Source: an uncultured Methanobrevibacter sp. (lineage in GTDB: Archaea; Methanobacteriota; Methanobacteria; Methanobacteriales; Methanobacteriaceae). From it: a DNA stretch of 49,051 nucleotides. Every line of letters begins with the position of its first letter. Positions within the stretch are counted from its first letter, which is position 1. Under the pieces are notes generated by a model. It had not been told where the DNA came from and made no database searches. It was given only the letters and a program-made list of their open reading frames with translations. Of this stretch, positions 1 to 49,051 are shown one piece after another. The DNA is taken from the NCBI GenBank assembly GCA_902789505.1, contig CADAOO010000003.1:1-49051 (forward strand). The letters are read 5' to 3'. The position numbers and the translations under genes are program-made.

Positions 1-57
1 AGAGTAAACGGATGGAAACTGCTTAGAAGAGAATTAAGGGAAATGTTCAAAGGATAA
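1..57 (+). CDS. C-terminal end of an unidentified protein (partial)
   Basis: An open frame enters from the left edge and stops at TAA 55-57, giving 18 residues that end RRELREMFKG. The tail is basic and probably helical. It is too short to assign to a family. It converges with argB, whose terminator-like hairpin begins about 20 bp further on. The only evidence is the open frame and its position, so it could be chance. Confidence 0.4.
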   Translation, partial: RVNGWKLLRRELREMFKG

Positions 58-65
58 TCATCCTA

Positions 66-105
66 TAAAAAAGAGAATAACTATGATTATTTATAAATCA
101 TAGTT
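66..105 (-). terminator. Hairpin terminator overlapping the argB stop
   Basis: A perfect 10-bp inverted repeat (79-88 paired with 96-105, 7-base loop) straddles the argB stop codon at 87-89. Read on the minus strand it is followed by a run of six T (complement of 66-71). The shape is that of an intrinsic terminator. The same placement, stem over stop codon, recurs at several other gene ends in this window. Confidence 0.6.
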
Positions 106-950
106 CCGATACCGTTAGTGGTAAATACTTCTAAAAGTAGAGCGTGTTTTTTACGTCCATCTATGATATGACAGGATTTAACACCATTTTCAATGGCATT
201 AACACATGTTTCTATTTTCGGAATCATTCCACCGGATATGATGCCTTCTTCTATTAAACCTGGAACTTCATCAACTCTTATCTTTTGAATTAAAGAATCA
301 GGATCATTCGGGTCTCTTAAAACACCAGGAACATCAGTTAAAATTATCAATTTTTCAGTACCTACAGCACTCGCAACCTCACCAGCCGCAGTATCTGCAT
401 TTAGATTCAGTCTGGTTCCGTCAATAGCAATACCCACCGGAGATATTACAGGAATATAATCATTATCTAAAAACATGTCAAGCAAATCAGTATTAATACG
501 GTCAACTTCACCAACAAGACCCAAATCAACTATTTCTTCATCTATTTTACTTGCTTCTTTTTTATGTGCAAATATTAAACTTGAATCTATTCCAGATAAA
601 CTAATGGCATCACCATCATGCTTAATGAGTTCGGAAACTATTTCAGTTGAGATTTTACCAACCAAAACCATTTCAATAATTTCCATAGTCTCTTCATCAG
701 TTACCCTTAAACCTTTAATGAATTTTGGTTCCTTTCCCAGTTTATCCATTGATCTGGAAATTTCAGGACCTCCCCCATGAACAATTAGAGGTTTCATACC
801 TACATATTTGAGTAAAACAGTATCACGAGCTGTAGATGACTTCGCTTCATCATCGACCATTGCATGGCCACCATACTTAATTAAAATTTTTTCACCATGA
901 AACTTTTTAATATAAGGTAAAGCTTCAATTAAAACATCTATATCTTTCAT
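87..950 (-). CDS. argB: Acetylglutamate kinase
   Basis: Phosphorylates N-acetylglutamate with ATP, the second step of the acetylated arginine route, in the cytoplasm. The amino-acid-kinase fold is clear: KYGGHAM at residues 25-31, HGGG at 58-61, GLRVTD at 80-85 and a C-terminal ILTDVPG segment at the nucleotide site. At 287 residues it has the usual family length. The ATG start is preceded by GGTGAT. The gene stands alone. argJ, which makes its substrate, lies about 10 kb away on the same strand, so the arginine genes are dispersed rather than in one operon. It is divergent from the QueG-like gene, with an AT-rich shared promoter gap holding TTTATAAA-like sequence near 982. Confidence 0.97.
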
Positions 951-1048
951 CTAATCACCACATTTAATATTAAATTTAATTGTTTATAAAACATACCCCT
1001 AAAATATTTTCCATTAATTTTAATAGTTACTAAATTATACTTAATATC

Positions 1049-1723
1049 ATGTCAGAGCAGGAAAATCTCAAAAATTACCTTATGAAACTAGGCACCAGTA
1101 AAGTAGGCTTTGCCGATGTTGATGGACTCGCCAAGCAATTCATCGATTTGCCCAATGGAATAAGTCTTGTTTTAAAACTTCCAAAAGAAACCATACAACT
1201 GGTTAAAAATGAGGAATATGAAGAATACTGGAAGTCCTTTCACAGGGCAATTGGACAATTAACCAAAATATCCCACAAAGGTGAAAGGTATATCAAAAGT
1301 CTCGGATACGATGCATTTGCGTTAACTATGAAACGTAATGAATGCGACATGGAAAAGTTGTTGAGCATACTTCCTTATAAAACAATAGCCACCAAGGCAG
1401 GGCTTGGATGGATCGGAAGATCAGCGCTATTCGTAACACCTGAATACGGTTCGGCAGTGGCATTAGGTGCAATCCTTACAGATATGCCATTAGAACATGA
1501 TATGCCAATAACCGATTCCGAATGCGATGACTGCACCAACTGTCAGGAAGCATGCCCTGTCGGAGCAATCAACCCTCAAAAATGGAACGACAGATTAAAC
1601 CGTGATGACATAATCGATATTGAAACATGCGGAGAATACATAATTGAACAATATAAAGCCGGACTTGGCTGCACAAAATGTATGAGCGAGTGTAAACTCA
1701 CTCAGGAATACCTGAACAAATAG
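1049..1723 (+). CDS. QueG-like double [4Fe-4S] cluster protein
   Basis: A 224-residue protein with the TKAGLGWIG signature (115-123) found in epoxyqueuosine reductase QueG and its relatives. A ferredoxin-type cysteine set follows: C159, C162, C165, C169 (CxxCxxCxxxCP) and C194, C208, C211, C215, enough for two [4Fe-4S] clusters. It is much shorter than bacterial QueG (about 350-380 residues), so the N-terminal corrinoid-binding half is reduced or absent. That makes epoxyqueuosine reduction doubtful, the more so because archaea make archaeosine rather than queuosine. A safer description is a small iron-sulfur reductase of the QueG superfamily with unknown substrate. No Shine-Dalgarno precedes the ATG, suggesting a short leader. 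Confidence 0.8.
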   Translation: MSEQENLKNYLMKLGTSKVGFADVDGLAKQFIDLPNGISLVLKLPKETIQLVKNEEYEEYWKSFHRAIGQLTKISHKGERYIKSLGYDAFALTMKRNECDMEKLLSILPYKTIATKAGLGWIGRSALFVTPEYGSAVALGAILTDMPLEHDMPITDSECDDCTNCQEACPVGAINPQKWNDRLNRDDIIDIETCGEYIIEQYKAGLGCTKCMSECKLTQEYLNK

Positions 1724-1724
1724 G

Positions 1725-2420
1725 TCAGTCATAACCCTGTGATTCCAGATAGTCATCGATGTCATAGTTATCACCATATTCATAATGGTCATAATATGAG
1801 CCGGGATCTGTTCTGGACAATGTATATCTGTCAGGCACCACAGTATGATAACCGCCCGAACCGGATGAATGGCTTCCGCCAGCATATGATGTTGAAGAAT
1901 ATGTCAATTCAAATCCGCTGCGATTAAGACCTAAAATATCATATATGAACGTGGCTTCTGAAAAATCCTTAACCTCGGTACTTACCATCACACCGTAGAC
2001 ATAATGTTCCTCAAAACCATATTCTACAAAACATTTGCCCTTCACATTTCCGGTTAAATAGCAGGAGACATATTGATTGATATGTCTAGTTGTATCAACC
2101 CAATCATATTTGCTTGTTGTCGTTTTCCAAATTATGAAATAATCCTTATTTCCAAATGTATCAACATAAGAAATATTTTTAGCACCGTAATAATTTATAA
2201 CACCTGAAGACGTATCAAAAGAACCGTCAGGAATATCTTTTTCGCTGATTTTTAAGCGGTACTTAAGTGTTACATTTAAAAAGTCGTCACCGCCAACTTT
2301 TTCAAAAACAATGTCATCATCATCTGCTTTTTGAGGAAAAGACAATACTGTAAGTGCAATTAAAGCCCCAAATATTAAAATTATAACCAACAATATAGCA
2401 ATCATGTTGCCTTTTGACAT
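1725..2420 (-). CDS. Membrane-anchored extracytoplasmic protein, function unknown
   Basis: 231 residues: one N-terminal hydrophobic helix at about 6-27, then a polar domain that should face outside. The distal part is rich in Gly, Ser, Tyr and Asp (AGGSHSSGSGG near 180, then many D and Y), which resembles a flexible surface tail. I recognise no family. Its layout (single anchor, soluble exterior, acidic Tyr/Asp-rich end) resembles the Ig-like protein at 41891-42526, but I see no convincing sequence identity between them. It converges with the QueG-like gene, the stop codons being one base apart. Confidence 0.7.
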   Translation of the reverse strand: MSKGNMIAILLVIILIFGALIALTVLSFPQKADDDDIVFEKVGGDDFLNVTLKYRLKISEKDIPDGSFDTSSGVINYYGAKNISYVDTFGNKDYFIIWKTTTSKYDWVDTTRHINQYVSCYLTGNVKGKCFVEYGFEEHYVYGVMVSTEVKDFSEATFIYDILGLNRSGFELTYSSTSYAGGSHSSGSGGYHTVVPDRYTLSRTDPGSYYDHYEYGDNYDIDDYLESQGYD

Positions 2421-2483
2421 ATTACTATATTGGTAACAACTAGTATTAAAATATTAAAAAAAATAAGTTAGGAGTAAAAACCC

Positions 2484-2732
2484 CTATAACCCGCATTTGA
2501 ATTTAAATCTGTATTCCTGATTTACGATTTCCATTCCTTCAAATGATCCATTTAAAATATCAGCTACTTTAGCCAAATCACTGGCTGTTATTTCACTGCC
2601 ATTTGCAATTGGTGAGAAAAATGTAATCATATCATCAGTTATAAGATAGTTAAGAAGTTTAGTGTCTTCTTTTTGGTATTTTTCGACAATTGCTAAGATT
2701 TCTTCTTCAACATTTTTATCCAGATTTGTCAT
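2484..2732 (-). CDS. Small acidic protein, function unknown
   Basis: 82 residues, largely helical and acidic, with no cysteine pairs or membrane segment. The start is ATG with GGTGA a few bases upstream, which supports it being translated. It follows the membrane protein's promoter region on the same strand, with AT-rich gaps on both sides, so it is probably transcribed on its own. I do not recognise it. Confidence 0.65.
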   Translation of the reverse strand: MTNLDKNVEEEILAIVEKYQKEDTKLLNYLITDDMITFFSPIANGSEITASDLAKVADILNGSFEGMEIVNQEYRFKFKCGL

Positions 2733-2891
2733 TTTATCACCTTTAAAGATAATTATCCTAAGAAGTATTTAAACTTTTATACTTTAATGTGGATAAGAGT
2801 GATGAAAAGGTTACTTTAATATACTGTCCACTTAAATTCTTAAAAATACGAATGATTAAAATCATTTTGAAGCATTAAGTTCCAAAATAAT

Positions 2892-3479
2892 TTAATCTTG
2901 AAGCAAGTAAATTCCAGTTAGAAAACTCCAGACAATTAATGTGTAAACTGACAGCCTCTCAAAGACAGGCATGTAAACATTTCCCATGTTGAAAAACATT
3001 ACCCAAAATATGATTATGCCCAGCGCACCCAAAATAAGAGTGATTTTTTGATAACCTTCAAAATCATCCATTGACCTTGAAACAACAACCAATAGAGTAT
3101 TGCCTCCGAGAATTGCCATTACTGCACCCAACGTATGATAACCTGAAGTTAATGGGTTTCCTCCATGAATCAAACCGACAATGATAACGCCCAGTCCCGT
3201 TACTAACGTCAATATATAGAAAATCGTTTTATTTTTAACAATGCAATCCTTGAAGCTGTAAAAGCAGCCAAACATCAATGTTAAACCAACCAAAATGAAA
3301 GCGGAATTCATCAGCCAGAACAATGGAGAATTTGCATTTGGAATTCCTAGCTCGGAAATGGTGTGGAAGACATATGTATCAAAAATAGATGAATTGAAAA
3401 AAGCTGCAGATATCGCTTCAGCTACCAAATAGTATATGCTGCCAATAATTAAAGCATAACCCGCAACTTTAGACTCCAT
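2892..3479 (-). CDS. DUF998-type integral membrane protein
   Basis: 195 residues with about six hydrophobic helices and short loops. The first helix (AGYALIIGSIYYLVAEAIS), the GLIHGG turn in the middle and the overall length fit the DUF998 family of small membrane proteins, which have no established function. It begins 3 bp after the stop of the SAP-domain protein, so the two are probably co-transcribed and may be translationally coupled. The family call rests on pattern recognition alone. Confidence 0.7.
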   Translation of the reverse strand: MESKVAGYALIIGSIYYLVAEAISAAFFNSSIFDTYVFHTISELGIPNANSPLFWLMNSAFILVGLTLMFGCFYSFKDCIVKNKTIFYILTLVTGLGVIIVGLIHGGNPLTSGYHTLGAVMAILGGNTLLVVVSRSMDDFEGYQKITLILGALGIIIFWVMFFNMGNVYMPVFERLSVYTLIVWSFLTGIYLLQD

Positions 3480-3482
3480 ATT

Positions 3483-4418
3483 CTAAATTCCGAATTTTTT
3501 ATTAAAGTATTTTTCTTTTATATCGAAGTTAAGCTCTTCGATATCTGCACCATCAAGGGCCTTTTGTAAGATCTTATAACAGGTCTTTTTAGGTACAGTT
3601 ATATTTTTAACATGGGATTTCACCCATATTTTATCAAATCTTTTCTTTAAACTGCCCATTTCCAACTTTTCTGTAACATTTTTCAAATTGATTATATTAG
3701 CATAGTTTATAACTTCATAGCTTGCATAAGTTTGCGCATCCATAACAATCGGATTTAAACCTAAAATAAAACGTTGCAAATCATAATCTAAAAATGATTC
3801 ATAATCTCCATCATATGCATAAACGTGTGCTTTTGCTGATAGGGCGTCAATAAATACAAGGAATTGATTGGCAACCAAAGCCCTTGAAAGAATTTCATCA
3901 CAGAAGTTTAGTCCTGTTTCGATTTTACCTGAAGATGAACCTGCAACATAGGTTTCATAATCCTCAAATCTAAATGCAACAAGAGCAAACATATACAAAT
4001 CAATCCAATCATTTTCCTTTAAGAACTCTTGTGCTTTATCAGTCAATTCCAAATTATCATATGAATTTTCTTTATCAACAGCCACATCCAAATTTGTTGC
4101 ATCCTTAGCTTCTTTCAATAAAGGCAACACCCTTTCTACCAATTCATGTTTTTTACCTGAAACTTTTAGGCCATTTTCCCTTAAAATGTCCTTCAGCTCG
4201 GAAACCACATATTTTTTAGATATTGTCTCAGCAGTTATTTCCACATTGGTTGTAACTGCTACATCCCCCTCAAGATATCCTTCTTCGACCAAATAGTTAA
4301 TGCAATCTTCAGCAGATTGAAAAGTTCCAAATTGACCTTCTTTTAAAATATCTTCTAGATTATAGCCATTATTTAAAAAATTCAATACATTAAATATCTC
4401 TAATTTTTGTTCACTCAC
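3483..4418 (-). CDS. SAP-domain protein
   Basis: 311 residues. Residues about 69-102 form a SAP motif: two helices around the pattern VxELKxxLxxxGLxxSGKKxELVxR, a module that usually binds DNA or RNA. The N-terminal 60 residues resemble a small winged-helix (KEGQFGTFQSAEDCINYLVEEGYL). The C-terminal 180 residues are helical and unrecognised. Combining a SAP motif with a possible winged helix points to nucleic-acid binding, but no target can be named. It is first in a two-gene unit with the DUF998 protein. Confidence 0.75.
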   Translation of the reverse strand: MSEQKLEIFNVLNFLNNGYNLEDILKEGQFGTFQSAEDCINYLVEEGYLEGDVAVTTNVEITAETISKKYVVSELKDILRENGLKVSGKKHELVERVLPLLKEAKDATNLDVAVDKENSYDNLELTDKAQEFLKENDWIDLYMFALVAFRFEDYETYVAGSSSGKIETGLNFCDEILSRALVANQFLVFIDALSAKAHVYAYDGDYESFLDYDLQRFILGLNPIVMDAQTYASYEVINYANIINLKNVTEKLEMGSLKKRFDKIWVKSHVKNITVPKKTCYKILQKALDGADIEELNFDIKEKYFNKKFGI

Positions 4419-4645
4419 TTAAACACCTTTTATATTTCATCATAAATTAGTTAAATTATGATAACTCCAAATTAAGAAGCGTATAATTTTAAAAATGTTA
4501 ATTATTTTAGCTATTAACATTAATATTATCTTTTTTACATAATTAATAGTTTTGCCTAAAAAATAAGATATTCATTAAAACGTTAACTGTTTTGCCATTA
4601 ATGTGTCTTGCAGTTCGAAAATTGGGGCAATGAAAAAAAGAAAAA

Positions 4646-4903
4646 TTATGGATTGCATGCCTCATCAGCAGCACCCATGACCACACTGATTTCATCACTT
4701 ATATTGATTTCAGATATCTTTTTAGGAGATTCATATTTAGCCTTGTAATAAGCTTGAGCAAAATTCATAGTAATGAACAATACTTCCTTGAAATCCAAAA
4801 TAAAATCATCACCATCAATTTTATTTAGGATATCGACTAGTTCTACAGCAATTTCACTAGTTTCCAAACTTTTACCAAATTCAGCACCAACATTGATTAG
4901 CAT
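4646..4903 (-). CDS. STAS-like (DUF4325-type) small protein
   Basis: 85 residues. The central pattern, a strand ILDFKEVLFIT followed by a helix MNFAQAYYKAK, matches the STAS-like DUF4325 family, in which LDF is followed by a Ser/Thr-rich turn and an F-A helix. Relatives are often found near small histidine-kinase-like or restriction proteins and may work as anti-sigma-antagonist-like switches. No kinase partner is adjacent here. The family assignment is tentative. Confidence 0.6.
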   Translation of the reverse strand: MLINVGAEFGKSLETSEIAVELVDILNKIDGDDFILDFKEVLFITMNFAQAYYKAKYESPKKISEINISDEISVVMGAADEACNP

Positions 4904-4955
4904 AATTACACCTACACTAATATTTAAAGTTTATAGTTAATATAAATTAAATTAT

Positions 4956-5123
4956 ATGAAAAGATGTCCTAAATGCAATCGCGAATTGAAAAAGGTATAT
5001 CACGGCGAACCGACAGAAGAACTGGCCATCGAATCAATGGAAAATGAAATAATTATCGGAAACTGTTGTCAAAGTGATTATAACTACTATTGTGAATACT
5101 GTGATGAATTTTTCCCGTTATAA
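4956..5123 (+). CDS. Small zinc-ribbon protein, 55 residues
   Basis: A short frame from ATG 4956 to TAA 5121-5123. It starts MKRCPKCN and ends with CEYCDEFFPL, so two CxxC knuckles (C4/C7 and C47/C50) bracket the protein, with an extra CC near residue 37. This is the layout of a minimal zinc ribbon. A TATA-like stretch lies in the AT-rich 4930-4955, which would give a nearly leaderless transcript. Its last 6 bp overlap the 3' end of the opposite-strand gene. It is easily missed by length filters. Confidence 0.65.
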   Translation: MKRCPKCNRELKKVYHGEPTEELAIESMENEIIIGNCCQSDYNYYCEYCDEFFPL

Positions 5124-5456
5124 ACCTAAAACATCCTTATCAGGATTTGAATTTTTAAATAAATTAATTTTTACATCCCTTTGCCATGTAAATTTCAAAA
5201 GGCCCCCATGAATTATCTTCAAATCATCATCCGAGAAGCCCTCCAAATAATATATTTTACCTCTTTTATCCGAATTCATCAGAAATCTAATCATGTGCCT
5301 ATATACCATGACTGAAAAAGGTTTATATACAACAATGTCGTCTGTAATGTATTCCACCAGCGCATCAACTTCAAAAACATCCGGAGTAATCACTTCAACA
5401 TCACAGGAAGGGAATTTTTCTTTGATGATTGCTTCATAGTCCACGTTATCACCCAA
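5118..5456 (-). CDS. Small hypothetical protein
   Basis: 112 residues, alpha/beta in appearance, with no membrane helix and no recognisable motif. A central segment reads VVYKPFSVMVYRHMIRFLM. The ATG is preceded by GGGTGATAAC, a good ribosome binding site. It converges with the zinc-ribbon gene, overlapping it by 6 bp, and is divergent from the MarR gene. Function unknown. Confidence 0.65.
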   Translation of the reverse strand: MGDNVDYEAIIKEKFPSCDVEVITPDVFEVDALVEYITDDIVVYKPFSVMVYRHMIRFLMNSDKRGKIYYLEGFSDDDLKIIHGGLLKFTWQRDVKINLFKNSNPDKDVLGL

Positions 5457-5531
5457 TAATTAATATGACAACAAAGCCTAATAAAATATTTCAGAAATAT
5501 TGTTCATCGATAAACAGTTTCCCAAGAAACA

Positions 5532-5579
5532 TTTATATACTATCCCATACAATCTTAATCCAGTGAGACAAAAATCTCA
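5532..5579 (+). promoter_or_regulatory. Promoter and likely operator of the MarR-MATE operon
   Basis: TTTATATAC at 5532-5540 is a strong archaeal TATA box. About 25 bp downstream, where transcription should begin, lies an inverted repeat TGAGA-N6-TCTCA (5564-5568 and 5575-5579). A palindrome at the start site is typical of MarR autorepression. The promoter lies within the in-frame extension upstream of ATG 5602, which argues against the longer reading of the gene. Confidence 0.5.
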
Positions 5580-5601
5580 AAAAATAAGAATAGATGAAAA
5601 C

Positions 5602-6051
5602 ATGACCCGAAACAACGATGAAATAGACAAATTTGATTCAATGCCTTTCATTTCATTAATTCATCACATATCCAAAAATAGACTAAGATACTCAATTAAA
5701 AATCCAAATCATGTGGATATGGTTCATGAAGGCCGTTATTTAATGGAAATACACAAAAGAAAAAATTTATCACAGGATGACCTGGCCCGCACATTCGGTC
5801 AAAGCAAAGGAACCATAGCCAAAGCTTTAAGGAAATTGGAAGATAAAGAGTACGTTGAAAGAGAAATTGATGAAAACAACAGAAGAAAATACATATTGAA
5901 AACAACAAAAAAAGGAGACGACTTAGCTATCTTATTAAAAAAGGATTTAGACGAATGGGAAGAACATGTTGGAATCAACGAATTAGATGAAAAATCAAAA
6001 AGACAATTAATAGAAATAGCAAGAAAAAGCGAAGAAATGCTTAAAGAATGA
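5602..6051 (+). CDS. MarR-family transcriptional regulator
   Basis: 149 residues from ATG 5602. It has a winged helix-turn-helix (LSQDDLARTFGQSKGTIAKALRKLEDKEYVEREID) and a helical C terminus used for dimerisation. The frame is open back to 5500, but the TATA box at 5532 would then lie inside the gene, and the shorter form has the normal MarR length. The MATE exporter starts 12 bp downstream, so this is very likely its local regulator, probably a repressor released by the exported compound. The ligand is unknown. Confidence 0.9.
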   Translation: MTRNNDEIDKFDSMPFISLIHHISKNRLRYSIKNPNHVDMVHEGRYLMEIHKRKNLSQDDLARTFGQSKGTIAKALRKLEDKEYVEREIDENNRRKYILKTTKKGDDLAILLKKDLDEWEEHVGINELDEKSKRQLIEIARKSEEMLKE

Positions 6052-6063
6052 CAGGGATTAAAT

Positions 6064-7428
6064 ATGGCGAATAAAAACGTGGAGTTAATGAGGGGAGAAC
6101 CTGAAAAGGCTGTGAAAAAACTGGCTATACCTATTATGATTTCAATGATATTGACAGCACTGTACAATATTGTAGACGGAATCTGGGTAGCCGGACTAGG
6201 ACCGACAGCAATTGCTGGAATTGGATTTGTAACACCAATATTTATGGTGTTGAATGGAGCAAGCGTAGGACTTGGAAATGGTGCAACAAGCAGTATTGCA
6301 AGGTTTATTGGGGCTAAAAACCATGAAAAAGCAAATGAATCTGCAACACAATCATTCCTCATATTTTTCATTGCATCACTCGTTCTAACAGCAGTATTCA
6401 TTATCATACAGGAACCTTTGCTTAAAAGCTACGGTGCTGCAGGGCAAACTTTAAACGAAGCAGTGGCTTATGCAACACCATTATTTTTAGGTTTAATAGC
6501 TTTAATGTTTTCAAATGGATGCAGTGGAATACTCCGTGGCGAGGGAGACATGAAACGGGCAATGTATGTTGTTGTTGCAACAGTTGTTTTGAATGCATCT
6601 CTGGATCCAATATTCATTTACGTGATGGGATGGGGTTCTGCCGGCGCTTCACTTGCAACAGTCATAAGTGCGCTTATTGCTGCAGCAATAATAATGTACT
6701 GGATTTTAATTAAAAAGGACACATATGTCCATGTCACCTTTAAAAACTTCAAATTTAACTCTAAATTAATAAAAGACATTTTAAAAGTTGGAATTCCATC
6801 TTCATTGGATATGTTGATTATGGCAATTGCAATGTCAATCTATCTGATTTTGATTTCACAGGTAGGAGGAGACTACGGAATAGCCACATTTACCACAGGT
6901 CAAAGATTATACCTATTTGCAATAATGCCACTTACGGCTATCGGATCAGCAGTTATTGCAGTATCAGGCAGCGCATATGGTGCTAGAAACGGAGACTATC
7001 TTTCAAGAGCACATAAATTTGGTGCAAAATTTGGTTTAGCTTTAGGAACCGCAATAACATTAATTTTAGTAATATTTGCAACCCCCCTAGCCACAATATT
7101 CGCATATACTCCTGAGACTGCAGGTTTAGTTCCAGGAATTGCAGAATATCTCCAGCTTGCATGCCCTACATTGATACTGACAGGTATCGGAATACCTTCC
7201 AGCTTTTTCTATCAAGGAATTGGAAAAGGAACCTACAGTTTGATGTTTACAGTATTGCGGGAAATCATATTCGTAGTTCCATTAATGCAGTTCCTTGTAT
7301 TTGAATTAAATCTGGGATTGGTCGGTGTTTGGTTAGGTTTATGCATAGGTAGGGCAATAGCCAGTGTGATTAACTACATATTTGCAAGATATGAAATTAA
7401 AAGGATACGGAAAAATTTTGGAAATTAA
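6064..7428 (+). CDS. MATE-family multidrug exporter
   Basis: 454 residues with about 12 membrane helices in two similar halves. The N terminus (RGEPEKAVKKLAIPIMISM, then ALYNIVDGIWVAGLG) is diagnostic of the MATE family. Such proteins expel cationic compounds in exchange for Na+ or H+. Co-transcription with the MarR gene is likely because of the 12-bp gap, and a terminator hairpin follows at once. The substrate cannot be read from sequence. Confidence 0.95.
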   Translation: MANKNVELMRGEPEKAVKKLAIPIMISMILTALYNIVDGIWVAGLGPTAIAGIGFVTPIFMVLNGASVGLGNGATSSIARFIGAKNHEKANESATQSFLIFFIASLVLTAVFIIIQEPLLKSYGAAGQTLNEAVAYATPLFLGLIALMFSNGCSGILRGEGDMKRAMYVVVATVVLNASLDPIFIYVMGWGSAGASLATVISALIAAAIIMYWILIKKDTYVHVTFKNFKFNSKLIKDILKVGIPSSLDMLIMAIAMSIYLILISQVGGDYGIATFTTGQRLYLFAIMPLTAIGSAVIAVSGSAYGARNGDYLSRAHKFGAKFGLALGTAITLILVIFATPLATIFAYTPETAGLVPGIAEYLQLACPTLILTGIGIPSSFFYQGIGKGTYSLMFTVLREIIFVVPLMQFLVFELNLGLVGVWLGLCIGRAIASVINYIFARYEIKRIRKNFGN

Positions 7429-7460
7429 GAGTTTTATACTCTTATACTTTTTTTATTTTT
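7427..7460 (+). terminator. Terminator of the MarR-MATE operon
   Basis: AAGAGT-TTTAT-ACTCTT (7427-7432 paired with 7438-7443) overlaps the last bases of the MATE stop codon. It is followed by a run of seven T at 7448-7454 and a further T run. This is a textbook stem plus T-tract. Confidence 0.75.
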
Positions 7461-7577
7461 ATGATATATCTTAAATATTGATTTTACTTTATTAAATTGC
7501 CCTAAAAAGAAACATACTAGTTTATTAATCTTTAATTCATATATACAATATATACATTAAATTATACAGGCTAAAAT

Positions 7578-8102
7578 ATGAATAAAAAAGATTTCAATAC
7601 AAGAACAAAAATCATACGAGAAACATTTGATGACAAAAGAGCGATAAAATGTCCTACACCTGAAAATGTCCGACAACTTGATGAAAATGTTTATCCCGGA
7701 GGAGACATTTTTACTACCGAGGACGGCGATTTTATTGATTTGGAATTTCAAATGGAAGATTTCGATGAAAATGAACTGGTAAAGTACGTTGAATTTGCAG
7801 AAGCATTATATGAAAAACATGGAAAGCAGGTTTCAATCTACATAATCTGTCCAAAAGACATCAATATTAGCGTAAAAGAATTTGAAATCAAATCCCGAGC
7901 GGATTTTATGATTCGGCTTGCCAGCATTCAAGAAGACCCATGCAAAATCGTGCTCAAGGTAATTAAAGATAAAATTAAAAATGGTGAAACACTTACAGGA
8001 GATGACCTTCATGCACTATCAATGCTCCACATAATGTGTGAACCAAAAGACAGAAAATATTATTTAAGAGAGTATTTTAAAATTGTTAATGAGCTCAGTT
8101 AA
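7578..8102 (+). CDS. PD-(D/E)XK-like protein, function unknown
   Basis: 174 residues. D43 followed by the strand IDLEFQ (E56, Q58) and then a helix resembles the D-(E)xQ core of PD-(D/E)XK proteins of the Rpn/transposase-like type. The next segment (QVSIYIICPKDINISV) fits the following core strand. The same ExQ arrangement is seen in the Rpn-like protein at 30622-31485. It lacks that protein's C-terminal repeats. Nuclease activity is inference only. The stop codon directly abuts that of tarJ on the other strand. Confidence 0.6.
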   Translation: MNKKDFNTRTKIIRETFDDKRAIKCPTPENVRQLDENVYPGGDIFTTEDGDFIDLEFQMEDFDENELVKYVEFAEALYEKHGKQVSIYIICPKDINISVKEFEIKSRADFMIRLASIQEDPCKIVLKVIKDKIKNGETLTGDDLHALSMLHIMCEPKDRKYYLREYFKIVNELS

Positions 8103-9119
8103 TTACTTATTCCATTTTAAAATTGTTTTACCAAATTTTGAAATATAATCTCTATCAAATGATTCTTTTAAGTTATCTAAAGAGTTTATTTCATGAATTT
8201 CAGTGATTAACTTTCCAAGATATTCAAATAGCTGAGGGTTTTGTTTGAGGACTTTAATGACTCCAATAAAATCTTCCCTCTCAGACCTGCTATTTCCCTG
8301 AATGGTCAATCCTTTTTCCAAAACCATCCTTGTATCAATCGGAACCGGATATTCACTTACGCCAAATAAGCTTATTATACCCTGCGGATTGATTAAGTCA
8401 ATGATTTGATCAATGGCCAGTTGTGATGCGCTTGAACCAACACATTCAAAAGCATGATCAACAACAACACCTTCAGCCACATCATGAATCCTATATACTT
8501 CATCGACGAATGTGAATAAATTAAGATTATCAAGATGTTTACCGAATACGATTACTTTAGAGTCCGGGAAAAGCTCTTTTAAAAGCAATGCTGTGATAAA
8601 TCCCAAATTTCCATCACCCCAAACACCCAAGATATCTTTTGGAGTAGAAGCAATCTGTTTGAATTTATCAATTCCCTGATAAGCCACTGAAATCAGTTCT
8701 ATAAATGCTGAAACATAAGGATTGAAATCGTCGGGCAATTTAATTACCCTGCTAGAATCCAGTTTTATCAAATCTGATGTGAAGCCATCAAATCCGCTCC
8801 CTCTGAATTTTGATTTATAAGAATAATTAGCTCTGCATACATCTTCACCAAATGAAGTGTTTGGAATCATCACCACCGTATCTCCGGTTTTAAACTCCCC
8901 GGAATTATCAAAAACAACTTCGCCAATCCCCTCATGTATCAAAGCCATAGGCAATTTTTTATCCAAAACCTCTGCAGGTCTTGAACCTTGATAGTATCTC
9001 TGATCCGCTTGGCAAATCGAAAGATAAGTCGGCCTTACAATTACCCCATCCAGTTCAATTTCATCAATTGCCTCTTCAAAAAATTTGGGAGACTTAAGTC
9101 TGTAAACGATATTAATCAT
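8103..9119 (-). CDS. tarJ: Ribulose-5-phosphate reductase (TarJ-like)
   Basis: A zinc-type alcohol dehydrogenase family protein that should reduce ribulose 5-phosphate to ribitol 5-phosphate with NADPH. From MINIVYR it follows remembered Staphylococcus TarJ closely: LSICQADQRYYQGSRPAEVL, LPMALIHEGIGEVV, then the nucleotide-binding GVWGDGNLGF and DHAFECVGSSASQ, and the end GKTILKWNK. About 338 residues, the usual length. I place the start at ATG 9119. The frame opens 12 bp earlier, but the chosen ATG overlaps the tarI stop in ATGATTAA, typical coupling. The pairing with tarI makes the substrate assignment much firmer than for a lone dehydrogenase. Confidence 0.9.
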   Translation of the reverse strand: MINIVYRLKSPKFFEEAIDEIELDGVIVRPTYLSICQADQRYYQGSRPAEVLDKKLPMALIHEGIGEVVFDNSGEFKTGDTVVMIPNTSFGEDVCRANYSYKSKFRGSGFDGFTSDLIKLDSSRVIKLPDDFNPYVSAFIELISVAYQGIDKFKQIASTPKDILGVWGDGNLGFITALLLKELFPDSKVIVFGKHLDNLNLFTFVDEVYRIHDVAEGVVVDHAFECVGSSASQLAIDQIIDLINPQGIISLFGVSEYPVPIDTRMVLEKGLTIQGNSRSEREDFIGVIKVLKQNPQLFEYLGKLITEIHEINSLDNLKESFDRDYISKFGKTILKWNK

Positions 9120-9825
9120 GTTTATCCTCAAGAATTGTATTGGCCAATTTTAAATCATACGGATATGTGATTTTGATATTTGTCACTTCACCATCCACAA
9201 GATATACATCTTCATCTTTAAGTGTGAATATTTTACACGCATCTGTAAGAATATCGGATTCCTCTTTTGTTAAACTATTAATTAGATTGAAAAGTTTCTT
9301 TATATTGAAGCTCTGTGGAGTTTGGCCTTGGTAATAATAATCCCTTACAGGAATGCTTTCTATAGTCTTTGCATTAATACTTTCAACAATAGTGTCAGTA
9401 GCCGGAATAACCGTATCGCATGCCCCGTATCTTTTTGCAGCTTCAATATTGTCTTCTATAATTCTGTGAGTCACAAACGGACGTACAGAGTCGTGAGTAA
9501 TAATAATAGAATCATCATCAATTCCAAAATTTTCCTCAATAAAAGAAATGCTGTTCATCAAGGTGTCATTTCTTGTTTTTCCACCCTCAATAACAATAAT
9601 ATCATCATTATTTGGAATATACTCTTCAATTAAATGACGGGTATGATTGATAAAATTTTTAGGTGTCAAAACAATTATCTTATCAATATTCCCATTTATA
9701 GCAAATTTTTCAATAGTGTGAACAATAACGGGTTTCCCTCCAAGGTCCAGGAACTGTTTGGGTGTGTCAGTTCCACCCATTCTTGATCCTATTCCTCCTG
9801 CCAGGACAGCTGCAAAAATCATCAT
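9112..9825 (-). CDS. tarI: Ribitol-5-phosphate cytidylyltransferase (TarI-like)
   Basis: Joins CTP and ribitol 5-phosphate to CDP-ribitol. The IspD/TarI nucleotidyltransferase fold is plain: LAGGIGSRMG at residues 8-17, PKQFLDLGGKP, THDSVRPF and the YYQGQTPQSFN segment. Archaea make isoprenoids by the mevalonate route and lack the MEP pathway, so IspD function is very unlikely. Adjacency to tarJ also favours TarI. The gene sits 2 bp after a methyltransferase and overlaps tarJ by 8 bp, so the three form one operon. The product, CDP-ribitol, would feed ribitol-phosphate into a surface polymer or glycan. Confidence 0.9.
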   Translation of the reverse strand: MMIFAAVLAGGIGSRMGGTDTPKQFLDLGGKPVIVHTIEKFAINGNIDKIIVLTPKNFINHTRHLIEEYIPNNDDIIVIEGGKTRNDTLMNSISFIEENFGIDDDSIIITHDSVRPFVTHRIIEDNIEAAKRYGACDTVIPATDTIVESINAKTIESIPVRDYYYQGQTPQSFNIKKLFNLINSLTKEESDILTDACKIFTLKDEDVYLVDGEVTNIKITYPYDLKLANTILEDKHD

Positions 9826-9827
9826 AT

Positions 9828-10412
9828 TTACTCCTTTTCAAAAATTATCAAATAATGGGATTTTCCTTGAGGAATTTCCGCACCGATATCATCATTCAGA
9901 TAAACCTTTCTAAAATTATGATTGTCAAATATCTTTTCTAATTCATCGGGAGAGTATCTGATATCAGTCGGGGGACCCCATGACATTTCTAACGGTTTGA
10001 AATCAATTATGGCCATTCTACCGCCATATTTAAGTATTCTAGCAAATTCATCAATTACATCATCCCTGTTCCCAGAGGTGAATCCGTGAAATACATTAAC
10101 CATTAAAGCAACATCAACTGAATCCTCTTCAACACCAGGAATGGCTTTAGTTATATCCGCTTCGACGGCTATTAAATTTTCAAAATTATTTTTGTTTATA
10201 TAATCATTTAATTCTTTAATAGACTCATCATATGCATCTACAGCATATACCGTGCCCTCAGGAAGATAGCGTTCAATTGCCTTAATTGCAATATGGCCAT
10301 CACCGCAACCGGCATCCATAAAGGTTTCATCGCCTTTTAAATTTAATTCTGCTAAAATTTCTTCAGAATCCAGAAAAGTTTCACTTGATTTTCCATGATG
10401 CACATGATCCAT
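9828..10412 (-). CDS. Class I SAM-dependent methyltransferase (copy 1)
   Basis: 194 residues. Motif I is FMDAGCGDGH (about residues 31-40), followed by the acidic strand end AVDAYD and the post-motif segment IDFKPL, all standard for Rossmann-fold methyltransferases of the UbiE-like group. It is closely related to the next gene upstream (10514-11125), so the pair is a tandem duplication. Only this copy abuts tarI, with 2 bp between stop and start, so it may act on a product of the ribitol pathway or simply share its promoter. Substrate unknown. Confidence 0.85.
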   Translation of the reverse strand: MDHVHHGKSSETFLDSEEILAELNLKGDETFMDAGCGDGHIAIKAIERYLPEGTVYAVDAYDESIKELNDYINKNNFENLIAVEADITKAIPGVEEDSVDVALMVNVFHGFTSGNRDDVIDEFARILKYGGRMAIIDFKPLEMSWGPPTDIRYSPDELEKIFDNHNFRKVYLNDDIGAEIPQGKSHYLIIFEKE

Positions 10413-10513
10413 AGTATCATCCCATATCTTATTATTATACTCTTTAAAAAAAATAGTATTTAATAATTTTCAAGAAAAAGAAAAGAATGAGAAATTAAAT
10501 TCCCATTATAAAA

Positions 10514-11125
10514 TCAGTTTTTAGCAAACATTATCAAATAATGAGATTTGCCTTCAGGAATATCTTCGCCAATCTCCTCATTTAAATAGGTCTTTTTAAG
10601 ACCGTGTTCGTTGAATAATTTTTCCAAATCCTCAGGCGAACTTCGGACAGGAGTTGGAGGGCCTTTTGGTACATCCCATGCCTTATAATCCATAATGGCT
10701 ATTTTACCACCAGATTTAATAATTCTTGCAAATTCGTCTACTGCCTCATCCATTTTTCTTGAAGCCTTAAACCCATGGAAAACATTAACCGTCAGGACCA
10801 CATCAACAGAATTATCTTCGACACCAGGAATGCCATCAGTAATATCCGCTTCAATGTTGATTAAGTTTTCAACATTGTTTTCCTTTTTGTAATCTTCCAT
10901 ATCCTCAATTGATCCATCATAAACATCCACTGCATAAACAATTCCCTTATGATTATAATCTTCAAGAACTTTGATGGCATTGTGACCGTCACCGCATCCC
11001 GCATCCATAAAGGTTTCATCACCTTTTAAGTCCAATTCTTGAATAATTTCATCCGAATCCAGGAAATGTGCACTCGAAAATCCATGAGCCCTATGTCCAT
11101 TTGGAGGTAACATCATATTTTTCAT
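10514..11125 (-). CDS. Class I SAM-dependent methyltransferase (copy 2)
   Basis: 203 residues, a paralogue of the gene at 9828-10412. Both carry FMDAGCGDGH, a strand AVDVYD/AVDAYD, VNVFHGF, the GPPT turn and an ending GKSHYLI. It has a slightly longer N terminus with His and Pro. The 101-bp gap to copy 1 is AT-rich and may carry its own promoter, so the two copies can be regulated apart. Substrate unknown. A divergent pair of specificities or a dosage effect are both possible. Confidence 0.85.
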   Translation of the reverse strand: MKNMMLPPNGHRAHGFSSAHFLDSDEIIQELDLKGDETFMDAGCGDGHNAIKVLEDYNHKGIVYAVDVYDGSIEDMEDYKKENNVENLINIEADITDGIPGVEDNSVDVVLTVNVFHGFKASRKMDEAVDEFARIIKSGGKIAIMDYKAWDVPKGPPTPVRSSPEDLEKLFNEHGLKKTYLNEEIGEDIPEGKSHYLIMFAKN

Positions 11126-11229
11126 GAATAATAATCTTTAAAAAATAGTATTTAATAATTTTCAATATGATGGAATATTCATAACAGTTAAAAAATAGTT
11201 AAAATAAGTAAAAAAAAGTTATAAGAGGA

Positions 11230-11334
11230 TTATTTTTTCCAAGTTTGTTTTACTCCTCTTCCTCTTTTACTACCAGGTTTGGTGTAACTTCTTTTTGGCC
11301 TGGTTCTTTTGTTAGTTCCTTTAACTTTTGCCAT
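11230..11334 (-). CDS. Very small basic protein, 34 residues
   Basis: A short frame starting MAKVKGTNKRTRPKR and ending KQTWKK. More than a third of the residues are Lys or Arg, with Gly and Pro between, as in tiny ribosome-associated or RNA-binding peptides. A near-perfect Shine-Dalgarno, AAGGAGGG, lies 7 bases before the ATG, one of the strongest in the window, so it is probably made in quantity. It is transcribed alone between two larger genes. I cannot match it to a named ribosomal protein with certainty. Confidence 0.7.
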   Translation of the reverse strand: MAKVKGTNKRTRPKRSYTKPGSKRGRGVKQTWKK

Positions 11335-11422
11335 AATTTTCCCTCCTTAAAATCAATCAGTATACAATTAGAATTATATATAACAAAAAAATATTTGTTT
11401 TCAATATATTTAAAACTTTTCT

Positions 11423-12646
11423 TTATGTGGTGTATTCTGCATTAATTTTAACATAATCGTAAGTTAAATCACAACCCCACGCAGTAGCCTGACCATCACC
11501 CAAATCCATGTCAATATTTACAGTGACATTTTTTGATTGCATAATCTTTTCGGCTCTCTCAAGATAAGGTGTATTTTCGAATGCCAATATTTCACCGCTT
11601 CGTACAAGATCCACTTCATCATCTTCATCGGCAATGGCGATAGTTACAATATCCGGATTCAAATCACAACCGGAATATCCAATTGCTGAAACGATTCTGC
11701 CCCAGTTTGGATCCCCTCCAAAGACCGCTGATTTAAATAAACTTGATGAAATGATGGATTTTGCTGCAAGTTTTGCATCTTCATCATCCTTTGCACCACA
11801 TACATTTGCCTCTATAAATTTAGTTGCTCCTTCACCGTCACGAGCCATTTTTTTAGCTAAATCTATGCACAGGTAATTTAATGCTTCTTGGAAATTAGAA
11901 TCAATTTTTCCATCCTTTACAACTTCAACACCGGACGCTCCATTTGCCATCATCAGACAAGTGTCATTTGTACTTTCATCACCATCAACGACAATCATGT
12001 TAAAACTGACATCCGCAGCCTTTCTTAATGCTTTTTTAATTTCAGAAGCCGGAATGACCGCATCACTTACAATAAATGACAGCATAGTTCCCATATTTGG
12101 GGCAATCATGCCGCTTCCTTTTGTAATACCTGCAATTTTAACAGTTTCACCAGTTGTAAGAGTAACTTCACATGCACATTCTTTTGGGAATGTATCAGTT
12201 GTCATGATTGCACGCGCTGCCGCTAAAGAATTTTCCGGTTTATTGCCCAATTTAGAAATAGATTCATAGGCCACTTTAGAAATTATGTCAATTGGCATTT
12301 CACGACCTATCACCCCTGTTGATGCAATAGCTATTTCATCTTTTGGTATTTGCAAATCTCGTGAAACCAGTTCCACTAAAGTTTCACAGTCTTCAAACCC
12401 TTGCTGACCGGTAAAACAGTTTGCATTTCCACTATTTACAAACACTGCGGATATAAAACCATTTTTAATTGCTTTTTTTGTATACTTTACCGGAGCTGCA
12501 ACCACTTTATTTGAAGTGAAAACAGCTGAAGCAGTACTGTTTGGACAGAGGATTATGCTTACACCATATTTACCTTCACGTGCTCCGGATACTTTAAGAT
12601 TTTCTATAACAGAAAATCCTCCATCAAGATATCTAATATTATTCAT
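11423..12646 (-). CDS. argJ: Glutamate N-acetyltransferase / ornithine acetyltransferase
   Basis: Transfers acetyl from N-acetylornithine to glutamate, recycling the acetyl group in arginine synthesis. The protein matures by self-cleavage before a conserved threonine in KGSGMIAPNMGTML; here that threonine is about residue 187 from the chosen start, preceded by Gly where many family members have Ala. About 407 residues, normal for the family. I start at ATG 12646, which has AGTGAT upstream, rather than at GTG 12655. The next upstream gene on this strand ends only 18 bp away, so argJ may also be read from that operon. Confidence 0.96.
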   Translation of the reverse strand: MNNIRYLDGGFSVIENLKVSGAREGKYGVSIILCPNSTASAVFTSNKVVAAPVKYTKKAIKNGFISAVFVNSGNANCFTGQQGFEDCETLVELVSRDLQIPKDEIAIASTGVIGREMPIDIISKVAYESISKLGNKPENSLAAARAIMTTDTFPKECACEVTLTTGETVKIAGITKGSGMIAPNMGTMLSFIVSDAVIPASEIKKALRKAADVSFNMIVVDGDESTNDTCLMMANGASGVEVVKDGKIDSNFQEALNYLCIDLAKKMARDGEGATKFIEANVCGAKDDEDAKLAAKSIISSSLFKSAVFGGDPNWGRIVSAIGYSGCDLNPDIVTIAIADEDDEVDLVRSGEILAFENTPYLERAEKIMQSKNVTVNIDMDLGDGQATAWGCDLTYDYVKINAEYTT

Positions 12647-12664
12647 AAAAATCACTAAAATAAA

Positions 12665-13057
12665 TTAATAATTTGTGGAATGATTTGTTAAATTGTATTC
12701 AGCAATATCATTCGGACTGTTGTAGTCTATTTTTTCATAACCATCATAAATGGAAAAGTTTGATTTATTTAAATTGGATGTCATTTCTACAGTAACATTC
12801 TCCACATGAACTTCCTCAGTAGCATTATTATCATCAAAGGCACCAAGAGCCATTGAAACACCAGCACCAGCACCAGCAACAAATGCAATTAAAGCGAGAA
12901 TAATAAGAAGCATTGTAGTTTTACTAGTCTTAGATGCCTTTTTATTTCTATAAGGATTTCTATTCCTATGATTATTTCTTATTCTTCTCTTTTGTTTTGG
13001 AGGTTGACTATATCTTGGTTTCAACACTCTCTTATCTTCTTGCTTTCGCCTTCTCAT
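12665..13057 (-). CDS. Small basic membrane protein of the NYN/palm cluster
   Basis: About 130 residues: a strongly basic, Asn/Arg-rich first 50 residues (RRIRNNHRNRNPYRN), one membrane helix (MLLIILALIAFVAGAGAGVSM), then an acidic, Asn-rich outer part of about 60 residues with several N-x-S/T sequons. The positive charge keeps the N terminus inside. The ATG at 13057 is chosen; a TTG at 13078 overlaps the previous stop (TAATTG) and would add seven residues. The basic cytoplasmic tail could contact RNA or the ribosome, but that is inference. It follows the palm-domain gene without a gap. Confidence 0.65.
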   Translation of the reverse strand: MRRRKQEDKRVLKPRYSQPPKQKRRIRNNHRNRNPYRNKKASKTSKTTMLLIILALIAFVAGAGAGVSMALGAFDDNNATEEVHVENVTVEMTSNLNKSNFSIYDGYEKIDYNSPNDIAEYNLTNHSTNY

Positions 13058-13078
13058 ATTACTTCTCTTTATTATCAA

Positions 13079-14281
13079 TTAAGCTACAAATGCATAAACC
13101 AATACCAAAATTATTCCAACAAAGCTAAACATTCCCAGCCCTAAAATAGACATCAAATAAACGAAAATGAATACGAAAGCAAATACTCCGATTAGTTTCG
13201 GTTTTTCATTTTCGACTAGGTTGATTAAAGTCCTTGTAAATTCAGTTGGGATGTTATACGCATATAAACCATTAGCCAACTCGAAAACAACTAAAGACAA
13301 TGGGGCGGTGGATTGCAAACTATCTACCAATTGAGCTCGTTCACCGGCTTCTCTTCTGCTTCTTCCAACACCAGCTCTTATTTTAGCACCATTATCCAAG
13401 GCAAACCATGCGGCATCGAGTCCTGCCCTAATAGCCAAATCTTTTGATGGGAATCTTGCAATAAAATCATCCCCACCTTCCCGATATCCTTCAAGTTCAC
13501 CGTCACATTCTGTTTCGATGAAGTTCTTAATGCCGGTCATTAGTTCCACAAGCTGATTTCTGCCATGTTTACTGATAAATTTGGTAGAATCAATTAAGTC
13601 AATGAAGAGATAATTCTCCAAGTCAACCGGACGGGATTCCCTTAATAAAAATGGCTCATCAAATACCAGTGCATATTCCCCTCCAAGTTTGGTGAATGCA
13701 ATTCCAGGAAAACTTCCGACATTTTGTGTATAATGAATCGCACGCTCAATAGATGCTGCACCAGTCATTCCCACTGCAGATATTACTTGAATGCCTTCAG
13801 ATAAACCAATTCCAATAAGTTCAATAGCGACACGAATTGCATCATTTTTACTTAACATTTTTGCAACGAGTTCAGTGGCTGTTTTTTCAACAATCTCTCC
13901 AGCCTCATTTTCAATAATTTTAACAAAAATATTAATTAAATTGGAAGGATGTGGAATCTCAATGTAAAAATAACGGTCACTACCCATTATAATATTACTA
14001 ACCAGAGCATATTCCTCAATCTTATTTTCAGCAGGTTTTAACTCATGGAAAGTATACTCCGCAGGAATATTTTCAGCACCCACATCTCGAATAAGGTTTT
14101 GTAATATAGTGTCTGATGTAATTTCTGCCTTTTTAAGCTCAAAAAGAATAGTTTGAGTATAATTAAACAACTCAACATATTCTGTTTCAAGATCTGTTGT
14201 TGGAAAATACTTTGTTCCAACAGCTATGGGATTCAGCTTAGTTGTGAGTTTAATAAAAGACTTGGTTAAGCCACTAACCAT
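13079..14281 (-). CDS. Membrane protein with GGDEF/cyclase-like palm domain
   Basis: 400 residues. Residues about 224-315 look like the palm fold shared by GGDEF, class III cyclase and Cas10-type enzymes: a strand LFIDLIDSTKF with Asp 228 and 231, then EGGDDFIARF (GGDD 269-272) and a late RAGVGRSRREAGERA segment. The acidic residues needed for two-metal catalysis are present. The first 220 residues are unrecognised, with the repeated motif ERAIHYTQNVGSFPGIAFTKLGGEYALVF before the palm. Two membrane helices end the protein (about 363-381 and 384-399), so the catalytic part is cytoplasmic. It overlaps the RNase gene by 8 bp, with GGAGGGGG as its ribosome site. The product, if any, is unknown: it could make a cyclic or oligo-nucleotide, or act on GTP like archaeal GTP cyclohydrolase III. 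Confidence 0.75.
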   Translation of the reverse strand: MVSGLTKSFIKLTTKLNPIAVGTKYFPTTDLETEYVELFNYTQTILFELKKAEITSDTILQNLIRDVGAENIPAEYTFHELKPAENKIEEYALVSNIIMGSDRYFYIEIPHPSNLINIFVKIIENEAGEIVEKTATELVAKMLSKNDAIRVAIELIGIGLSEGIQVISAVGMTGAASIERAIHYTQNVGSFPGIAFTKLGGEYALVFDEPFLLRESRPVDLENYLFIDLIDSTKFISKHGRNQLVELMTGIKNFIETECDGELEGYREGGDDFIARFPSKDLAIRAGLDAAWFALDNGAKIRAGVGRSRREAGERAQLVDSLQSTAPLSLVVFELANGLYAYNIPTEFTRTLINLVENEKPKLIGVFAFVFIFVYLMSILGLGMFSFVGIILVLVYAFVA

Positions 14282-15299
14282 CTAAGCCCCCTCCTTTTTC
14301 AAGTTCTATTTCGAACTCTCCCGGTTTTTCTAAAAGCATATCCGGTTTAACAGAAACAAATGGGAATTTCCAAGATCCAAGTCTTCCTGCAATAGTGCTT
14401 GCAATGTTTCTAGAGTTCCTTTTAATAAACACTTCATCATGAGCACTTACACGAACTAGAACATTGTAAGGAGCGTTTTCAGTTACTTCATCAGCCAGCA
14501 TGATATTCAATTCAAAATTGCCCGGCTTAGTAAATAAATCATTACGAACGGCAATTAACGGTTTTTTTTCAAGACCTAATCTGTCGGCAACAGTGACAGA
14601 AATGTTACCTGCATTTTTAACTGCCAATTTATAATCCTTAGGGTGAACAAGCACGAAAATAACATATGGAGCTGCAACTTCAACATCGTCAACCATTTCA
14701 ACAATTTTATTGAACATTGGTATTTTAGAAAATATGTTTTCAAGTTTTGACCCTGCATTATTTTCATTATCAATACGAATTATGGCTTGTTTAGCAATAT
14801 TAAGTGGAGAAATTTCAAGACCTTCCTTTCCAGTATAAATTTCCCATTTTTTAAAATTTAATTCCTTTATGATTTCGTCACAAATGTGCTGCAATATATT
14901 TTTATCTTTTTTAGGTCTTTTAGGTTTTCCAAAGGTGAGTCTTCCGTTATCAATAACAAATGGAATCCTCATTGAAGCGATATTTCTAAATTCAGCAGCA
15001 TAATCTCTGAATTTATCATTAGACAATATTTTTGCTTTTTCAGATGTAGCTATTTCTAAAATAAAATGGTCTGCATCATTACCTGCTGGAACTTCTTCAA
15101 CGTTGTCACTTTCCAGCAATTTCTCGAATTTTTCTTTATCGTCAATATCATGGCGAAGTGATGCATCTGCAATAATTACAAACTCATCCTCACTTTCTTC
15201 TAATGCTTTAACGGCTGCAAGGAGATTAGACATTTGAGGTTGCCCATTTTCATTTTTTACATAGTGGGCTACATTTGAAGCATCTACAACAACTTTCAC
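14274..15299 (-). CDS. NYN (Zc3h12a-type) ribonuclease with duplicated C-terminal module
   Basis: 341 residues from a GTG start with AGGTGAT upstream. Residues 1-125 form an NYN/PIN-like RNase: VVVDASNV (D6, N9), IIADASLRHDID (D45), PAGNDADHFI (D75, D77) and SNDKFRDY (D95, D99), the order seen in Zc3h12a-type RNases. A basic linker (KPKRPKKDK, 125-133) follows. The C-terminal part contains two similar units of about 60 residues (208-268 and 273-335), each with APY..V at the start, a central A.RLG and KPG.FE at the end. These may bind ligand, RNA or partner. It heads an overlapping operon with the palm-domain protein. Confidence 0.8.
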   Translation of the reverse strand: MKVVVDASNVAHYVKNENGQPQMSNLLAAVKALEESEDEFVIIADASLRHDIDDKEKFEKLLESDNVEEVPAGNDADHFILEIATSEKAKILSNDKFRDYAAEFRNIASMRIPFVIDNGRLTFGKPKRPKKDKNILQHICDEIIKELNFKKWEIYTGKEGLEISPLNIAKQAIIRIDNENNAGSKLENIFSKIPMFNKIVEMVDDVEVAAPYVIFVLVHPKDYKLAVKNAGNISVTVADRLGLEKKPLIAVRNDLFTKPGNFELNIMLADEVTENAPYNVLVRVSAHDEVFIKRNSRNIASTIAGRLGSWKFPFVSVKPDMLLEKPGEFEIELEKGGGLDG

Positions 15300-15394
15300 A
15301 ATATCACCTAACTAAATCATCTATTAGAATATAATTTATTCAGTATACTATATTTGTATAATTGTATATTTAAATGTTAATTTAAAAAAAGAAA

Positions 15395-16138
15395 TTATGG
15401 TTTGTTTCTTTGATATTTTCCAAAAAGAAACTTTTCACCATCAACGTTATGAAGATAAATTTCAATCTCATCTTCAGAAATAATATAAACATTGTAGGAG
15501 TTTAAGTTTTTACCCCTGAGTTTATCGGAACACAATGATCCTGCATTAACAACAACAGTATTATTTATTTTCCAGATATTTGGAACATGCTTGTGTCCTG
15601 ATAAAACCAAATCCACCTCATGAGTGGTTAATGTTTTTAAAATATCTCCAGAATCTGACAGAACGTTGCGTTCGCGCCCAGTTTGAGGAATTGAAATTAC
15701 ATGATGATGTAAAGCTACAATTGAAAAGTTATCATTGATAACGCATTCATCCAATTGATGTTCCAACCATAAATGTTGAGGTCGCCCAATATCTCCCCTA
15801 TTCTCATCAGGAGAGCTACTGTCAAGTCCAATTACAGTAAAATCATCACCCACAGATAATTTCCAACTTCTCTCACCAATCAATTCTTCAAAAGTCATAT
15901 ATCCTAAATTACGAGCATCATGATTTCCTGGAATAGCGAATAAAGGTGCTTCAAACATCTCTAAATATCGGGTTGCTTGTTTAAACTGTTTATAATAACC
16001 ATTATCAGTAATGTCTCCGGTTAAAATAATCATGTCCGGCTGTAAATAGTTTATTTCATTTATTGCTTTTAAAAGTATTTCTTCATCGAAACTTGCATCA
16101 GAAATATGCAAATCTGAAATGTGAGCAATTACTGTCAT
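15395..16138 (-). CDS. CpdA/Icc-like calcineurin-type phosphodiesterase
   Basis: 247 residues with all metallophosphoesterase motifs: ISDLHIS (D9, H11), GDITD (D42), GNHD (N72, H73), an HHH at 144-146 and GHKH (H182, H184). These bind the two metals. The domain order and length match the class III cyclic nucleotide phosphodiesterase CpdA (Icc) group. Such enzymes often accept several phosphodiesters, so cAMP is not assured. It lies directly upstream of the RNase/palm operon on the same strand, 95 bp apart, and 5 bp after NAC. That position invites a role in removing a nucleotide signal, but this is inference. Confidence 0.85.
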   Translation of the reverse strand: MTVIAHISDLHISDASFDEEILLKAINEINYLQPDMIILTGDITDNGYYKQFKQATRYLEMFEAPLFAIPGNHDARNLGYMTFEELIGERSWKLSVGDDFTVIGLDSSSPDENRGDIGRPQHLWLEHQLDECVINDNFSIVALHHHVISIPQTGRERNVLSDSGDILKTLTTHEVDLVLSGHKHVPNIWKINNTVVVNAGSLCSDKLRGKNLNSYNVYIISEDEIEIYLHNVDGEKFLFGKYQRNKP

Positions 16139-16143
16139 AGTAT

Positions 16144-16494
16144 CTATTGATTTAATTTCATAATGGCTTCTGCTAAATCGCCTTTACATTCTTCCAAAGC
16201 TACTTTTGCTTCATCTAGAGAAACATTAGCACTATTAGCCACCATTTCTATATCCTCTTCGGGAATTTCAATCTCATATTCAAGTTCTACTTCACGGGCT
16301 TTACCTTCAATTTGGTAAGTTTCCTGACCCATCACATTCATAAGACTTACGCTAGGATTGTCAATAACCAATTCTTTTTCATCAAAGCGAATAATGACTT
16401 CACGAACACCCTCCAGGTCTTCCATTTTCATACCCATCTTTTTCATTTGTCTTTCCATTTGTTTCATCTGTTTTTTATTCATACCCGGTATCAT
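16144..16494 (-). CDS. Nascent polypeptide-associated complex protein (archaeal NAC)
   Basis: 116 residues that begin with the archaeal NAC pattern (MIPGMNKKQMKQMERQMKKMG), continue with the NAC barrel (IRFDEKELVIDNPSV...QTYQIEG) and end with a UBA domain (VSLDEAKVALEECKGDLAEAIMKL). Archaeal NAC is a homodimer that binds nascent chains at the ribosomal exit. It begins a close-packed run with the phosphodiesterase 5 bp downstream, so the two are probably co-transcribed. The placement beside an RNase and phosphodiesterase may link the cluster to translation. Confidence 0.96.
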   Translation of the reverse strand: MIPGMNKKQMKQMERQMKKMGMKMEDLEGVREVIIRFDEKELVIDNPSVSLMNVMGQETYQIEGKAREVELEYEIEIPEEDIEMVANSANVSLDEAKVALEECKGDLAEAIMKLNQ

Positions 16495-16577
16495 AATATA
16501 ATCCTCAATTAAACTAACTGTTTATAATTATGCCTTATATTATTATTAAAATTTACTTAAAAAAAAAGAAATATGAA

Positions 16578-17720
16578 TTAATTTTCAAATCCATATATTT
16601 CTGTTTCAAATGTTTTTGCAACATCCTTCAGGACTTCAGGTATGTTAATCTGCTGAGGGCATTCCTCAATGCAGGTTTCACATTCACTGCAATTCGAAGC
16701 GATTCCCACATCCGGAAGCTTTGTATAATTCAGATAGGCATTTCCAAATTGTGTCCATTCGTCAATCTTGAGCATTTTATGCTTATTGTACAAATCAAAG
16801 ATTTTTGCAATGTCTATCTCTTCCGGGCATGTATCCACACAGTATCTGCATTTTGTACAGTCAACAGTAATGTTGCTGTTGATGATTCGTGAAACCTCTT
16901 CGAGGATTTTTAATTCATCATCATTCAACGGATCCGCATCGTTAATTTCCTGAATATTATTTTCAAGTTGCTCTAGGGTGCTTGCACCGGTTAAAACAAC
17001 ACAGACATCATCAAGATTTGCTACAAATCTCATTGCCCATGAAACTACTGACCTGTCAGGATTGTATTCCTTCATTAATTTTTCAGCCTCTTCAGGCACA
17101 TCTGCTAAAAATCCACCTTTATATGGCTCCATTACCATTACTGATTTGTTATATTTTCTAGCAACTTCCAGACATTTCTTGGATTCGATTCCCTCATCTT
17201 CCCAGTCAAGGTAATTTATTTGAAGTAGAACAAATTCAAGTTCCGGATGTTCAAATAGAATTTCTTCCAAAAATTCAGCATTTCCATGAGTGGATATCCC
17301 AATATGTTTAATCAATCCCTCTTCTTTTTTCTTTTGAATGAATGAATACAAATCAACATTTTTCCATGCGGTTTCTGTAAATCCGCTTACATTATGCAAC
17401 ATATAATAATCAAAGTAATCAACGCCACAATTTTCAAGCTGCTGAGCAAATATCGGTTCCAGCTGTGATTCTTCAGTAATTATGAATAACGGCAGTTTTG
17501 TAGCTATTTTAAATGATTCTCTAGGATATCTGTCAACGACACATTTTTTAAATGCCTGTTCCCCTATGCCTTCATGATAAACAAATGCAGTATCGAAGTG
17601 ATTGAAACCTGCATCCATATATGCATCCACCATCCTGTTGACTTGTTCGTAATCAATGTTTGTAAAATCGTTTTCATCTAAAAGGGGAAGCCTCATCATC
17701 CCCATACCTAATTTAGTCAT
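16578..17720 (-). CDS. Aldo/keto reductase with C-terminal ferredoxin domain
   Basis: 380 residues. The N-terminal TIM barrel carries the catalytic set D43, Y48, K75 and H109 (DTAFVYHEG, KIATKLP, DYYMLHN). The C-terminal 100 residues hold two cysteine clusters, CTKCRYCVDTCP and CSECETCIEECP, for two [4Fe-4S] centres. This fusion is common in anaerobes and suggests that electrons come from ferredoxin rather than only from NADPH. The substrate is not known. It is flanked by AT-rich gaps and is probably monocistronic. Confidence 0.9.
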   Translation of the reverse strand: MTKLGMGMMRLPLLDENDFTNIDYEQVNRMVDAYMDAGFNHFDTAFVYHEGIGEQAFKKCVVDRYPRESFKIATKLPLFIITEESQLEPIFAQQLENCGVDYFDYYMLHNVSGFTETAWKNVDLYSFIQKKKEEGLIKHIGISTHGNAEFLEEILFEHPELEFVLLQINYLDWEDEGIESKKCLEVARKYNKSVMVMEPYKGGFLADVPEEAEKLMKEYNPDRSVVSWAMRFVANLDDVCVVLTGASTLEQLENNIQEINDADPLNDDELKILEEVSRIINSNITVDCTKCRYCVDTCPEEIDIAKIFDLYNKHKMLKIDEWTQFGNAYLNYTKLPDVGIASNCSECETCIEECPQQINIPEVLKDVAKTFETEIYGFEN

Positions 17721-17996
17721 ATTAATACACCCTCTTTTTTAAATGATTCCATTACATCTCTTTTAGAATTTGCATTGCTTCAACTTAATCATTAAGATTT
17801 TTATTAATACTGTTATTTATGTAAATTATATTTTAAATATAATTCCTTAATTAACTAAACAAACATTGATAATTTTAGCTTAACTGATTGAATCATTGTT
17901 TGACTACATTCAAACTTTTAAACTGGAATTTTTACCTACATCCCAACAAAAATCCTTTAAAAATTTATTTAAATAAGGTTTATAATAATTAGTTTT

Positions 17997-18533
17997 ATGA
18001 AGAAAGACAGATGCAAATGGGCTGGCGATGATGAAATTTATATAAAGTATCACGATGAAGAATGGGGCGTTCCCACACATGAGGACAAAGAGTTATTTGA
18101 AATGCTTGTTTTGGAATCGTTTCAGGCAGGCCTATCCTGGATTACAATCTTAAAGAAGCGTGAAAACTTCAGAAAGGCATTTGACGGATTTGATGTTGAG
18201 AAAGTGGCAGGTTATGATGAAGATAAAATTGAAGAATTACGATCAAATGAAGGAATAATCCGACATAAAGGTAAAATCAGTTCAGCCGTCAATAATGCTC
18301 AGGTATTTATTGAAATACAAAATGAATATGGAAGTTTTGATAACTACATTTGGGGTTTTACTGACGGCGAAATTATAAAAGCGGAATATTTAACCGAATC
18401 CGATTTGTCAAAACAAATTTCAAAAGATTTGAAAAAGCGAGGAATGAAATTTGTAGGCCCAACAATCATTTATTCATATTTGGAATCTATCGGAATTATT
18501 GACAACCACCAACAGTACTGTTTCAAATTTTAA
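17997..18533 (+). CDS. tag: DNA-3-methyladenine glycosylase I
   Basis: Removes 3-methyladenine from alkylated DNA. The 178 residues follow E. coli Tag: RCKWAGDDEIYIKYHDEEWG, FEMLVLESFQAGLSWITIL and GMKFVGPTIIYSYLESIGI. The zinc-snap ligands are conserved as C6, H19, H171 and C175, with the four-residue H-C spacing of the E. coli enzyme. A TTTATAATAA box lies just upstream of the ATG, giving a short leader. It converges with the mod operon, and a weak hairpin covers both stop codons. Confidence 0.96.
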   Translation: MKKDRCKWAGDDEIYIKYHDEEWGVPTHEDKELFEMLVLESFQAGLSWITILKKRENFRKAFDGFDVEKVAGYDEDKIEELRSNEGIIRHKGKISSAVNNAQVFIEIQNEYGSFDNYIWGFTDGEIIKAEYLTESDLSKQISKDLKKRGMKFVGPTIIYSYLESIGIIDNHQQYCFKF

Positions 18534-18541
18534 AGAGGTAA

Positions 18542-19576
18542 CTACTCTTCCAATAATATTATGTCTTTAGGGTCTATTTTTAAGTACTTTGGAATCTCGA
18601 ATTCATGCTGGCGGATAGGTTTGTCATATTTCCACCATAAACCATTTGCCAAGGTTATTTCCCATTCGAAAGGCATTTCCAGCAATGTTGAATTTGCAGT
18701 ATCCAACACATTAATATCGTCTTTCTCAGCAGAATGGAAACTGTGCGCCCTTATTCCTATATGAGTAATGCTTGGCGAAATCTTTTCAGACACTTCGAAT
18801 GTGACTCCCCAATCTAAAGATTTTAGATGATATTCATCAATGACCTCTATTTTAGAGATATTTTTACACCCCGTGAGTCTTGCAACCTGAACTTTTCCCG
18901 GATTCTCAAATATGTCATAGGTATCGCCCTTTGCTATAATCTTTCCTTTATCCAATACAATAAGTTCATCACAAAACTGGAACGCTTCATCACGATCATG
19001 AGTAACCATAATAGAAAATCCGTCAAAGTCTTTTAGCGAATTGATAAGTTCAATACGCAACTGCTCCTTTAAGAAAGTATCCATAGCACTAAACGGTTCA
19101 TCAAGCAAAATAACATCAGGACCATAAGCCAGTATACGTGCTAAAGCAACTCTTTGCTGCTGACCTCCTGACAATTGCCTAGGATATCTTTTTTCCAATC
19201 CTCCCAAATGAAAACGTTTAATCATTTCAGATACGATTTTTTCATCATCATCCTTAGATAATCCGCAGGCAATATTTTCCTCAACAGTCATATTGGGAAA
19301 CAAAGCATAATTCTGAAACAGATAACCTACATTTCTTTTTTGAGGCTTCAAATTAATTTTGTTATTTGAATCAAAATAAACAGTTTCTTCACCATTGTCC
19401 AAACTTACAATGCCATCATCAGGATCGACAATGCCTGCAATAGACTTCAATGTCATGCTTTTACCACATCCAGACGGACCTAGAATGCCCAAACGCCTTT
19501 TTTTCAATTCAAAATTAACATCCAAGTCAAATTCCTTAAGTTTCTTTCGGACATTTACTTTTAACAATTTACCCAT
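18542..19576 (-). CDS. modC: Molybdate/tungstate ABC transporter ATP-binding protein
   Basis: About 344 residues. Walker A is GPSGCGKS (33-40), the signature is LSGGQQQR, and Walker B is VILLDEP. The last 100 residues are a C-terminal extension as in ModC/WtpC, possibly an oxyanion-sensing domain. I start at ATG 19576 with AGAGG seven bases upstream; a TTG six codons earlier lacks support. It is the last gene of the modA-mop-modB-modC operon and powers uptake of molybdate or tungstate for formylmethanofuran dehydrogenase and related enzymes. Confidence 0.93.
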   Translation of the reverse strand: MGKLLKVNVRKKLKEFDLDVNFELKKRRLGILGPSGCGKSMTLKSIAGIVDPDDGIVSLDNGEETVYFDSNNKINLKPQKRNVGYLFQNYALFPNMTVEENIACGLSKDDDEKIVSEMIKRFHLGGLEKRYPRQLSGGQQQRVALARILAYGPDVILLDEPFSAMDTFLKEQLRIELINSLKDFDGFSIMVTHDRDEAFQFCDELIVLDKGKIIAKGDTYDIFENPGKVQVARLTGCKNISKIEVIDEYHLKSLDWGVTFEVSEKISPSITHIGIRAHSFHSAEKDDINVLDTANSTLLEMPFEWEITLANGLWWKYDKPIRQHEFEIPKYLKIDPKDIILLEE

Positions 19577-19603
19577 AATAATGCCTCTTTGCAAAAATAT
19601 AGA

Positions 19604-20278
19604 TTATTTCCATTGCTTTTCCTTACGTATTGAAACGAAATCCATGATGAAAATAACTATAAATGATATTATAACAATGAATATTACATAATTAAAAGCA
19701 TCCCCCATGTTTCCGGCGGCCACCTCGGAATATACTGCCATAGGGAGAGTTCTAGTTTGTCCCGCAATGTTACCTGCAAGCATTGCTGTTGCACCAAATT
19801 CGCCTAAACCTCTGGCATAAGCAAGAATTCCACCGCTAATGATTCCAGGCAATGCATTTGCAAATAGAATCTTCCAAAAAATTTTCCACTCAGACATACC
19901 CAATGTACGGCCGGCATCCAATAAATTAGAATCCACTTGTTCAAATGCGCCTCTAGCAGAACGATACATCAAAGGAAAAGACATGACCACTGCGGCAATG
20001 ACAGTTGCAGACCATGAAAAAGCTATTTTTACAGCAAAAAAGTCTAAAAAAAACTGCCCTACAGGTCCCCTAACACCAAAAATATACAACAAGAAGAATC
20101 CAACAACAGTAGGAGGCAATACAAGAGGCAATGTAAAAATACCGTCAAGTACAATTTTTACAGTGTCATTTTTAATCTTAACAAGAGCCCAAGCAACAAT
20201 CAAACCTACAAAAAAGGTTATGAAAATTGATAAACTTGCAGTTTTCATCGAGATAAAAATTGGAGACCAATCCATCAT
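19604..20278 (-). CDS. modB: Molybdate/tungstate ABC transporter permease
   Basis: 224 residues with about five membrane helices and the ABC-permease coupling loop (SEWKIFWKILFANALPGIISGGILAYARGLGEFGATAML), which contains the EAA-type motif that docks on ModC. Length and the GEFGAT end of the loop are typical of ModB/WtpB. The gap to modC is 27 bp. With modA and mop it forms the high-affinity oxyanion importer. Confidence 0.95.
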   Translation of the reverse strand: MMDWSPIFISMKTASLSIFITFFVGLIVAWALVKIKNDTVKIVLDGIFTLPLVLPPTVVGFFLLYIFGVRGPVGQFFLDFFAVKIAFSWSATVIAAVVMSFPLMYRSARGAFEQVDSNLLDAGRTLGMSEWKIFWKILFANALPGIISGGILAYARGLGEFGATAMLAGNIAGQTRTLPMAVYSEVAAGNMGDAFNYVIFIVIISFIVIFIMDFVSIRKEKQWK

Positions 20279-20389
20279 GTCAATATATCCTTATAATTCT
20301 TGTTAATTTTATGTTTCAATAAGATATATATAATTTTTCATATCGATTTTTAAAAAAAGTAAAAATGGGAGTTTTAGTCCCACCAGTTT

Positions 20390-20596
20390 CTATTTTCCTA
20401 TTATTACTTCAGTTGATTTAATGATGGCGCATACATCATCGCCTTCAGTTAAACCTAACTTTTCAGCAGATTCTTTTGTAATAACAGCAGTAATTACATT
20501 AGGTTCTGTAATTTCGATTTTAATATTTGCCATTACAGCACCAAGTTCAACAGAAGTAATTTTACCATTCAATTGATTTCTTGCACTAATATCCAT
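20390..20596 (-). CDS. Molbindin (single Mop domain) protein
   Basis: 68 residues making one Mop/TOBE domain: SARNQLNGKITSVELGAV, then IKIEITEPNVITAVITKESAEKLGL and an ending VCAIIKSTEVIIGK. Single Mop proteins assemble into hexamers that store or buffer molybdate or tungstate in the cytoplasm. I start at ATG 20596, preceded by GGGGGTGA, because the longer frame would overlap modA and adds an unrelated segment. It sits between modA and modB in the operon. Confidence 0.93.
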   Translation of the reverse strand: MDISARNQLNGKITSVELGAVMANIKIEITEPNVITAVITKESAEKLGLTEGDDVCAIIKSTEVIIGK

Positions 20597-20612
20597 TATT
20601 TCACCCCCATTA

Positions 20613-21443
20613 TTATTCATGTATTGTAAATCCATATTCTACAAATACATCTTTAGCTTCTTTAGTTTGTAAGAAGTTCATGAACTCTTTTGCAGCTTCT
20701 GGATGAGCTGGGTCTTTAAGCATAGCCACTGGGTAAATAACAGGTGTTTTTAAAGCGCCATCAGGAGCTTCACAAACTACTTTAACATCCCCATTGGATT
20801 TAGCATCAGTAGAGTATACAATACCGCAGTCAGCAGATCCTTGAGCTACTTGGTTTAATACAGCAGTTACATCAGTACCTAAAGATAATTTAGATTCAGT
20901 ATCATTCCAAATACCCAGATTGGTTAATGCTTCTTTAGCGTATTGGCCTGCAGGTACAGATTCTGGATCGCCAATAGCAATAGTACCATTTACATTTTTC
21001 AAATCATCGAATGAAGTTATATTAAGCTTTGAGTCTTTTGGTACAATTAAAACAACTTTATTTTCTAAAAATTGAACATTAGTACTATTATTAACTAAAC
21101 TTTCATTAGCCAACTTATTCATTTGTTTATTTGCGGCAGACATGAATACGTCCGCTTTTAAACCATTTTCAATTTGAGTTTGTAAATCCCCACTTGAAGC
21201 GTAGGTAGGAGTAACTTTTACACCAGGATATTTTTTCTCAAACATAGGAATTAAATCTTTATCAAAAGCATTTTTTAAACTAGCTGCAGCAGCCAAATTT
21301 ACTTCCTGTCCGGTCAAGTTAGCATTAGTAGTATTATTTCCACCTAAAAAATCAAACCATCCAGCAGAACATGAACCTAAACTGACAACAGCCACTACTG
21401 CTATAACAGCAGCAACAATTAACAATTTTTTCATAGATTTCAT
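20613..21443 (-). CDS. modA: Molybdate/tungstate-binding protein
   Basis: 276 residues. An N-terminal hydrophobic segment ends in SLGSC, a lipobox-like site, so the mature protein is probably lipid-anchored outside the membrane. The binding domain is typical of ModA: VNLAAAASLKNAFDK, YASSGDLQTQIENG, ADVFMSAA and DPESVPAGQYA contact the oxyanion. The order modA first, then mop, modB, modC, implies one transcript. The promoter region contains two palindromes that may bind a metal-oxyanion regulator. Sequence alone does not separate molybdate from tungstate preference. Confidence 0.94.
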   Translation of the reverse strand: MKSMKKLLIVAAVIAVVAVVSLGSCSAGWFDFLGGNNTTNANLTGQEVNLAAAASLKNAFDKDLIPMFEKKYPGVKVTPTYASSGDLQTQIENGLKADVFMSAANKQMNKLANESLVNNSTNVQFLENKVVLIVPKDSKLNITSFDDLKNVNGTIAIGDPESVPAGQYAKEALTNLGIWNDTESKLSLGTDVTAVLNQVAQGSADCGIVYSTDAKSNGDVKVVCEAPDGALKTPVIYPVAMLKDPAHPEAAKEFMNFLQTKEAKDVFVEYGFTIHE

Positions 21444-21484
21444 AATGATTCTCCCGTTTTAATATAGTAATTTTAAAATACGAT

Positions 21485-21531
21485 GTGAAAATATATTCAC
21501 AAATATTATTATTCAAATAATAATATAAAAA
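21485..21531 (-). promoter_or_regulatory. mod operon promoter with two palindromes
   Basis: On the minus strand TTTATATT (complement of 21524-21531) looks like the TATA box of modA. It is overlapped by a perfect 11-bp inverted repeat, ATATTATTATT and its complement (21503-21513 and 21516-21526, 2-bp spacer). A second near-palindrome, GTGAAAATATATTCAC (21485-21500), lies where transcription should start. Such placement would let a repressor block both TBP binding and initiation. No bacterial ModE consensus is seen. Confidence 0.45.
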
Positions 21532-21739
21532 GTTTTTGTAAAAATGCAATATTTCACATAATATATATCGAATAATAAAAAGTTATCAATTTTCGTTAAA
21601 AATTGAAAATGAACAATAATATAAAGAATTTTTGAAATATAAATCGCATAATATCGATGACAATATTATCGAATATAATATAAATTAACATAGATATTTA
21701 ATATTGAGGAAGAAAAAATAGATTAACAGAGGTGTTAAA

Positions 21740-22147
21740 ATGTCAGATATTGAAAAGATTAATGATTTAATGACAAGAGCAGAAGTATTTTACCTTGCAA
21801 CAGTAAATGAAGATAAACCAAAAGTCAGACCACTAGGTTTCCATTTGCTATTTGAAGACAAAATCTACTTCGGAGTGGGAACACATAAAGATGTGTACAA
21901 ACAGCTGGAAGCAAATCCTAATGCAGAAATAGCTGCCTGGGATGGAGAACACTTTTTAAGATACTACGGTGTAGCGGACCTAACCAAAAATGAAGCAGTT
22001 GTTGAAAAAGCATTTGAACTCATGCCGGAAATAGCTGAAGCTTACAAAGCCAATGGGTGGGAAATGGGCGTGTTCTACCTTAACGATGCAACTGCCGAAA
22101 TTAGAAACATGTTTGCTATTGAAGAATCATATGAATTTAAGTATTAA
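21740..22147 (+). CDS. Pyridoxamine 5'-phosphate oxidase-like flavoprotein
   Basis: 135 residues of the split-barrel flavin-binding fold: FYLATVNEDKPKVRPLGFHLLFEDKIYFGVGTHKDVYKQL is the standard FMN/F420-binding start, and the end (EIRNMFAIEESYEFKY) fits this group in anaerobes. In methanogens such proteins may use F420 or FMN. The physiological substrate is unknown and pyridoxamine phosphate oxidation is unlikely in an anaerobe. GAGGTG precedes the ATG. It is divergent from the mod operon; the intervening 296 bp is very AT-rich and contains TATCGAATA twice (21566-21574, 21667-21675). Confidence 0.85.
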   Translation: MSDIEKINDLMTRAEVFYLATVNEDKPKVRPLGFHLLFEDKIYFGVGTHKDVYKQLEANPNAEIAAWDGEHFLRYYGVADLTKNEAVVEKAFELMPEIAEAYKANGWEMGVFYLNDATAEIRNMFAIEESYEFKY

Positions 22148-22177
22148 TGTATTTAACATTAATACTCTTATTTTTTT
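22140..22177 (+). terminator. Terminator between PNPOx-like and glutamate-synthase-like genes
   Basis: AGTATTAATG at 22140-22149 pairs perfectly with CATTAATACT at 22157-22166 (10-bp stem, 7-base loop). It contains the upstream stop codon and is followed by seven T at 22171-22177. It is a strong intrinsic-type terminator for the plus strand. Confidence 0.75.
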
Positions 22178-23561
22178 AAACATGCCTAATATCCGTGTAA
22201 TCTGATATTTCAGAATTGATTGTGCATAAATCATTGATATTTAAATCGTGCACATTGTCATGACCAGTTATTCTTGCAAAAGTTTTCAGTTCCTCTGTTG
22301 AAACTTTCAAGTAATTTTCGACTCTTTTTGCAGCAGTTTCAGTTTTAAGTCTTTTTCTCAGTTCATCATCCTGAGTTGCAACACCAACCGGGCAGTCCCC
22401 AGAATCGCAGATCTTATATTGCTGGCAAGCCGCTGCAATCATTGCTCCTGTTCCAATAGCCACAGCATTGGCTCCCATAGCCAAAGCTTTAGCAAAATCC
22501 GATGACACACGCAATCCTCCAGTAATGTTCAAGTCAATATCGCTTTCATGTTCATCCAAATATTTGCGAGCTCTTGATAAAGCATAAATGGTCGGAACGG
22601 AAGTCGAATCCCTAATCAATTTTGGACTGGCTCCAGTTGACCCACCTCTCCCATCAATAGTGATGAAATCCGGTTCGGCATACAATACATAATCGAGATC
22701 ATCTTCTATTCTTCCGGCTGCAAATTTAAGACCGATAGGTCTGCCGCCTGAACGCTTTCTCAAATCATCAACCAAATCCCTTAAATCATCCTTTGAATTG
22801 ACTTCAGGAATTGTAGCTGGAGAGTGAATATCTTCCCCCAACGCCTTGCCCCTGATTTTAGCAATCTCTTCAGTTACCTTTTCACCCTGCAGTTGCCCTC
22901 CAAGACCCGGTTTTGTGGACTGGCCGATTTTAATTTCAATTGCATCGGCATTTCTTAGATTATCATCATTTACGGAATACTTGTTCGGAACATATTCAAA
23001 AATATATTTATATGCATTTTCCATCTCTTCAGTCAGTATCCCACCTTCACCACTGCATTGGGCGGTTTTAATAGCCGCACTACCTTTAGCAAGAGCAATC
23101 TTGGTTTCTCTTGAAAGTGCACCAAAGGACATGTGTGTAATATAGACCGGACTTTCAATGACTAACGGCTTTTTAGCATTTTTACCAATGACTGTTTGGG
23201 CATTTACTTCAACATCCCCTTCCAAAGGCTGCGGATTTAACTGACAGCCCAAAAGCAGAATATCGTCCCAGTTCGGCATTGGCATTTCCGTATACATTGC
23301 CGCAACAATAGACTCTCCGGTAATAGCCATCTGATGAATTGCATCCATCTGCCTTATATCCTTATCACTTTTGGCATAGTTTTTATCATAAGCAAGTTCA
23401 GTGTTTGCAATTTCCTTATTTTCACTTGATTTTGAGTTTTCAACCTCTACAAATTTTGAAATGTCCTGTTTGCAAATCGGACATGTGTCCAATTCAGCCA
23501 ATAATACTCCAGTCGCTTCTTCATTGTGAATATGACCACAGATTGTGCATTTATAAATCAT
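22176..23561 (-). CDS. Archaeal glutamate-synthase-like FMN protein with N-terminal rubredoxin-like domain
   Basis: 461 residues from ATG 23561 (GAGGTGA upstream; a frame five codons longer exists). Residues 1-40 hold two knuckles, CTICG and CPICK, as in rubredoxin-like metal domains. Residues about 90-440 are the FMN-binding TIM barrel of glutamate synthase, with GGRGGSTGASP and a cysteine-rich CDSGDCPVGVATQD that ligates the iron-sulfur cluster. The glutaminase domain is absent, as in archaeal stand-alone GltB2 proteins. The rubredoxin-like domain may deliver electrons. Whether it makes glutamate or acts on another amide is not settled by sequence. Confidence 0.88.
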   Translation of the reverse strand: MIYKCTICGHIHNEEATGVLLAELDTCPICKQDISKFVEVENSKSSENKEIANTELAYDKNYAKSDKDIRQMDAIHQMAITGESIVAAMYTEMPMPNWDDILLLGCQLNPQPLEGDVEVNAQTVIGKNAKKPLVIESPVYITHMSFGALSRETKIALAKGSAAIKTAQCSGEGGILTEEMENAYKYIFEYVPNKYSVNDDNLRNADAIEIKIGQSTKPGLGGQLQGEKVTEEIAKIRGKALGEDIHSPATIPEVNSKDDLRDLVDDLRKRSGGRPIGLKFAAGRIEDDLDYVLYAEPDFITIDGRGGSTGASPKLIRDSTSVPTIYALSRARKYLDEHESDIDLNITGGLRVSSDFAKALAMGANAVAIGTGAMIAAACQQYKICDSGDCPVGVATQDDELRKRLKTETAAKRVENYLKVSTEELKTFARITGHDNVHDLNINDLCTINSEISDYTDIRHV

Positions 23562-23737
23562 CAAATCACCTCTCATTTACAAATTTGATTAATAATACCT
23601 AAAGCAAATTCTTTCAAGATTTTCAAACAAATCATTCATGTGGATTAATATATGCCATCCCCTTAAAAAGCTTGTTGAAAAATTAAATTTTTAAATATCA
23701 CCGACAGATATAATATTAAAAAAATTAAATATTGAGA

Positions 23738-24376
23738 ATGAAAATGATAAAATTAGCTTATTGTAATGTAGCCGACCTTGATTTGAAAAAATCATATGGA
23801 TTATTGCCGAATGACCGGAAAAATAAAGTTGACAGATTCAGATTCCCAAAAGACAAAAAGCTCAGCTGCGGAGCATATCTGCTCTTAAAAAAAATGTTAT
23901 CCGATGAAGATGTATATGATTTATCTTTCAAATACGGAAAATATGAAAAAGCCTACCTTGCAAATCATGCCAACATTTACTTCAATATTAGCCATTCCGG
24001 CGAATATGTGGCATGCGGCATTTCAAATGAGGAGATAGGTGTAGATGTAGAACAGATAGATGAAACCATTGATTTAAACATTGCAAAAAACTATTTTTTT
24101 AATGAGGAATACAAAGACATCATCACATCAAAAAATCCCCACATTGAATTTTTCAACTACTGGGTTTTGAAAGAAAGTTATATGAAATATACAGGATTAG
24201 GATTTAATTTGAATCTTGATGAATTTTGTATTTTAAAAAGTGATGAAATTAAACTCAAAAATGATGAAAACAACGTTAAATTTTCTTTATTTGATATTGA
24301 AAACTATAAACTGGCCTGTGCAAGTAAATACAAGCTTAAAAAATGTGAAGAATATTTTTTAAAAGACTTGTATTAA
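23738..24376 (+). CDS. Sfp-type 4'-phosphopantetheinyl transferase
   Basis: About 212 residues. The three family motifs are present: FNISHSG (about 82-88), GVDVEQI (101-107, with the Mg-binding Asp) and FxxxWVLKESYMKYTG (139-153). This Sfp-size enzyme attaches the 4'-phosphopantetheine arm of CoA to carrier proteins of peptide or polyketide synthases. Most archaea have no carrier proteins, so its presence implies such a system elsewhere in the genome. The start could be ATG 23738 or 23744; a TTG at 23732 is less likely. Preceding and following gaps are AT-rich, so it appears to be transcribed alone. Confidence 0.9.
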   Translation: MKMIKLAYCNVADLDLKKSYGLLPNDRKNKVDRFRFPKDKKLSCGAYLLLKKMLSDEDVYDLSFKYGKYEKAYLANHANIYFNISHSGEYVACGISNEEIGVDVEQIDETIDLNIAKNYFFNEEYKDIITSKNPHIEFFNYWVLKESYMKYTGLGFNLNLDEFCILKSDEIKLKNDENNVKFSLFDIENYKLACASKYKLKKCEEYFLKDLY

Positions 24377-24554
24377 AAAAGACATTCACTTTTTTGAAAT
24401 CGTGAAATTTTGTCCTTAACAAAAAATTAAACAACATGGCAGTGTATATAAAAGGACTGTCAAATTTTGAAAAATATTTATAGTAAATAATCTTAAATAA
24501 TATTAATATAAATTTTTCAAAAAAAATTCTATTATAATTTAGGTGGATTAAATT

Positions 24555-26315
24555 ATGGCTAATTTAATAACTAGAATATTAAACAGTCGACATAACATAT
24601 ATGAAATAATTACAAAAGATTTAAGGTCGACAACTAAAAATCCAATTGTCATATTTCTTTTAATAGCACTCATTATCTTACCTTCATTATATGGATTAGT
24701 TAATATTTATGCATGTTGGGACCCTTACGAAAATACAGACAATGTTCCGTTTGCAGTGGCTAATGAAGACAAGGGAGCAACATATGAAAATGTAACCATG
24801 AATGCAGGTAATGATTTGGTGATGATGCTGAAGAATAATACCAAGTTTAATTGGGTGTTTGTAACTTCAGATGAATTGCGGCAAGGCGTGCATGAAGGGA
24901 GATATTATGCGGGTATGATAGTTCCCGCCAATTTTAGTGAATGTATCGTATCGATTTCAACAGATGACCCTCATTCCGCCGATTTAGAATATATCGTTAA
25001 TGAAAAGTATCCTGTAGCAGCCAAATTATCAGATGCTGCAGCTAAAGAAGTGTATAATAATATTAATGCTGAAATCGTTACATTCATCAATGTAGCGGCT
25101 TACGGCAAACTAGGTGAATTGCAGGCGGGGTTAGCTTCCGGAGCATCACAAATGTCCAGTGGTGCAGTATTATTATCCGATGGAGCAGGTCAAGTAGCCA
25201 GTGGAGCGGGCCAACTGTCTGACGGTGCTTCCCAACTGGAAGCGGGAGCCGACAAATTACATGAAGGGGCGAATGAACTTGCTTCAGGTACCCATACAGC
25301 AACCCAAAAAGTTGACAATGTCAGCGGTTACATCTATGAAGGTTCAAGCATAATTAAAAATGAAACAACAAGCCCTACAATAAATAACATCGTGGATAAA
25401 ATAACTGAAAAAACTGATGCCGTTACTGGTGGAGTTCATCAATTGGATAATGGTGCTACACAGATAGCACTAGGATCCGGCAGCTTTAAAGGTAATATAA
25501 GTTTGTTGTCTGATGGTACTATGAGTCTGGCTGCAGGTGCAACACTACTTGTAAATTCTGCTGCTTCAGCATTGTTTATGGCATCCAGTTCCCTGGCCGG
25601 AGCGGCTGGTGATTTGGAAGCAATAACCGGTTTGAATGATTCACAAGTTGGAGATTATTTCTATGCTCCAGTCCACTTGGATAAACAGGTCGAATTTGAA
25701 ACCAGCAACTACGGTTCTCAAGTTGCACCATTTTATATAGTCTTATCAATGTGGGTAGGTGCACTAATCAATTGTGTGATTTTAAATACAGGAACAAGTA
25801 TCGGCACAAAATATAGGCCTCATGAAATGTACTTCGGAAAATTGATGATGTTCAATATCATGGCAGTGCTGCAGACTACAGTAACCCTCCTTGGAGCATA
25901 TCACCTGGGAATCGACATATCTAATCCGCTAGCATTTGTTTTCTCATGTTACTTTGTTGCAATAATATTTATGGGATTAATATATTCTCTTGTATCTCTA
26001 TTCGGCGATGTGGGAAAAGGTATAGCAATCATATTATTAGTATTCCAGATTTCCGGTTCCGGAGGTATCTATCCTGTCGAAATTATGAGCAAGTTCTTTG
26101 GAGTACTGTTCCCTTATCTGCCAATGACTCATGCAATTTCATGTGTACGTGAGGCTCAACTTGGTTTGATTTGGTCAAATTACATACCATCTTTCATATT
26201 CTTATTGATTTTGGGTATAGTCGTAGTTATCGTATCCATTATTCTAAAACAAAGATTTGACAAGCGTACAAAGTATTTCGAAGATAAATTATATGAAACT
26301 GACCTTTTCAAATAA
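24555..26315 (+). CDS. YhgE/Pip-family membrane protein
   Basis: 586 residues in the plan of phage-infection-protein/YhgE: one N-terminal helix (about 33-53), a large outer region, then about five or six helices in the last 200 residues that resemble ABC-2 transporters. The outer part carries the family's repeats, in which SGA, DGA and EGA recur about every 7-11 residues between 190 and 250, likely a long helical stalk. Role is uncertain: export of a surface component or cell-envelope work have been proposed for relatives. GGTGG precedes the ATG. A TATATAAAA box lies near 24445. Confidence 0.88.
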   Translation: MANLITRILNSRHNIYEIITKDLRSTTKNPIVIFLLIALIILPSLYGLVNIYACWDPYENTDNVPFAVANEDKGATYENVTMNAGNDLVMMLKNNTKFNWVFVTSDELRQGVHEGRYYAGMIVPANFSECIVSISTDDPHSADLEYIVNEKYPVAAKLSDAAAKEVYNNINAEIVTFINVAAYGKLGELQAGLASGASQMSSGAVLLSDGAGQVASGAGQLSDGASQLEAGADKLHEGANELASGTHTATQKVDNVSGYIYEGSSIIKNETTSPTINNIVDKITEKTDAVTGGVHQLDNGATQIALGSGSFKGNISLLSDGTMSLAAGATLLVNSAASALFMASSSLAGAAGDLEAITGLNDSQVGDYFYAPVHLDKQVEFETSNYGSQVAPFYIVLSMWVGALINCVILNTGTSIGTKYRPHEMYFGKLMMFNIMAVLQTTVTLLGAYHLGIDISNPLAFVFSCYFVAIIFMGLIYSLVSLFGDVGKGIAIILLVFQISGSGGIYPVEIMSKFFGVLFPYLPMTHAISCVREAQLGLIWSNYIPSFIFLLILGIVVVIVSIILKQRFDKRTKYFEDKLYETDLFK

Positions 26316-26345
26316 AGGTTAGTGCATTTATTTTTTTATTTTTTT
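26303..26345 (+). terminator. Terminator of the YhgE/Pip gene
   Basis: CCTTT (26303-26307) pairs with AAAGG (26314-26318) around the stop codon at 26313-26315, followed by long T runs at 26331-26345. Confidence 0.55.
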
Positions 26346-26896
26346 AAATGAAAATATTCATTTTTTCAATTACTTTTTTCTTGATGATTTTAGGATATAT
26401 GCCCACATATGGGAAATATCATAGAAAACAAATAGAATCATAATTATGACATTACTTGTAAATAGTATTGCTCTTTTAGTGGGATGATAGCAGTAATGAC
26501 CAGAATACCGCAATATATCCTGTAATCAATGGTGTTATTATTCAAGAGGATGAATTAAATTTTAGATGCCGTTAAAAATATGTAGACGCATCTGCATCAA
26601 CAACTTCTTTTATTTTAAATATAGATTAACCTTATTAACTACTTTTATTTTTTAAACTTGTTTTAATGACTCTTCCATTCCATAATTTTAATACTGTTTC
26701 ATCATGCAAAGTACTTTAACATGATTATGCATATTACAGTGCAATTAAAAGGAATTTACAAAAAAAACCAAATAAACAAAAAATAAAAATTGGGAGTTAT
26801 TTTTCAATAACTCAAATAGGCAAAGGAAATTACATTTAGTGTTCAACATTAAACTGATTTAAAAACTAAATCCATTATTTTTTTATGTTTGAACCG
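26346..26896. other. Gene-free AT-rich stretch
   Basis: About 550 bp without a supportable gene. Short frames are broken by many stops in all directions. The only ordered element is a perfect hairpin GAGTTATT-TTTC-AATAACTC (26794-26813), which on the minus strand lies about 85 bp beyond the symporter operon and could end it. There is no tRNA-like cloverleaf and no repeat array. It may be a decayed gene or house an untranslated RNA, but I see no positive sign of either. Confidence 0.5.
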
Positions 26897-27013
26897 TTAT
26901 TCATCTCCCTTATTCCAGTTTACAATACCATAACCGACACATAAAAGTGTTGATAAAATAATTCCCAGATATACTCCCCAAATCCAGGGATCTTCAATTC
27001 CCAAAATCATCAT
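26897..27013 (-). CDS. Symporter small accessory membrane peptide, 38 residues
   Basis: A short frame starting MMILGIEDPWIW with one membrane helix (VYLGIILSTLLCVGYGIV) and a polar end NWNKGDE. Its ATG overlaps the stop codon of the symporter gene in TAATG, so it is translationally coupled to it. Tiny one-helix proteins of this kind are found beside sodium:solute symporters in other archaea and bacteria and are thought to be accessory subunits. The length, helix and coupling support it being real. Confidence 0.8.
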   Translation of the reverse strand: MMILGIEDPWIWGVYLGIILSTLLCVGYGIVNWNKGDE

Positions 27014-28620
27014 TATGCATCACTTCCTTTTGTGTCAATATTTTCAAAAGATTTATCAATTACATCCTGAGCAGGAGGTTTGGTAAGTAAACTTACAACA
27101 ATTGTAAAAATTGCAGAAACCGGAACCGCTATTAACATTACATCAATGAATGGCCAAGGTGCCGCAGGCAATAATGTTTCCACACCAAATACGAACTTAC
27201 ATATTCCAAGACCCACTGCAGTTTTCTTAAATACGAACATCAGCCAGAACAAACTTACAACTGTTCCTGATAGGATACCCGCAATAGCCCCCATTCTTGT
27301 GATTCCTTTCCAGTAAAGTGCACCCAAGAATACCGGCAGGAATGCTGCTGCACAGATTTCGAAGAACAAACTTGTTCCAAGTGCCACTACACTTCCAGGA
27401 AGTGAATATGCCATTATCAATGCCAAAAGAATAGCTATTAAAATACCGACTCTTGAAATGCTTACCTGGTCCAGCTGTTTGGATTTTTCCCTTATTGTTC
27501 CGTAAATATCCACACCAAATGCTGTTCCCTGGGTGTGCAACTGTGAAGATATTGTAGACATTGCCGCTGCAATCAAAGACAATAAGAAAATGTATACAAA
27601 CCATTCCGGCAGTGCCATTGTAATAAATGTCGGAATGACTTTGTCAATGTTTCCTCCAACCACATCCACGGCTATTTTTCCTAATTTATCATAGAAGTAT
27701 ACGTTTGAAAGGGATCCTACAATATATGCAGTGGTTGGCATGATTGCGATGAAAATACCTCCAATCAAAACAGATCTGTTCAATTCCTTATCTGATTTGA
27801 CAGTCATGAATCTCACGATTAATGAAGGTTGTGCCAGTACCCCAATACCTACTCCGATAAGAGTTGAGGATACCAGTGACCACCAGAATGGAGTTCCAAA
27901 CTCAGGGAATGCCGTCCAGCCCGTTCCACCAGTAGCAAGAGCTTCAGCAGGATACAAATTAACCATATTTGTCAGGGCAGTGTTTGCAGAATTGACTCCT
28001 CCGAGTAACCAATATACAAATACAAGCAGGAAAATCATTGCAACAACCATAATTGTTCCCTGCAATGCGTCAGTATACATCACACCACGTATACCTCCAA
28101 ATAAAACATAGAAAGTAATAATAATAGACAATATAAGCAATGCAACACCAAAATCAATTAATAAAGATGATTCTAAAAATCTTGCAGCTCCAATCAATAC
28201 AACCGCCGCATATAATGGCATTGCGCAAAAAATAATTAATCCTGAACAGTAATGAATAAATTTACTGTCAAATCTCTTACCTAAAAACTCCGGAAATGTC
28301 AAAGATCCTAAAGAGTGACCCATCCTACGGGTTCTTTTTCCTAAAAATACAAATGCAATGAATACGCCAATAATAATGTTTAGAAATGCCAACCATAAAA
28401 CACTCATACCATATTCACTTGCAACACCTCCAAAACCAACAATAGCCGCTGTCGAAATAAATGTAGCTCCATAACTCATTGCCATAATAAATGGATGTGT
28501 ATCTTTACCGGCAATCATAAAGTCTTCAGAGGAATTAGTCTTTTTGTATGCGTAATAACCTACAAAAACTAAAGCAAAAATGTAGACTATAAACACAATA
28601 GCTAAAATCATAACGTCCAT
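27013..28620 (-). CDS. Sodium:solute symporter family protein
   Basis: 535 residues with about 13 membrane helices. The N terminus (YYAYKKTNSSEDFMIAGKD, then MSYGATFISTAAIVGFGG) and the GGIRGVMYTDALQG segment are characteristic of the SSS family, which imports a solute with Na+. The solute is not readable: proline, pantothenate, acetate-like acids and others are possible. The small peptide 26897-27013 follows with TAATG coupling. The upstream gap of about 240 bp is shared with the aryl-CoA ligase and contains the palindrome AATGTACATT at 28713-28722. Confidence 0.93.
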   Translation of the reverse strand: MDVMILAIVFIVYIFALVFVGYYAYKKTNSSEDFMIAGKDTHPFIMAMSYGATFISTAAIVGFGGVASEYGMSVLWLAFLNIIIGVFIAFVFLGKRTRRMGHSLGSLTFPEFLGKRFDSKFIHYCSGLIIFCAMPLYAAVVLIGAARFLESSLLIDFGVALLILSIIITFYVLFGGIRGVMYTDALQGTIMVVAMIFLLVFVYWLLGGVNSANTALTNMVNLYPAEALATGGTGWTAFPEFGTPFWWSLVSSTLIGVGIGVLAQPSLIVRFMTVKSDKELNRSVLIGGIFIAIMPTTAYIVGSLSNVYFYDKLGKIAVDVVGGNIDKVIPTFITMALPEWFVYIFLLSLIAAAMSTISSQLHTQGTAFGVDIYGTIREKSKQLDQVSISRVGILIAILLALIMAYSLPGSVVALGTSLFFEICAAAFLPVFLGALYWKGITRMGAIAGILSGTVVSLFWLMFVFKKTAVGLGICKFVFGVETLLPAAPWPFIDVMLIAVPVSAIFTIVVSLLTKPPAQDVIDKSFENIDTKGSDA

Positions 28621-28861
28621 AAATATACCTCTAAATCAAAACAGTGTTACATTAATATAATATGAAAAAGAAATTATATAAACATTAGCATTATTATACA
28701 TCAATGGACAAAAATGTACATTACAAAAATATTTTTCATTATTCAAAAATAAAACTAAAAAATGAAAAAATTAACAAAAATGCATTGAACAAACTGATAA
28801 CTTTAATATTAATAAAATATTAAAAATAAACTGTATCAAAAAAATCTTAAAAAGGGATAAA

Positions 28862-30163
28862 ATGTATTGGGATGAAAAAGCCGAATGTATGTCAAAGGAA
28901 GAAAAAGAAAAGATTCAACTTGAAAGACTTAAAAAAACCGTAAAACTCGCTTATGAAAATATTGAATTTTACAAAAAAAGATTTGATGAAATTGGATTAA
29001 AACCAGAGGATATCAAAACTTTAAAGGATATTGAAAAAATACCATTTACAACAAAAAGCGATTTGAGAGAAGCCTATCCGTTAGGGTTGCTTGCAGTACC
29101 TCGTGAAGAAATTGTAGAAGTGCATGCATCTTCCGGAACAACCGGAAAACCGACAGTAACTGCATACACTCAAAATGACTTGGATATCTGGGGAGAATGT
29201 ATTGCACGCGGTCTTAAAATGACCGGTGCGAAAAAAGAATACATCATTCAAAATGCCTACGGATATGGTTTGTTTACTGGTGGATTCGGTATTCACCATG
29301 GCGGAAATAAAATGGGGGCAATTACAATACCCATATCTGCCGGAAACACTCAAAGACAACTTGATACAATGGTGGATTTCCAAAGTGACATCCTAACCTG
29401 TACCCCATCATATGCAATGTATCTTGGTGAATCAAGAGAAAAGGCAGGAATTTCATTAGAGGACATCAATCTAAAAGCAGGAATCCACGGAGCTGAAATG
29501 TGGACTGACGAGATGAGAAAAAGAATCGAAGCATCCCTTGGAATTAAGACCTACAATATCTACGGATTGACCGAAGTTATGGGTCCCGGCGTAGCCCAGG
29601 AATGCGAATATCAAAACGGCATGCACATTCAGGATGACCAGTTCTACCCTGAAATCATTAATCCAGAAACTGGAGAAACCCTGGGATATGATAAAAAAGG
29701 AGAACTCGTACTAACATCCCTAACAAAAACCGGAATGCCTATTTTAAGATTTAGAACAAAGGATTTGACTTCACTAATCGGTGATAAATGTGAATGCGGA
29801 AGGACAACCGTCAGAATGACCAGAATCACCGGAAGAAGTGACGACATGCTTAAGATTAAAGGTGTAATGGTATTCCCATCACAAATTGAAAAGGCACTGC
29901 TTAAAGTAAAAGGAATCAGTCCAAACTACATGATTCATGTAACAAGACCAGACATTTTAGATGAAGTGGAAGTCAAAGTAGAAGCATCAAAAGAATTATT
30001 CTCCGATGAAATGAAAGAAATGGAAAAAGTAGAAAAACAAATCAAAGCATCCATCAGATCAGAAACCGGTTTGAGAGTGGATGTAACATTATGTGAACCA
30101 GAATCCCTTCCTAGAAGCGAAGGTAAAGCGGTACGTGTAATTGATGAGAGGAATTTTGAATAG
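28862..30163 (+). CDS. Phenylacetate-CoA ligase-type aryl acid ligase
   Basis: 433 residues of the PaaK branch of adenylate-forming enzymes: [10 protein letters not shown] at the start, SSGTTGKPT (90-98) for ATP binding, YNIYGLTEV for the acyl-adenylate and [20 protein letters not shown] near the C terminus. In methanogens this type activates aryl acids such as phenylacetate or indoleacetate to CoA esters. The ACT protein starts 8 bp downstream, and iorAB lies about 2 kb away. Running in the biosynthetic direction the set can build aromatic amino acids from aryl acids. Confidence 0.92.
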
Positions 30164-30171
30164 GTGATAAA

Positions 30172-30603
30172 ATGGCAATAAAACAAGTTTCAATTTTTGT
30201 AGAAAATAAAGAAGGAAGAATTAAAAAAGCTATTGACACATTAGCTAAAAATAATATCAATATTCGTGCACTTTCAATAGCCGACACTACAAAATACGGA
30301 ATTTTAAGATTGATTGTTTCAGACAATGAAAAAGCAATAGAAGCACTTGAAAATGATGGTTTTATTGTTAAAGAAAATGAAGTAATCATCTTGGCTGTTC
30401 CAGATGAACCTAACGGATTGAATTCTACATTAGCCGTTTTTGATGAAAAGGGAATTAACTTAGAATACTTATATGCATTTGTAAGTAGCAAAACTGATGA
30501 AGCTATTGTAGTTATGAGATTGGAAAATATGGAAAAAGCTATCAAAGCATTGAACGACAGTAACATTAAAATATTAGATGAAAAAGACATTAAAGAATTA
30601 TAG
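30172..30603 (+). CDS. Tandem ACT-domain protein
   Basis: 143 residues made of two ACT domains (about 1-68 and 72-138). Each begins with a strand such as QVSIFVENKEGR or VIILAVPDEP and ends with a helix-strand pair. ACT domains bind amino acids. Proteins of this type accompany aryl-CoA ligase and IorAB in many anaerobes and may sense aromatic amino acids. GGTGA precedes the ATG, 8 bp after the ligase stop, so the two are one transcript. Confidence 0.92.
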   Translation: MAIKQVSIFVENKEGRIKKAIDTLAKNNINIRALSIADTTKYGILRLIVSDNEKAIEALENDGFIVKENEVIILAVPDEPNGLNSTLAVFDEKGINLEYLYAFVSSKTDEAIVVMRLENMEKAIKALNDSNIKILDEKDIKEL

Positions 30604-30624
30604 AAAAGATTAATTTCTTTTCTA
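30601..30624. terminator. Bidirectional hairpin shared by ACT and Rpn-like genes
   Basis: TAGAAAAG (30601-30608) pairs with CTTTTCTA (30617-30624). The left arm begins with the TAG stop of the ACT gene and the right arm ends with the complement of the TAG stop of the Rpn-like gene, so one 8-bp stem contains both stops. T runs follow on the plus strand. Confidence 0.6.
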
Positions 30625-31485
30625 CAACTTATTTTTTATTTCACAGATTTTTTCCAAATCCACATCTGTTTTTTTAGCAATATCTTCCGGACTTTCACCT
30701 GATTTCAACAAGCTTTTGATAATCTGTTCGATACCCTGCTCAATACCTTGCTCAATACCTTGCTCAATTCCTTCATCTTTACCATCATTATATTTGTTTT
30801 CACCGTATTCATGAATTAAACTCATTCTACCACCCAGCAAATCACATATAATATTTCTCTCTAATGAATCATCAACAAATTTGTCAGTTGTTAACCACAT
30901 TATCCCAAATGCCAAATCTTTTTGGGATGTGCTTAAATTTTTCAGTTTGAATAGAATTCTAATGACTCTGTAAATATATTCAACAATATTATTCCCTTTT
31001 TGACTTAACGGAACTAAAGACAATAGAATAATATCTTTACCATTCGGCATTTCATTATTTTTAAGTTTATTTTTAACCTTATTTATAATTTCCTCACCAT
31101 TTAGATTATTTAATCCTTCAACCTCATATCTAAACACATTTAATCTATTGTAGTGATATTCAACAATCTTTGAATCTTCCACAGTACTCAAAACAGACAA
31201 ATTAACTTCCTTATTATTTCTTTTGTTTTGGTCTGTTATTGCAACATATGAATGTGCCCTTTTTGAAAATTCATCATTTACCTTAGTACTTTGAAATTCA
31301 AGGATAAGATTTTCATCATCCAAATCTAAAATCAGATCAGGTTTATAATTCGTTGGATCAATATGTCGCAATTCCTTAGTCCAAACCTTAGTTCTTTTAG
31401 ATTTCTTACCTATAATCTCTAAAAGGATGTTAGCATCTTCATCAGAAACATTCTTGAACAGCATATCCTCTTGAAATTCTGTCAT
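30622..31485 (-). CDS. Rpn-like PD-(D/E)XK nuclease family protein
   Basis: 287 residues. The core is KPDLILDL followed by LILEFQS, giving D50, E63 and Q65, the PD...ExQ set of Rpn/transposase-like nucleases. Near the C terminus four-residue repeats GIEQ occur in tandem, encoded by four 12-bp units at 30727-30774, then a helical end SGESPEDIAKKTDVDLEKICEI. This layout is known in the Rpn family, in which repeat number can vary. Its role may be recombination or defence. It lies between the ACT gene and a small unknown and separates the ligase from iorAB. Confidence 0.85.
   Translation of the reverse strand: MTEFQEDMLFKNVSDEDANILLEIIGKKSKRTKVWTKELRHIDPTNYKPDLILDLDDENLILEFQSTKVNDEFSKRAHSYVAITDQNKRNNKEVNLSVLSTVEDSKIVEYHYNRLNVFRYEVEGLNNLNGEEIINKVKNKLKNNEMPNGKDIILLSLVPLSQKGNNIVEYIYRVIRILFKLKNLSTSQKDLAFGIMWLTTDKFVDDSLERNIICDLLGGRMSLIHEYGENKYNDGKDEGIEQGIEQGIEQGIEQIIKSLLKSGESPEDIAKKTDVDLEKICEIKNKL
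30727..30774 (-). repeat. Four 12-bp tandem repeats in the Rpn-like gene
   Basis: The unit CTCAATACCTTG is present twice exactly (30739-30750 and 30751-30762), flanked by two variants (30727-30738 and 30763-30774). Because the unit is 12 bp, gain or loss keeps the frame and changes the number of GIEQ units in the linker. Confidence 0.85.
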
Positions 31486-31660
31486 GACAGATACCCCCTG
31501 AGTTTAGGTTAATCTATCTAAAACAGAATATAATAATCTTTATATTTGAATTAAAGCATCATAAGTTAAATAAAATGGTTTTTTAAGGTAAATTTTTAAG
31601 AACAAAAGCAATAATCAAAAATAAAAGCAATTAGAAAAAAGTAAAAAAAGTAAAGAATGA

Positions 31661-31939
31661 TTAAAATTCTTTAATCATATTAGCAATATCTTCTTTAGAA
31701 TACCCTAAACGGACAAAAAGACTTTTTAGTGGTTCAGTTTCAGGAATAGTGCCTAATTCCCTCCAACTTTTAAAGTCATTTTTCATAATCCCATTAATTA
31801 AAAGTTGGATAGTGATTAAATCATCACTTCTAATAGCTATAAATGCATCTTCTTCCTCAAAAACATTATCAGGGTCAATTAAAATAATATTACCATTTAC
31901 ATCTCTTTTCACAATTGCATTATCAATCTTGTAAGCCAT
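31661..31939 (-). CDS. Small hypothetical protein
   Basis: 92 residues, with an N-terminal strand-rich half (AIVKRDVNGNIILIDPDNVFEEEDAFIAI) and a C-terminal helix ending RLGYSKEDIANMIKEF. No cysteine pairs or membrane helix. It lies between the Rpn-like gene and iorB on the same strand, with AT-rich gaps of about 175 and 54 bp. Its company next to an Rpn-like gene suggests an accessory region. Function unknown. Confidence 0.6.
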   Translation of the reverse strand: MAYKIDNAIVKRDVNGNIILIDPDNVFEEEDAFIAIRSDDLITIQLLINGIMKNDFKSWRELGTIPETEPLKSLFVRLGYSKEDIANMIKEF

Positions 31940-31993
31940 AATACCACAACTCTTTATCTACTAAAAGGTTTATCTTAAATAGTATTTAAATTT

Positions 31994-32578
31994 TTAACCT
32001 TTGATGGATTTGTACCCACTTTCAATAGCTTTTAAATTCATTTCATGGAATTTCGGTTTTAAATTATTTTTCATCGCCTCAATGACAGATTCTTTTGACA
32101 ATGGGAAATTGTCATCAGCGGTTACCGCACCCAATAAAACCATGTTTAAAGCTAAAACACTTCCGGCTTCAATAGCAAGTTGTGTTCCATCAATCGGAAG
32201 CACATGTTTAAAGTTTTCTTTCAATGTTTTAGTTATAGCATCAACACTAGGATATGCCTTATCACTAGAAGAAGGAACAATCGGATGGGTATTGAAAACA
32301 ATTTTAGTTTCACTGTTTACTTTGTCAAGTCCTCTGATTGTTTCGATAGGTTCAAAAGAAAGTAACATGTCTGCACCTTCATTTGGAATGATTGATGAAT
32401 TATATCCTCCAATCTTTAACTCTGTTGAAACAGATCCTCCCCTTTGAGACATTCCGTGAATTTCACTCATCACCACATCCAAGCCCTGATTCATTGCGGC
32501 TTCACCGATGATAGTGGAGGTTTTAATAATTCCCTGACCTCCAACTCCACAAATATAAATATTATAATGATTATCCAT
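31994..32578 (-). CDS. iorB: Indolepyruvate oxidoreductase subunit beta
   Basis: 194 residues from ATG 32578 with GGGAGTGAG upstream. The frame is open for 44 codons more, but that part lies inside iorA and is not family-like. The N terminus IYICGVGGQGIIKTS and the segment SEIHGMSQRGGSV are the standard gamma-type domain of 2-oxoacid:ferredoxin oxidoreductases. With IorA it interconverts aryl pyruvates and aryl-acetyl-CoA. The gap to iorA is 4 bp, so translation is coupled. Confidence 0.95.
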   Translation of the reverse strand: MDNHYNIYICGVGGQGIIKTSTIIGEAAMNQGLDVVMSEIHGMSQRGGSVSTELKIGGYNSSIIPNEGADMLLSFEPIETIRGLDKVNSETKIVFNTHPIVPSSSDKAYPSVDAITKTLKENFKHVLPIDGTQLAIEAGSVLALNMVLLGAVTADDNFPLSKESVIEAMKNNLKPKFHEMNLKAIESGYKSIKG

Positions 32579-32582
32579 TTTC

Positions 32583-34478
32583 TCACTCCCTGCCTGCCTG
32601 TAGCGCTCCATATCTGCAAACTTGAATACATACATTACATCCGTCACATTGTGAAGCATCCAATGTGATTTTTCCATTGATTTTTGAAATAGCAGGACAT
32701 GCAAGTTCACTTACACACTTATCACAGTTATTACAGTTACTTTCTATAAAAGTTACTGGAGGCTTTTTAGCCAATCCTTTAATTAATGTGCATGGAGCTT
32801 TTGATATAATTACTGCAGTATCATCTCTTTCGAATGCTTCCTTATAAGTTTTTATAACCTGCTCCAGGTTAAATGGATTGATTACACGCACATAATCACA
32901 TCCGCATGCCAAAGCCAGTTTACGGACAGATATTTCAGGAGCCTCATCACCCATTCCATCAATTGGAATTCCGGGATTTGGCTGGCCCCCTGTCATTGCA
33001 GTAATTCTGTTATCAAGAACTGTTAAAACGAAATTATGCTTGTTGTGAACCGCATTTATAAGCGGAGAAATTCCGCTGTGGAAAAATGTTGAATCCCCAA
33101 TGAAGCTTGCCACTTTCTGGTCTGTTGAAACGGAAAAACCGCATCCGTCCCCAACACTTGATCCCATTGACAGCAGGTAATCGGCAGCATTATAAGGAGG
33201 ATTTATTCCCAGGGTATAACATCCTATATCTGATGCAAATATGACATCGGATGTTTTTAATCCGAGCTCTTCAATTGCCTTGTTAATTCCATAATACATT
33301 GCCCTGTGAGGACATCCTGCACACAAAACCGGTGCCCTTGACGGGATTTCGGCGGATAATTCTTCCAAACTGGATGAATAAGCAAGTGAAGTATCCTGTT
33401 TAAAGTTCAATATTTTGTTGATTCCATCTGCCACAACATCTGAATTGAATTCATGGTAAAGAGGGAATGTTCCATCGAGTTTTCCATGAACAACAACATT
33501 CAGGTTTTTCTCACCGATAATTGCCAGAGTGTCCCTTTCAGCAATCGGGTCAACCTCCTCAACAACAAATACCTCATCCAAATCACTTAGAAATTCTGCT
33601 ACTTTTTCCTTAGGGAAAGGATATGAAAAACCCAATTTTAAAATGTCCATGTTCAAATCGTTGAACTTGACAACATCATGAGCATAATTATAAGCACTGC
33701 TTGATGAAATCACACCATACTTCTTATCGTCATCAAAGCTGATTTCTTTGTTAAGATCACTTTTATTTGTGATTTCTTCAATTTTGTGCATTTTATCCCA
33801 TAACCTTACATGCATTTCACCAGCAAATGCCGGAACCGGAACGAATTTTGATGGGTCTTTGTCGAAATGTCCCCTCTTCCAGTGATTTTCGTTATTTGAT
33901 GAATTGTCTTTAACATCACCGAATTCAACTACCCCTCTCATGTGAGATACGCGAGTGGTTGTTCTTACAATTACTGGAATGCCGAATTGTTCAGATAAAT
34001 CAAATGCATATTTAACCATGTCTTTAACTTCCTGGCAGTTGGACGGTTCCAAAACCGGAACGTTGGCCAGTCTTGCATAATTACGGGTGTCCTGCTCATT
34101 TTGTGATGAGAAAAGTGAAGGGTCATCTGCAGACAATATTACCATTCCACCCCTAACGCCGGAATATGCGGTTGTCATAAATGAGTCGCTGGCCACATTC
34201 ATACCGACATGCTTCATAAAAGTAAATGAACGTAACCCGGAAGCGGCTGCAGTAGCCGCGACTTCCATAGCCACTTTTTCATTTGTGGAGAATTCAAAAT
34301 AAATATTGGCATCTTTAGCCAATACAGATAATACGTTTCCAATTTCTGATGATGGAGTTCCAGGATAAGTCGCTGCAATAGAAACCCCTGCCTCTATCAC
34401 TCCTCTAACAGCCGCTTCGTTACCAAGCAAAAACTGTTTTTCGCCTTGAACTCCTGTAACTAATTCTTTTAAATTCAT
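32583..34478 (-). CDS. iorA: Indolepyruvate oxidoreductase subunit alpha
   Basis: 631 residues. The N-terminal pyrimidine-binding domain begins QFLLGNEAAVRGVIEAGVSIAATYPGTPSSEIG. The thiamine-diphosphate domain has PVLCAGCPHRAMYYG and DIGCYTLGINPP. The end carries two ferredoxin sets, CNNCDKCVSELACP and CDGCNVCIQVCR. It catalyses ferredoxin-linked oxidation of indole-, phenyl- or hydroxyphenylpyruvate, or the reverse carboxylation. In methanogens this reverse use lets aryl acids serve as precursors of Phe, Tyr and Trp. Confidence 0.97.
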   Translation of the reverse strand: MNLKELVTGVQGEKQFLLGNEAAVRGVIEAGVSIAATYPGTPSSEIGNVLSVLAKDANIYFEFSTNEKVAMEVAATAAASGLRSFTFMKHVGMNVASDSFMTTAYSGVRGGMVILSADDPSLFSSQNEQDTRNYARLANVPVLEPSNCQEVKDMVKYAFDLSEQFGIPVIVRTTTRVSHMRGVVEFGDVKDNSSNNENHWKRGHFDKDPSKFVPVPAFAGEMHVRLWDKMHKIEEITNKSDLNKEISFDDDKKYGVISSSSAYNYAHDVVKFNDLNMDILKLGFSYPFPKEKVAEFLSDLDEVFVVEEVDPIAERDTLAIIGEKNLNVVVHGKLDGTFPLYHEFNSDVVADGINKILNFKQDTSLAYSSSLEELSAEIPSRAPVLCAGCPHRAMYYGINKAIEELGLKTSDVIFASDIGCYTLGINPPYNAADYLLSMGSSVGDGCGFSVSTDQKVASFIGDSTFFHSGISPLINAVHNKHNFVLTVLDNRITAMTGGQPNPGIPIDGMGDEAPEISVRKLALACGCDYVRVINPFNLEQVIKTYKEAFERDDTAVIISKAPCTLIKGLAKKPPVTFIESNCNNCDKCVSELACPAISKINGKITLDASQCDGCNVCIQVCRYGALQAGRE

Positions 34479-34581
34479 TATGTTTTCCTCAAAATAATAA
34501 TTAATACAATATATTATATAATAGTTTGATGTATAAATATTATATTATAATATTTTATAAGCTTTTATAAATTGGAGGGAA

Positions 34582-36060
34582 ATGATGATTAAGGTTTATG
34601 TTTCAAGGTTTGATAGTGAAATGGACACAGAACCCCATTTGGAATGTTATGAAATCGAGAAAACACATCACATGAAAGTGCTGGATGCTCTTCAAGCCAT
34701 TAACAGGAAATATGATGCTGACATTAGTTTTAGAAGCTCATGTAGAGCAGGTCAATGCGGGTCTTGCGGCATATTGTTTAACGGAAACGGAGCTCTTGCA
34801 TGCCAAAAAGAAATCAAGGACGGGGCAATAATCGAACCTCTTAATTTTCCTGTCATAAAAGATTTGATTGTGGACAAATCAAGTATCGAAGCCAAGGTAA
34901 AAGATTTAGAATTATCCCTTCAATGCGACCACAAATGCAGCGAACTCGACACTTCAATTACAAAAGAGGATACAAAAGACACCAAAAAAGTTAGAAGCTG
35001 TATTGAATGTTATTCATGTCTTTCAACATGTCCTGTTGTCAATATAGCCACCGAAGAATTTGGCGGACCTTACCTGATGAGATATATCGACAAGTTTGAA
35101 ACCGATCCGAGAGACAATTTTGACAGATTAAAAGAAGCTTTGGATGAAGGCTTATACAACTGTACAAGCTGCGGAAAATGTCTGGCGGTCTGTCCTAAAA
35201 ACATAAACACATTTGGTGATGCAATTGAAAAAATGAGAGCAATTGCCGTTGCAAATGGTTCCGGACCGCTTCCGGAACATGTGGCCTTTAAAGAAAATAT
35301 AATGGAAAGCGGAAGGTCCATCAAAACTGATAAAACTTCATTTATCGAAGAGGCTGATAATTATACCGGATCTAAAGTCGCATTCTTTACCGGATGTATG
35401 GTTGACTATAAATTCCCTGAAATCGGACATATGTTAGTTGACGTGTTGAAGAAAAATGGAATTGACCTTGATGTTCCGGAAGGTCAGGTATGCTGCGGTT
35501 CTCCGCTTTTAAGAACCGGGCAAACTGACATAGTGCAGGAACTTGTCGATAAGAATAAGGAAGTCTTCAAAGATTACGATACGGTAATTACAGTCTGTTC
35601 AGGCTGCGGATCTACTTTAAAAAATAATCATCCCGAATTCGGTTCCGAATTAAATGTGATGGACGTTAGTGAATTTTTAGTAGACAAACTCGATGCAAGT
35701 AAAATGAATGAAGTGAATATGAAAGTGACTTATCATGACCCATGTCATTTGGGAAGAGGACAGGGCATTAAAGATGCGCCAAGAGACATTATTGAAATGA
35801 TTCCTGGTGTTGAGTTTGTGGAAATGGAATACCCTTGCCAATGTTGCGGAGCCGGCGGTGGAATAAAATCCGGAAAACCTGAAATTGCACTTGATTTGTC
35901 AAAATCAAAGGCTGAAATGATAAAGGAAACAGGTGCTGAAGCAGTCATTACAATATGTCCGTTTTGTGAGCTGAACCTGCAGGATGGTTTGAATGCAATA
36001 GGCTGTGAAAATGTTAAATCCATGCACATTCTTGAATTATTAAAAAAAGCTTATGAATAA
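34582..36060 (+). CDS. tfrB: CoM/CoB-linked fumarate reductase subunit B
   Basis: 492 residues. The N-terminal ferredoxin domain holds CRAGQCGSCG and a later Cys (C54, C59, C62, C74) for a [2Fe-2S] centre. Two [4Fe-4S] motifs follow, CIECYSCLSTCP and CTSCGKCLAVCP. The C-terminal half has two CCG domains (VCCGSPLL and CCGAGGG), as in heterodisulfide reductase subunit HdrD/HdrB. That combination defines TfrB, which couples thiol oxidation to heterodisulfide with fumarate reduction by TfrA. tfrA is not in this window. GGAGGG precedes the ATG. The succinate formed feeds 2-oxoglutarate synthesis. Confidence 0.94.
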   Translation: MMIKVYVSRFDSEMDTEPHLECYEIEKTHHMKVLDALQAINRKYDADISFRSSCRAGQCGSCGILFNGNGALACQKEIKDGAIIEPLNFPVIKDLIVDKSSIEAKVKDLELSLQCDHKCSELDTSITKEDTKDTKKVRSCIECYSCLSTCPVVNIATEEFGGPYLMRYIDKFETDPRDNFDRLKEALDEGLYNCTSCGKCLAVCPKNINTFGDAIEKMRAIAVANGSGPLPEHVAFKENIMESGRSIKTDKTSFIEEADNYTGSKVAFFTGCMVDYKFPEIGHMLVDVLKKNGIDLDVPEGQVCCGSPLLRTGQTDIVQELVDKNKEVFKDYDTVITVCSGCGSTLKNNHPEFGSELNVMDVSEFLVDKLDASKMNEVNMKVTYHDPCHLGRGQGIKDAPRDIIEMIPGVEFVEMEYPCQCCGAGGGIKSGKPEIALDLSKSKAEMIKETGAEAVITICPFCELNLQDGLNAIGCENVKSMHILELLKKAYE

Positions 36061-36066
36061 TTTAAT

Positions 36067-36981
36067 TTGGAGTTGATTAAGATAGGAGACGCTGCTGTAA
36101 GTGAAGAAAAAGTGGTGGACACTACTGCATTATCTTCACCCAAAGAAGAAGAAAGCTCAAAATCAGAGAAAAAATCAACTTCTACAAAAAAATCAAAACC
36201 TAAAACTCAATCCAGAGGAACAGGCAGGGTGAAATTAACCCGCGAAAATGAAGAAAATGAAATAAATCACTTTAAAGAAAACATTTATATTGTATTTGTG
36301 GAGTGTGAAACTCCAGGAAATATCGGTTTTCTTGCAAGAACAATGGCAAACTTCGGATTGAAAAATTTAATACTTATAAATCCTCCAAAATTGACTAATG
36401 AGGCATACTATCAGGCAACACATGGAAAATACATTGTTGAAAATGCAAAAATATTTAAAACTTTGGATGAATTCTATCAATCACAGAGAATTGACTTCAA
36501 AGTCGCCTCAACAGGCATGGCCGGAGGAAGTTATAACCTATCCCGAATTCCCATCAGGCCGGAAGAGCTTGGGAAATCATTGAATGCTTCAAATAAAATA
36601 GCGATTCTATTTGGAAGAGAAGGAAATGGGCTTACAAATAAGGAAATTGGAGACTGCGATATCTGCGTTTCCATTCCAACAGATCCGACTTATCCAATAA
36701 TGAATATATCTCATGCAGCTGCAATCATATTCTATGAACTGTTTAAAAACAAGCATGACTATGATGTTGAAGGATTACAAGAAAGCAGCGGTTTGGAAAA
36801 GGAATATCTATTAAAGGATATGCGCGACTTGATTGATAGTTTGGACATTCCCGACCACAAAAAGAAAAACGGTTTAAAATCATTTAAAAATATTATCAAT
36901 AGAGCTTTTATTACCGGTAGAGAAGCACATACCTTGAAAGGCATATTAAGACGACTGAAAAATAAGCTAGGTGAAGAATGA
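36067..36981 (+). CDS. SpoU/TrmH-type RNA 2'-O-methyltransferase (TrmJ-like)
   Basis: About 304 residues. The C-terminal 240 residues are a SPOUT knot domain: IVFVECETPGNIGFLARTM, LFGREGNGLTN and PTDPTYPIMNISHAAAII are the three classic motifs, as in TrmJ, which methylates tRNA at position 32. The first 60 residues are low-complexity, rich in Lys, Ser, Thr and Glu. There is no ATG in frame before the domain; TTG 36067 or TTG 36073 or GTG 36112 must start it, and none has a convincing ribosome site at the right distance. It begins 6 bp after tfrB and overlaps the next gene in ATGA. Confidence 0.87.
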   Translation: MELIKIGDAAVSEEKVVDTTALSSPKEEESSKSEKKSTSTKKSKPKTQSRGTGRVKLTRENEENEINHFKENIYIVFVECETPGNIGFLARTMANFGLKNLILINPPKLTNEAYYQATHGKYIVENAKIFKTLDEFYQSQRIDFKVASTGMAGGSYNLSRIPIRPEELGKSLNASNKIAILFGREGNGLTNKEIGDCDICVSIPTDPTYPIMNISHAAAIIFYELFKNKHDYDVEGLQESSGLEKEYLLKDMRDLIDSLDIPDHKKKNGLKSFKNIINRAFITGREAHTLKGILRRLKNKLGEE

Positions 36982-37805
36982 GGAGAATTAGATTTGTTGA
37001 CATCAGCATTTTTGTCCTGAAATACATCTTCAATTGGAGATTTTGGATAGCTGAAATAACAAAAAAATCAAAGACATACAGAAAAATAATTGACAAGATG
37101 CTGTTTGAAGATGATGAAATTGTTGTTATTCCAAATACTATCAATGTCAACAAGAAAATCGAATCTGAAGGTTCCGAATTTCTGCCAACAGACATCATTA
37201 AAGAAGTAATCAGTCGCTGCGACGATATTGTAATTATGAACAGCTGCCTTTGCAGGTCTTCAAATAACTGTAAAGATTATCCTCAGGATATAGGCTGCAT
37301 ATTCCTCGGACCGACAAGTAAAAAGATTCCGTCACATATCGGTAAAAAGGCAACCGTTGAAGAAGCGCTTGCACATGTAGATAAAGCAGATGCAGCCGGT
37401 TTAAGCCATATAATCGGCAGAAATAAAATTGATACTGTTTGGATGAATGTAAAGCCGGGGGAAGGTCTTTTAACCATTTGCCATTGCTGCCCATGCTGCT
37501 GTTTGTGGAAGGTTTATCCGAATCTGGATGACAGCATAAGCGACAAACTGGAAAGATTAGACGGCGTTAAAGTGAAATTACATGAAGACAATTGCAAAAA
37601 ATGCAAAAAATGCCTTGATAATGTCTGCATGTTTAAAGCAATTGATATGAAAGACGGCAAAATAACCATTGACACTGACATCTGCAAAGGATGCGGATTA
37701 TGTGCAAATACATGTAAATTCGATGCAATTACCGTTGAATACAACGATGCCACCATTGACAATGTGGTCAATAGAATTGACAATTTATTTGAAAAAGAAT
37801 TATAA
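36978..37805 (+). CDS. Cysteine-rich 4Fe-4S ferredoxin-domain protein
   Basis: 275 residues. The middle has several cysteine pairs ([20 protein letters not shown], then CHCCPCCC), and the end has two ferredoxin motifs, [12 protein letters not shown] and [11 protein letters not shown], for two [4Fe-4S] clusters. A hydrophobic N-terminal stretch ([15 protein letters not shown]) may tie it to the membrane. Proteins of this type in methanogens are uncharacterised electron carriers. It starts within the stop of the RNA methyltransferase gene (ATGA), so they are coupled. Confidence 0.82.
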
Positions 37806-37832
37806 TACTTATTAAAACATTTGTGTGAAAAT

Positions 37833-38420
37833 ATGGCAATTTTGAGTGATAAAACTATAAAAGAATACTTAAAAGATGGAAAAATAGGTATTGAACCTAT
37901 ACAGGATGAAAAACAAATACAGCCATCTTCTGTTGACATGAGATTGGGAGATGAATTTAAAGTATTTAAAGTAATCAGAAAACCTTACATCGATCCGAAA
38001 GATAAAGATGATATCGCATCCTATATGGAATCAACCACCGTTAAAAAAGGCGAAGCATTCATAATTCATCCAAATGAATTTGCACTTGCCACAACCTTGG
38101 AATACGTCAAATTACCTGATGATTTGGTGGCTAGAGTTGAAGGCCGTTCAAGTATGGGTCGTTTAGGTGTTACAATGCACGTTACAGCAGGTTTTATCGA
38201 TCCGGGTTTTGAAGGAAAGATTACTTTGGAAATTTCAAACATCGGTGCAATGCCTGTTGCACTCTATCCAGGTCAAAGAGTATGTCAAATTGTATTTGAA
38301 ACCATGACAACACCTGCAGAAGTGCCATATGGACATCCCAACAGAAATAGTAAATATATGGGACAAACCAGTCCTGAAAGCAGTAGAGTTAAATTAGATT
38401 ATGAATTAAAGAAAGAATAG
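37833..38420 (+). CDS. dcd: dCTP deaminase
   Basis: 195 residues from ATG 37833; the frame opens at a TTG four codons earlier. Motifs are IQPSSVDMRLG, EGRSSMGRLGV and the pocket HVTAGFIDPGFEGKITLE with the catalytic Glu in the GRSS segment's strand. It deaminates dCTP; several methanogen members also hydrolyse dUTP, making dUMP directly, and sequence alone does not exclude that here. It sits between the ferredoxin protein and glyS, 12 bp before the latter, so the three may share a transcript. Confidence 0.94.
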   Translation: MAILSDKTIKEYLKDGKIGIEPIQDEKQIQPSSVDMRLGDEFKVFKVIRKPYIDPKDKDDIASYMESTTVKKGEAFIIHPNEFALATTLEYVKLPDDLVARVEGRSSMGRLGVTMHVTAGFIDPGFEGKITLEISNIGAMPVALYPGQRVCQIVFETMTTPAEVPYGHPNRNSKYMGQTSPESSRVKLDYELKKE

Positions 38421-38432
38421 GAGCAGATTTTT

Positions 38433-40127
38433 ATGAATCATGATAAAATGACTAATATCAGTGCAAAAAGAGGATTTTTATGGCCGTCTTTTGAAATTTA
38501 TTCAGGAGTATCCGGATTTACCGATTACGGCCCTCTTGGAGCAAGCTTGAAAAACAACATTATGCAGAAATGGAGAAAACAGTATGTCTCAGGTGAAGGA
38601 TTTTATGAAATAGAAGGCCCTACCGTAATGCCTAAAGAAGTCCTGAAAGCATCAGGGCATGTTGATAACTTCACAGACCCAATGTGCAAATGTGAAAAAT
38701 GTGGGGAAGTGTTCAGAGCAGACCACATTATTGAAGAAGTGATTGGAGAAGATGTGGAAAGCCTTGAAAACGAGGAGCTTGACCAAATCGTAATCGACAA
38801 CAGTATTGCATGTCCCGAGTGTGGCGGAAAACTGTCCAACATCTGGAATTATAACCTGATGTTTAAAACAGAAATCGGTGCTAAAGGGGACAAAGTAGGT
38901 TATATGAGACCTGAAACCGCTCAAGGCATATTCATTTTGTTTAAACGTTTGGAAAGATTCTTCAGAGGAAAACTTCCTTTTGGAGTGGTTCAGCTTGGAA
39001 AGGCATACAGAAATGAAATTTCTCCAAGACAGGGAGTTATCAGACTCAGGGAATTCACACAGGCGGAAGCTGAAATATTTTTAAATCCTAAAGATAAAAC
39101 CCATCCAAAATTCGCACAAATTGAAAATGAAGTTTTACGCTTGAATTCACAGGAAGTTCAGGAAAATGATTTGGAACCTTTGGAAATCACCGCCCGCGAA
39201 GCTCTGGAAAAAGGCATTGTAGCTAATGAAATGCTTATCTACCAACTGTACCTGGCACGCAAATTCCTAACAGAAATTGGAATTCCTGAAGATGTTTTAA
39301 GATTCAGACAACACCTTGCCGGAGAAATGGCCCATTATGCTCTCGACTGCTGGGATGTTGAAGTGAATACCGACAAATACGGATGGGTCGAAATTATCGG
39401 AATTGCAGACAGAGGTGACTATGACCTTTCTTCACACTCCCAGTACAGTAATGATGATTTAAATGTATTCATAGAATACGATGAACCTAAAAAAGTACAA
39501 AAAACAGTTGTAAAACCAAACTTATCCAAATTCGGACCAATATTTAAAGGAGATTCTCCTAAAGTAAAACAGGCCATTGAAGATGCCAATCCTGAAGACA
39601 TCAAAGCCGCTCTTGAAAGCGACGGCAAATTCACTGTTGAATTGGACAAGGTTTATGAAGTTGATGAGGAACTGCTTATCTTTGAAGATGTGGAAGAGGA
39701 AATTACCGGTGAAAAAGTCATTCCGCATGTAATTGAACCTTCATTCGGTATTGACCGTATACTTTATTCCGTTTTACTGCATTCATTTACTGAAACAGAA
39801 GAAAAAGATTACTTCAAATTTGCAAAATCCGTGGCCCCGGTTCAAATCGGAGTGTTCCCTCTTGTGAATAAAGAAGGCCCTCGTGAAATCGCTCAGGAGC
39901 TAACTGAAAACTTGAGAATGGCAGGATTCAGAGTGGAATATGATGCTGCCGGAACAATAGGCAGAAGATATGCCAGAGCCGATGAGATAGGTATCCCTCT
40001 TGCCGTAACCGTTGACTTCGACACACTTGAAGACAATCAGGTAACTGTTAGGGACAGGGACACAGAAGCTCAGGAAAGGATCGCTATCGATGAGCTAACT
40101 GACTATCTGGAAAAATATTATAAATGA
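38433..40127 (+). CDS. glyS: Glycyl-tRNA synthetase
   Basis: 564 residues of the archaeal/eukaryotic dimeric class II type. Visible features: SAKRGFLWPSFEIYSGVSGFTDYGPLG near the N terminus, a zinc-binding insertion CKCEKCG...CPECGG, motif 2 in RNEISPRQGVIRLREFTQAE, motif 3 in PHVIEPSFGIDRIL, and an anticodon-binding C terminus (VAPVQIGVFPLVNKEGPREIAQEL). It charges tRNA-Gly. The stop codon lies within a hairpin shared with the next, convergent gene. Confidence 0.97.
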   Translation: MNHDKMTNISAKRGFLWPSFEIYSGVSGFTDYGPLGASLKNNIMQKWRKQYVSGEGFYEIEGPTVMPKEVLKASGHVDNFTDPMCKCEKCGEVFRADHIIEEVIGEDVESLENEELDQIVIDNSIACPECGGKLSNIWNYNLMFKTEIGAKGDKVGYMRPETAQGIFILFKRLERFFRGKLPFGVVQLGKAYRNEISPRQGVIRLREFTQAEAEIFLNPKDKTHPKFAQIENEVLRLNSQEVQENDLEPLEITAREALEKGIVANEMLIYQLYLARKFLTEIGIPEDVLRFRQHLAGEMAHYALDCWDVEVNTDKYGWVEIIGIADRGDYDLSSHSQYSNDDLNVFIEYDEPKKVQKTVVKPNLSKFGPIFKGDSPKVKQAIEDANPEDIKAALESDGKFTVELDKVYEVDEELLIFEDVEEEITGEKVIPHVIEPSFGIDRILYSVLLHSFTETEEKDYFKFAKSVAPVQIGVFPLVNKEGPREIAQELTENLRMAGFRVEYDAAGTIGRRYARADEIGIPLAVTVDFDTLEDNQVTVRDRDTEAQERIAIDELTDYLEKYYK

Positions 40128-40142
40128 GTATTAAACTCATTT
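40122..40142. terminator. Bidirectional hairpin shared by glyS and DUF1724 regulator
   Basis: AAATGAGT (40122-40129) pairs with ACTCATTT (40135-40142), 5-base loop. The stem contains the glyS stop TGA at 40125-40127 and the stop of the opposite gene at 40137-40139. T-rich sequence follows. Confidence 0.65.
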
Positions 40143-40913
40143 ATTCTCCTTTTTAAAATTTTTAAAAAGATTATATGCCCATTTAATGGAATCCCTATTT
40201 TTAGAAATCAGCAGTCTGTTCTGATCAAAATTGCCGTCATCTTTAAACAAACCCAGTATCATTGCATTATCCGTTACAATCAACAGGAAGTTAATGTCTT
40301 TTTTAAATGAGTAAATCATTTTTACATCCGACTTTTTTTCAAAAACATGCAGAATGTTTTGAGAAACAATAGCCTCCACGCTTTTCTTATCCAGGACAAG
40401 TTTATTGAGTTGTTCATTGAAGTTTTCATAGTAAAACGGCAGAATACATTTCACACAGCCCGCCTCGGCCAGGGCATTTTCAATATAGTTATAAGTCCTA
40501 TATGCATCAACATCACCTGACTCAATCAGGCTTGCCTGGCCTAAAAGATATAACTCGGCAATTGAAGAATTGGGAATCATGTCAACCAAATGCTTGTCCA
40601 GTATATTGAAAAATTTGGATATCACTTCCATAATCTCATTTAGCTCCAGAATATTTTCAATTTCAATTTTCATAGAATTTGACAAGTAATATTTGCTGGA
40701 TTCCCTGTAAACAAAGTCTTTTAATTCCAAATTATGCATAGTGCTTGATACAGAACTGTAACTCAAACCAGTGCTCTCTGTTAATTCCTTCATATTTTTG
40801 GGGCATTCATATAAAGCGGCCAATATTTTTAACCTTGATATGGAGTTTGTTATGTATTTTACTTCTTTTGAAATAGATTCGTAGTCCTTTAAATAATTGT
40901 TGTTTTCATCCAC
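40137..40913 (-). CDS. DUF1724 (FilR1-type) transcriptional regulator
   Basis: 258 residues from GTG 40913, which has AGGTGG six bases upstream; the frame is open for 32 codons more, but that stretch contains the promoter. Residues about 20-90 are a winged helix (ISRLKILAALYECPKNMKELTESTGLSYSSVSSTMHNLE). The C-terminal part matches the methanogen regulatory domain first named in FilR1. The window gives no clear target, but two 9-bp direct repeats lie in its own promoter, so autoregulation is likely. Confidence 0.88.
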   Translation of the reverse strand: MDENNNYLKDYESISKEVKYITNSISRLKILAALYECPKNMKELTESTGLSYSSVSSTMHNLELKDFVYRESSKYYLSNSMKIEIENILELNEIMEVISKFFNILDKHLVDMIPNSSIAELYLLGQASLIESGDVDAYRTYNYIENALAEAGCVKCILPFYYENFNEQLNKLVLDKKSVEAIVSQNILHVFEKKSDVKMIYSFKKDINFLLIVTDNAMILGLFKDDGNFDQNRLLISKNRDSIKWAYNLFKNFKKENK

Positions 40914-40927
40914 GGTAAACCACCTAA

Positions 40928-40957
40928 TAGTATTACTTACATTAAAATTAGTATTAC
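40928..40957 (-). promoter_or_regulatory. Direct repeats in the DUF1724 promoter
   Basis: TAGTATTAC occurs at 40928-40936 and 40949-40957. The starts are 21 bp apart, two helical turns, so both boxes face the same side of DNA. On the minus strand they lie between the likely TATA box (TTTTATATTTTT, complement of about 40966-40977) and the GTG start. This is a good place for a repressor dimer to bind. Confidence 0.55.
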
Positions 40958-41100
40958 AAAAAATATAAAATCTCTTGAAGTGAACAGATGCAGAAAGTAA
41001 CACTTGCAAAAACTATAAAAGCAAAATAATTTGACATATATTTTTTTAAAGAAGAATAAACAAACCTAATAATAACTAAAAATACAAAAGGAGGATAAAT

Positions 41101-41865
41101 ATGATTGATACACATATGCATGCAGATTCAAGAAGTGGAGAGGATTTTGGGGAAATGTATCTTGCAGGAATCAATACTGCAATAACATGCAGTTTTTACC
41201 CTTTCAGAATAGAACATGAAATGATTCTTTTAAACCATCTGAACAGAATTTTGAAACTTGATACAGCAAGAGCCAAAGAGCACGGCCTTGATTTGAAAGT
41301 GGCATTAGGAATCCATCCGGCAAATGCAAACATCAATCCGGACACAATCTTTGAGAATTTATACAAATGGATTGAAACCAAAGCAATTGTCGCCATCGGC
41401 GAAATCGGTCTTGAAGATCTGACAGAAAACGAAATAGACATATTCAAAAGGCAACTGGACATCGCCGATGAGACAAACTCAAAGGTAATTATCCACACCC
41501 CTAGAAAAAACAAAAGGGAAGTTCTAAAGGAAATCATGAATATCGTTCCGAACCATTTAGATGAATCCCAAGCCGTCATTGACCACATTAATCCGAATGT
41601 TATCCAAGACGTAATCGACACGGATTACATGCTCGGGCTGACAGTCCAGCCTCAAAAAATGGAAAAGGAAGAAGCAATAGCCATTTTAGATGAGTACGGA
41701 TTTGACAAGTTTCTATTGAATAGCGATATAAGCAACAAGCCATCCGATCCCCTTTCCGTTGCCAAAACAATTCGTGAACTTCAAAGACTCGGATACAGGG
41801 AAAGTGAAATTAATAAAGTATCCCACGAAAACGCTGAAAAATTCTTCAACTTGAACACAGTTTAA
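41101..41865 (+). CDS. TatD-like metal-dependent hydrolase
   Basis: 254 residues of the TatD/amidohydrolase barrel. Metal ligands appear in order: HMH (H5, H7), GEIGLE, IIHTPRK, IDHIN and LLNSDI. TatD proteins are 3'-5' DNases in bacteria, while archaeal relatives are mostly untested. AGGAGG precedes the ATG. It is divergent from the DUF1724 gene and 25 bp before the Ig-like protein gene, so it may be under the regulator's influence. Confidence 0.88.
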   Translation: MIDTHMHADSRSGEDFGEMYLAGINTAITCSFYPFRIEHEMILLNHLNRILKLDTARAKEHGLDLKVALGIHPANANINPDTIFENLYKWIETKAIVAIGEIGLEDLTENEIDIFKRQLDIADETNSKVIIHTPRKNKREVLKEIMNIVPNHLDESQAVIDHINPNVIQDVIDTDYMLGLTVQPQKMEKEEAIAILDEYGFDKFLLNSDISNKPSDPLSVAKTIRELQRLGYRESEINKVSHENAEKFFNLNTV

Positions 41866-41890
41866 ATACCATTAATGACTACTAATTATT

Positions 41891-42526
41891 ATGGACAACA
41901 ACAGGACAATTATTATACTTTTAGTGGTCATTATTGCTATTTTACTTCTTCTGATTGGAACTGTCGTTTTTCCATCATTAAACAAGGAGGATACAAAATT
42001 AGAAATAATCAGTTTGGATTCCCTTAATGATGGAGATAATTTGACCGTCCAGCTAACGGACCGCAACAATAGTTCGCTTTCAGGAAAATCTATTAAGATT
42101 TCATTAACCGGTCAAAATAACACTCAAGAATATACTGTCAAAACAGACTCAAACGGAATAGCTACACTTGCACTTTCTGAAGATAACGTTGGAAAATATA
42201 ATGTAACATGCATATTTGAAGGTGACGATACCTACAAGAAAAGTTCTGATTCAAAAGAAATTAACATCGAAAAGAGCGTTGCACAGGCAACACAATCAAC
42301 AAGCGCCGAAAATCCAATTGAAGCCAACAGACCAAAAAATAACCCTAATTATAAAGGTTACACACCAAACCATGAAAGCGAAGTAATCAACGGCTGGAAC
42401 CCTGCGGAACACGAAACCTATCGTGAACGCCTGAGCGACGGAACCGTGAGAATCCACTACGATGATCACTACTTTAGAATTGTTGACGAAAACGGATATG
42501 TCATAACTTACGGTTTTGGAGGTTGA
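41891..42526 (+). CDS. Membrane-anchored Ig-like surface protein
   Basis: 211 residues. One N-terminal helix (about 7-27) anchors it. Residues about 35-128 form an Ig-like domain of the Big_1/adhesin type: LTVQLTDRNNSSLSGKSIKISLTG, TVKTDSNGIATLAL and YNVTCIFEGDDTYKKS are its typical strands. The last 80 residues are polar and end in GYVITYGFGG. Such domains are common in adhesin-like proteins of Methanobrevibacter, though this is a short single-domain version. Partner and role are unknown. Confidence 0.8.
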   Translation: MDNNRTIIILLVVIIAILLLLIGTVVFPSLNKEDTKLEIISLDSLNDGDNLTVQLTDRNNSSLSGKSIKISLTGQNNTQEYTVKTDSNGIATLALSEDNVGKYNVTCIFEGDDTYKKSSDSKEINIEKSVAQATQSTSAENPIEANRPKNNPNYKGYTPNHESEVINGWNPAEHETYRERLSDGTVRIHYDDHYFRIVDENGYVITYGFGG

Positions 42527-42635
42527 AGCACACCAATTTGGAAATACTAAGATTCAATATTTTTCCACAAATGGAATAATCAAGTATTTTCCAGAATACA
42601 TATCCTTTTTATTTTTTAAAAACATAATAATATCA

Positions 42636-43541
42636 ATGATTGAAAAAATACCAATCCCCATTTGCGGACTAATTCTTGCACTGCTTTCCCTTGGAAACCT
42701 TTTAAATGACACTCATCCTTATTTAAAAGTGATTTGCGGATTGACCGCAGGAATTTTTCTTATTTTAATCCTGTCCAAACTGGTTTTATACCCTGAAAAC
42801 ATTAGGAAAGATTTCAAAAACCCCATTATCGTGAGCAATTCAGGTACTTTTTCCATGAGTTTAATGATTTTATCTACATATCTCTCATCATTTATACCTA
42901 ATATTGCATATGGTGTTTGGATATTGGGAGTAGGCCTTCATATTTTACTGATAATTTACTTTACCCATCATTTCATTATACGTAACTTTGATATTTTAAC
43001 AGTCTATCCAAGCTACTGGATAGTCTATATCGGAATCACCATGGGAGCAATAACCGCGCATGCACATGGTCTTGATGAAATCGGATTTGTTTTCTTTCTG
43101 ATCGGATTTGCTGCAATGATTATAACATTACCACTCGTAATCTACCGATACCTTAAATACAGCAGCATTCCCGATGCGAATAAGCCCCTGATATGTATTT
43201 TCACCGCCGTTTTGAGCATACTGATTGTAGGATATCTCAACTCATATAACACAATATCAATTGAATTTTTAGAAGTAATGTATTTATTCGCATGCATATT
43301 TTACATATTTGCACTGGCGAAATTTATAGAATACAGAAATCTTGATTTTTATCCTAGCTTTTCAGCATTCACATTCCCATTTGTAATCAGCGGACTTGCC
43401 ACAAGGGGAGTGATTTCAAAAATAGGTTCAGATATCATCTTAAGCGGTGTTTTAACTTTTCAGACAATTATAGCGACGGCTGCAGTATTATATGTTATGG
43501 TAAAATATATAAAATTTTTAAGTAGAAATGAGTCTACTTAA
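42636..43541 (+). CDS. TDT-family transporter (TehA/SLAC1-like)
   Basis: About 301 residues with ten membrane helices. The start MIEKIPIPICGLILALLSLG matches the family's IPIP/GLA beginning. The long frame begins at a TTG at 42516 inside the previous gene, and the extra 40 residues are not family-like, so I start at ATG 42636. The family carries C4-dicarboxylates, anions or tellurite. Relation to tellurite resistance is doubtful without further evidence. Its last bases overlap the sepF stop on the opposite strand. Confidence 0.85.
   Translation: MIEKIPIPICGLILALLSLGNLLNDTHPYLKVICGLTAGIFLILILSKLVLYPENIRKDFKNPIIVSNSGTFSMSLMILSTYLSSFIPNIAYGVWILGVGLHILLIIYFTHHFIIRNFDILTVYPSYWIVYIGITMGAITAHAHGLDEIGFVFFLIGFAAMIITLPLVIYRYLKYSSIPDANKPLICIFTAVLSILIVGYLNSYNTISIEFLEVMYLFACIFYIFALAKFIEYRNLDFYPSFSAFTFPFVISGLATRGVISKIGSDIILSGVLTFQTIIATAAVLYVMVKYIKFLSRNEST
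43518..43541. terminator. Bidirectional hairpin shared by TDT and sepF genes
   Basis: TTAAGTAGA (43518-43526) pairs perfectly with TCTACTTAA (43533-43541), 6-base loop. The right arm contains the TDT stop (43539-43541) and the complement of the sepF stop (43538-43540). Seven T follow on the plus strand. Confidence 0.65.
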
Positions 43542-44098
43542 CTTTTTTTAATTAATTTGACCTTTTTAGGAGAAAGGATAATCAAATTTCTTTCATCACA
43601 ACGTGAAAGCAATAATGCTTGAGTATCATATCTTTCTCTCAATAGCTTAACTTTTTCACCGGCCAATTTGAAATTGGCAGGGCTTTCTCTTTCTAAAAAA
43701 GATAAATCTACAATTACCGGATTTTTCTCTTCAAGAATCTGGTCAATTACATAGTTAACATCATCAATTGATTTTGGCCGGATTAGAACAATTTCATAAA
43801 AGGACTGTTCCGGAACAATCACATAATCATCATAGTCATCGTAAATCGGTGTTGGCCTTGGCATTGATTCCGGATTGGGATTCTGATTGGGAGTGCTTTG
43901 AGGATTAACATCTCTGTTTTGAGATTCCTGGCGCGGAGTATAAGTTTCTGGACCGTTTCTTAAATTATTGATTTCCCTTTTAAACTCATCACCCAGTCCC
44001 TGTATAATATTTGAAAAACTGCCTTCACCGGCATCCTTCTTGTCGGATTGTGTTTCTTCAAAACCTAAACTTCTTTTTAATGAATCTGTAAAGCCCAT
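43538..44098 (-). CDS. sepF: Cell division protein SepF (archaeal)
   Basis: 186 residues. The N terminus MGFTDSLKRSLGF is an amphipathic membrane-targeting helix. A long Asn/Pro/Gln-rich linker follows (about 45-85). The C-terminal SepF domain is clear: EIVLIRPKSIDDVNYVIDQILEEKNPVIVDLSFLERESPANFKLAGEKVK. In archaea SepF anchors FtsZ to the membrane during division and is used by methanogens with FtsZ. It lies 5 bp after a DUF1611 gene, so both share a transcript. Confidence 0.93.
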   Translation of the reverse strand: MGFTDSLKRSLGFEETQSDKKDAGEGSFSNIIQGLGDEFKREINNLRNGPETYTPRQESQNRDVNPQSTPNQNPNPESMPRPTPIYDDYDDYVIVPEQSFYEIVLIRPKSIDDVNYVIDQILEEKNPVIVDLSFLERESPANFKLAGEKVKLLRERYDTQALLLSRCDERNLIILSPKKVKLIKKS

Positions 44099-44103
44099 TT
44101 AAA

Positions 44104-45165
44104 TTACTCCTCTAAAAATTCGATTATGGCATCTAGCAATTTATCTGCACCGTTATTATAAACGTCTTCAGCAGGCAATCCGAATTCTGATTCAAAAGAC
44201 TGGAGTGTCATATCATCATCTGCATTCTTAAGATTGATTGACAGACCGACAACTTTTGTAGGTTCAATCGCTTCAATTGCCTTTATTTCTTCAGTAATGC
44301 CTTTCGGTTCTCTGTAAGGGTGATTTGGCCTGTGTCCGACAATAACTGCATCAGGAGCACATCCAATTAAAATAGCTGCAGACAAACCCCTTGGATGAGG
44401 GTTTCCATCTTCTGTCAAGCTGGATTGGCCTTCAACAAAAATAATATCTGGCTTTTTGTTGTCTTCCACATATTTAATGGCGGACAATACTGCTGCAGGA
44501 ACATCCATAGCGGACAAGCTTCCTGCCCTGAAGTTAAAATCAGTCGGTTCTTCCAAACCCATTTCATCAGTTGAAATAATTGCAGGAGTCAAGCCTCTTT
44601 CCATAGAGGCAATCCCTAATTTTTTGGTTGTTGTTCTTTTACCGCATTCCTGAGAAGTTCCTCCAACAAAAATCACCGGAGCATTAGGAACATATGATAT
44701 TTTCGGCAAGACTTCACATGACTTTTCAGGAGCTATGCCTGATATCATCTCAACAACATCTAATCTTGGACCTATTTCCTTAATAACAACATTTTTTGCA
44801 TCTGCAAATTTCTTCAATGATAAATTTTCGCTGACTGATAATGATCTGAATGAAGTGATGACATTCAATCCTGCATCAATAGCCTGAACTGCATATTTCA
44901 GTGCAGCCCCTTCAGCACCAATAGGCAACATGATGACAAGTGATTTGGCCTCAGGTGCAGCTTCCAAACACTCTTCTAAACTGCCTGCAACTGTATGACC
45001 ACAAAAATCCTTTCCCTGTTTATTAACATTATCATCAATGAATCCTACGGCTTCAACACCTTCAAAATTGGAGAATTTTTCTCCACCTCCACCGCAACCA
45101 ACTACAATGAATGGATTTAAGTCTTGAATTTCTTTAACTGATTTTACTGAATACAACAATTTCAC
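44104..45165 (-). CDS. DUF1611 family protein
   Basis: 353 residues in two parts. The first (about 15-150) is Rossmann-like, starting [20 protein letters not shown]. The second has a P-loop-like [17 protein letters not shown] (about 165-181) and later [17 protein letters not shown] and [11 protein letters not shown], the family's hallmark. Some bacterial members (DgcN) act in D-glutamate metabolism; function in methanogens is unknown. The neighbouring sepF begins 5 bp downstream, which hints at a task in growth or envelope metabolism, but that is inference. Confidence 0.85.
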
Positions 45166-45346
45166 CCCTATAACTTATAATTTATAATTATCCCTGTAAT
45201 CTATTATCCTACCATTTTTGAAAAAAATCATAAAAATAATATTATATTATTAAATATAATTTTTCATATTAATAAATGTAAATGTTTATAGAAGAATAAT
45301 TAATAAATATATTATTAATCAAAAAAATCAAAAGGAGAATATTTGC

Positions 45347-46291
45347 ATGAGAAAACCTTATGTTATTTTAATTGGAAGTGCATCAGGGATTGGAAAATCA
45401 ACAATAGCTGCTGAACTAGCCAAACAACTGCATATTAAACATTTGATTGAAAGTGACTTCATTAGAGCTGTAGTACGTGGCATTATTGGTAAGGAATATG
45501 CTCCAGCACTTCATAGCTCCTCTTATGATGCATATAAACACTTGAGAAATAAGAGCCGTTATGAAGATTATAATGAATTGGTATCTTCAGGGTTTGACGA
45601 ACATGCATCATATGTAATTCCCGCTCTGGAAAAAATAATTCAAAGGGCAATCACAGATTATGATGATATTATAATTGAAGGGGTTCATCTGGTTCCCGGA
45701 TTAATTGACACAGACCAGTTCAGGGAATATGCCAACATATATTTCTTCATATTAAGTTCCGATGAAGAGTCCCACAAGGAAAGGTTTGTCAAAAGGGCAA
45801 TTCAAATCCAAAGGGGTGGAAAGCAACTGGATTTCTTTAAAGAAAATCGTATTATCCACAACCACCTTTTAAGGCAGGCCGAAAAGAATGATGTTGATGT
45901 AATTAAAGCTGAAAGCATTGACAAAACCCTGGACAGTATTTTGGCAATTATCAACAAATCCTGCACAACAATCAAATTAATCAACACCGTTGATGAGGTG
46001 GCGGATGTCATAAACATCATAATCACTCAAAACAACGGGTCTCTTGAAAAGGTATCATACAACATTCCCGGCTTTAAAGAGCCCTTGATTAGAAATATTA
46101 ATGTCAGTGACGTTGCCTCAGCCGAGAAATTTCTAAATAAAATCAATGACGATGAAGACAAAAAAGAATATCTGAGCAAATTATATGATCTGTCAGATTA
46201 CCGGAACACCACCATATGTGCTTCAAACCGGGAAAGATTAGATAAAATAATTGATGAATTGAATGAAAAAGGATATGTTTTAAATGAGTGA
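45347..46291 (+). CDS. 2-phosphoglycerate kinase
   Basis: 314 residues. The P-loop GSASGIGKS (about 10-18) starts a kinase domain, and the segment IIIEGVHLVPGL and the acceptor-binding ESDFIRAVVRGI are those of 2-phosphoglycerate kinase. The enzyme makes 2,3-bisphosphoglycerate, the precursor of the cyclic form that methanogens store. The last 100 residues form a separate small domain. GGAG precedes the ATG. The ZPR1 gene overlaps its end by 8 bp in ATGAGTGA. Confidence 0.9.
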   Translation: MRKPYVILIGSASGIGKSTIAAELAKQLHIKHLIESDFIRAVVRGIIGKEYAPALHSSSYDAYKHLRNKSRYEDYNELVSSGFDEHASYVIPALEKIIQRAITDYDDIIIEGVHLVPGLIDTDQFREYANIYFFILSSDEESHKERFVKRAIQIQRGGKQLDFFKENRIIHNHLLRQAEKNDVDVIKAESIDKTLDSILAIINKSCTTIKLINTVDEVADVINIIITQNNGSLEKVSYNIPGFKEPLIRNINVSDVASAEKFLNKINDDEDKKEYLSKLYDLSDYRNTTICASNRERLDKIIDELNEKGYVLNE

Positions 46292-46862
46292 AAAAGAATT
46301 AGGCGAAATGATTATTAAATGTCCTGCATGCGGAATCGAAGGGGTTGCCAAATCAATAATGAAAGAGCTTGAAATACCTCATTTTGGTAAGGTTTTAGAA
46401 ACAACACTCCTATGTCCATCCTGCGGATTCAGACACAGTGATGTTATTGCACTTGAACAGAACGACCCTGCAAAATACGTTTTGGAAATAAATAAAAACA
46501 ATTTATCCATCAGAGTAGTCAGGTCACAGTCAGCAACGGTCATAATACCTGAAGTCGGCGTTAAAGTAGAGCCCGGACCAAAATCCGAAGGGTATGTGAC
46601 AAATGTTGAAGGTGTACTGACACGTTTTGAAAGTGCAGTTAAAAAAGCCTTGAATTTATTCGATGACGACGAGTCACAAGCTAATGCAAAAAAGACATTG
46701 GCACAAATTCAAGAGCTTAAAAAAGGAAACGGCACTGCAACATTAATAATTCTCGATCCGTTTGGACAAAGCAACATCGTCAGCGAAAAAGTAGAAATAC
46801 TTGAAATTCCGGAAGATGAATTGCGTGAACTGAAAACAGGATTCAGCAATCTTGACAATTAA
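46284..46862 (+). CDS. ZPR1-type zinc-finger protein
   Basis: 192 residues with one ZPR1 zinc finger: C13 and C16 (CPACG), then C44 and C47 (CPSCGFRHSDV). The C-terminal region VEGVLTRFESAVKKALNLF and LIILDPFGQSNI match the rest of the ZPR1 domain. In eukaryotes ZPR1 assists translation factor eEF1A; archaeal ZPR1 proteins are untested. It overlaps the kinase gene by 8 bp and is co-translated with it. Confidence 0.93.
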   Translation: MSEKELGEMIIKCPACGIEGVAKSIMKELEIPHFGKVLETTLLCPSCGFRHSDVIALEQNDPAKYVLEINKNNLSIRVVRSQSATVIIPEVGVKVEPGPKSEGYVTNVEGVLTRFESAVKKALNLFDDDESQANAKKTLAQIQELKKGNGTATLIILDPFGQSNIVSEKVEILEIPEDELRELKTGFSNLDN

Positions 46863-46942
46863 AAAGAGAAATGCCAAAACATTTATTGTCATTATGTTTG
46901 CATATAGCTGAATCTAATTAATTTTTAGTAAATGTAATGATA

Positions 46943-46990
46943 TTTTTTGTCGTGAAAATGATGACAAAAAAATTTTTATAATATTTTGTC
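46943..46990 (+). promoter_or_regulatory. Repeated TTTTGTC motifs before the HTH gene
   Basis: TTTTTTGTC (46943-46951) is inverted as GACAAAAAA (46963-46971), with a further direct copy TTTTGTC at 46984-46990. A TATA-like TTTATAAT lies between about 46975 and 46982. Start at ATG 47005 would then give an almost leaderless transcript. The arrangement looks like an operator, or the remains of a mobile-element end. Confidence 0.4.
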
Positions 46991-47004
46991 AAGAGATATA
47001 CTTC

Positions 47005-47395
47005 ATGGCAAGGCAGGTCAATATCAATAAAGATGTTCCCATCTCTGAAATTCGTAAGGTTAAAAGGGATTTGCAAAAATTTGTTGATTTATATGAAAAA
47101 ATTACATTTATTGAGGAAATTTACTGTGACAATAGTGTAAAATCTGCCATGGAAAAAAGAGGAAAAACAGCACAAACCGGTTATAAATGGGTTAAAGACT
47201 GGAATGAAAAAATTGTCTGACCTTCAATTTAAAGTTTTAAGAGAAAATATTATCTCAAAAGGACTATCTAGCATTCAAGAAGTTAAAATAGAGATAAAAA
47301 ACGAGTTTGGAGTTGTTTATTCTGAAAGACATCTCAGACGTCTTATTTTTGATTTGGGTCTTGAAGACCTGATTATTTCAAATCACATCAAATAA
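47005..47395 (+). pseudogene. IS630-type helix-turn-helix region, split by a one-base frameshift
   Basis: Two frames, 47005-47220 (71 residues) and 47204-47395 (63 residues), overlap by 17 bp. The second begins in GAATGAAAAAATTG, where six A occur. Removing one A joins them into WNEKLSDLQFKVLREN with no break. The joined protein of about 130 residues has a first helix-turn-helix and then the winged domain LSSIQEVKIEIKNEFGVVYSERHLRRLIFDLGL, as at the N terminus of IS630-family transposases. The DDE catalytic part is absent, since the frame ends at 47395. So it is a truncated transposase remnant or a repurposed DNA-binding protein that may be read by slippage. Confidence 0.65.
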
Positions 47396-47604
47396 TTTTA
47401 AATATGATTTTTTTTGTCCGTTTTCTTTTTTCAAACCATATTCATTTAACCATATTACAATTGGAGTGTAATTTTTGCACAAAAAAATTTTTTAAATTGT
47501 ATAATGTTCATTTTTAATATATTTTTTTAAAAATTATTTATATAAATTAATTTTATATATTCTTTTTAATATAATTTATTTTAATAATTATTAGAGTGTA
47601 TATT

Positions 47605-48990
47605 ATGAATGTTAAATTTGATAGAGGAATGTCAACATTACTTGTTTTCATTATCGCAGCAGCTATTTTAAGTGCTGCGCAAAGTGTGGTAACAACAGGT
47701 ATTGCAGGAATTATGGCGGACTTTCATGTTTCTTCGACTACTGCCCAATGGATTTATTCTTCATTCCTGTTAGTTTTAGGAGTTATGATACCATTATCCG
47801 CTTATATCACTCGTCGTTTTAAAGTTAAAACAATCCTATTGTTTTCTTTGACCTTGTTTTTAGTTGGATCTTTATTGGCATATGTATCCCAGAATATTTT
47901 TGTATTAATCATAGCCAGAGTCATACAGGCTATCGGTTCTGGAATTTTACTTCCTATCACTCAAATCGTGCTTTTAAAGGTTATTCCCGAGGAAAAATGG
48001 CAGGTTTATATGGGTTTATTTGGTTTCATAATCGGAATTGCCCCTGCGCTAGCTCCAACTGCAGGAGGAATGATTATTGATTATGTTGGATGGAGATCCA
48101 TATTTTTAATCTTTGCAGGTGTGATATTTGTTTTAATATTGATTGCATCAGTTGTTGTTAAATTGGAATTTGAAACCGGAGAATATCCATTGGATATTTT
48201 GTCCTTAATCTTATGTGTTTTGGCATGTGTTGGAATAATGCTTGGATTTTCAAACATTGCAGGATATGGATTTGATTTGGTTTATGTGATTTTACCGATT
48301 GTTATAGGTACATTAAGTTTAATAATATTTGTACGTCGTCAATTTGGCATTAAAACACCATTGCTAGATTTGCATGCTTTAAAAAATAAATATTTCTTTT
48401 TTGGAACATTATTTTCAGCACTGCTCTATTTCACAATGTGTGGATTGAATGTTATAATGCCCCTGTTTGTTCAAACCGTCACTTCCCACAATGCAACAAC
48501 TTCCGGTTTAATTCTGCTTCCCGCAACTCTTGTCATGATTGTGTTTAATTTTATAGGGCCTTTACTGGCCAATAAAATTGGTGTTAGAAAAGTATTGATT
48601 CTGTCATGTCTATTTTCAATTGTTGGCTATCTGATAATGATGACCTATGATCCAAACACAACTGTTGAATATATGATTGCTACTCAAATAATAAGAGCTA
48701 TCGGTGCAGGTTTGGGTTTGATGCCTGCTGTAACATGGACCATTGCTGTTGTATCGGGTGATGTGGAAGATGCGACAGCTATCAACAATACCGTAAGACA
48801 GATTATCGGAGCGATAGGATCTGCTGTTGCTGTGGTGTTAATGACTGTTTTTGCAGGAGGAACACTGGCTCATAATCGTGTTTCAGTAACTGCATTTGGA
48901 CAGACTTCATTAATCATGGCTATTTTGGCAGTTATCTCTTTAGTGATTGTAATATTATATATCAAAGATGAAATTCATGATTTAATGTAA
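47605..48990 (+). CDS. MFS exporter, DHA2 (EmrB/QacA-like) family
   Basis: 461 residues from ATG 47605; a GTG at 47596 lies three codons earlier. About 14 membrane helices. The motif A-like loop AYITRRFKVKTIL and the motif C-like GFIIGIAPALAPTAGGMIID point to drug:proton antiporters of the DHA2 group. The first helix has TTGIAGIMADF where the usual motif D1 reads DxTIVNVALP, so the common acidic residue is missing. The exported compound is unknown. It may have been acquired together with the adjoining transposase-like remnant, but that is inference. Confidence 0.9.
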   Translation: MNVKFDRGMSTLLVFIIAAAILSAAQSVVTTGIAGIMADFHVSSTTAQWIYSSFLLVLGVMIPLSAYITRRFKVKTILLFSLTLFLVGSLLAYVSQNIFVLIIARVIQAIGSGILLPITQIVLLKVIPEEKWQVYMGLFGFIIGIAPALAPTAGGMIIDYVGWRSIFLIFAGVIFVLILIASVVVKLEFETGEYPLDILSLILCVLACVGIMLGFSNIAGYGFDLVYVILPIVIGTLSLIIFVRRQFGIKTPLLDLHALKNKYFFFGTLFSALLYFTMCGLNVIMPLFVQTVTSHNATTSGLILLPATLVMIVFNFIGPLLANKIGVRKVLILSCLFSIVGYLIMMTYDPNTTVEYMIATQIIRAIGAGLGLMPAVTWTIAVVSGDVEDATAINNTVRQIIGAIGSAVAVVLMTVFAGGTLAHNRVSVTAFGQTSLIMAILAVISLVIVILYIKDEIHDLM

Positions 48991-49013
48991 TTTCGTCTTA
49001 TTCTTATTTTTTA
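48991..49013 (+). terminator. T-rich end after the MFS gene
   Basis: TTTCGTCTTATTCTTATTTT and neighbouring T runs follow the stop codon directly. Archaeal termination often needs only T tracts. No clear stem is seen. Confidence 0.35.
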
Positions 49014-49051
49014 ATATGGAAAAAAAGTTAATTGACTTGATTTAAAAAAAA

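Follow-up and report, generated by a model that had tools for sequence, protein, structure and literature searches.

The window, that is, the whole 49,051-nucleotide stretch of uncultured Methanobrevibacter sp. DNA that was analysed, carries a run of four real genes on the minus strand, whose open reading frame coordinates in the first-pass annotation are borne out. In the direction of reading, a calcineurin-type metallophosphoesterase (PDE) of 247 aa (15395-16138; Pfam Metallophos, 9.6e-21) is followed by an NYN RNase of 341 aa with a GTG start, which also contains a duplicated partner domain (14274-15299; RNase_Zc3h12a, 5e-17), by a tandem-palm membrane protein of 400 aa (13079-14281; AF2 pLDDT 85) and by an open reading frame for a small single-span membrane protein, 137 aa long if started from TTG 13078 (12665-13078). 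On the same strand, the gene for NAC (nascent-polypeptide-associated complex; 16144-16494; TIGR00264, 2e-36) lies 5 bp upstream of the PDE. The 8-bp overlap claimed between the NYN and palm genes is present in the sequence. The wider claim that the last three genes overlap or abut holds for this pair, whereas the small gene abuts its neighbor only with TTG 13078; the preferred ATG start (12665-13057) leaves 21 bp after the palm gene, and in some related genomes 21-28 bp are found. The PDE and NYN genes are separated by a gap of 95 bp containing an AT-rich stretch, and one common transcript is therefore not required here. In older lineages the two are almost contiguous (-8 bp at L031, 9 bp at L042).

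The NAC-PDE-NYN-palm order is found again as far as the Methanothermus-like locus L031, a recurrence that exceeds chance. NAC is a conserved upstream neighbor in Methanobacteria, seen at L031-L043, and is treated as context only because it is missing at Methanopyrus-like loci. The idea that the target could be at the ribosome, which had been drawn from gene order, is thus not upheld. On the other side of the run, the small membrane protein comes after the palm gene in most families, and it occupies the same position in 17 of 18 palm-argJ gaps tested, against 0 of 300 shuffles per gap. By the positive-inside rule its predicted topology is N-in/C-out, with a sequon-rich tail; specifically, the tails of 90 sequences hold 432 NxS/T sequons versus 168 when shuffled.

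The palm protein, described earlier as a membrane protein with a GGDD palm, does possess the motif and a membrane hairpin, but it comprises two palm units rather than one, arisen from internal duplication (hhalign between the units 96%, 4.2e-9; supported by the elements of the AF2 model). Palm unit 1 (aa 95-212; 13646-13999, minus strand, as are all features below) is degenerate and lacks the GGDD. Palm unit 2 (aa 213-350; 13232-13645) is the putative catalytic unit, in which D228 and the GGDD (aa 269-272; codons read at 13466-13477) align to the metal aspartates of class III cyclases. At the C-terminus, a membrane hairpin (aa 361-399; 13085-13201) is predicted from helices 361-379 and 383-399, with a hydropathy of 2.1-2.5. 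Conservation was evaluated over 116 palm sequences, namely 112 from Methanobacteria and four Methanopyrus-like copies. In unit 2, D228, S232, G269-D272 and K280 are invariant in all 116, so that the GGDD is found in 112/112 Methanobacteria palms; in unit 1, the same complete invariance is observed for R103, T173, E179, R180, K198 and E202.

The adjacent protein begins with the NYN nuclease domain (aa 1-125; 14925-15299), which matches ZC3H12C in a PDB profile search (1.1e-6) and ZC3H12C/Regnase by Foldseek (3.3e-6), and scores well above the cut-off of PF11977 (RNase_Zc3h12a; 62.5 bits vs 23). The catalytic residues had been proposed to be D6, D45 and D75. Alignment to Regnase/ZC3H12C retains the first of these and indicates D6, D77 and D95 (plus D/E99) instead: each of the three is D in 107/108 NYN sequences, D75 is poorly kept (63/108), and D45, invariant as it is, falls outside the aligned metal ligands. 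The fold and these acids are shared with the Regnase/ZC3H12 and KHNYN nucleases; the difference is that here a duplicated C-terminal domain replaces the zinc finger or KH domain. This partner domain (aa 205-341; 14277-14687) consists of two b-a-a-b-b repeats that align with each other (E 4.9e-12) and has no match in Pfam or among PDB sequences. R252-N253-D254, R297, S301, T302 and R306 are kept in 112/112 copies, the Methanopyrus-like ones included. A KH/NusA-like identity was considered and rejected, given the lack of a Pfam KH or PDB sequence match and an hhalign value below 1% to archaeal NusA.

The palm protein occurs in 148 of 152 Methanobacteriota genomes, single-copy and syntenic across the class Methanobacteria, and the NYN protein is present as a single copy in 146 of the 152. 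Among the other archaea, a clear palm is found in 5 of 244 genomes, all from one Methanopyrus-like family. Scanning the 396 archaeal genomes together places the palm in 153 and the partner domain in 151, in the identical two clades, the two genomes with a palm but without the partner domain being fragmented MAGs. Weak matches beyond these clades, to the palm in G202 (E=0.002) and to the partner domain in six genomes (E 0.006-0.08), are no more than chance would give over 396 genomes. Since the co-occurrence is limited to two clades, it reflects few independent events. At the four Methanopyrus-like loci examined, the palm neighbor retains the duplicated C-terminal domain but is devoid of the NYN domain, and no recognisable output domain is found in it; the constant partner of the palm is therefore the partner domain and not the RNase. 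Indeed, in both classes this domain adjoins the palm, even though other neighbors vary.

As to the enzymatic nature of the palm, both the profile and the fold suggest class III nucleotide cyclases. The palm profile matches five PDB sequences at E<=1, every one of them a class III cyclase, the best being the adenylyl cyclase Rv1900c (5.3e-5, or 1.6e-3 when the Methanopyrus sequences are excluded), in an alignment that stops at residue 310. D228 and D271 stand in register with the two metal aspartates of Rv1900c, at beta1 and at the beta2-beta3 hairpin. Foldseek searches with the palm model recover the cyclase-homology fold with E down to 1e-6 and probability 1.00, including AC9 C1-C2 (1.1e-6) and Ma1120 (TM up to 0.57 on target). 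With Rv1900c, Ma1120 and AC9 the protein has in common the palm fold, a beta1 Asp followed by ST, a second Asp within a Gly-Asp hairpin and an active/degenerate tandem resembling C1-C2 of adenylyl cyclases. It differs from them in the GGDD, in the C-terminal membrane hairpin and in the absence of the beta4-beta5 arm. Specifically, the AF2 model passes from strand 301-306 through helix 309-321 to strand 330-335 with no beta4-beta5 insertion, and, in agreement with the profile alignment, the arm carrying the transition-state Asn/Arg is missing; the chemistry may therefore differ from cAMP synthesis. In addition, PF00211 matches none of 39 palms at E<=1, nor anything in the palm's own genome, none of these 39 reaches any other Pfam cyclase family, and the palm protein has no Pfam family match.

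Of the relatives suggested by the first-pass annotation, the class III cyclase fold with its metal aspartates was thus recovered, while homology to GGDEF proteins and to GTP cyclohydrolase III was not. For a GGDEF diguanylate cyclase, the motif is GGDD in 116/116 and PF00990 is absent from the Pfam matches. GTP cyclohydrolase III (MJ0145, ArfA) is likewise an internally duplicated tandem palm with a GGD motif in its second unit and appears among the Foldseek matches (7e-5). Its motif, though, is GGDN, it has no membrane hairpin, and it shows no significant profile link to the palm (no PF05165 match, hhalign <3%). A metabolic enzyme of this kind, with a free nucleotide as its substrate and tied to the RNase by operon inheritance alone, would also suit the thiC gene that adjoins the palm gene at the Methanopyrus-like locus. 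We consider it very improbable, as the same genomes hold a separate, true GTP cyclohydrolase III gene and the partner domain remains beside the palm across two classes when other neighbors change. MK0296 (Anantharaman et al. 2010), considered as a further member of the palm family, is probably a different gene, judging from its likely position.

RNA polymerases and Thg1 are also among the palm domains (PMC2904730), which lends some support to a role in RNA processing or repair, with the NYN domain cutting, the palm adding or modifying a nucleotide at the RNA end and the PDE trimming ends. Such a role would agree with the presence, two genes downstream of the palm gene at the Methanopyrus-like locus, of a member of an RNA-ligase family (PF09414, 3.5e-8). 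Nevertheless, both by structure and by profile the palm comes closest to cyclases and not to polymerases, and the RNase is missing at the Methanopyrus-like loci. Moreover, metal-dependent PIN/NYN nucleases leave 3'-OH/5'-phosphate ends, so that trimming of a cyclic phosphate by the PDE is not needed. Taken as a whole, RNA processing appears quite improbable.

The PDE displays the GNHD (71-74) and GHKH (181-184) motifs reported for it, and its metal ligands (D9, H11, D42, N72, H73, H144-146, H182 and H184) are kept in 80/80 distinct orthologues. Its description as CpdA-like is correct for membership of the calcineurin-type superfamily, but not for the NCBIfam equivalog of CpdA, the 3',5'-cAMP phosphodiesterase (61.7 bits vs a cut-off of 225). 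The PDE is adjacent to the pair in 17 of 20 genera; in genus g9, by contrast, 18 of 19 genomes have no PDE orthologue, with the pair kept and the catalytic residues of the palm intact. In other words, the PDE is an ancestral but dispensable operon neighbor, and of the three genes it is the palm-NYN pair that stays together throughout the class.

The combination of a nucleotide-making palm or cyclase with a nuclease that carries a receptor domain recalls CBASS and type III CRISPR systems with CARF/NYN effectors. In contrast to these, the palm and NYN genes are single-copy, syntenic and core throughout the class. A mobile or CBASS-like defence element was rejected on account of this core distribution, of the lack of palm matches in phage, plasmid or viral-contig collections, and of PADLOC returning nothing for palm or NYN. 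Weak matches of the NYN protein were seen in three Rhodobacteraceae plasmids.

The pair very probably corresponds to 'cluster D' of Lupo et al. 2025 (PMC11915815), which emerged from a search for genes confined to pseudomurein archaea and joins an NYN ribonuclease (OG0001213) to an adjacent polytopic 'nucleotide cyclase'-like protein (OG0001214). The restriction of the adjacent pair to pseudomurein archaea is reproduced in the 396-genome scan, the correspondence being to the description in Table 1. The main text of that report gives each gene one row of Table 1 and no mechanism; it describes neither a tandem palm, an invariant metal site nor a duplicated partner domain, and has nothing on NYN-less Methanopyrus-like copies, an operon with the PDE or the small membrane protein. 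With respect to that main text, the architecture, the Methanopyrus variant and the small protein appear to be new.

The system originally envisaged, in which a membrane palm makes a nucleotide that controls the RNase and the PDE resets it, survives in its cyclase-fold palm with invariant metal ligands, in the RNase pairing and in an ancient operon with the PDE; an obligate PDE and the RNase as constant partner have to be given up. As the RNase is not constant, a signal would more probably act on the duplicated C-terminal domain. We therefore put forward, tentatively and with somewhat less than even confidence, a membrane nucleotide-using enzyme that signals to the partner domain, with the RNase attached in Methanobacteria. 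The core would be a two-protein module, palm plus partner. The membrane-anchored tandem palm, a putative relative of class III cyclases, would use an NTP at unit 2, and unit 1 would give a complementary surface, much as one domain serves the other in a class III cyclase pair. The product, or the nucleotide-bound state, might be perceived by the duplicated-domain partner, whose fusion to a Regnase-type NYN RNase in Methanobacteria would let the signal switch RNA cleavage near the membrane, and which in Methanopyrus-like genomes occurs without it. From the envelope side, the one-span protein with its sequon-rich tail could plausibly provide the input, and where the metallophosphoesterase is retained it may remove the nucleotide. 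Several observations weigh against this proposal: no Pfam cyclase family recognises the palms, the beta4-beta5 arm is missing, the Methanopyrus-like partner has no recognisable output domain, loss of the PDE is tolerated, a CRP-type receptor was not found in 26 relatives, and the co-occurrence spans just two clades.

A different possibility is that the palm is an NTP-binding sensor and membrane anchor without diffusible product, which binds its partner directly, holding the RNase at the membrane or gating it there according to nucleotide level, like membrane-tethered RNA-decay enzymes. The strict pairing with overlapping genes, the membrane hairpin without any sensor domain recognised in the AF2 model of the palm protein, the failure of the 39 scanned palms to match a cyclase family and the dispensable PDE all accord with it, as does the lack of a CRP-type cNMP-binding receptor in 26 relatives. 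Against it, the invariance of D228, D271 and D272 in 116/116 sequences over two classes suggests catalysis beyond mere binding, and we judge such a sensor and anchor somewhat unlikely. With regard to the product of a signalling palm, 3',5'-cAMP was reported in 1986 in Methanothermobacter, as cited in PMC6741144 and PMC8646023, and no enzyme assigned to its synthesis there was found in the literature consulted; CYTH, an alternative possible source, is present in 26/26 relatives.

The confinement of the pair to pseudomurein archaea suggests a link to the envelope. In the most extended form of the signalling proposal, which we regard as speculative and rather unlikely, an envelope-linked second-messenger system would operate in these archaea: the sequon-rich, probably glycosylated protein would sense the wall or surface, the palm would make the nucleotide, the new duplicated domain would receive it and the NYN RNase would be an effector added in Methanobacteria. 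Little is known about nucleotide second messengers in archaea. For the Methanobacteria, which are the methanogens of the human and ruminant gut, the palm is a candidate class III-like nucleotide-using enzyme that is single-copy and nearly universal, and the partner domain is a concrete receptor candidate. Together, to judge from their sequences, palm and partner may represent an undescribed signalling system of pseudomurein-wall methanogens.

The four minus-strand open reading frames proposed in the first-pass annotation are borne out by the reading of the window, as is the 8-bp overlap between the genes of the NYN protein (14274-15299, 341 aa) and of the palm protein (13079-14281, 400 aa). 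The phosphodiesterase (PDE, 15395-16138) matches Pfam Metallophos (9.6e-21) and the NYN protein RNase_Zc3h12a (5e-17), while no Pfam family is assigned to the palm protein and all matches of the small membrane protein (12665-13078) lie below the cut-off. The proposed catalytic motifs are present in the sequence as described, with the exception that D75 of the RNase, conserved in only 63/108, does not hold up; alignment to ZC3H12 structures gives D6, D77 and D95 as metal ligands. The window also contains two adjoining SAM-methyltransferase-like paralogues downstream of argJ (9828-10412 and 10514-11125; relatives have one or two) and, upstream of NAC (16144-16494), an aldo-keto reductase whose C-terminal part carries ferredoxin-like cysteine motifs (16578-17720), found at that position only in close Methanobrevibacter relatives.

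Within Methanobacteriota, the palm protein occurs in 148/152 genomes and 20/20 genera, nearly always as a single copy, and the NYN protein in 146/152 genomes. Across 396 archaeal genomes, the palm was found in these 148 Methanobacteria, in five genomes of one other family, which we infer to be Methanopyrus-like, and in one borderline match; the partner domain, that is the duplicated C-terminal domain of the NYN protein (aa 205-341), was found in the 146, in the same five and in six weak matches. A Fisher value for these distributions takes no account of the kinship among genomes and does not serve as a probability. At the Methanopyrus-like loci covered (L181, L207, L208 and L209, in the four genomes other than G221), the gene directly before the palm encodes in 4/4 cases the linker and the duplicated C-terminal domain, with no match of the NYN-domain profile, and neither NAC, PDE nor argJ lies nearby. 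The RNase is a clade-specific attachment and the partner domain the constant component, a pattern that would fit either gain of the NYN domain in Methanobacteria or its loss in Methanopyrus. At L207 (4276-6658) and L181 (4161-6537), thiC shares 4 bp with the palm gene, and downstream comes a gene of the RNA-ligase family (PF09414).

From its N terminus, the AF2 model of the palm protein (39 aligned sequences, pLDDT 85) shows a b-a-b-a-b piece (aa 17-82), palm units 1 (aa 103-206) and 2 (aa 223-343) and, at the C terminus, a membrane hairpin (aa 361-399). The two palm units represent an internal duplication (hhalign 96%, E 4.2e-9). Common to all copies are D228, S232, G269-D272 and K280 in palm unit 2, R103, T173, E179, R180, K198 and E202 in palm unit 1, and R252, N253, D254, R297, S301, T302 and R306 in the partner domain; the palm-1 set would fit a complementary substrate surface. 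In Foldseek searches of the PDB adenylyl cyclases rank first (AC9 tandem domains, 1.1e-6; Ma1120, TM up to 0.57 on the target), with GTP cyclohydrolase III also among the matches; as whole-chain TM-scores are low, the likeness seen in the model is one at the level of domains only. Independently, the palm sequence profile reaches Rv1900c at 1.6e-3, improving to 5.3e-5 once one Methanopyrus-like sequence joins, and in the profile alignment D228 and D271 fall on both metal aspartates of Rv1900c. None of the 39 palm members reaches the Pfam cyclase families. Since the palm protein, unlike class III cyclases, does not possess the arm carrying the transition-state residues, it is class III-like, short of class III membership.

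The association of the PDE with RNase and palm, suggested earlier from the window, is only partly upheld. In 17/20 genera, at least one of the genomes sampled has the PDE upstream of the NYN-palm pair on the same strand, usually with NAC before the PDE and with the tightest operon spacing in early lineages. Nevertheless, PDE orthologues are absent from 18/19 genomes of one genus (g9), and in at least one genome beyond it (G067) the PDE reads in pieces, with the palm catalytic residues intact in both situations. The PDE is, therefore, an old but optional neighbour. At locus L120 (330-1070) and on contig 20 of G067, the PDE gene lies in several overlapping fragments beside whole NYN and palm genes, reflecting either decay or assembly errors. 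In Methanovirga, termite symbionts (L044, L149, L151, L158), the NYN and palm genes stand 0.4-2.5 kb apart, and the PDE-like match, broken in two, sits in another part of the genome; here the operon seems to be dissolving.

As for the small protein, 17/18 of the palm-argJ gaps examined (three families of the class) contain a short ORF encoding a single membrane span and, after it, at least three sequons. No such ORF turned up among 300 Markov-shuffled sequences for each gap. The search for the small protein came out negative at 28/151 loci, the Methanothermus-like L031 among them; some of these loci stop shortly downstream of the palm. The tails of 90 distinct small proteins hold 432 NxS/T sequons versus 168 in shuffled tails, a descriptive count, given that these proteins are relatives of one another and that a few doubtful ORFs slipped through the automatic selection. 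One might guess at a role in envelope sensing.

The pair very probably corresponds to cluster D, retrieved in a screen for pseudomurein-specific genes and considered to act probably outside pseudomurein synthesis (Lupo et al. 2025, PMC11915815). Class III cyclases have been described as absent from archaea or very rare in them (Galperin 2005, PMC1183210; 2021 survey, PMC8646023), and a 1986 report of cAMP in Methanothermobacter is cited in PMC6741144 and PMC8646023. CYTH proteins, present in 26/26 relatives, are a candidate alternative source of cAMP; a cNMP-binding receptor was not found in these 26 relatives. Taken together, NYN and palm constitute a real, core, paired membrane module of pseudomurein methanogens, which is most likely nucleotide-dependent and which may operate in nucleotide signalling.
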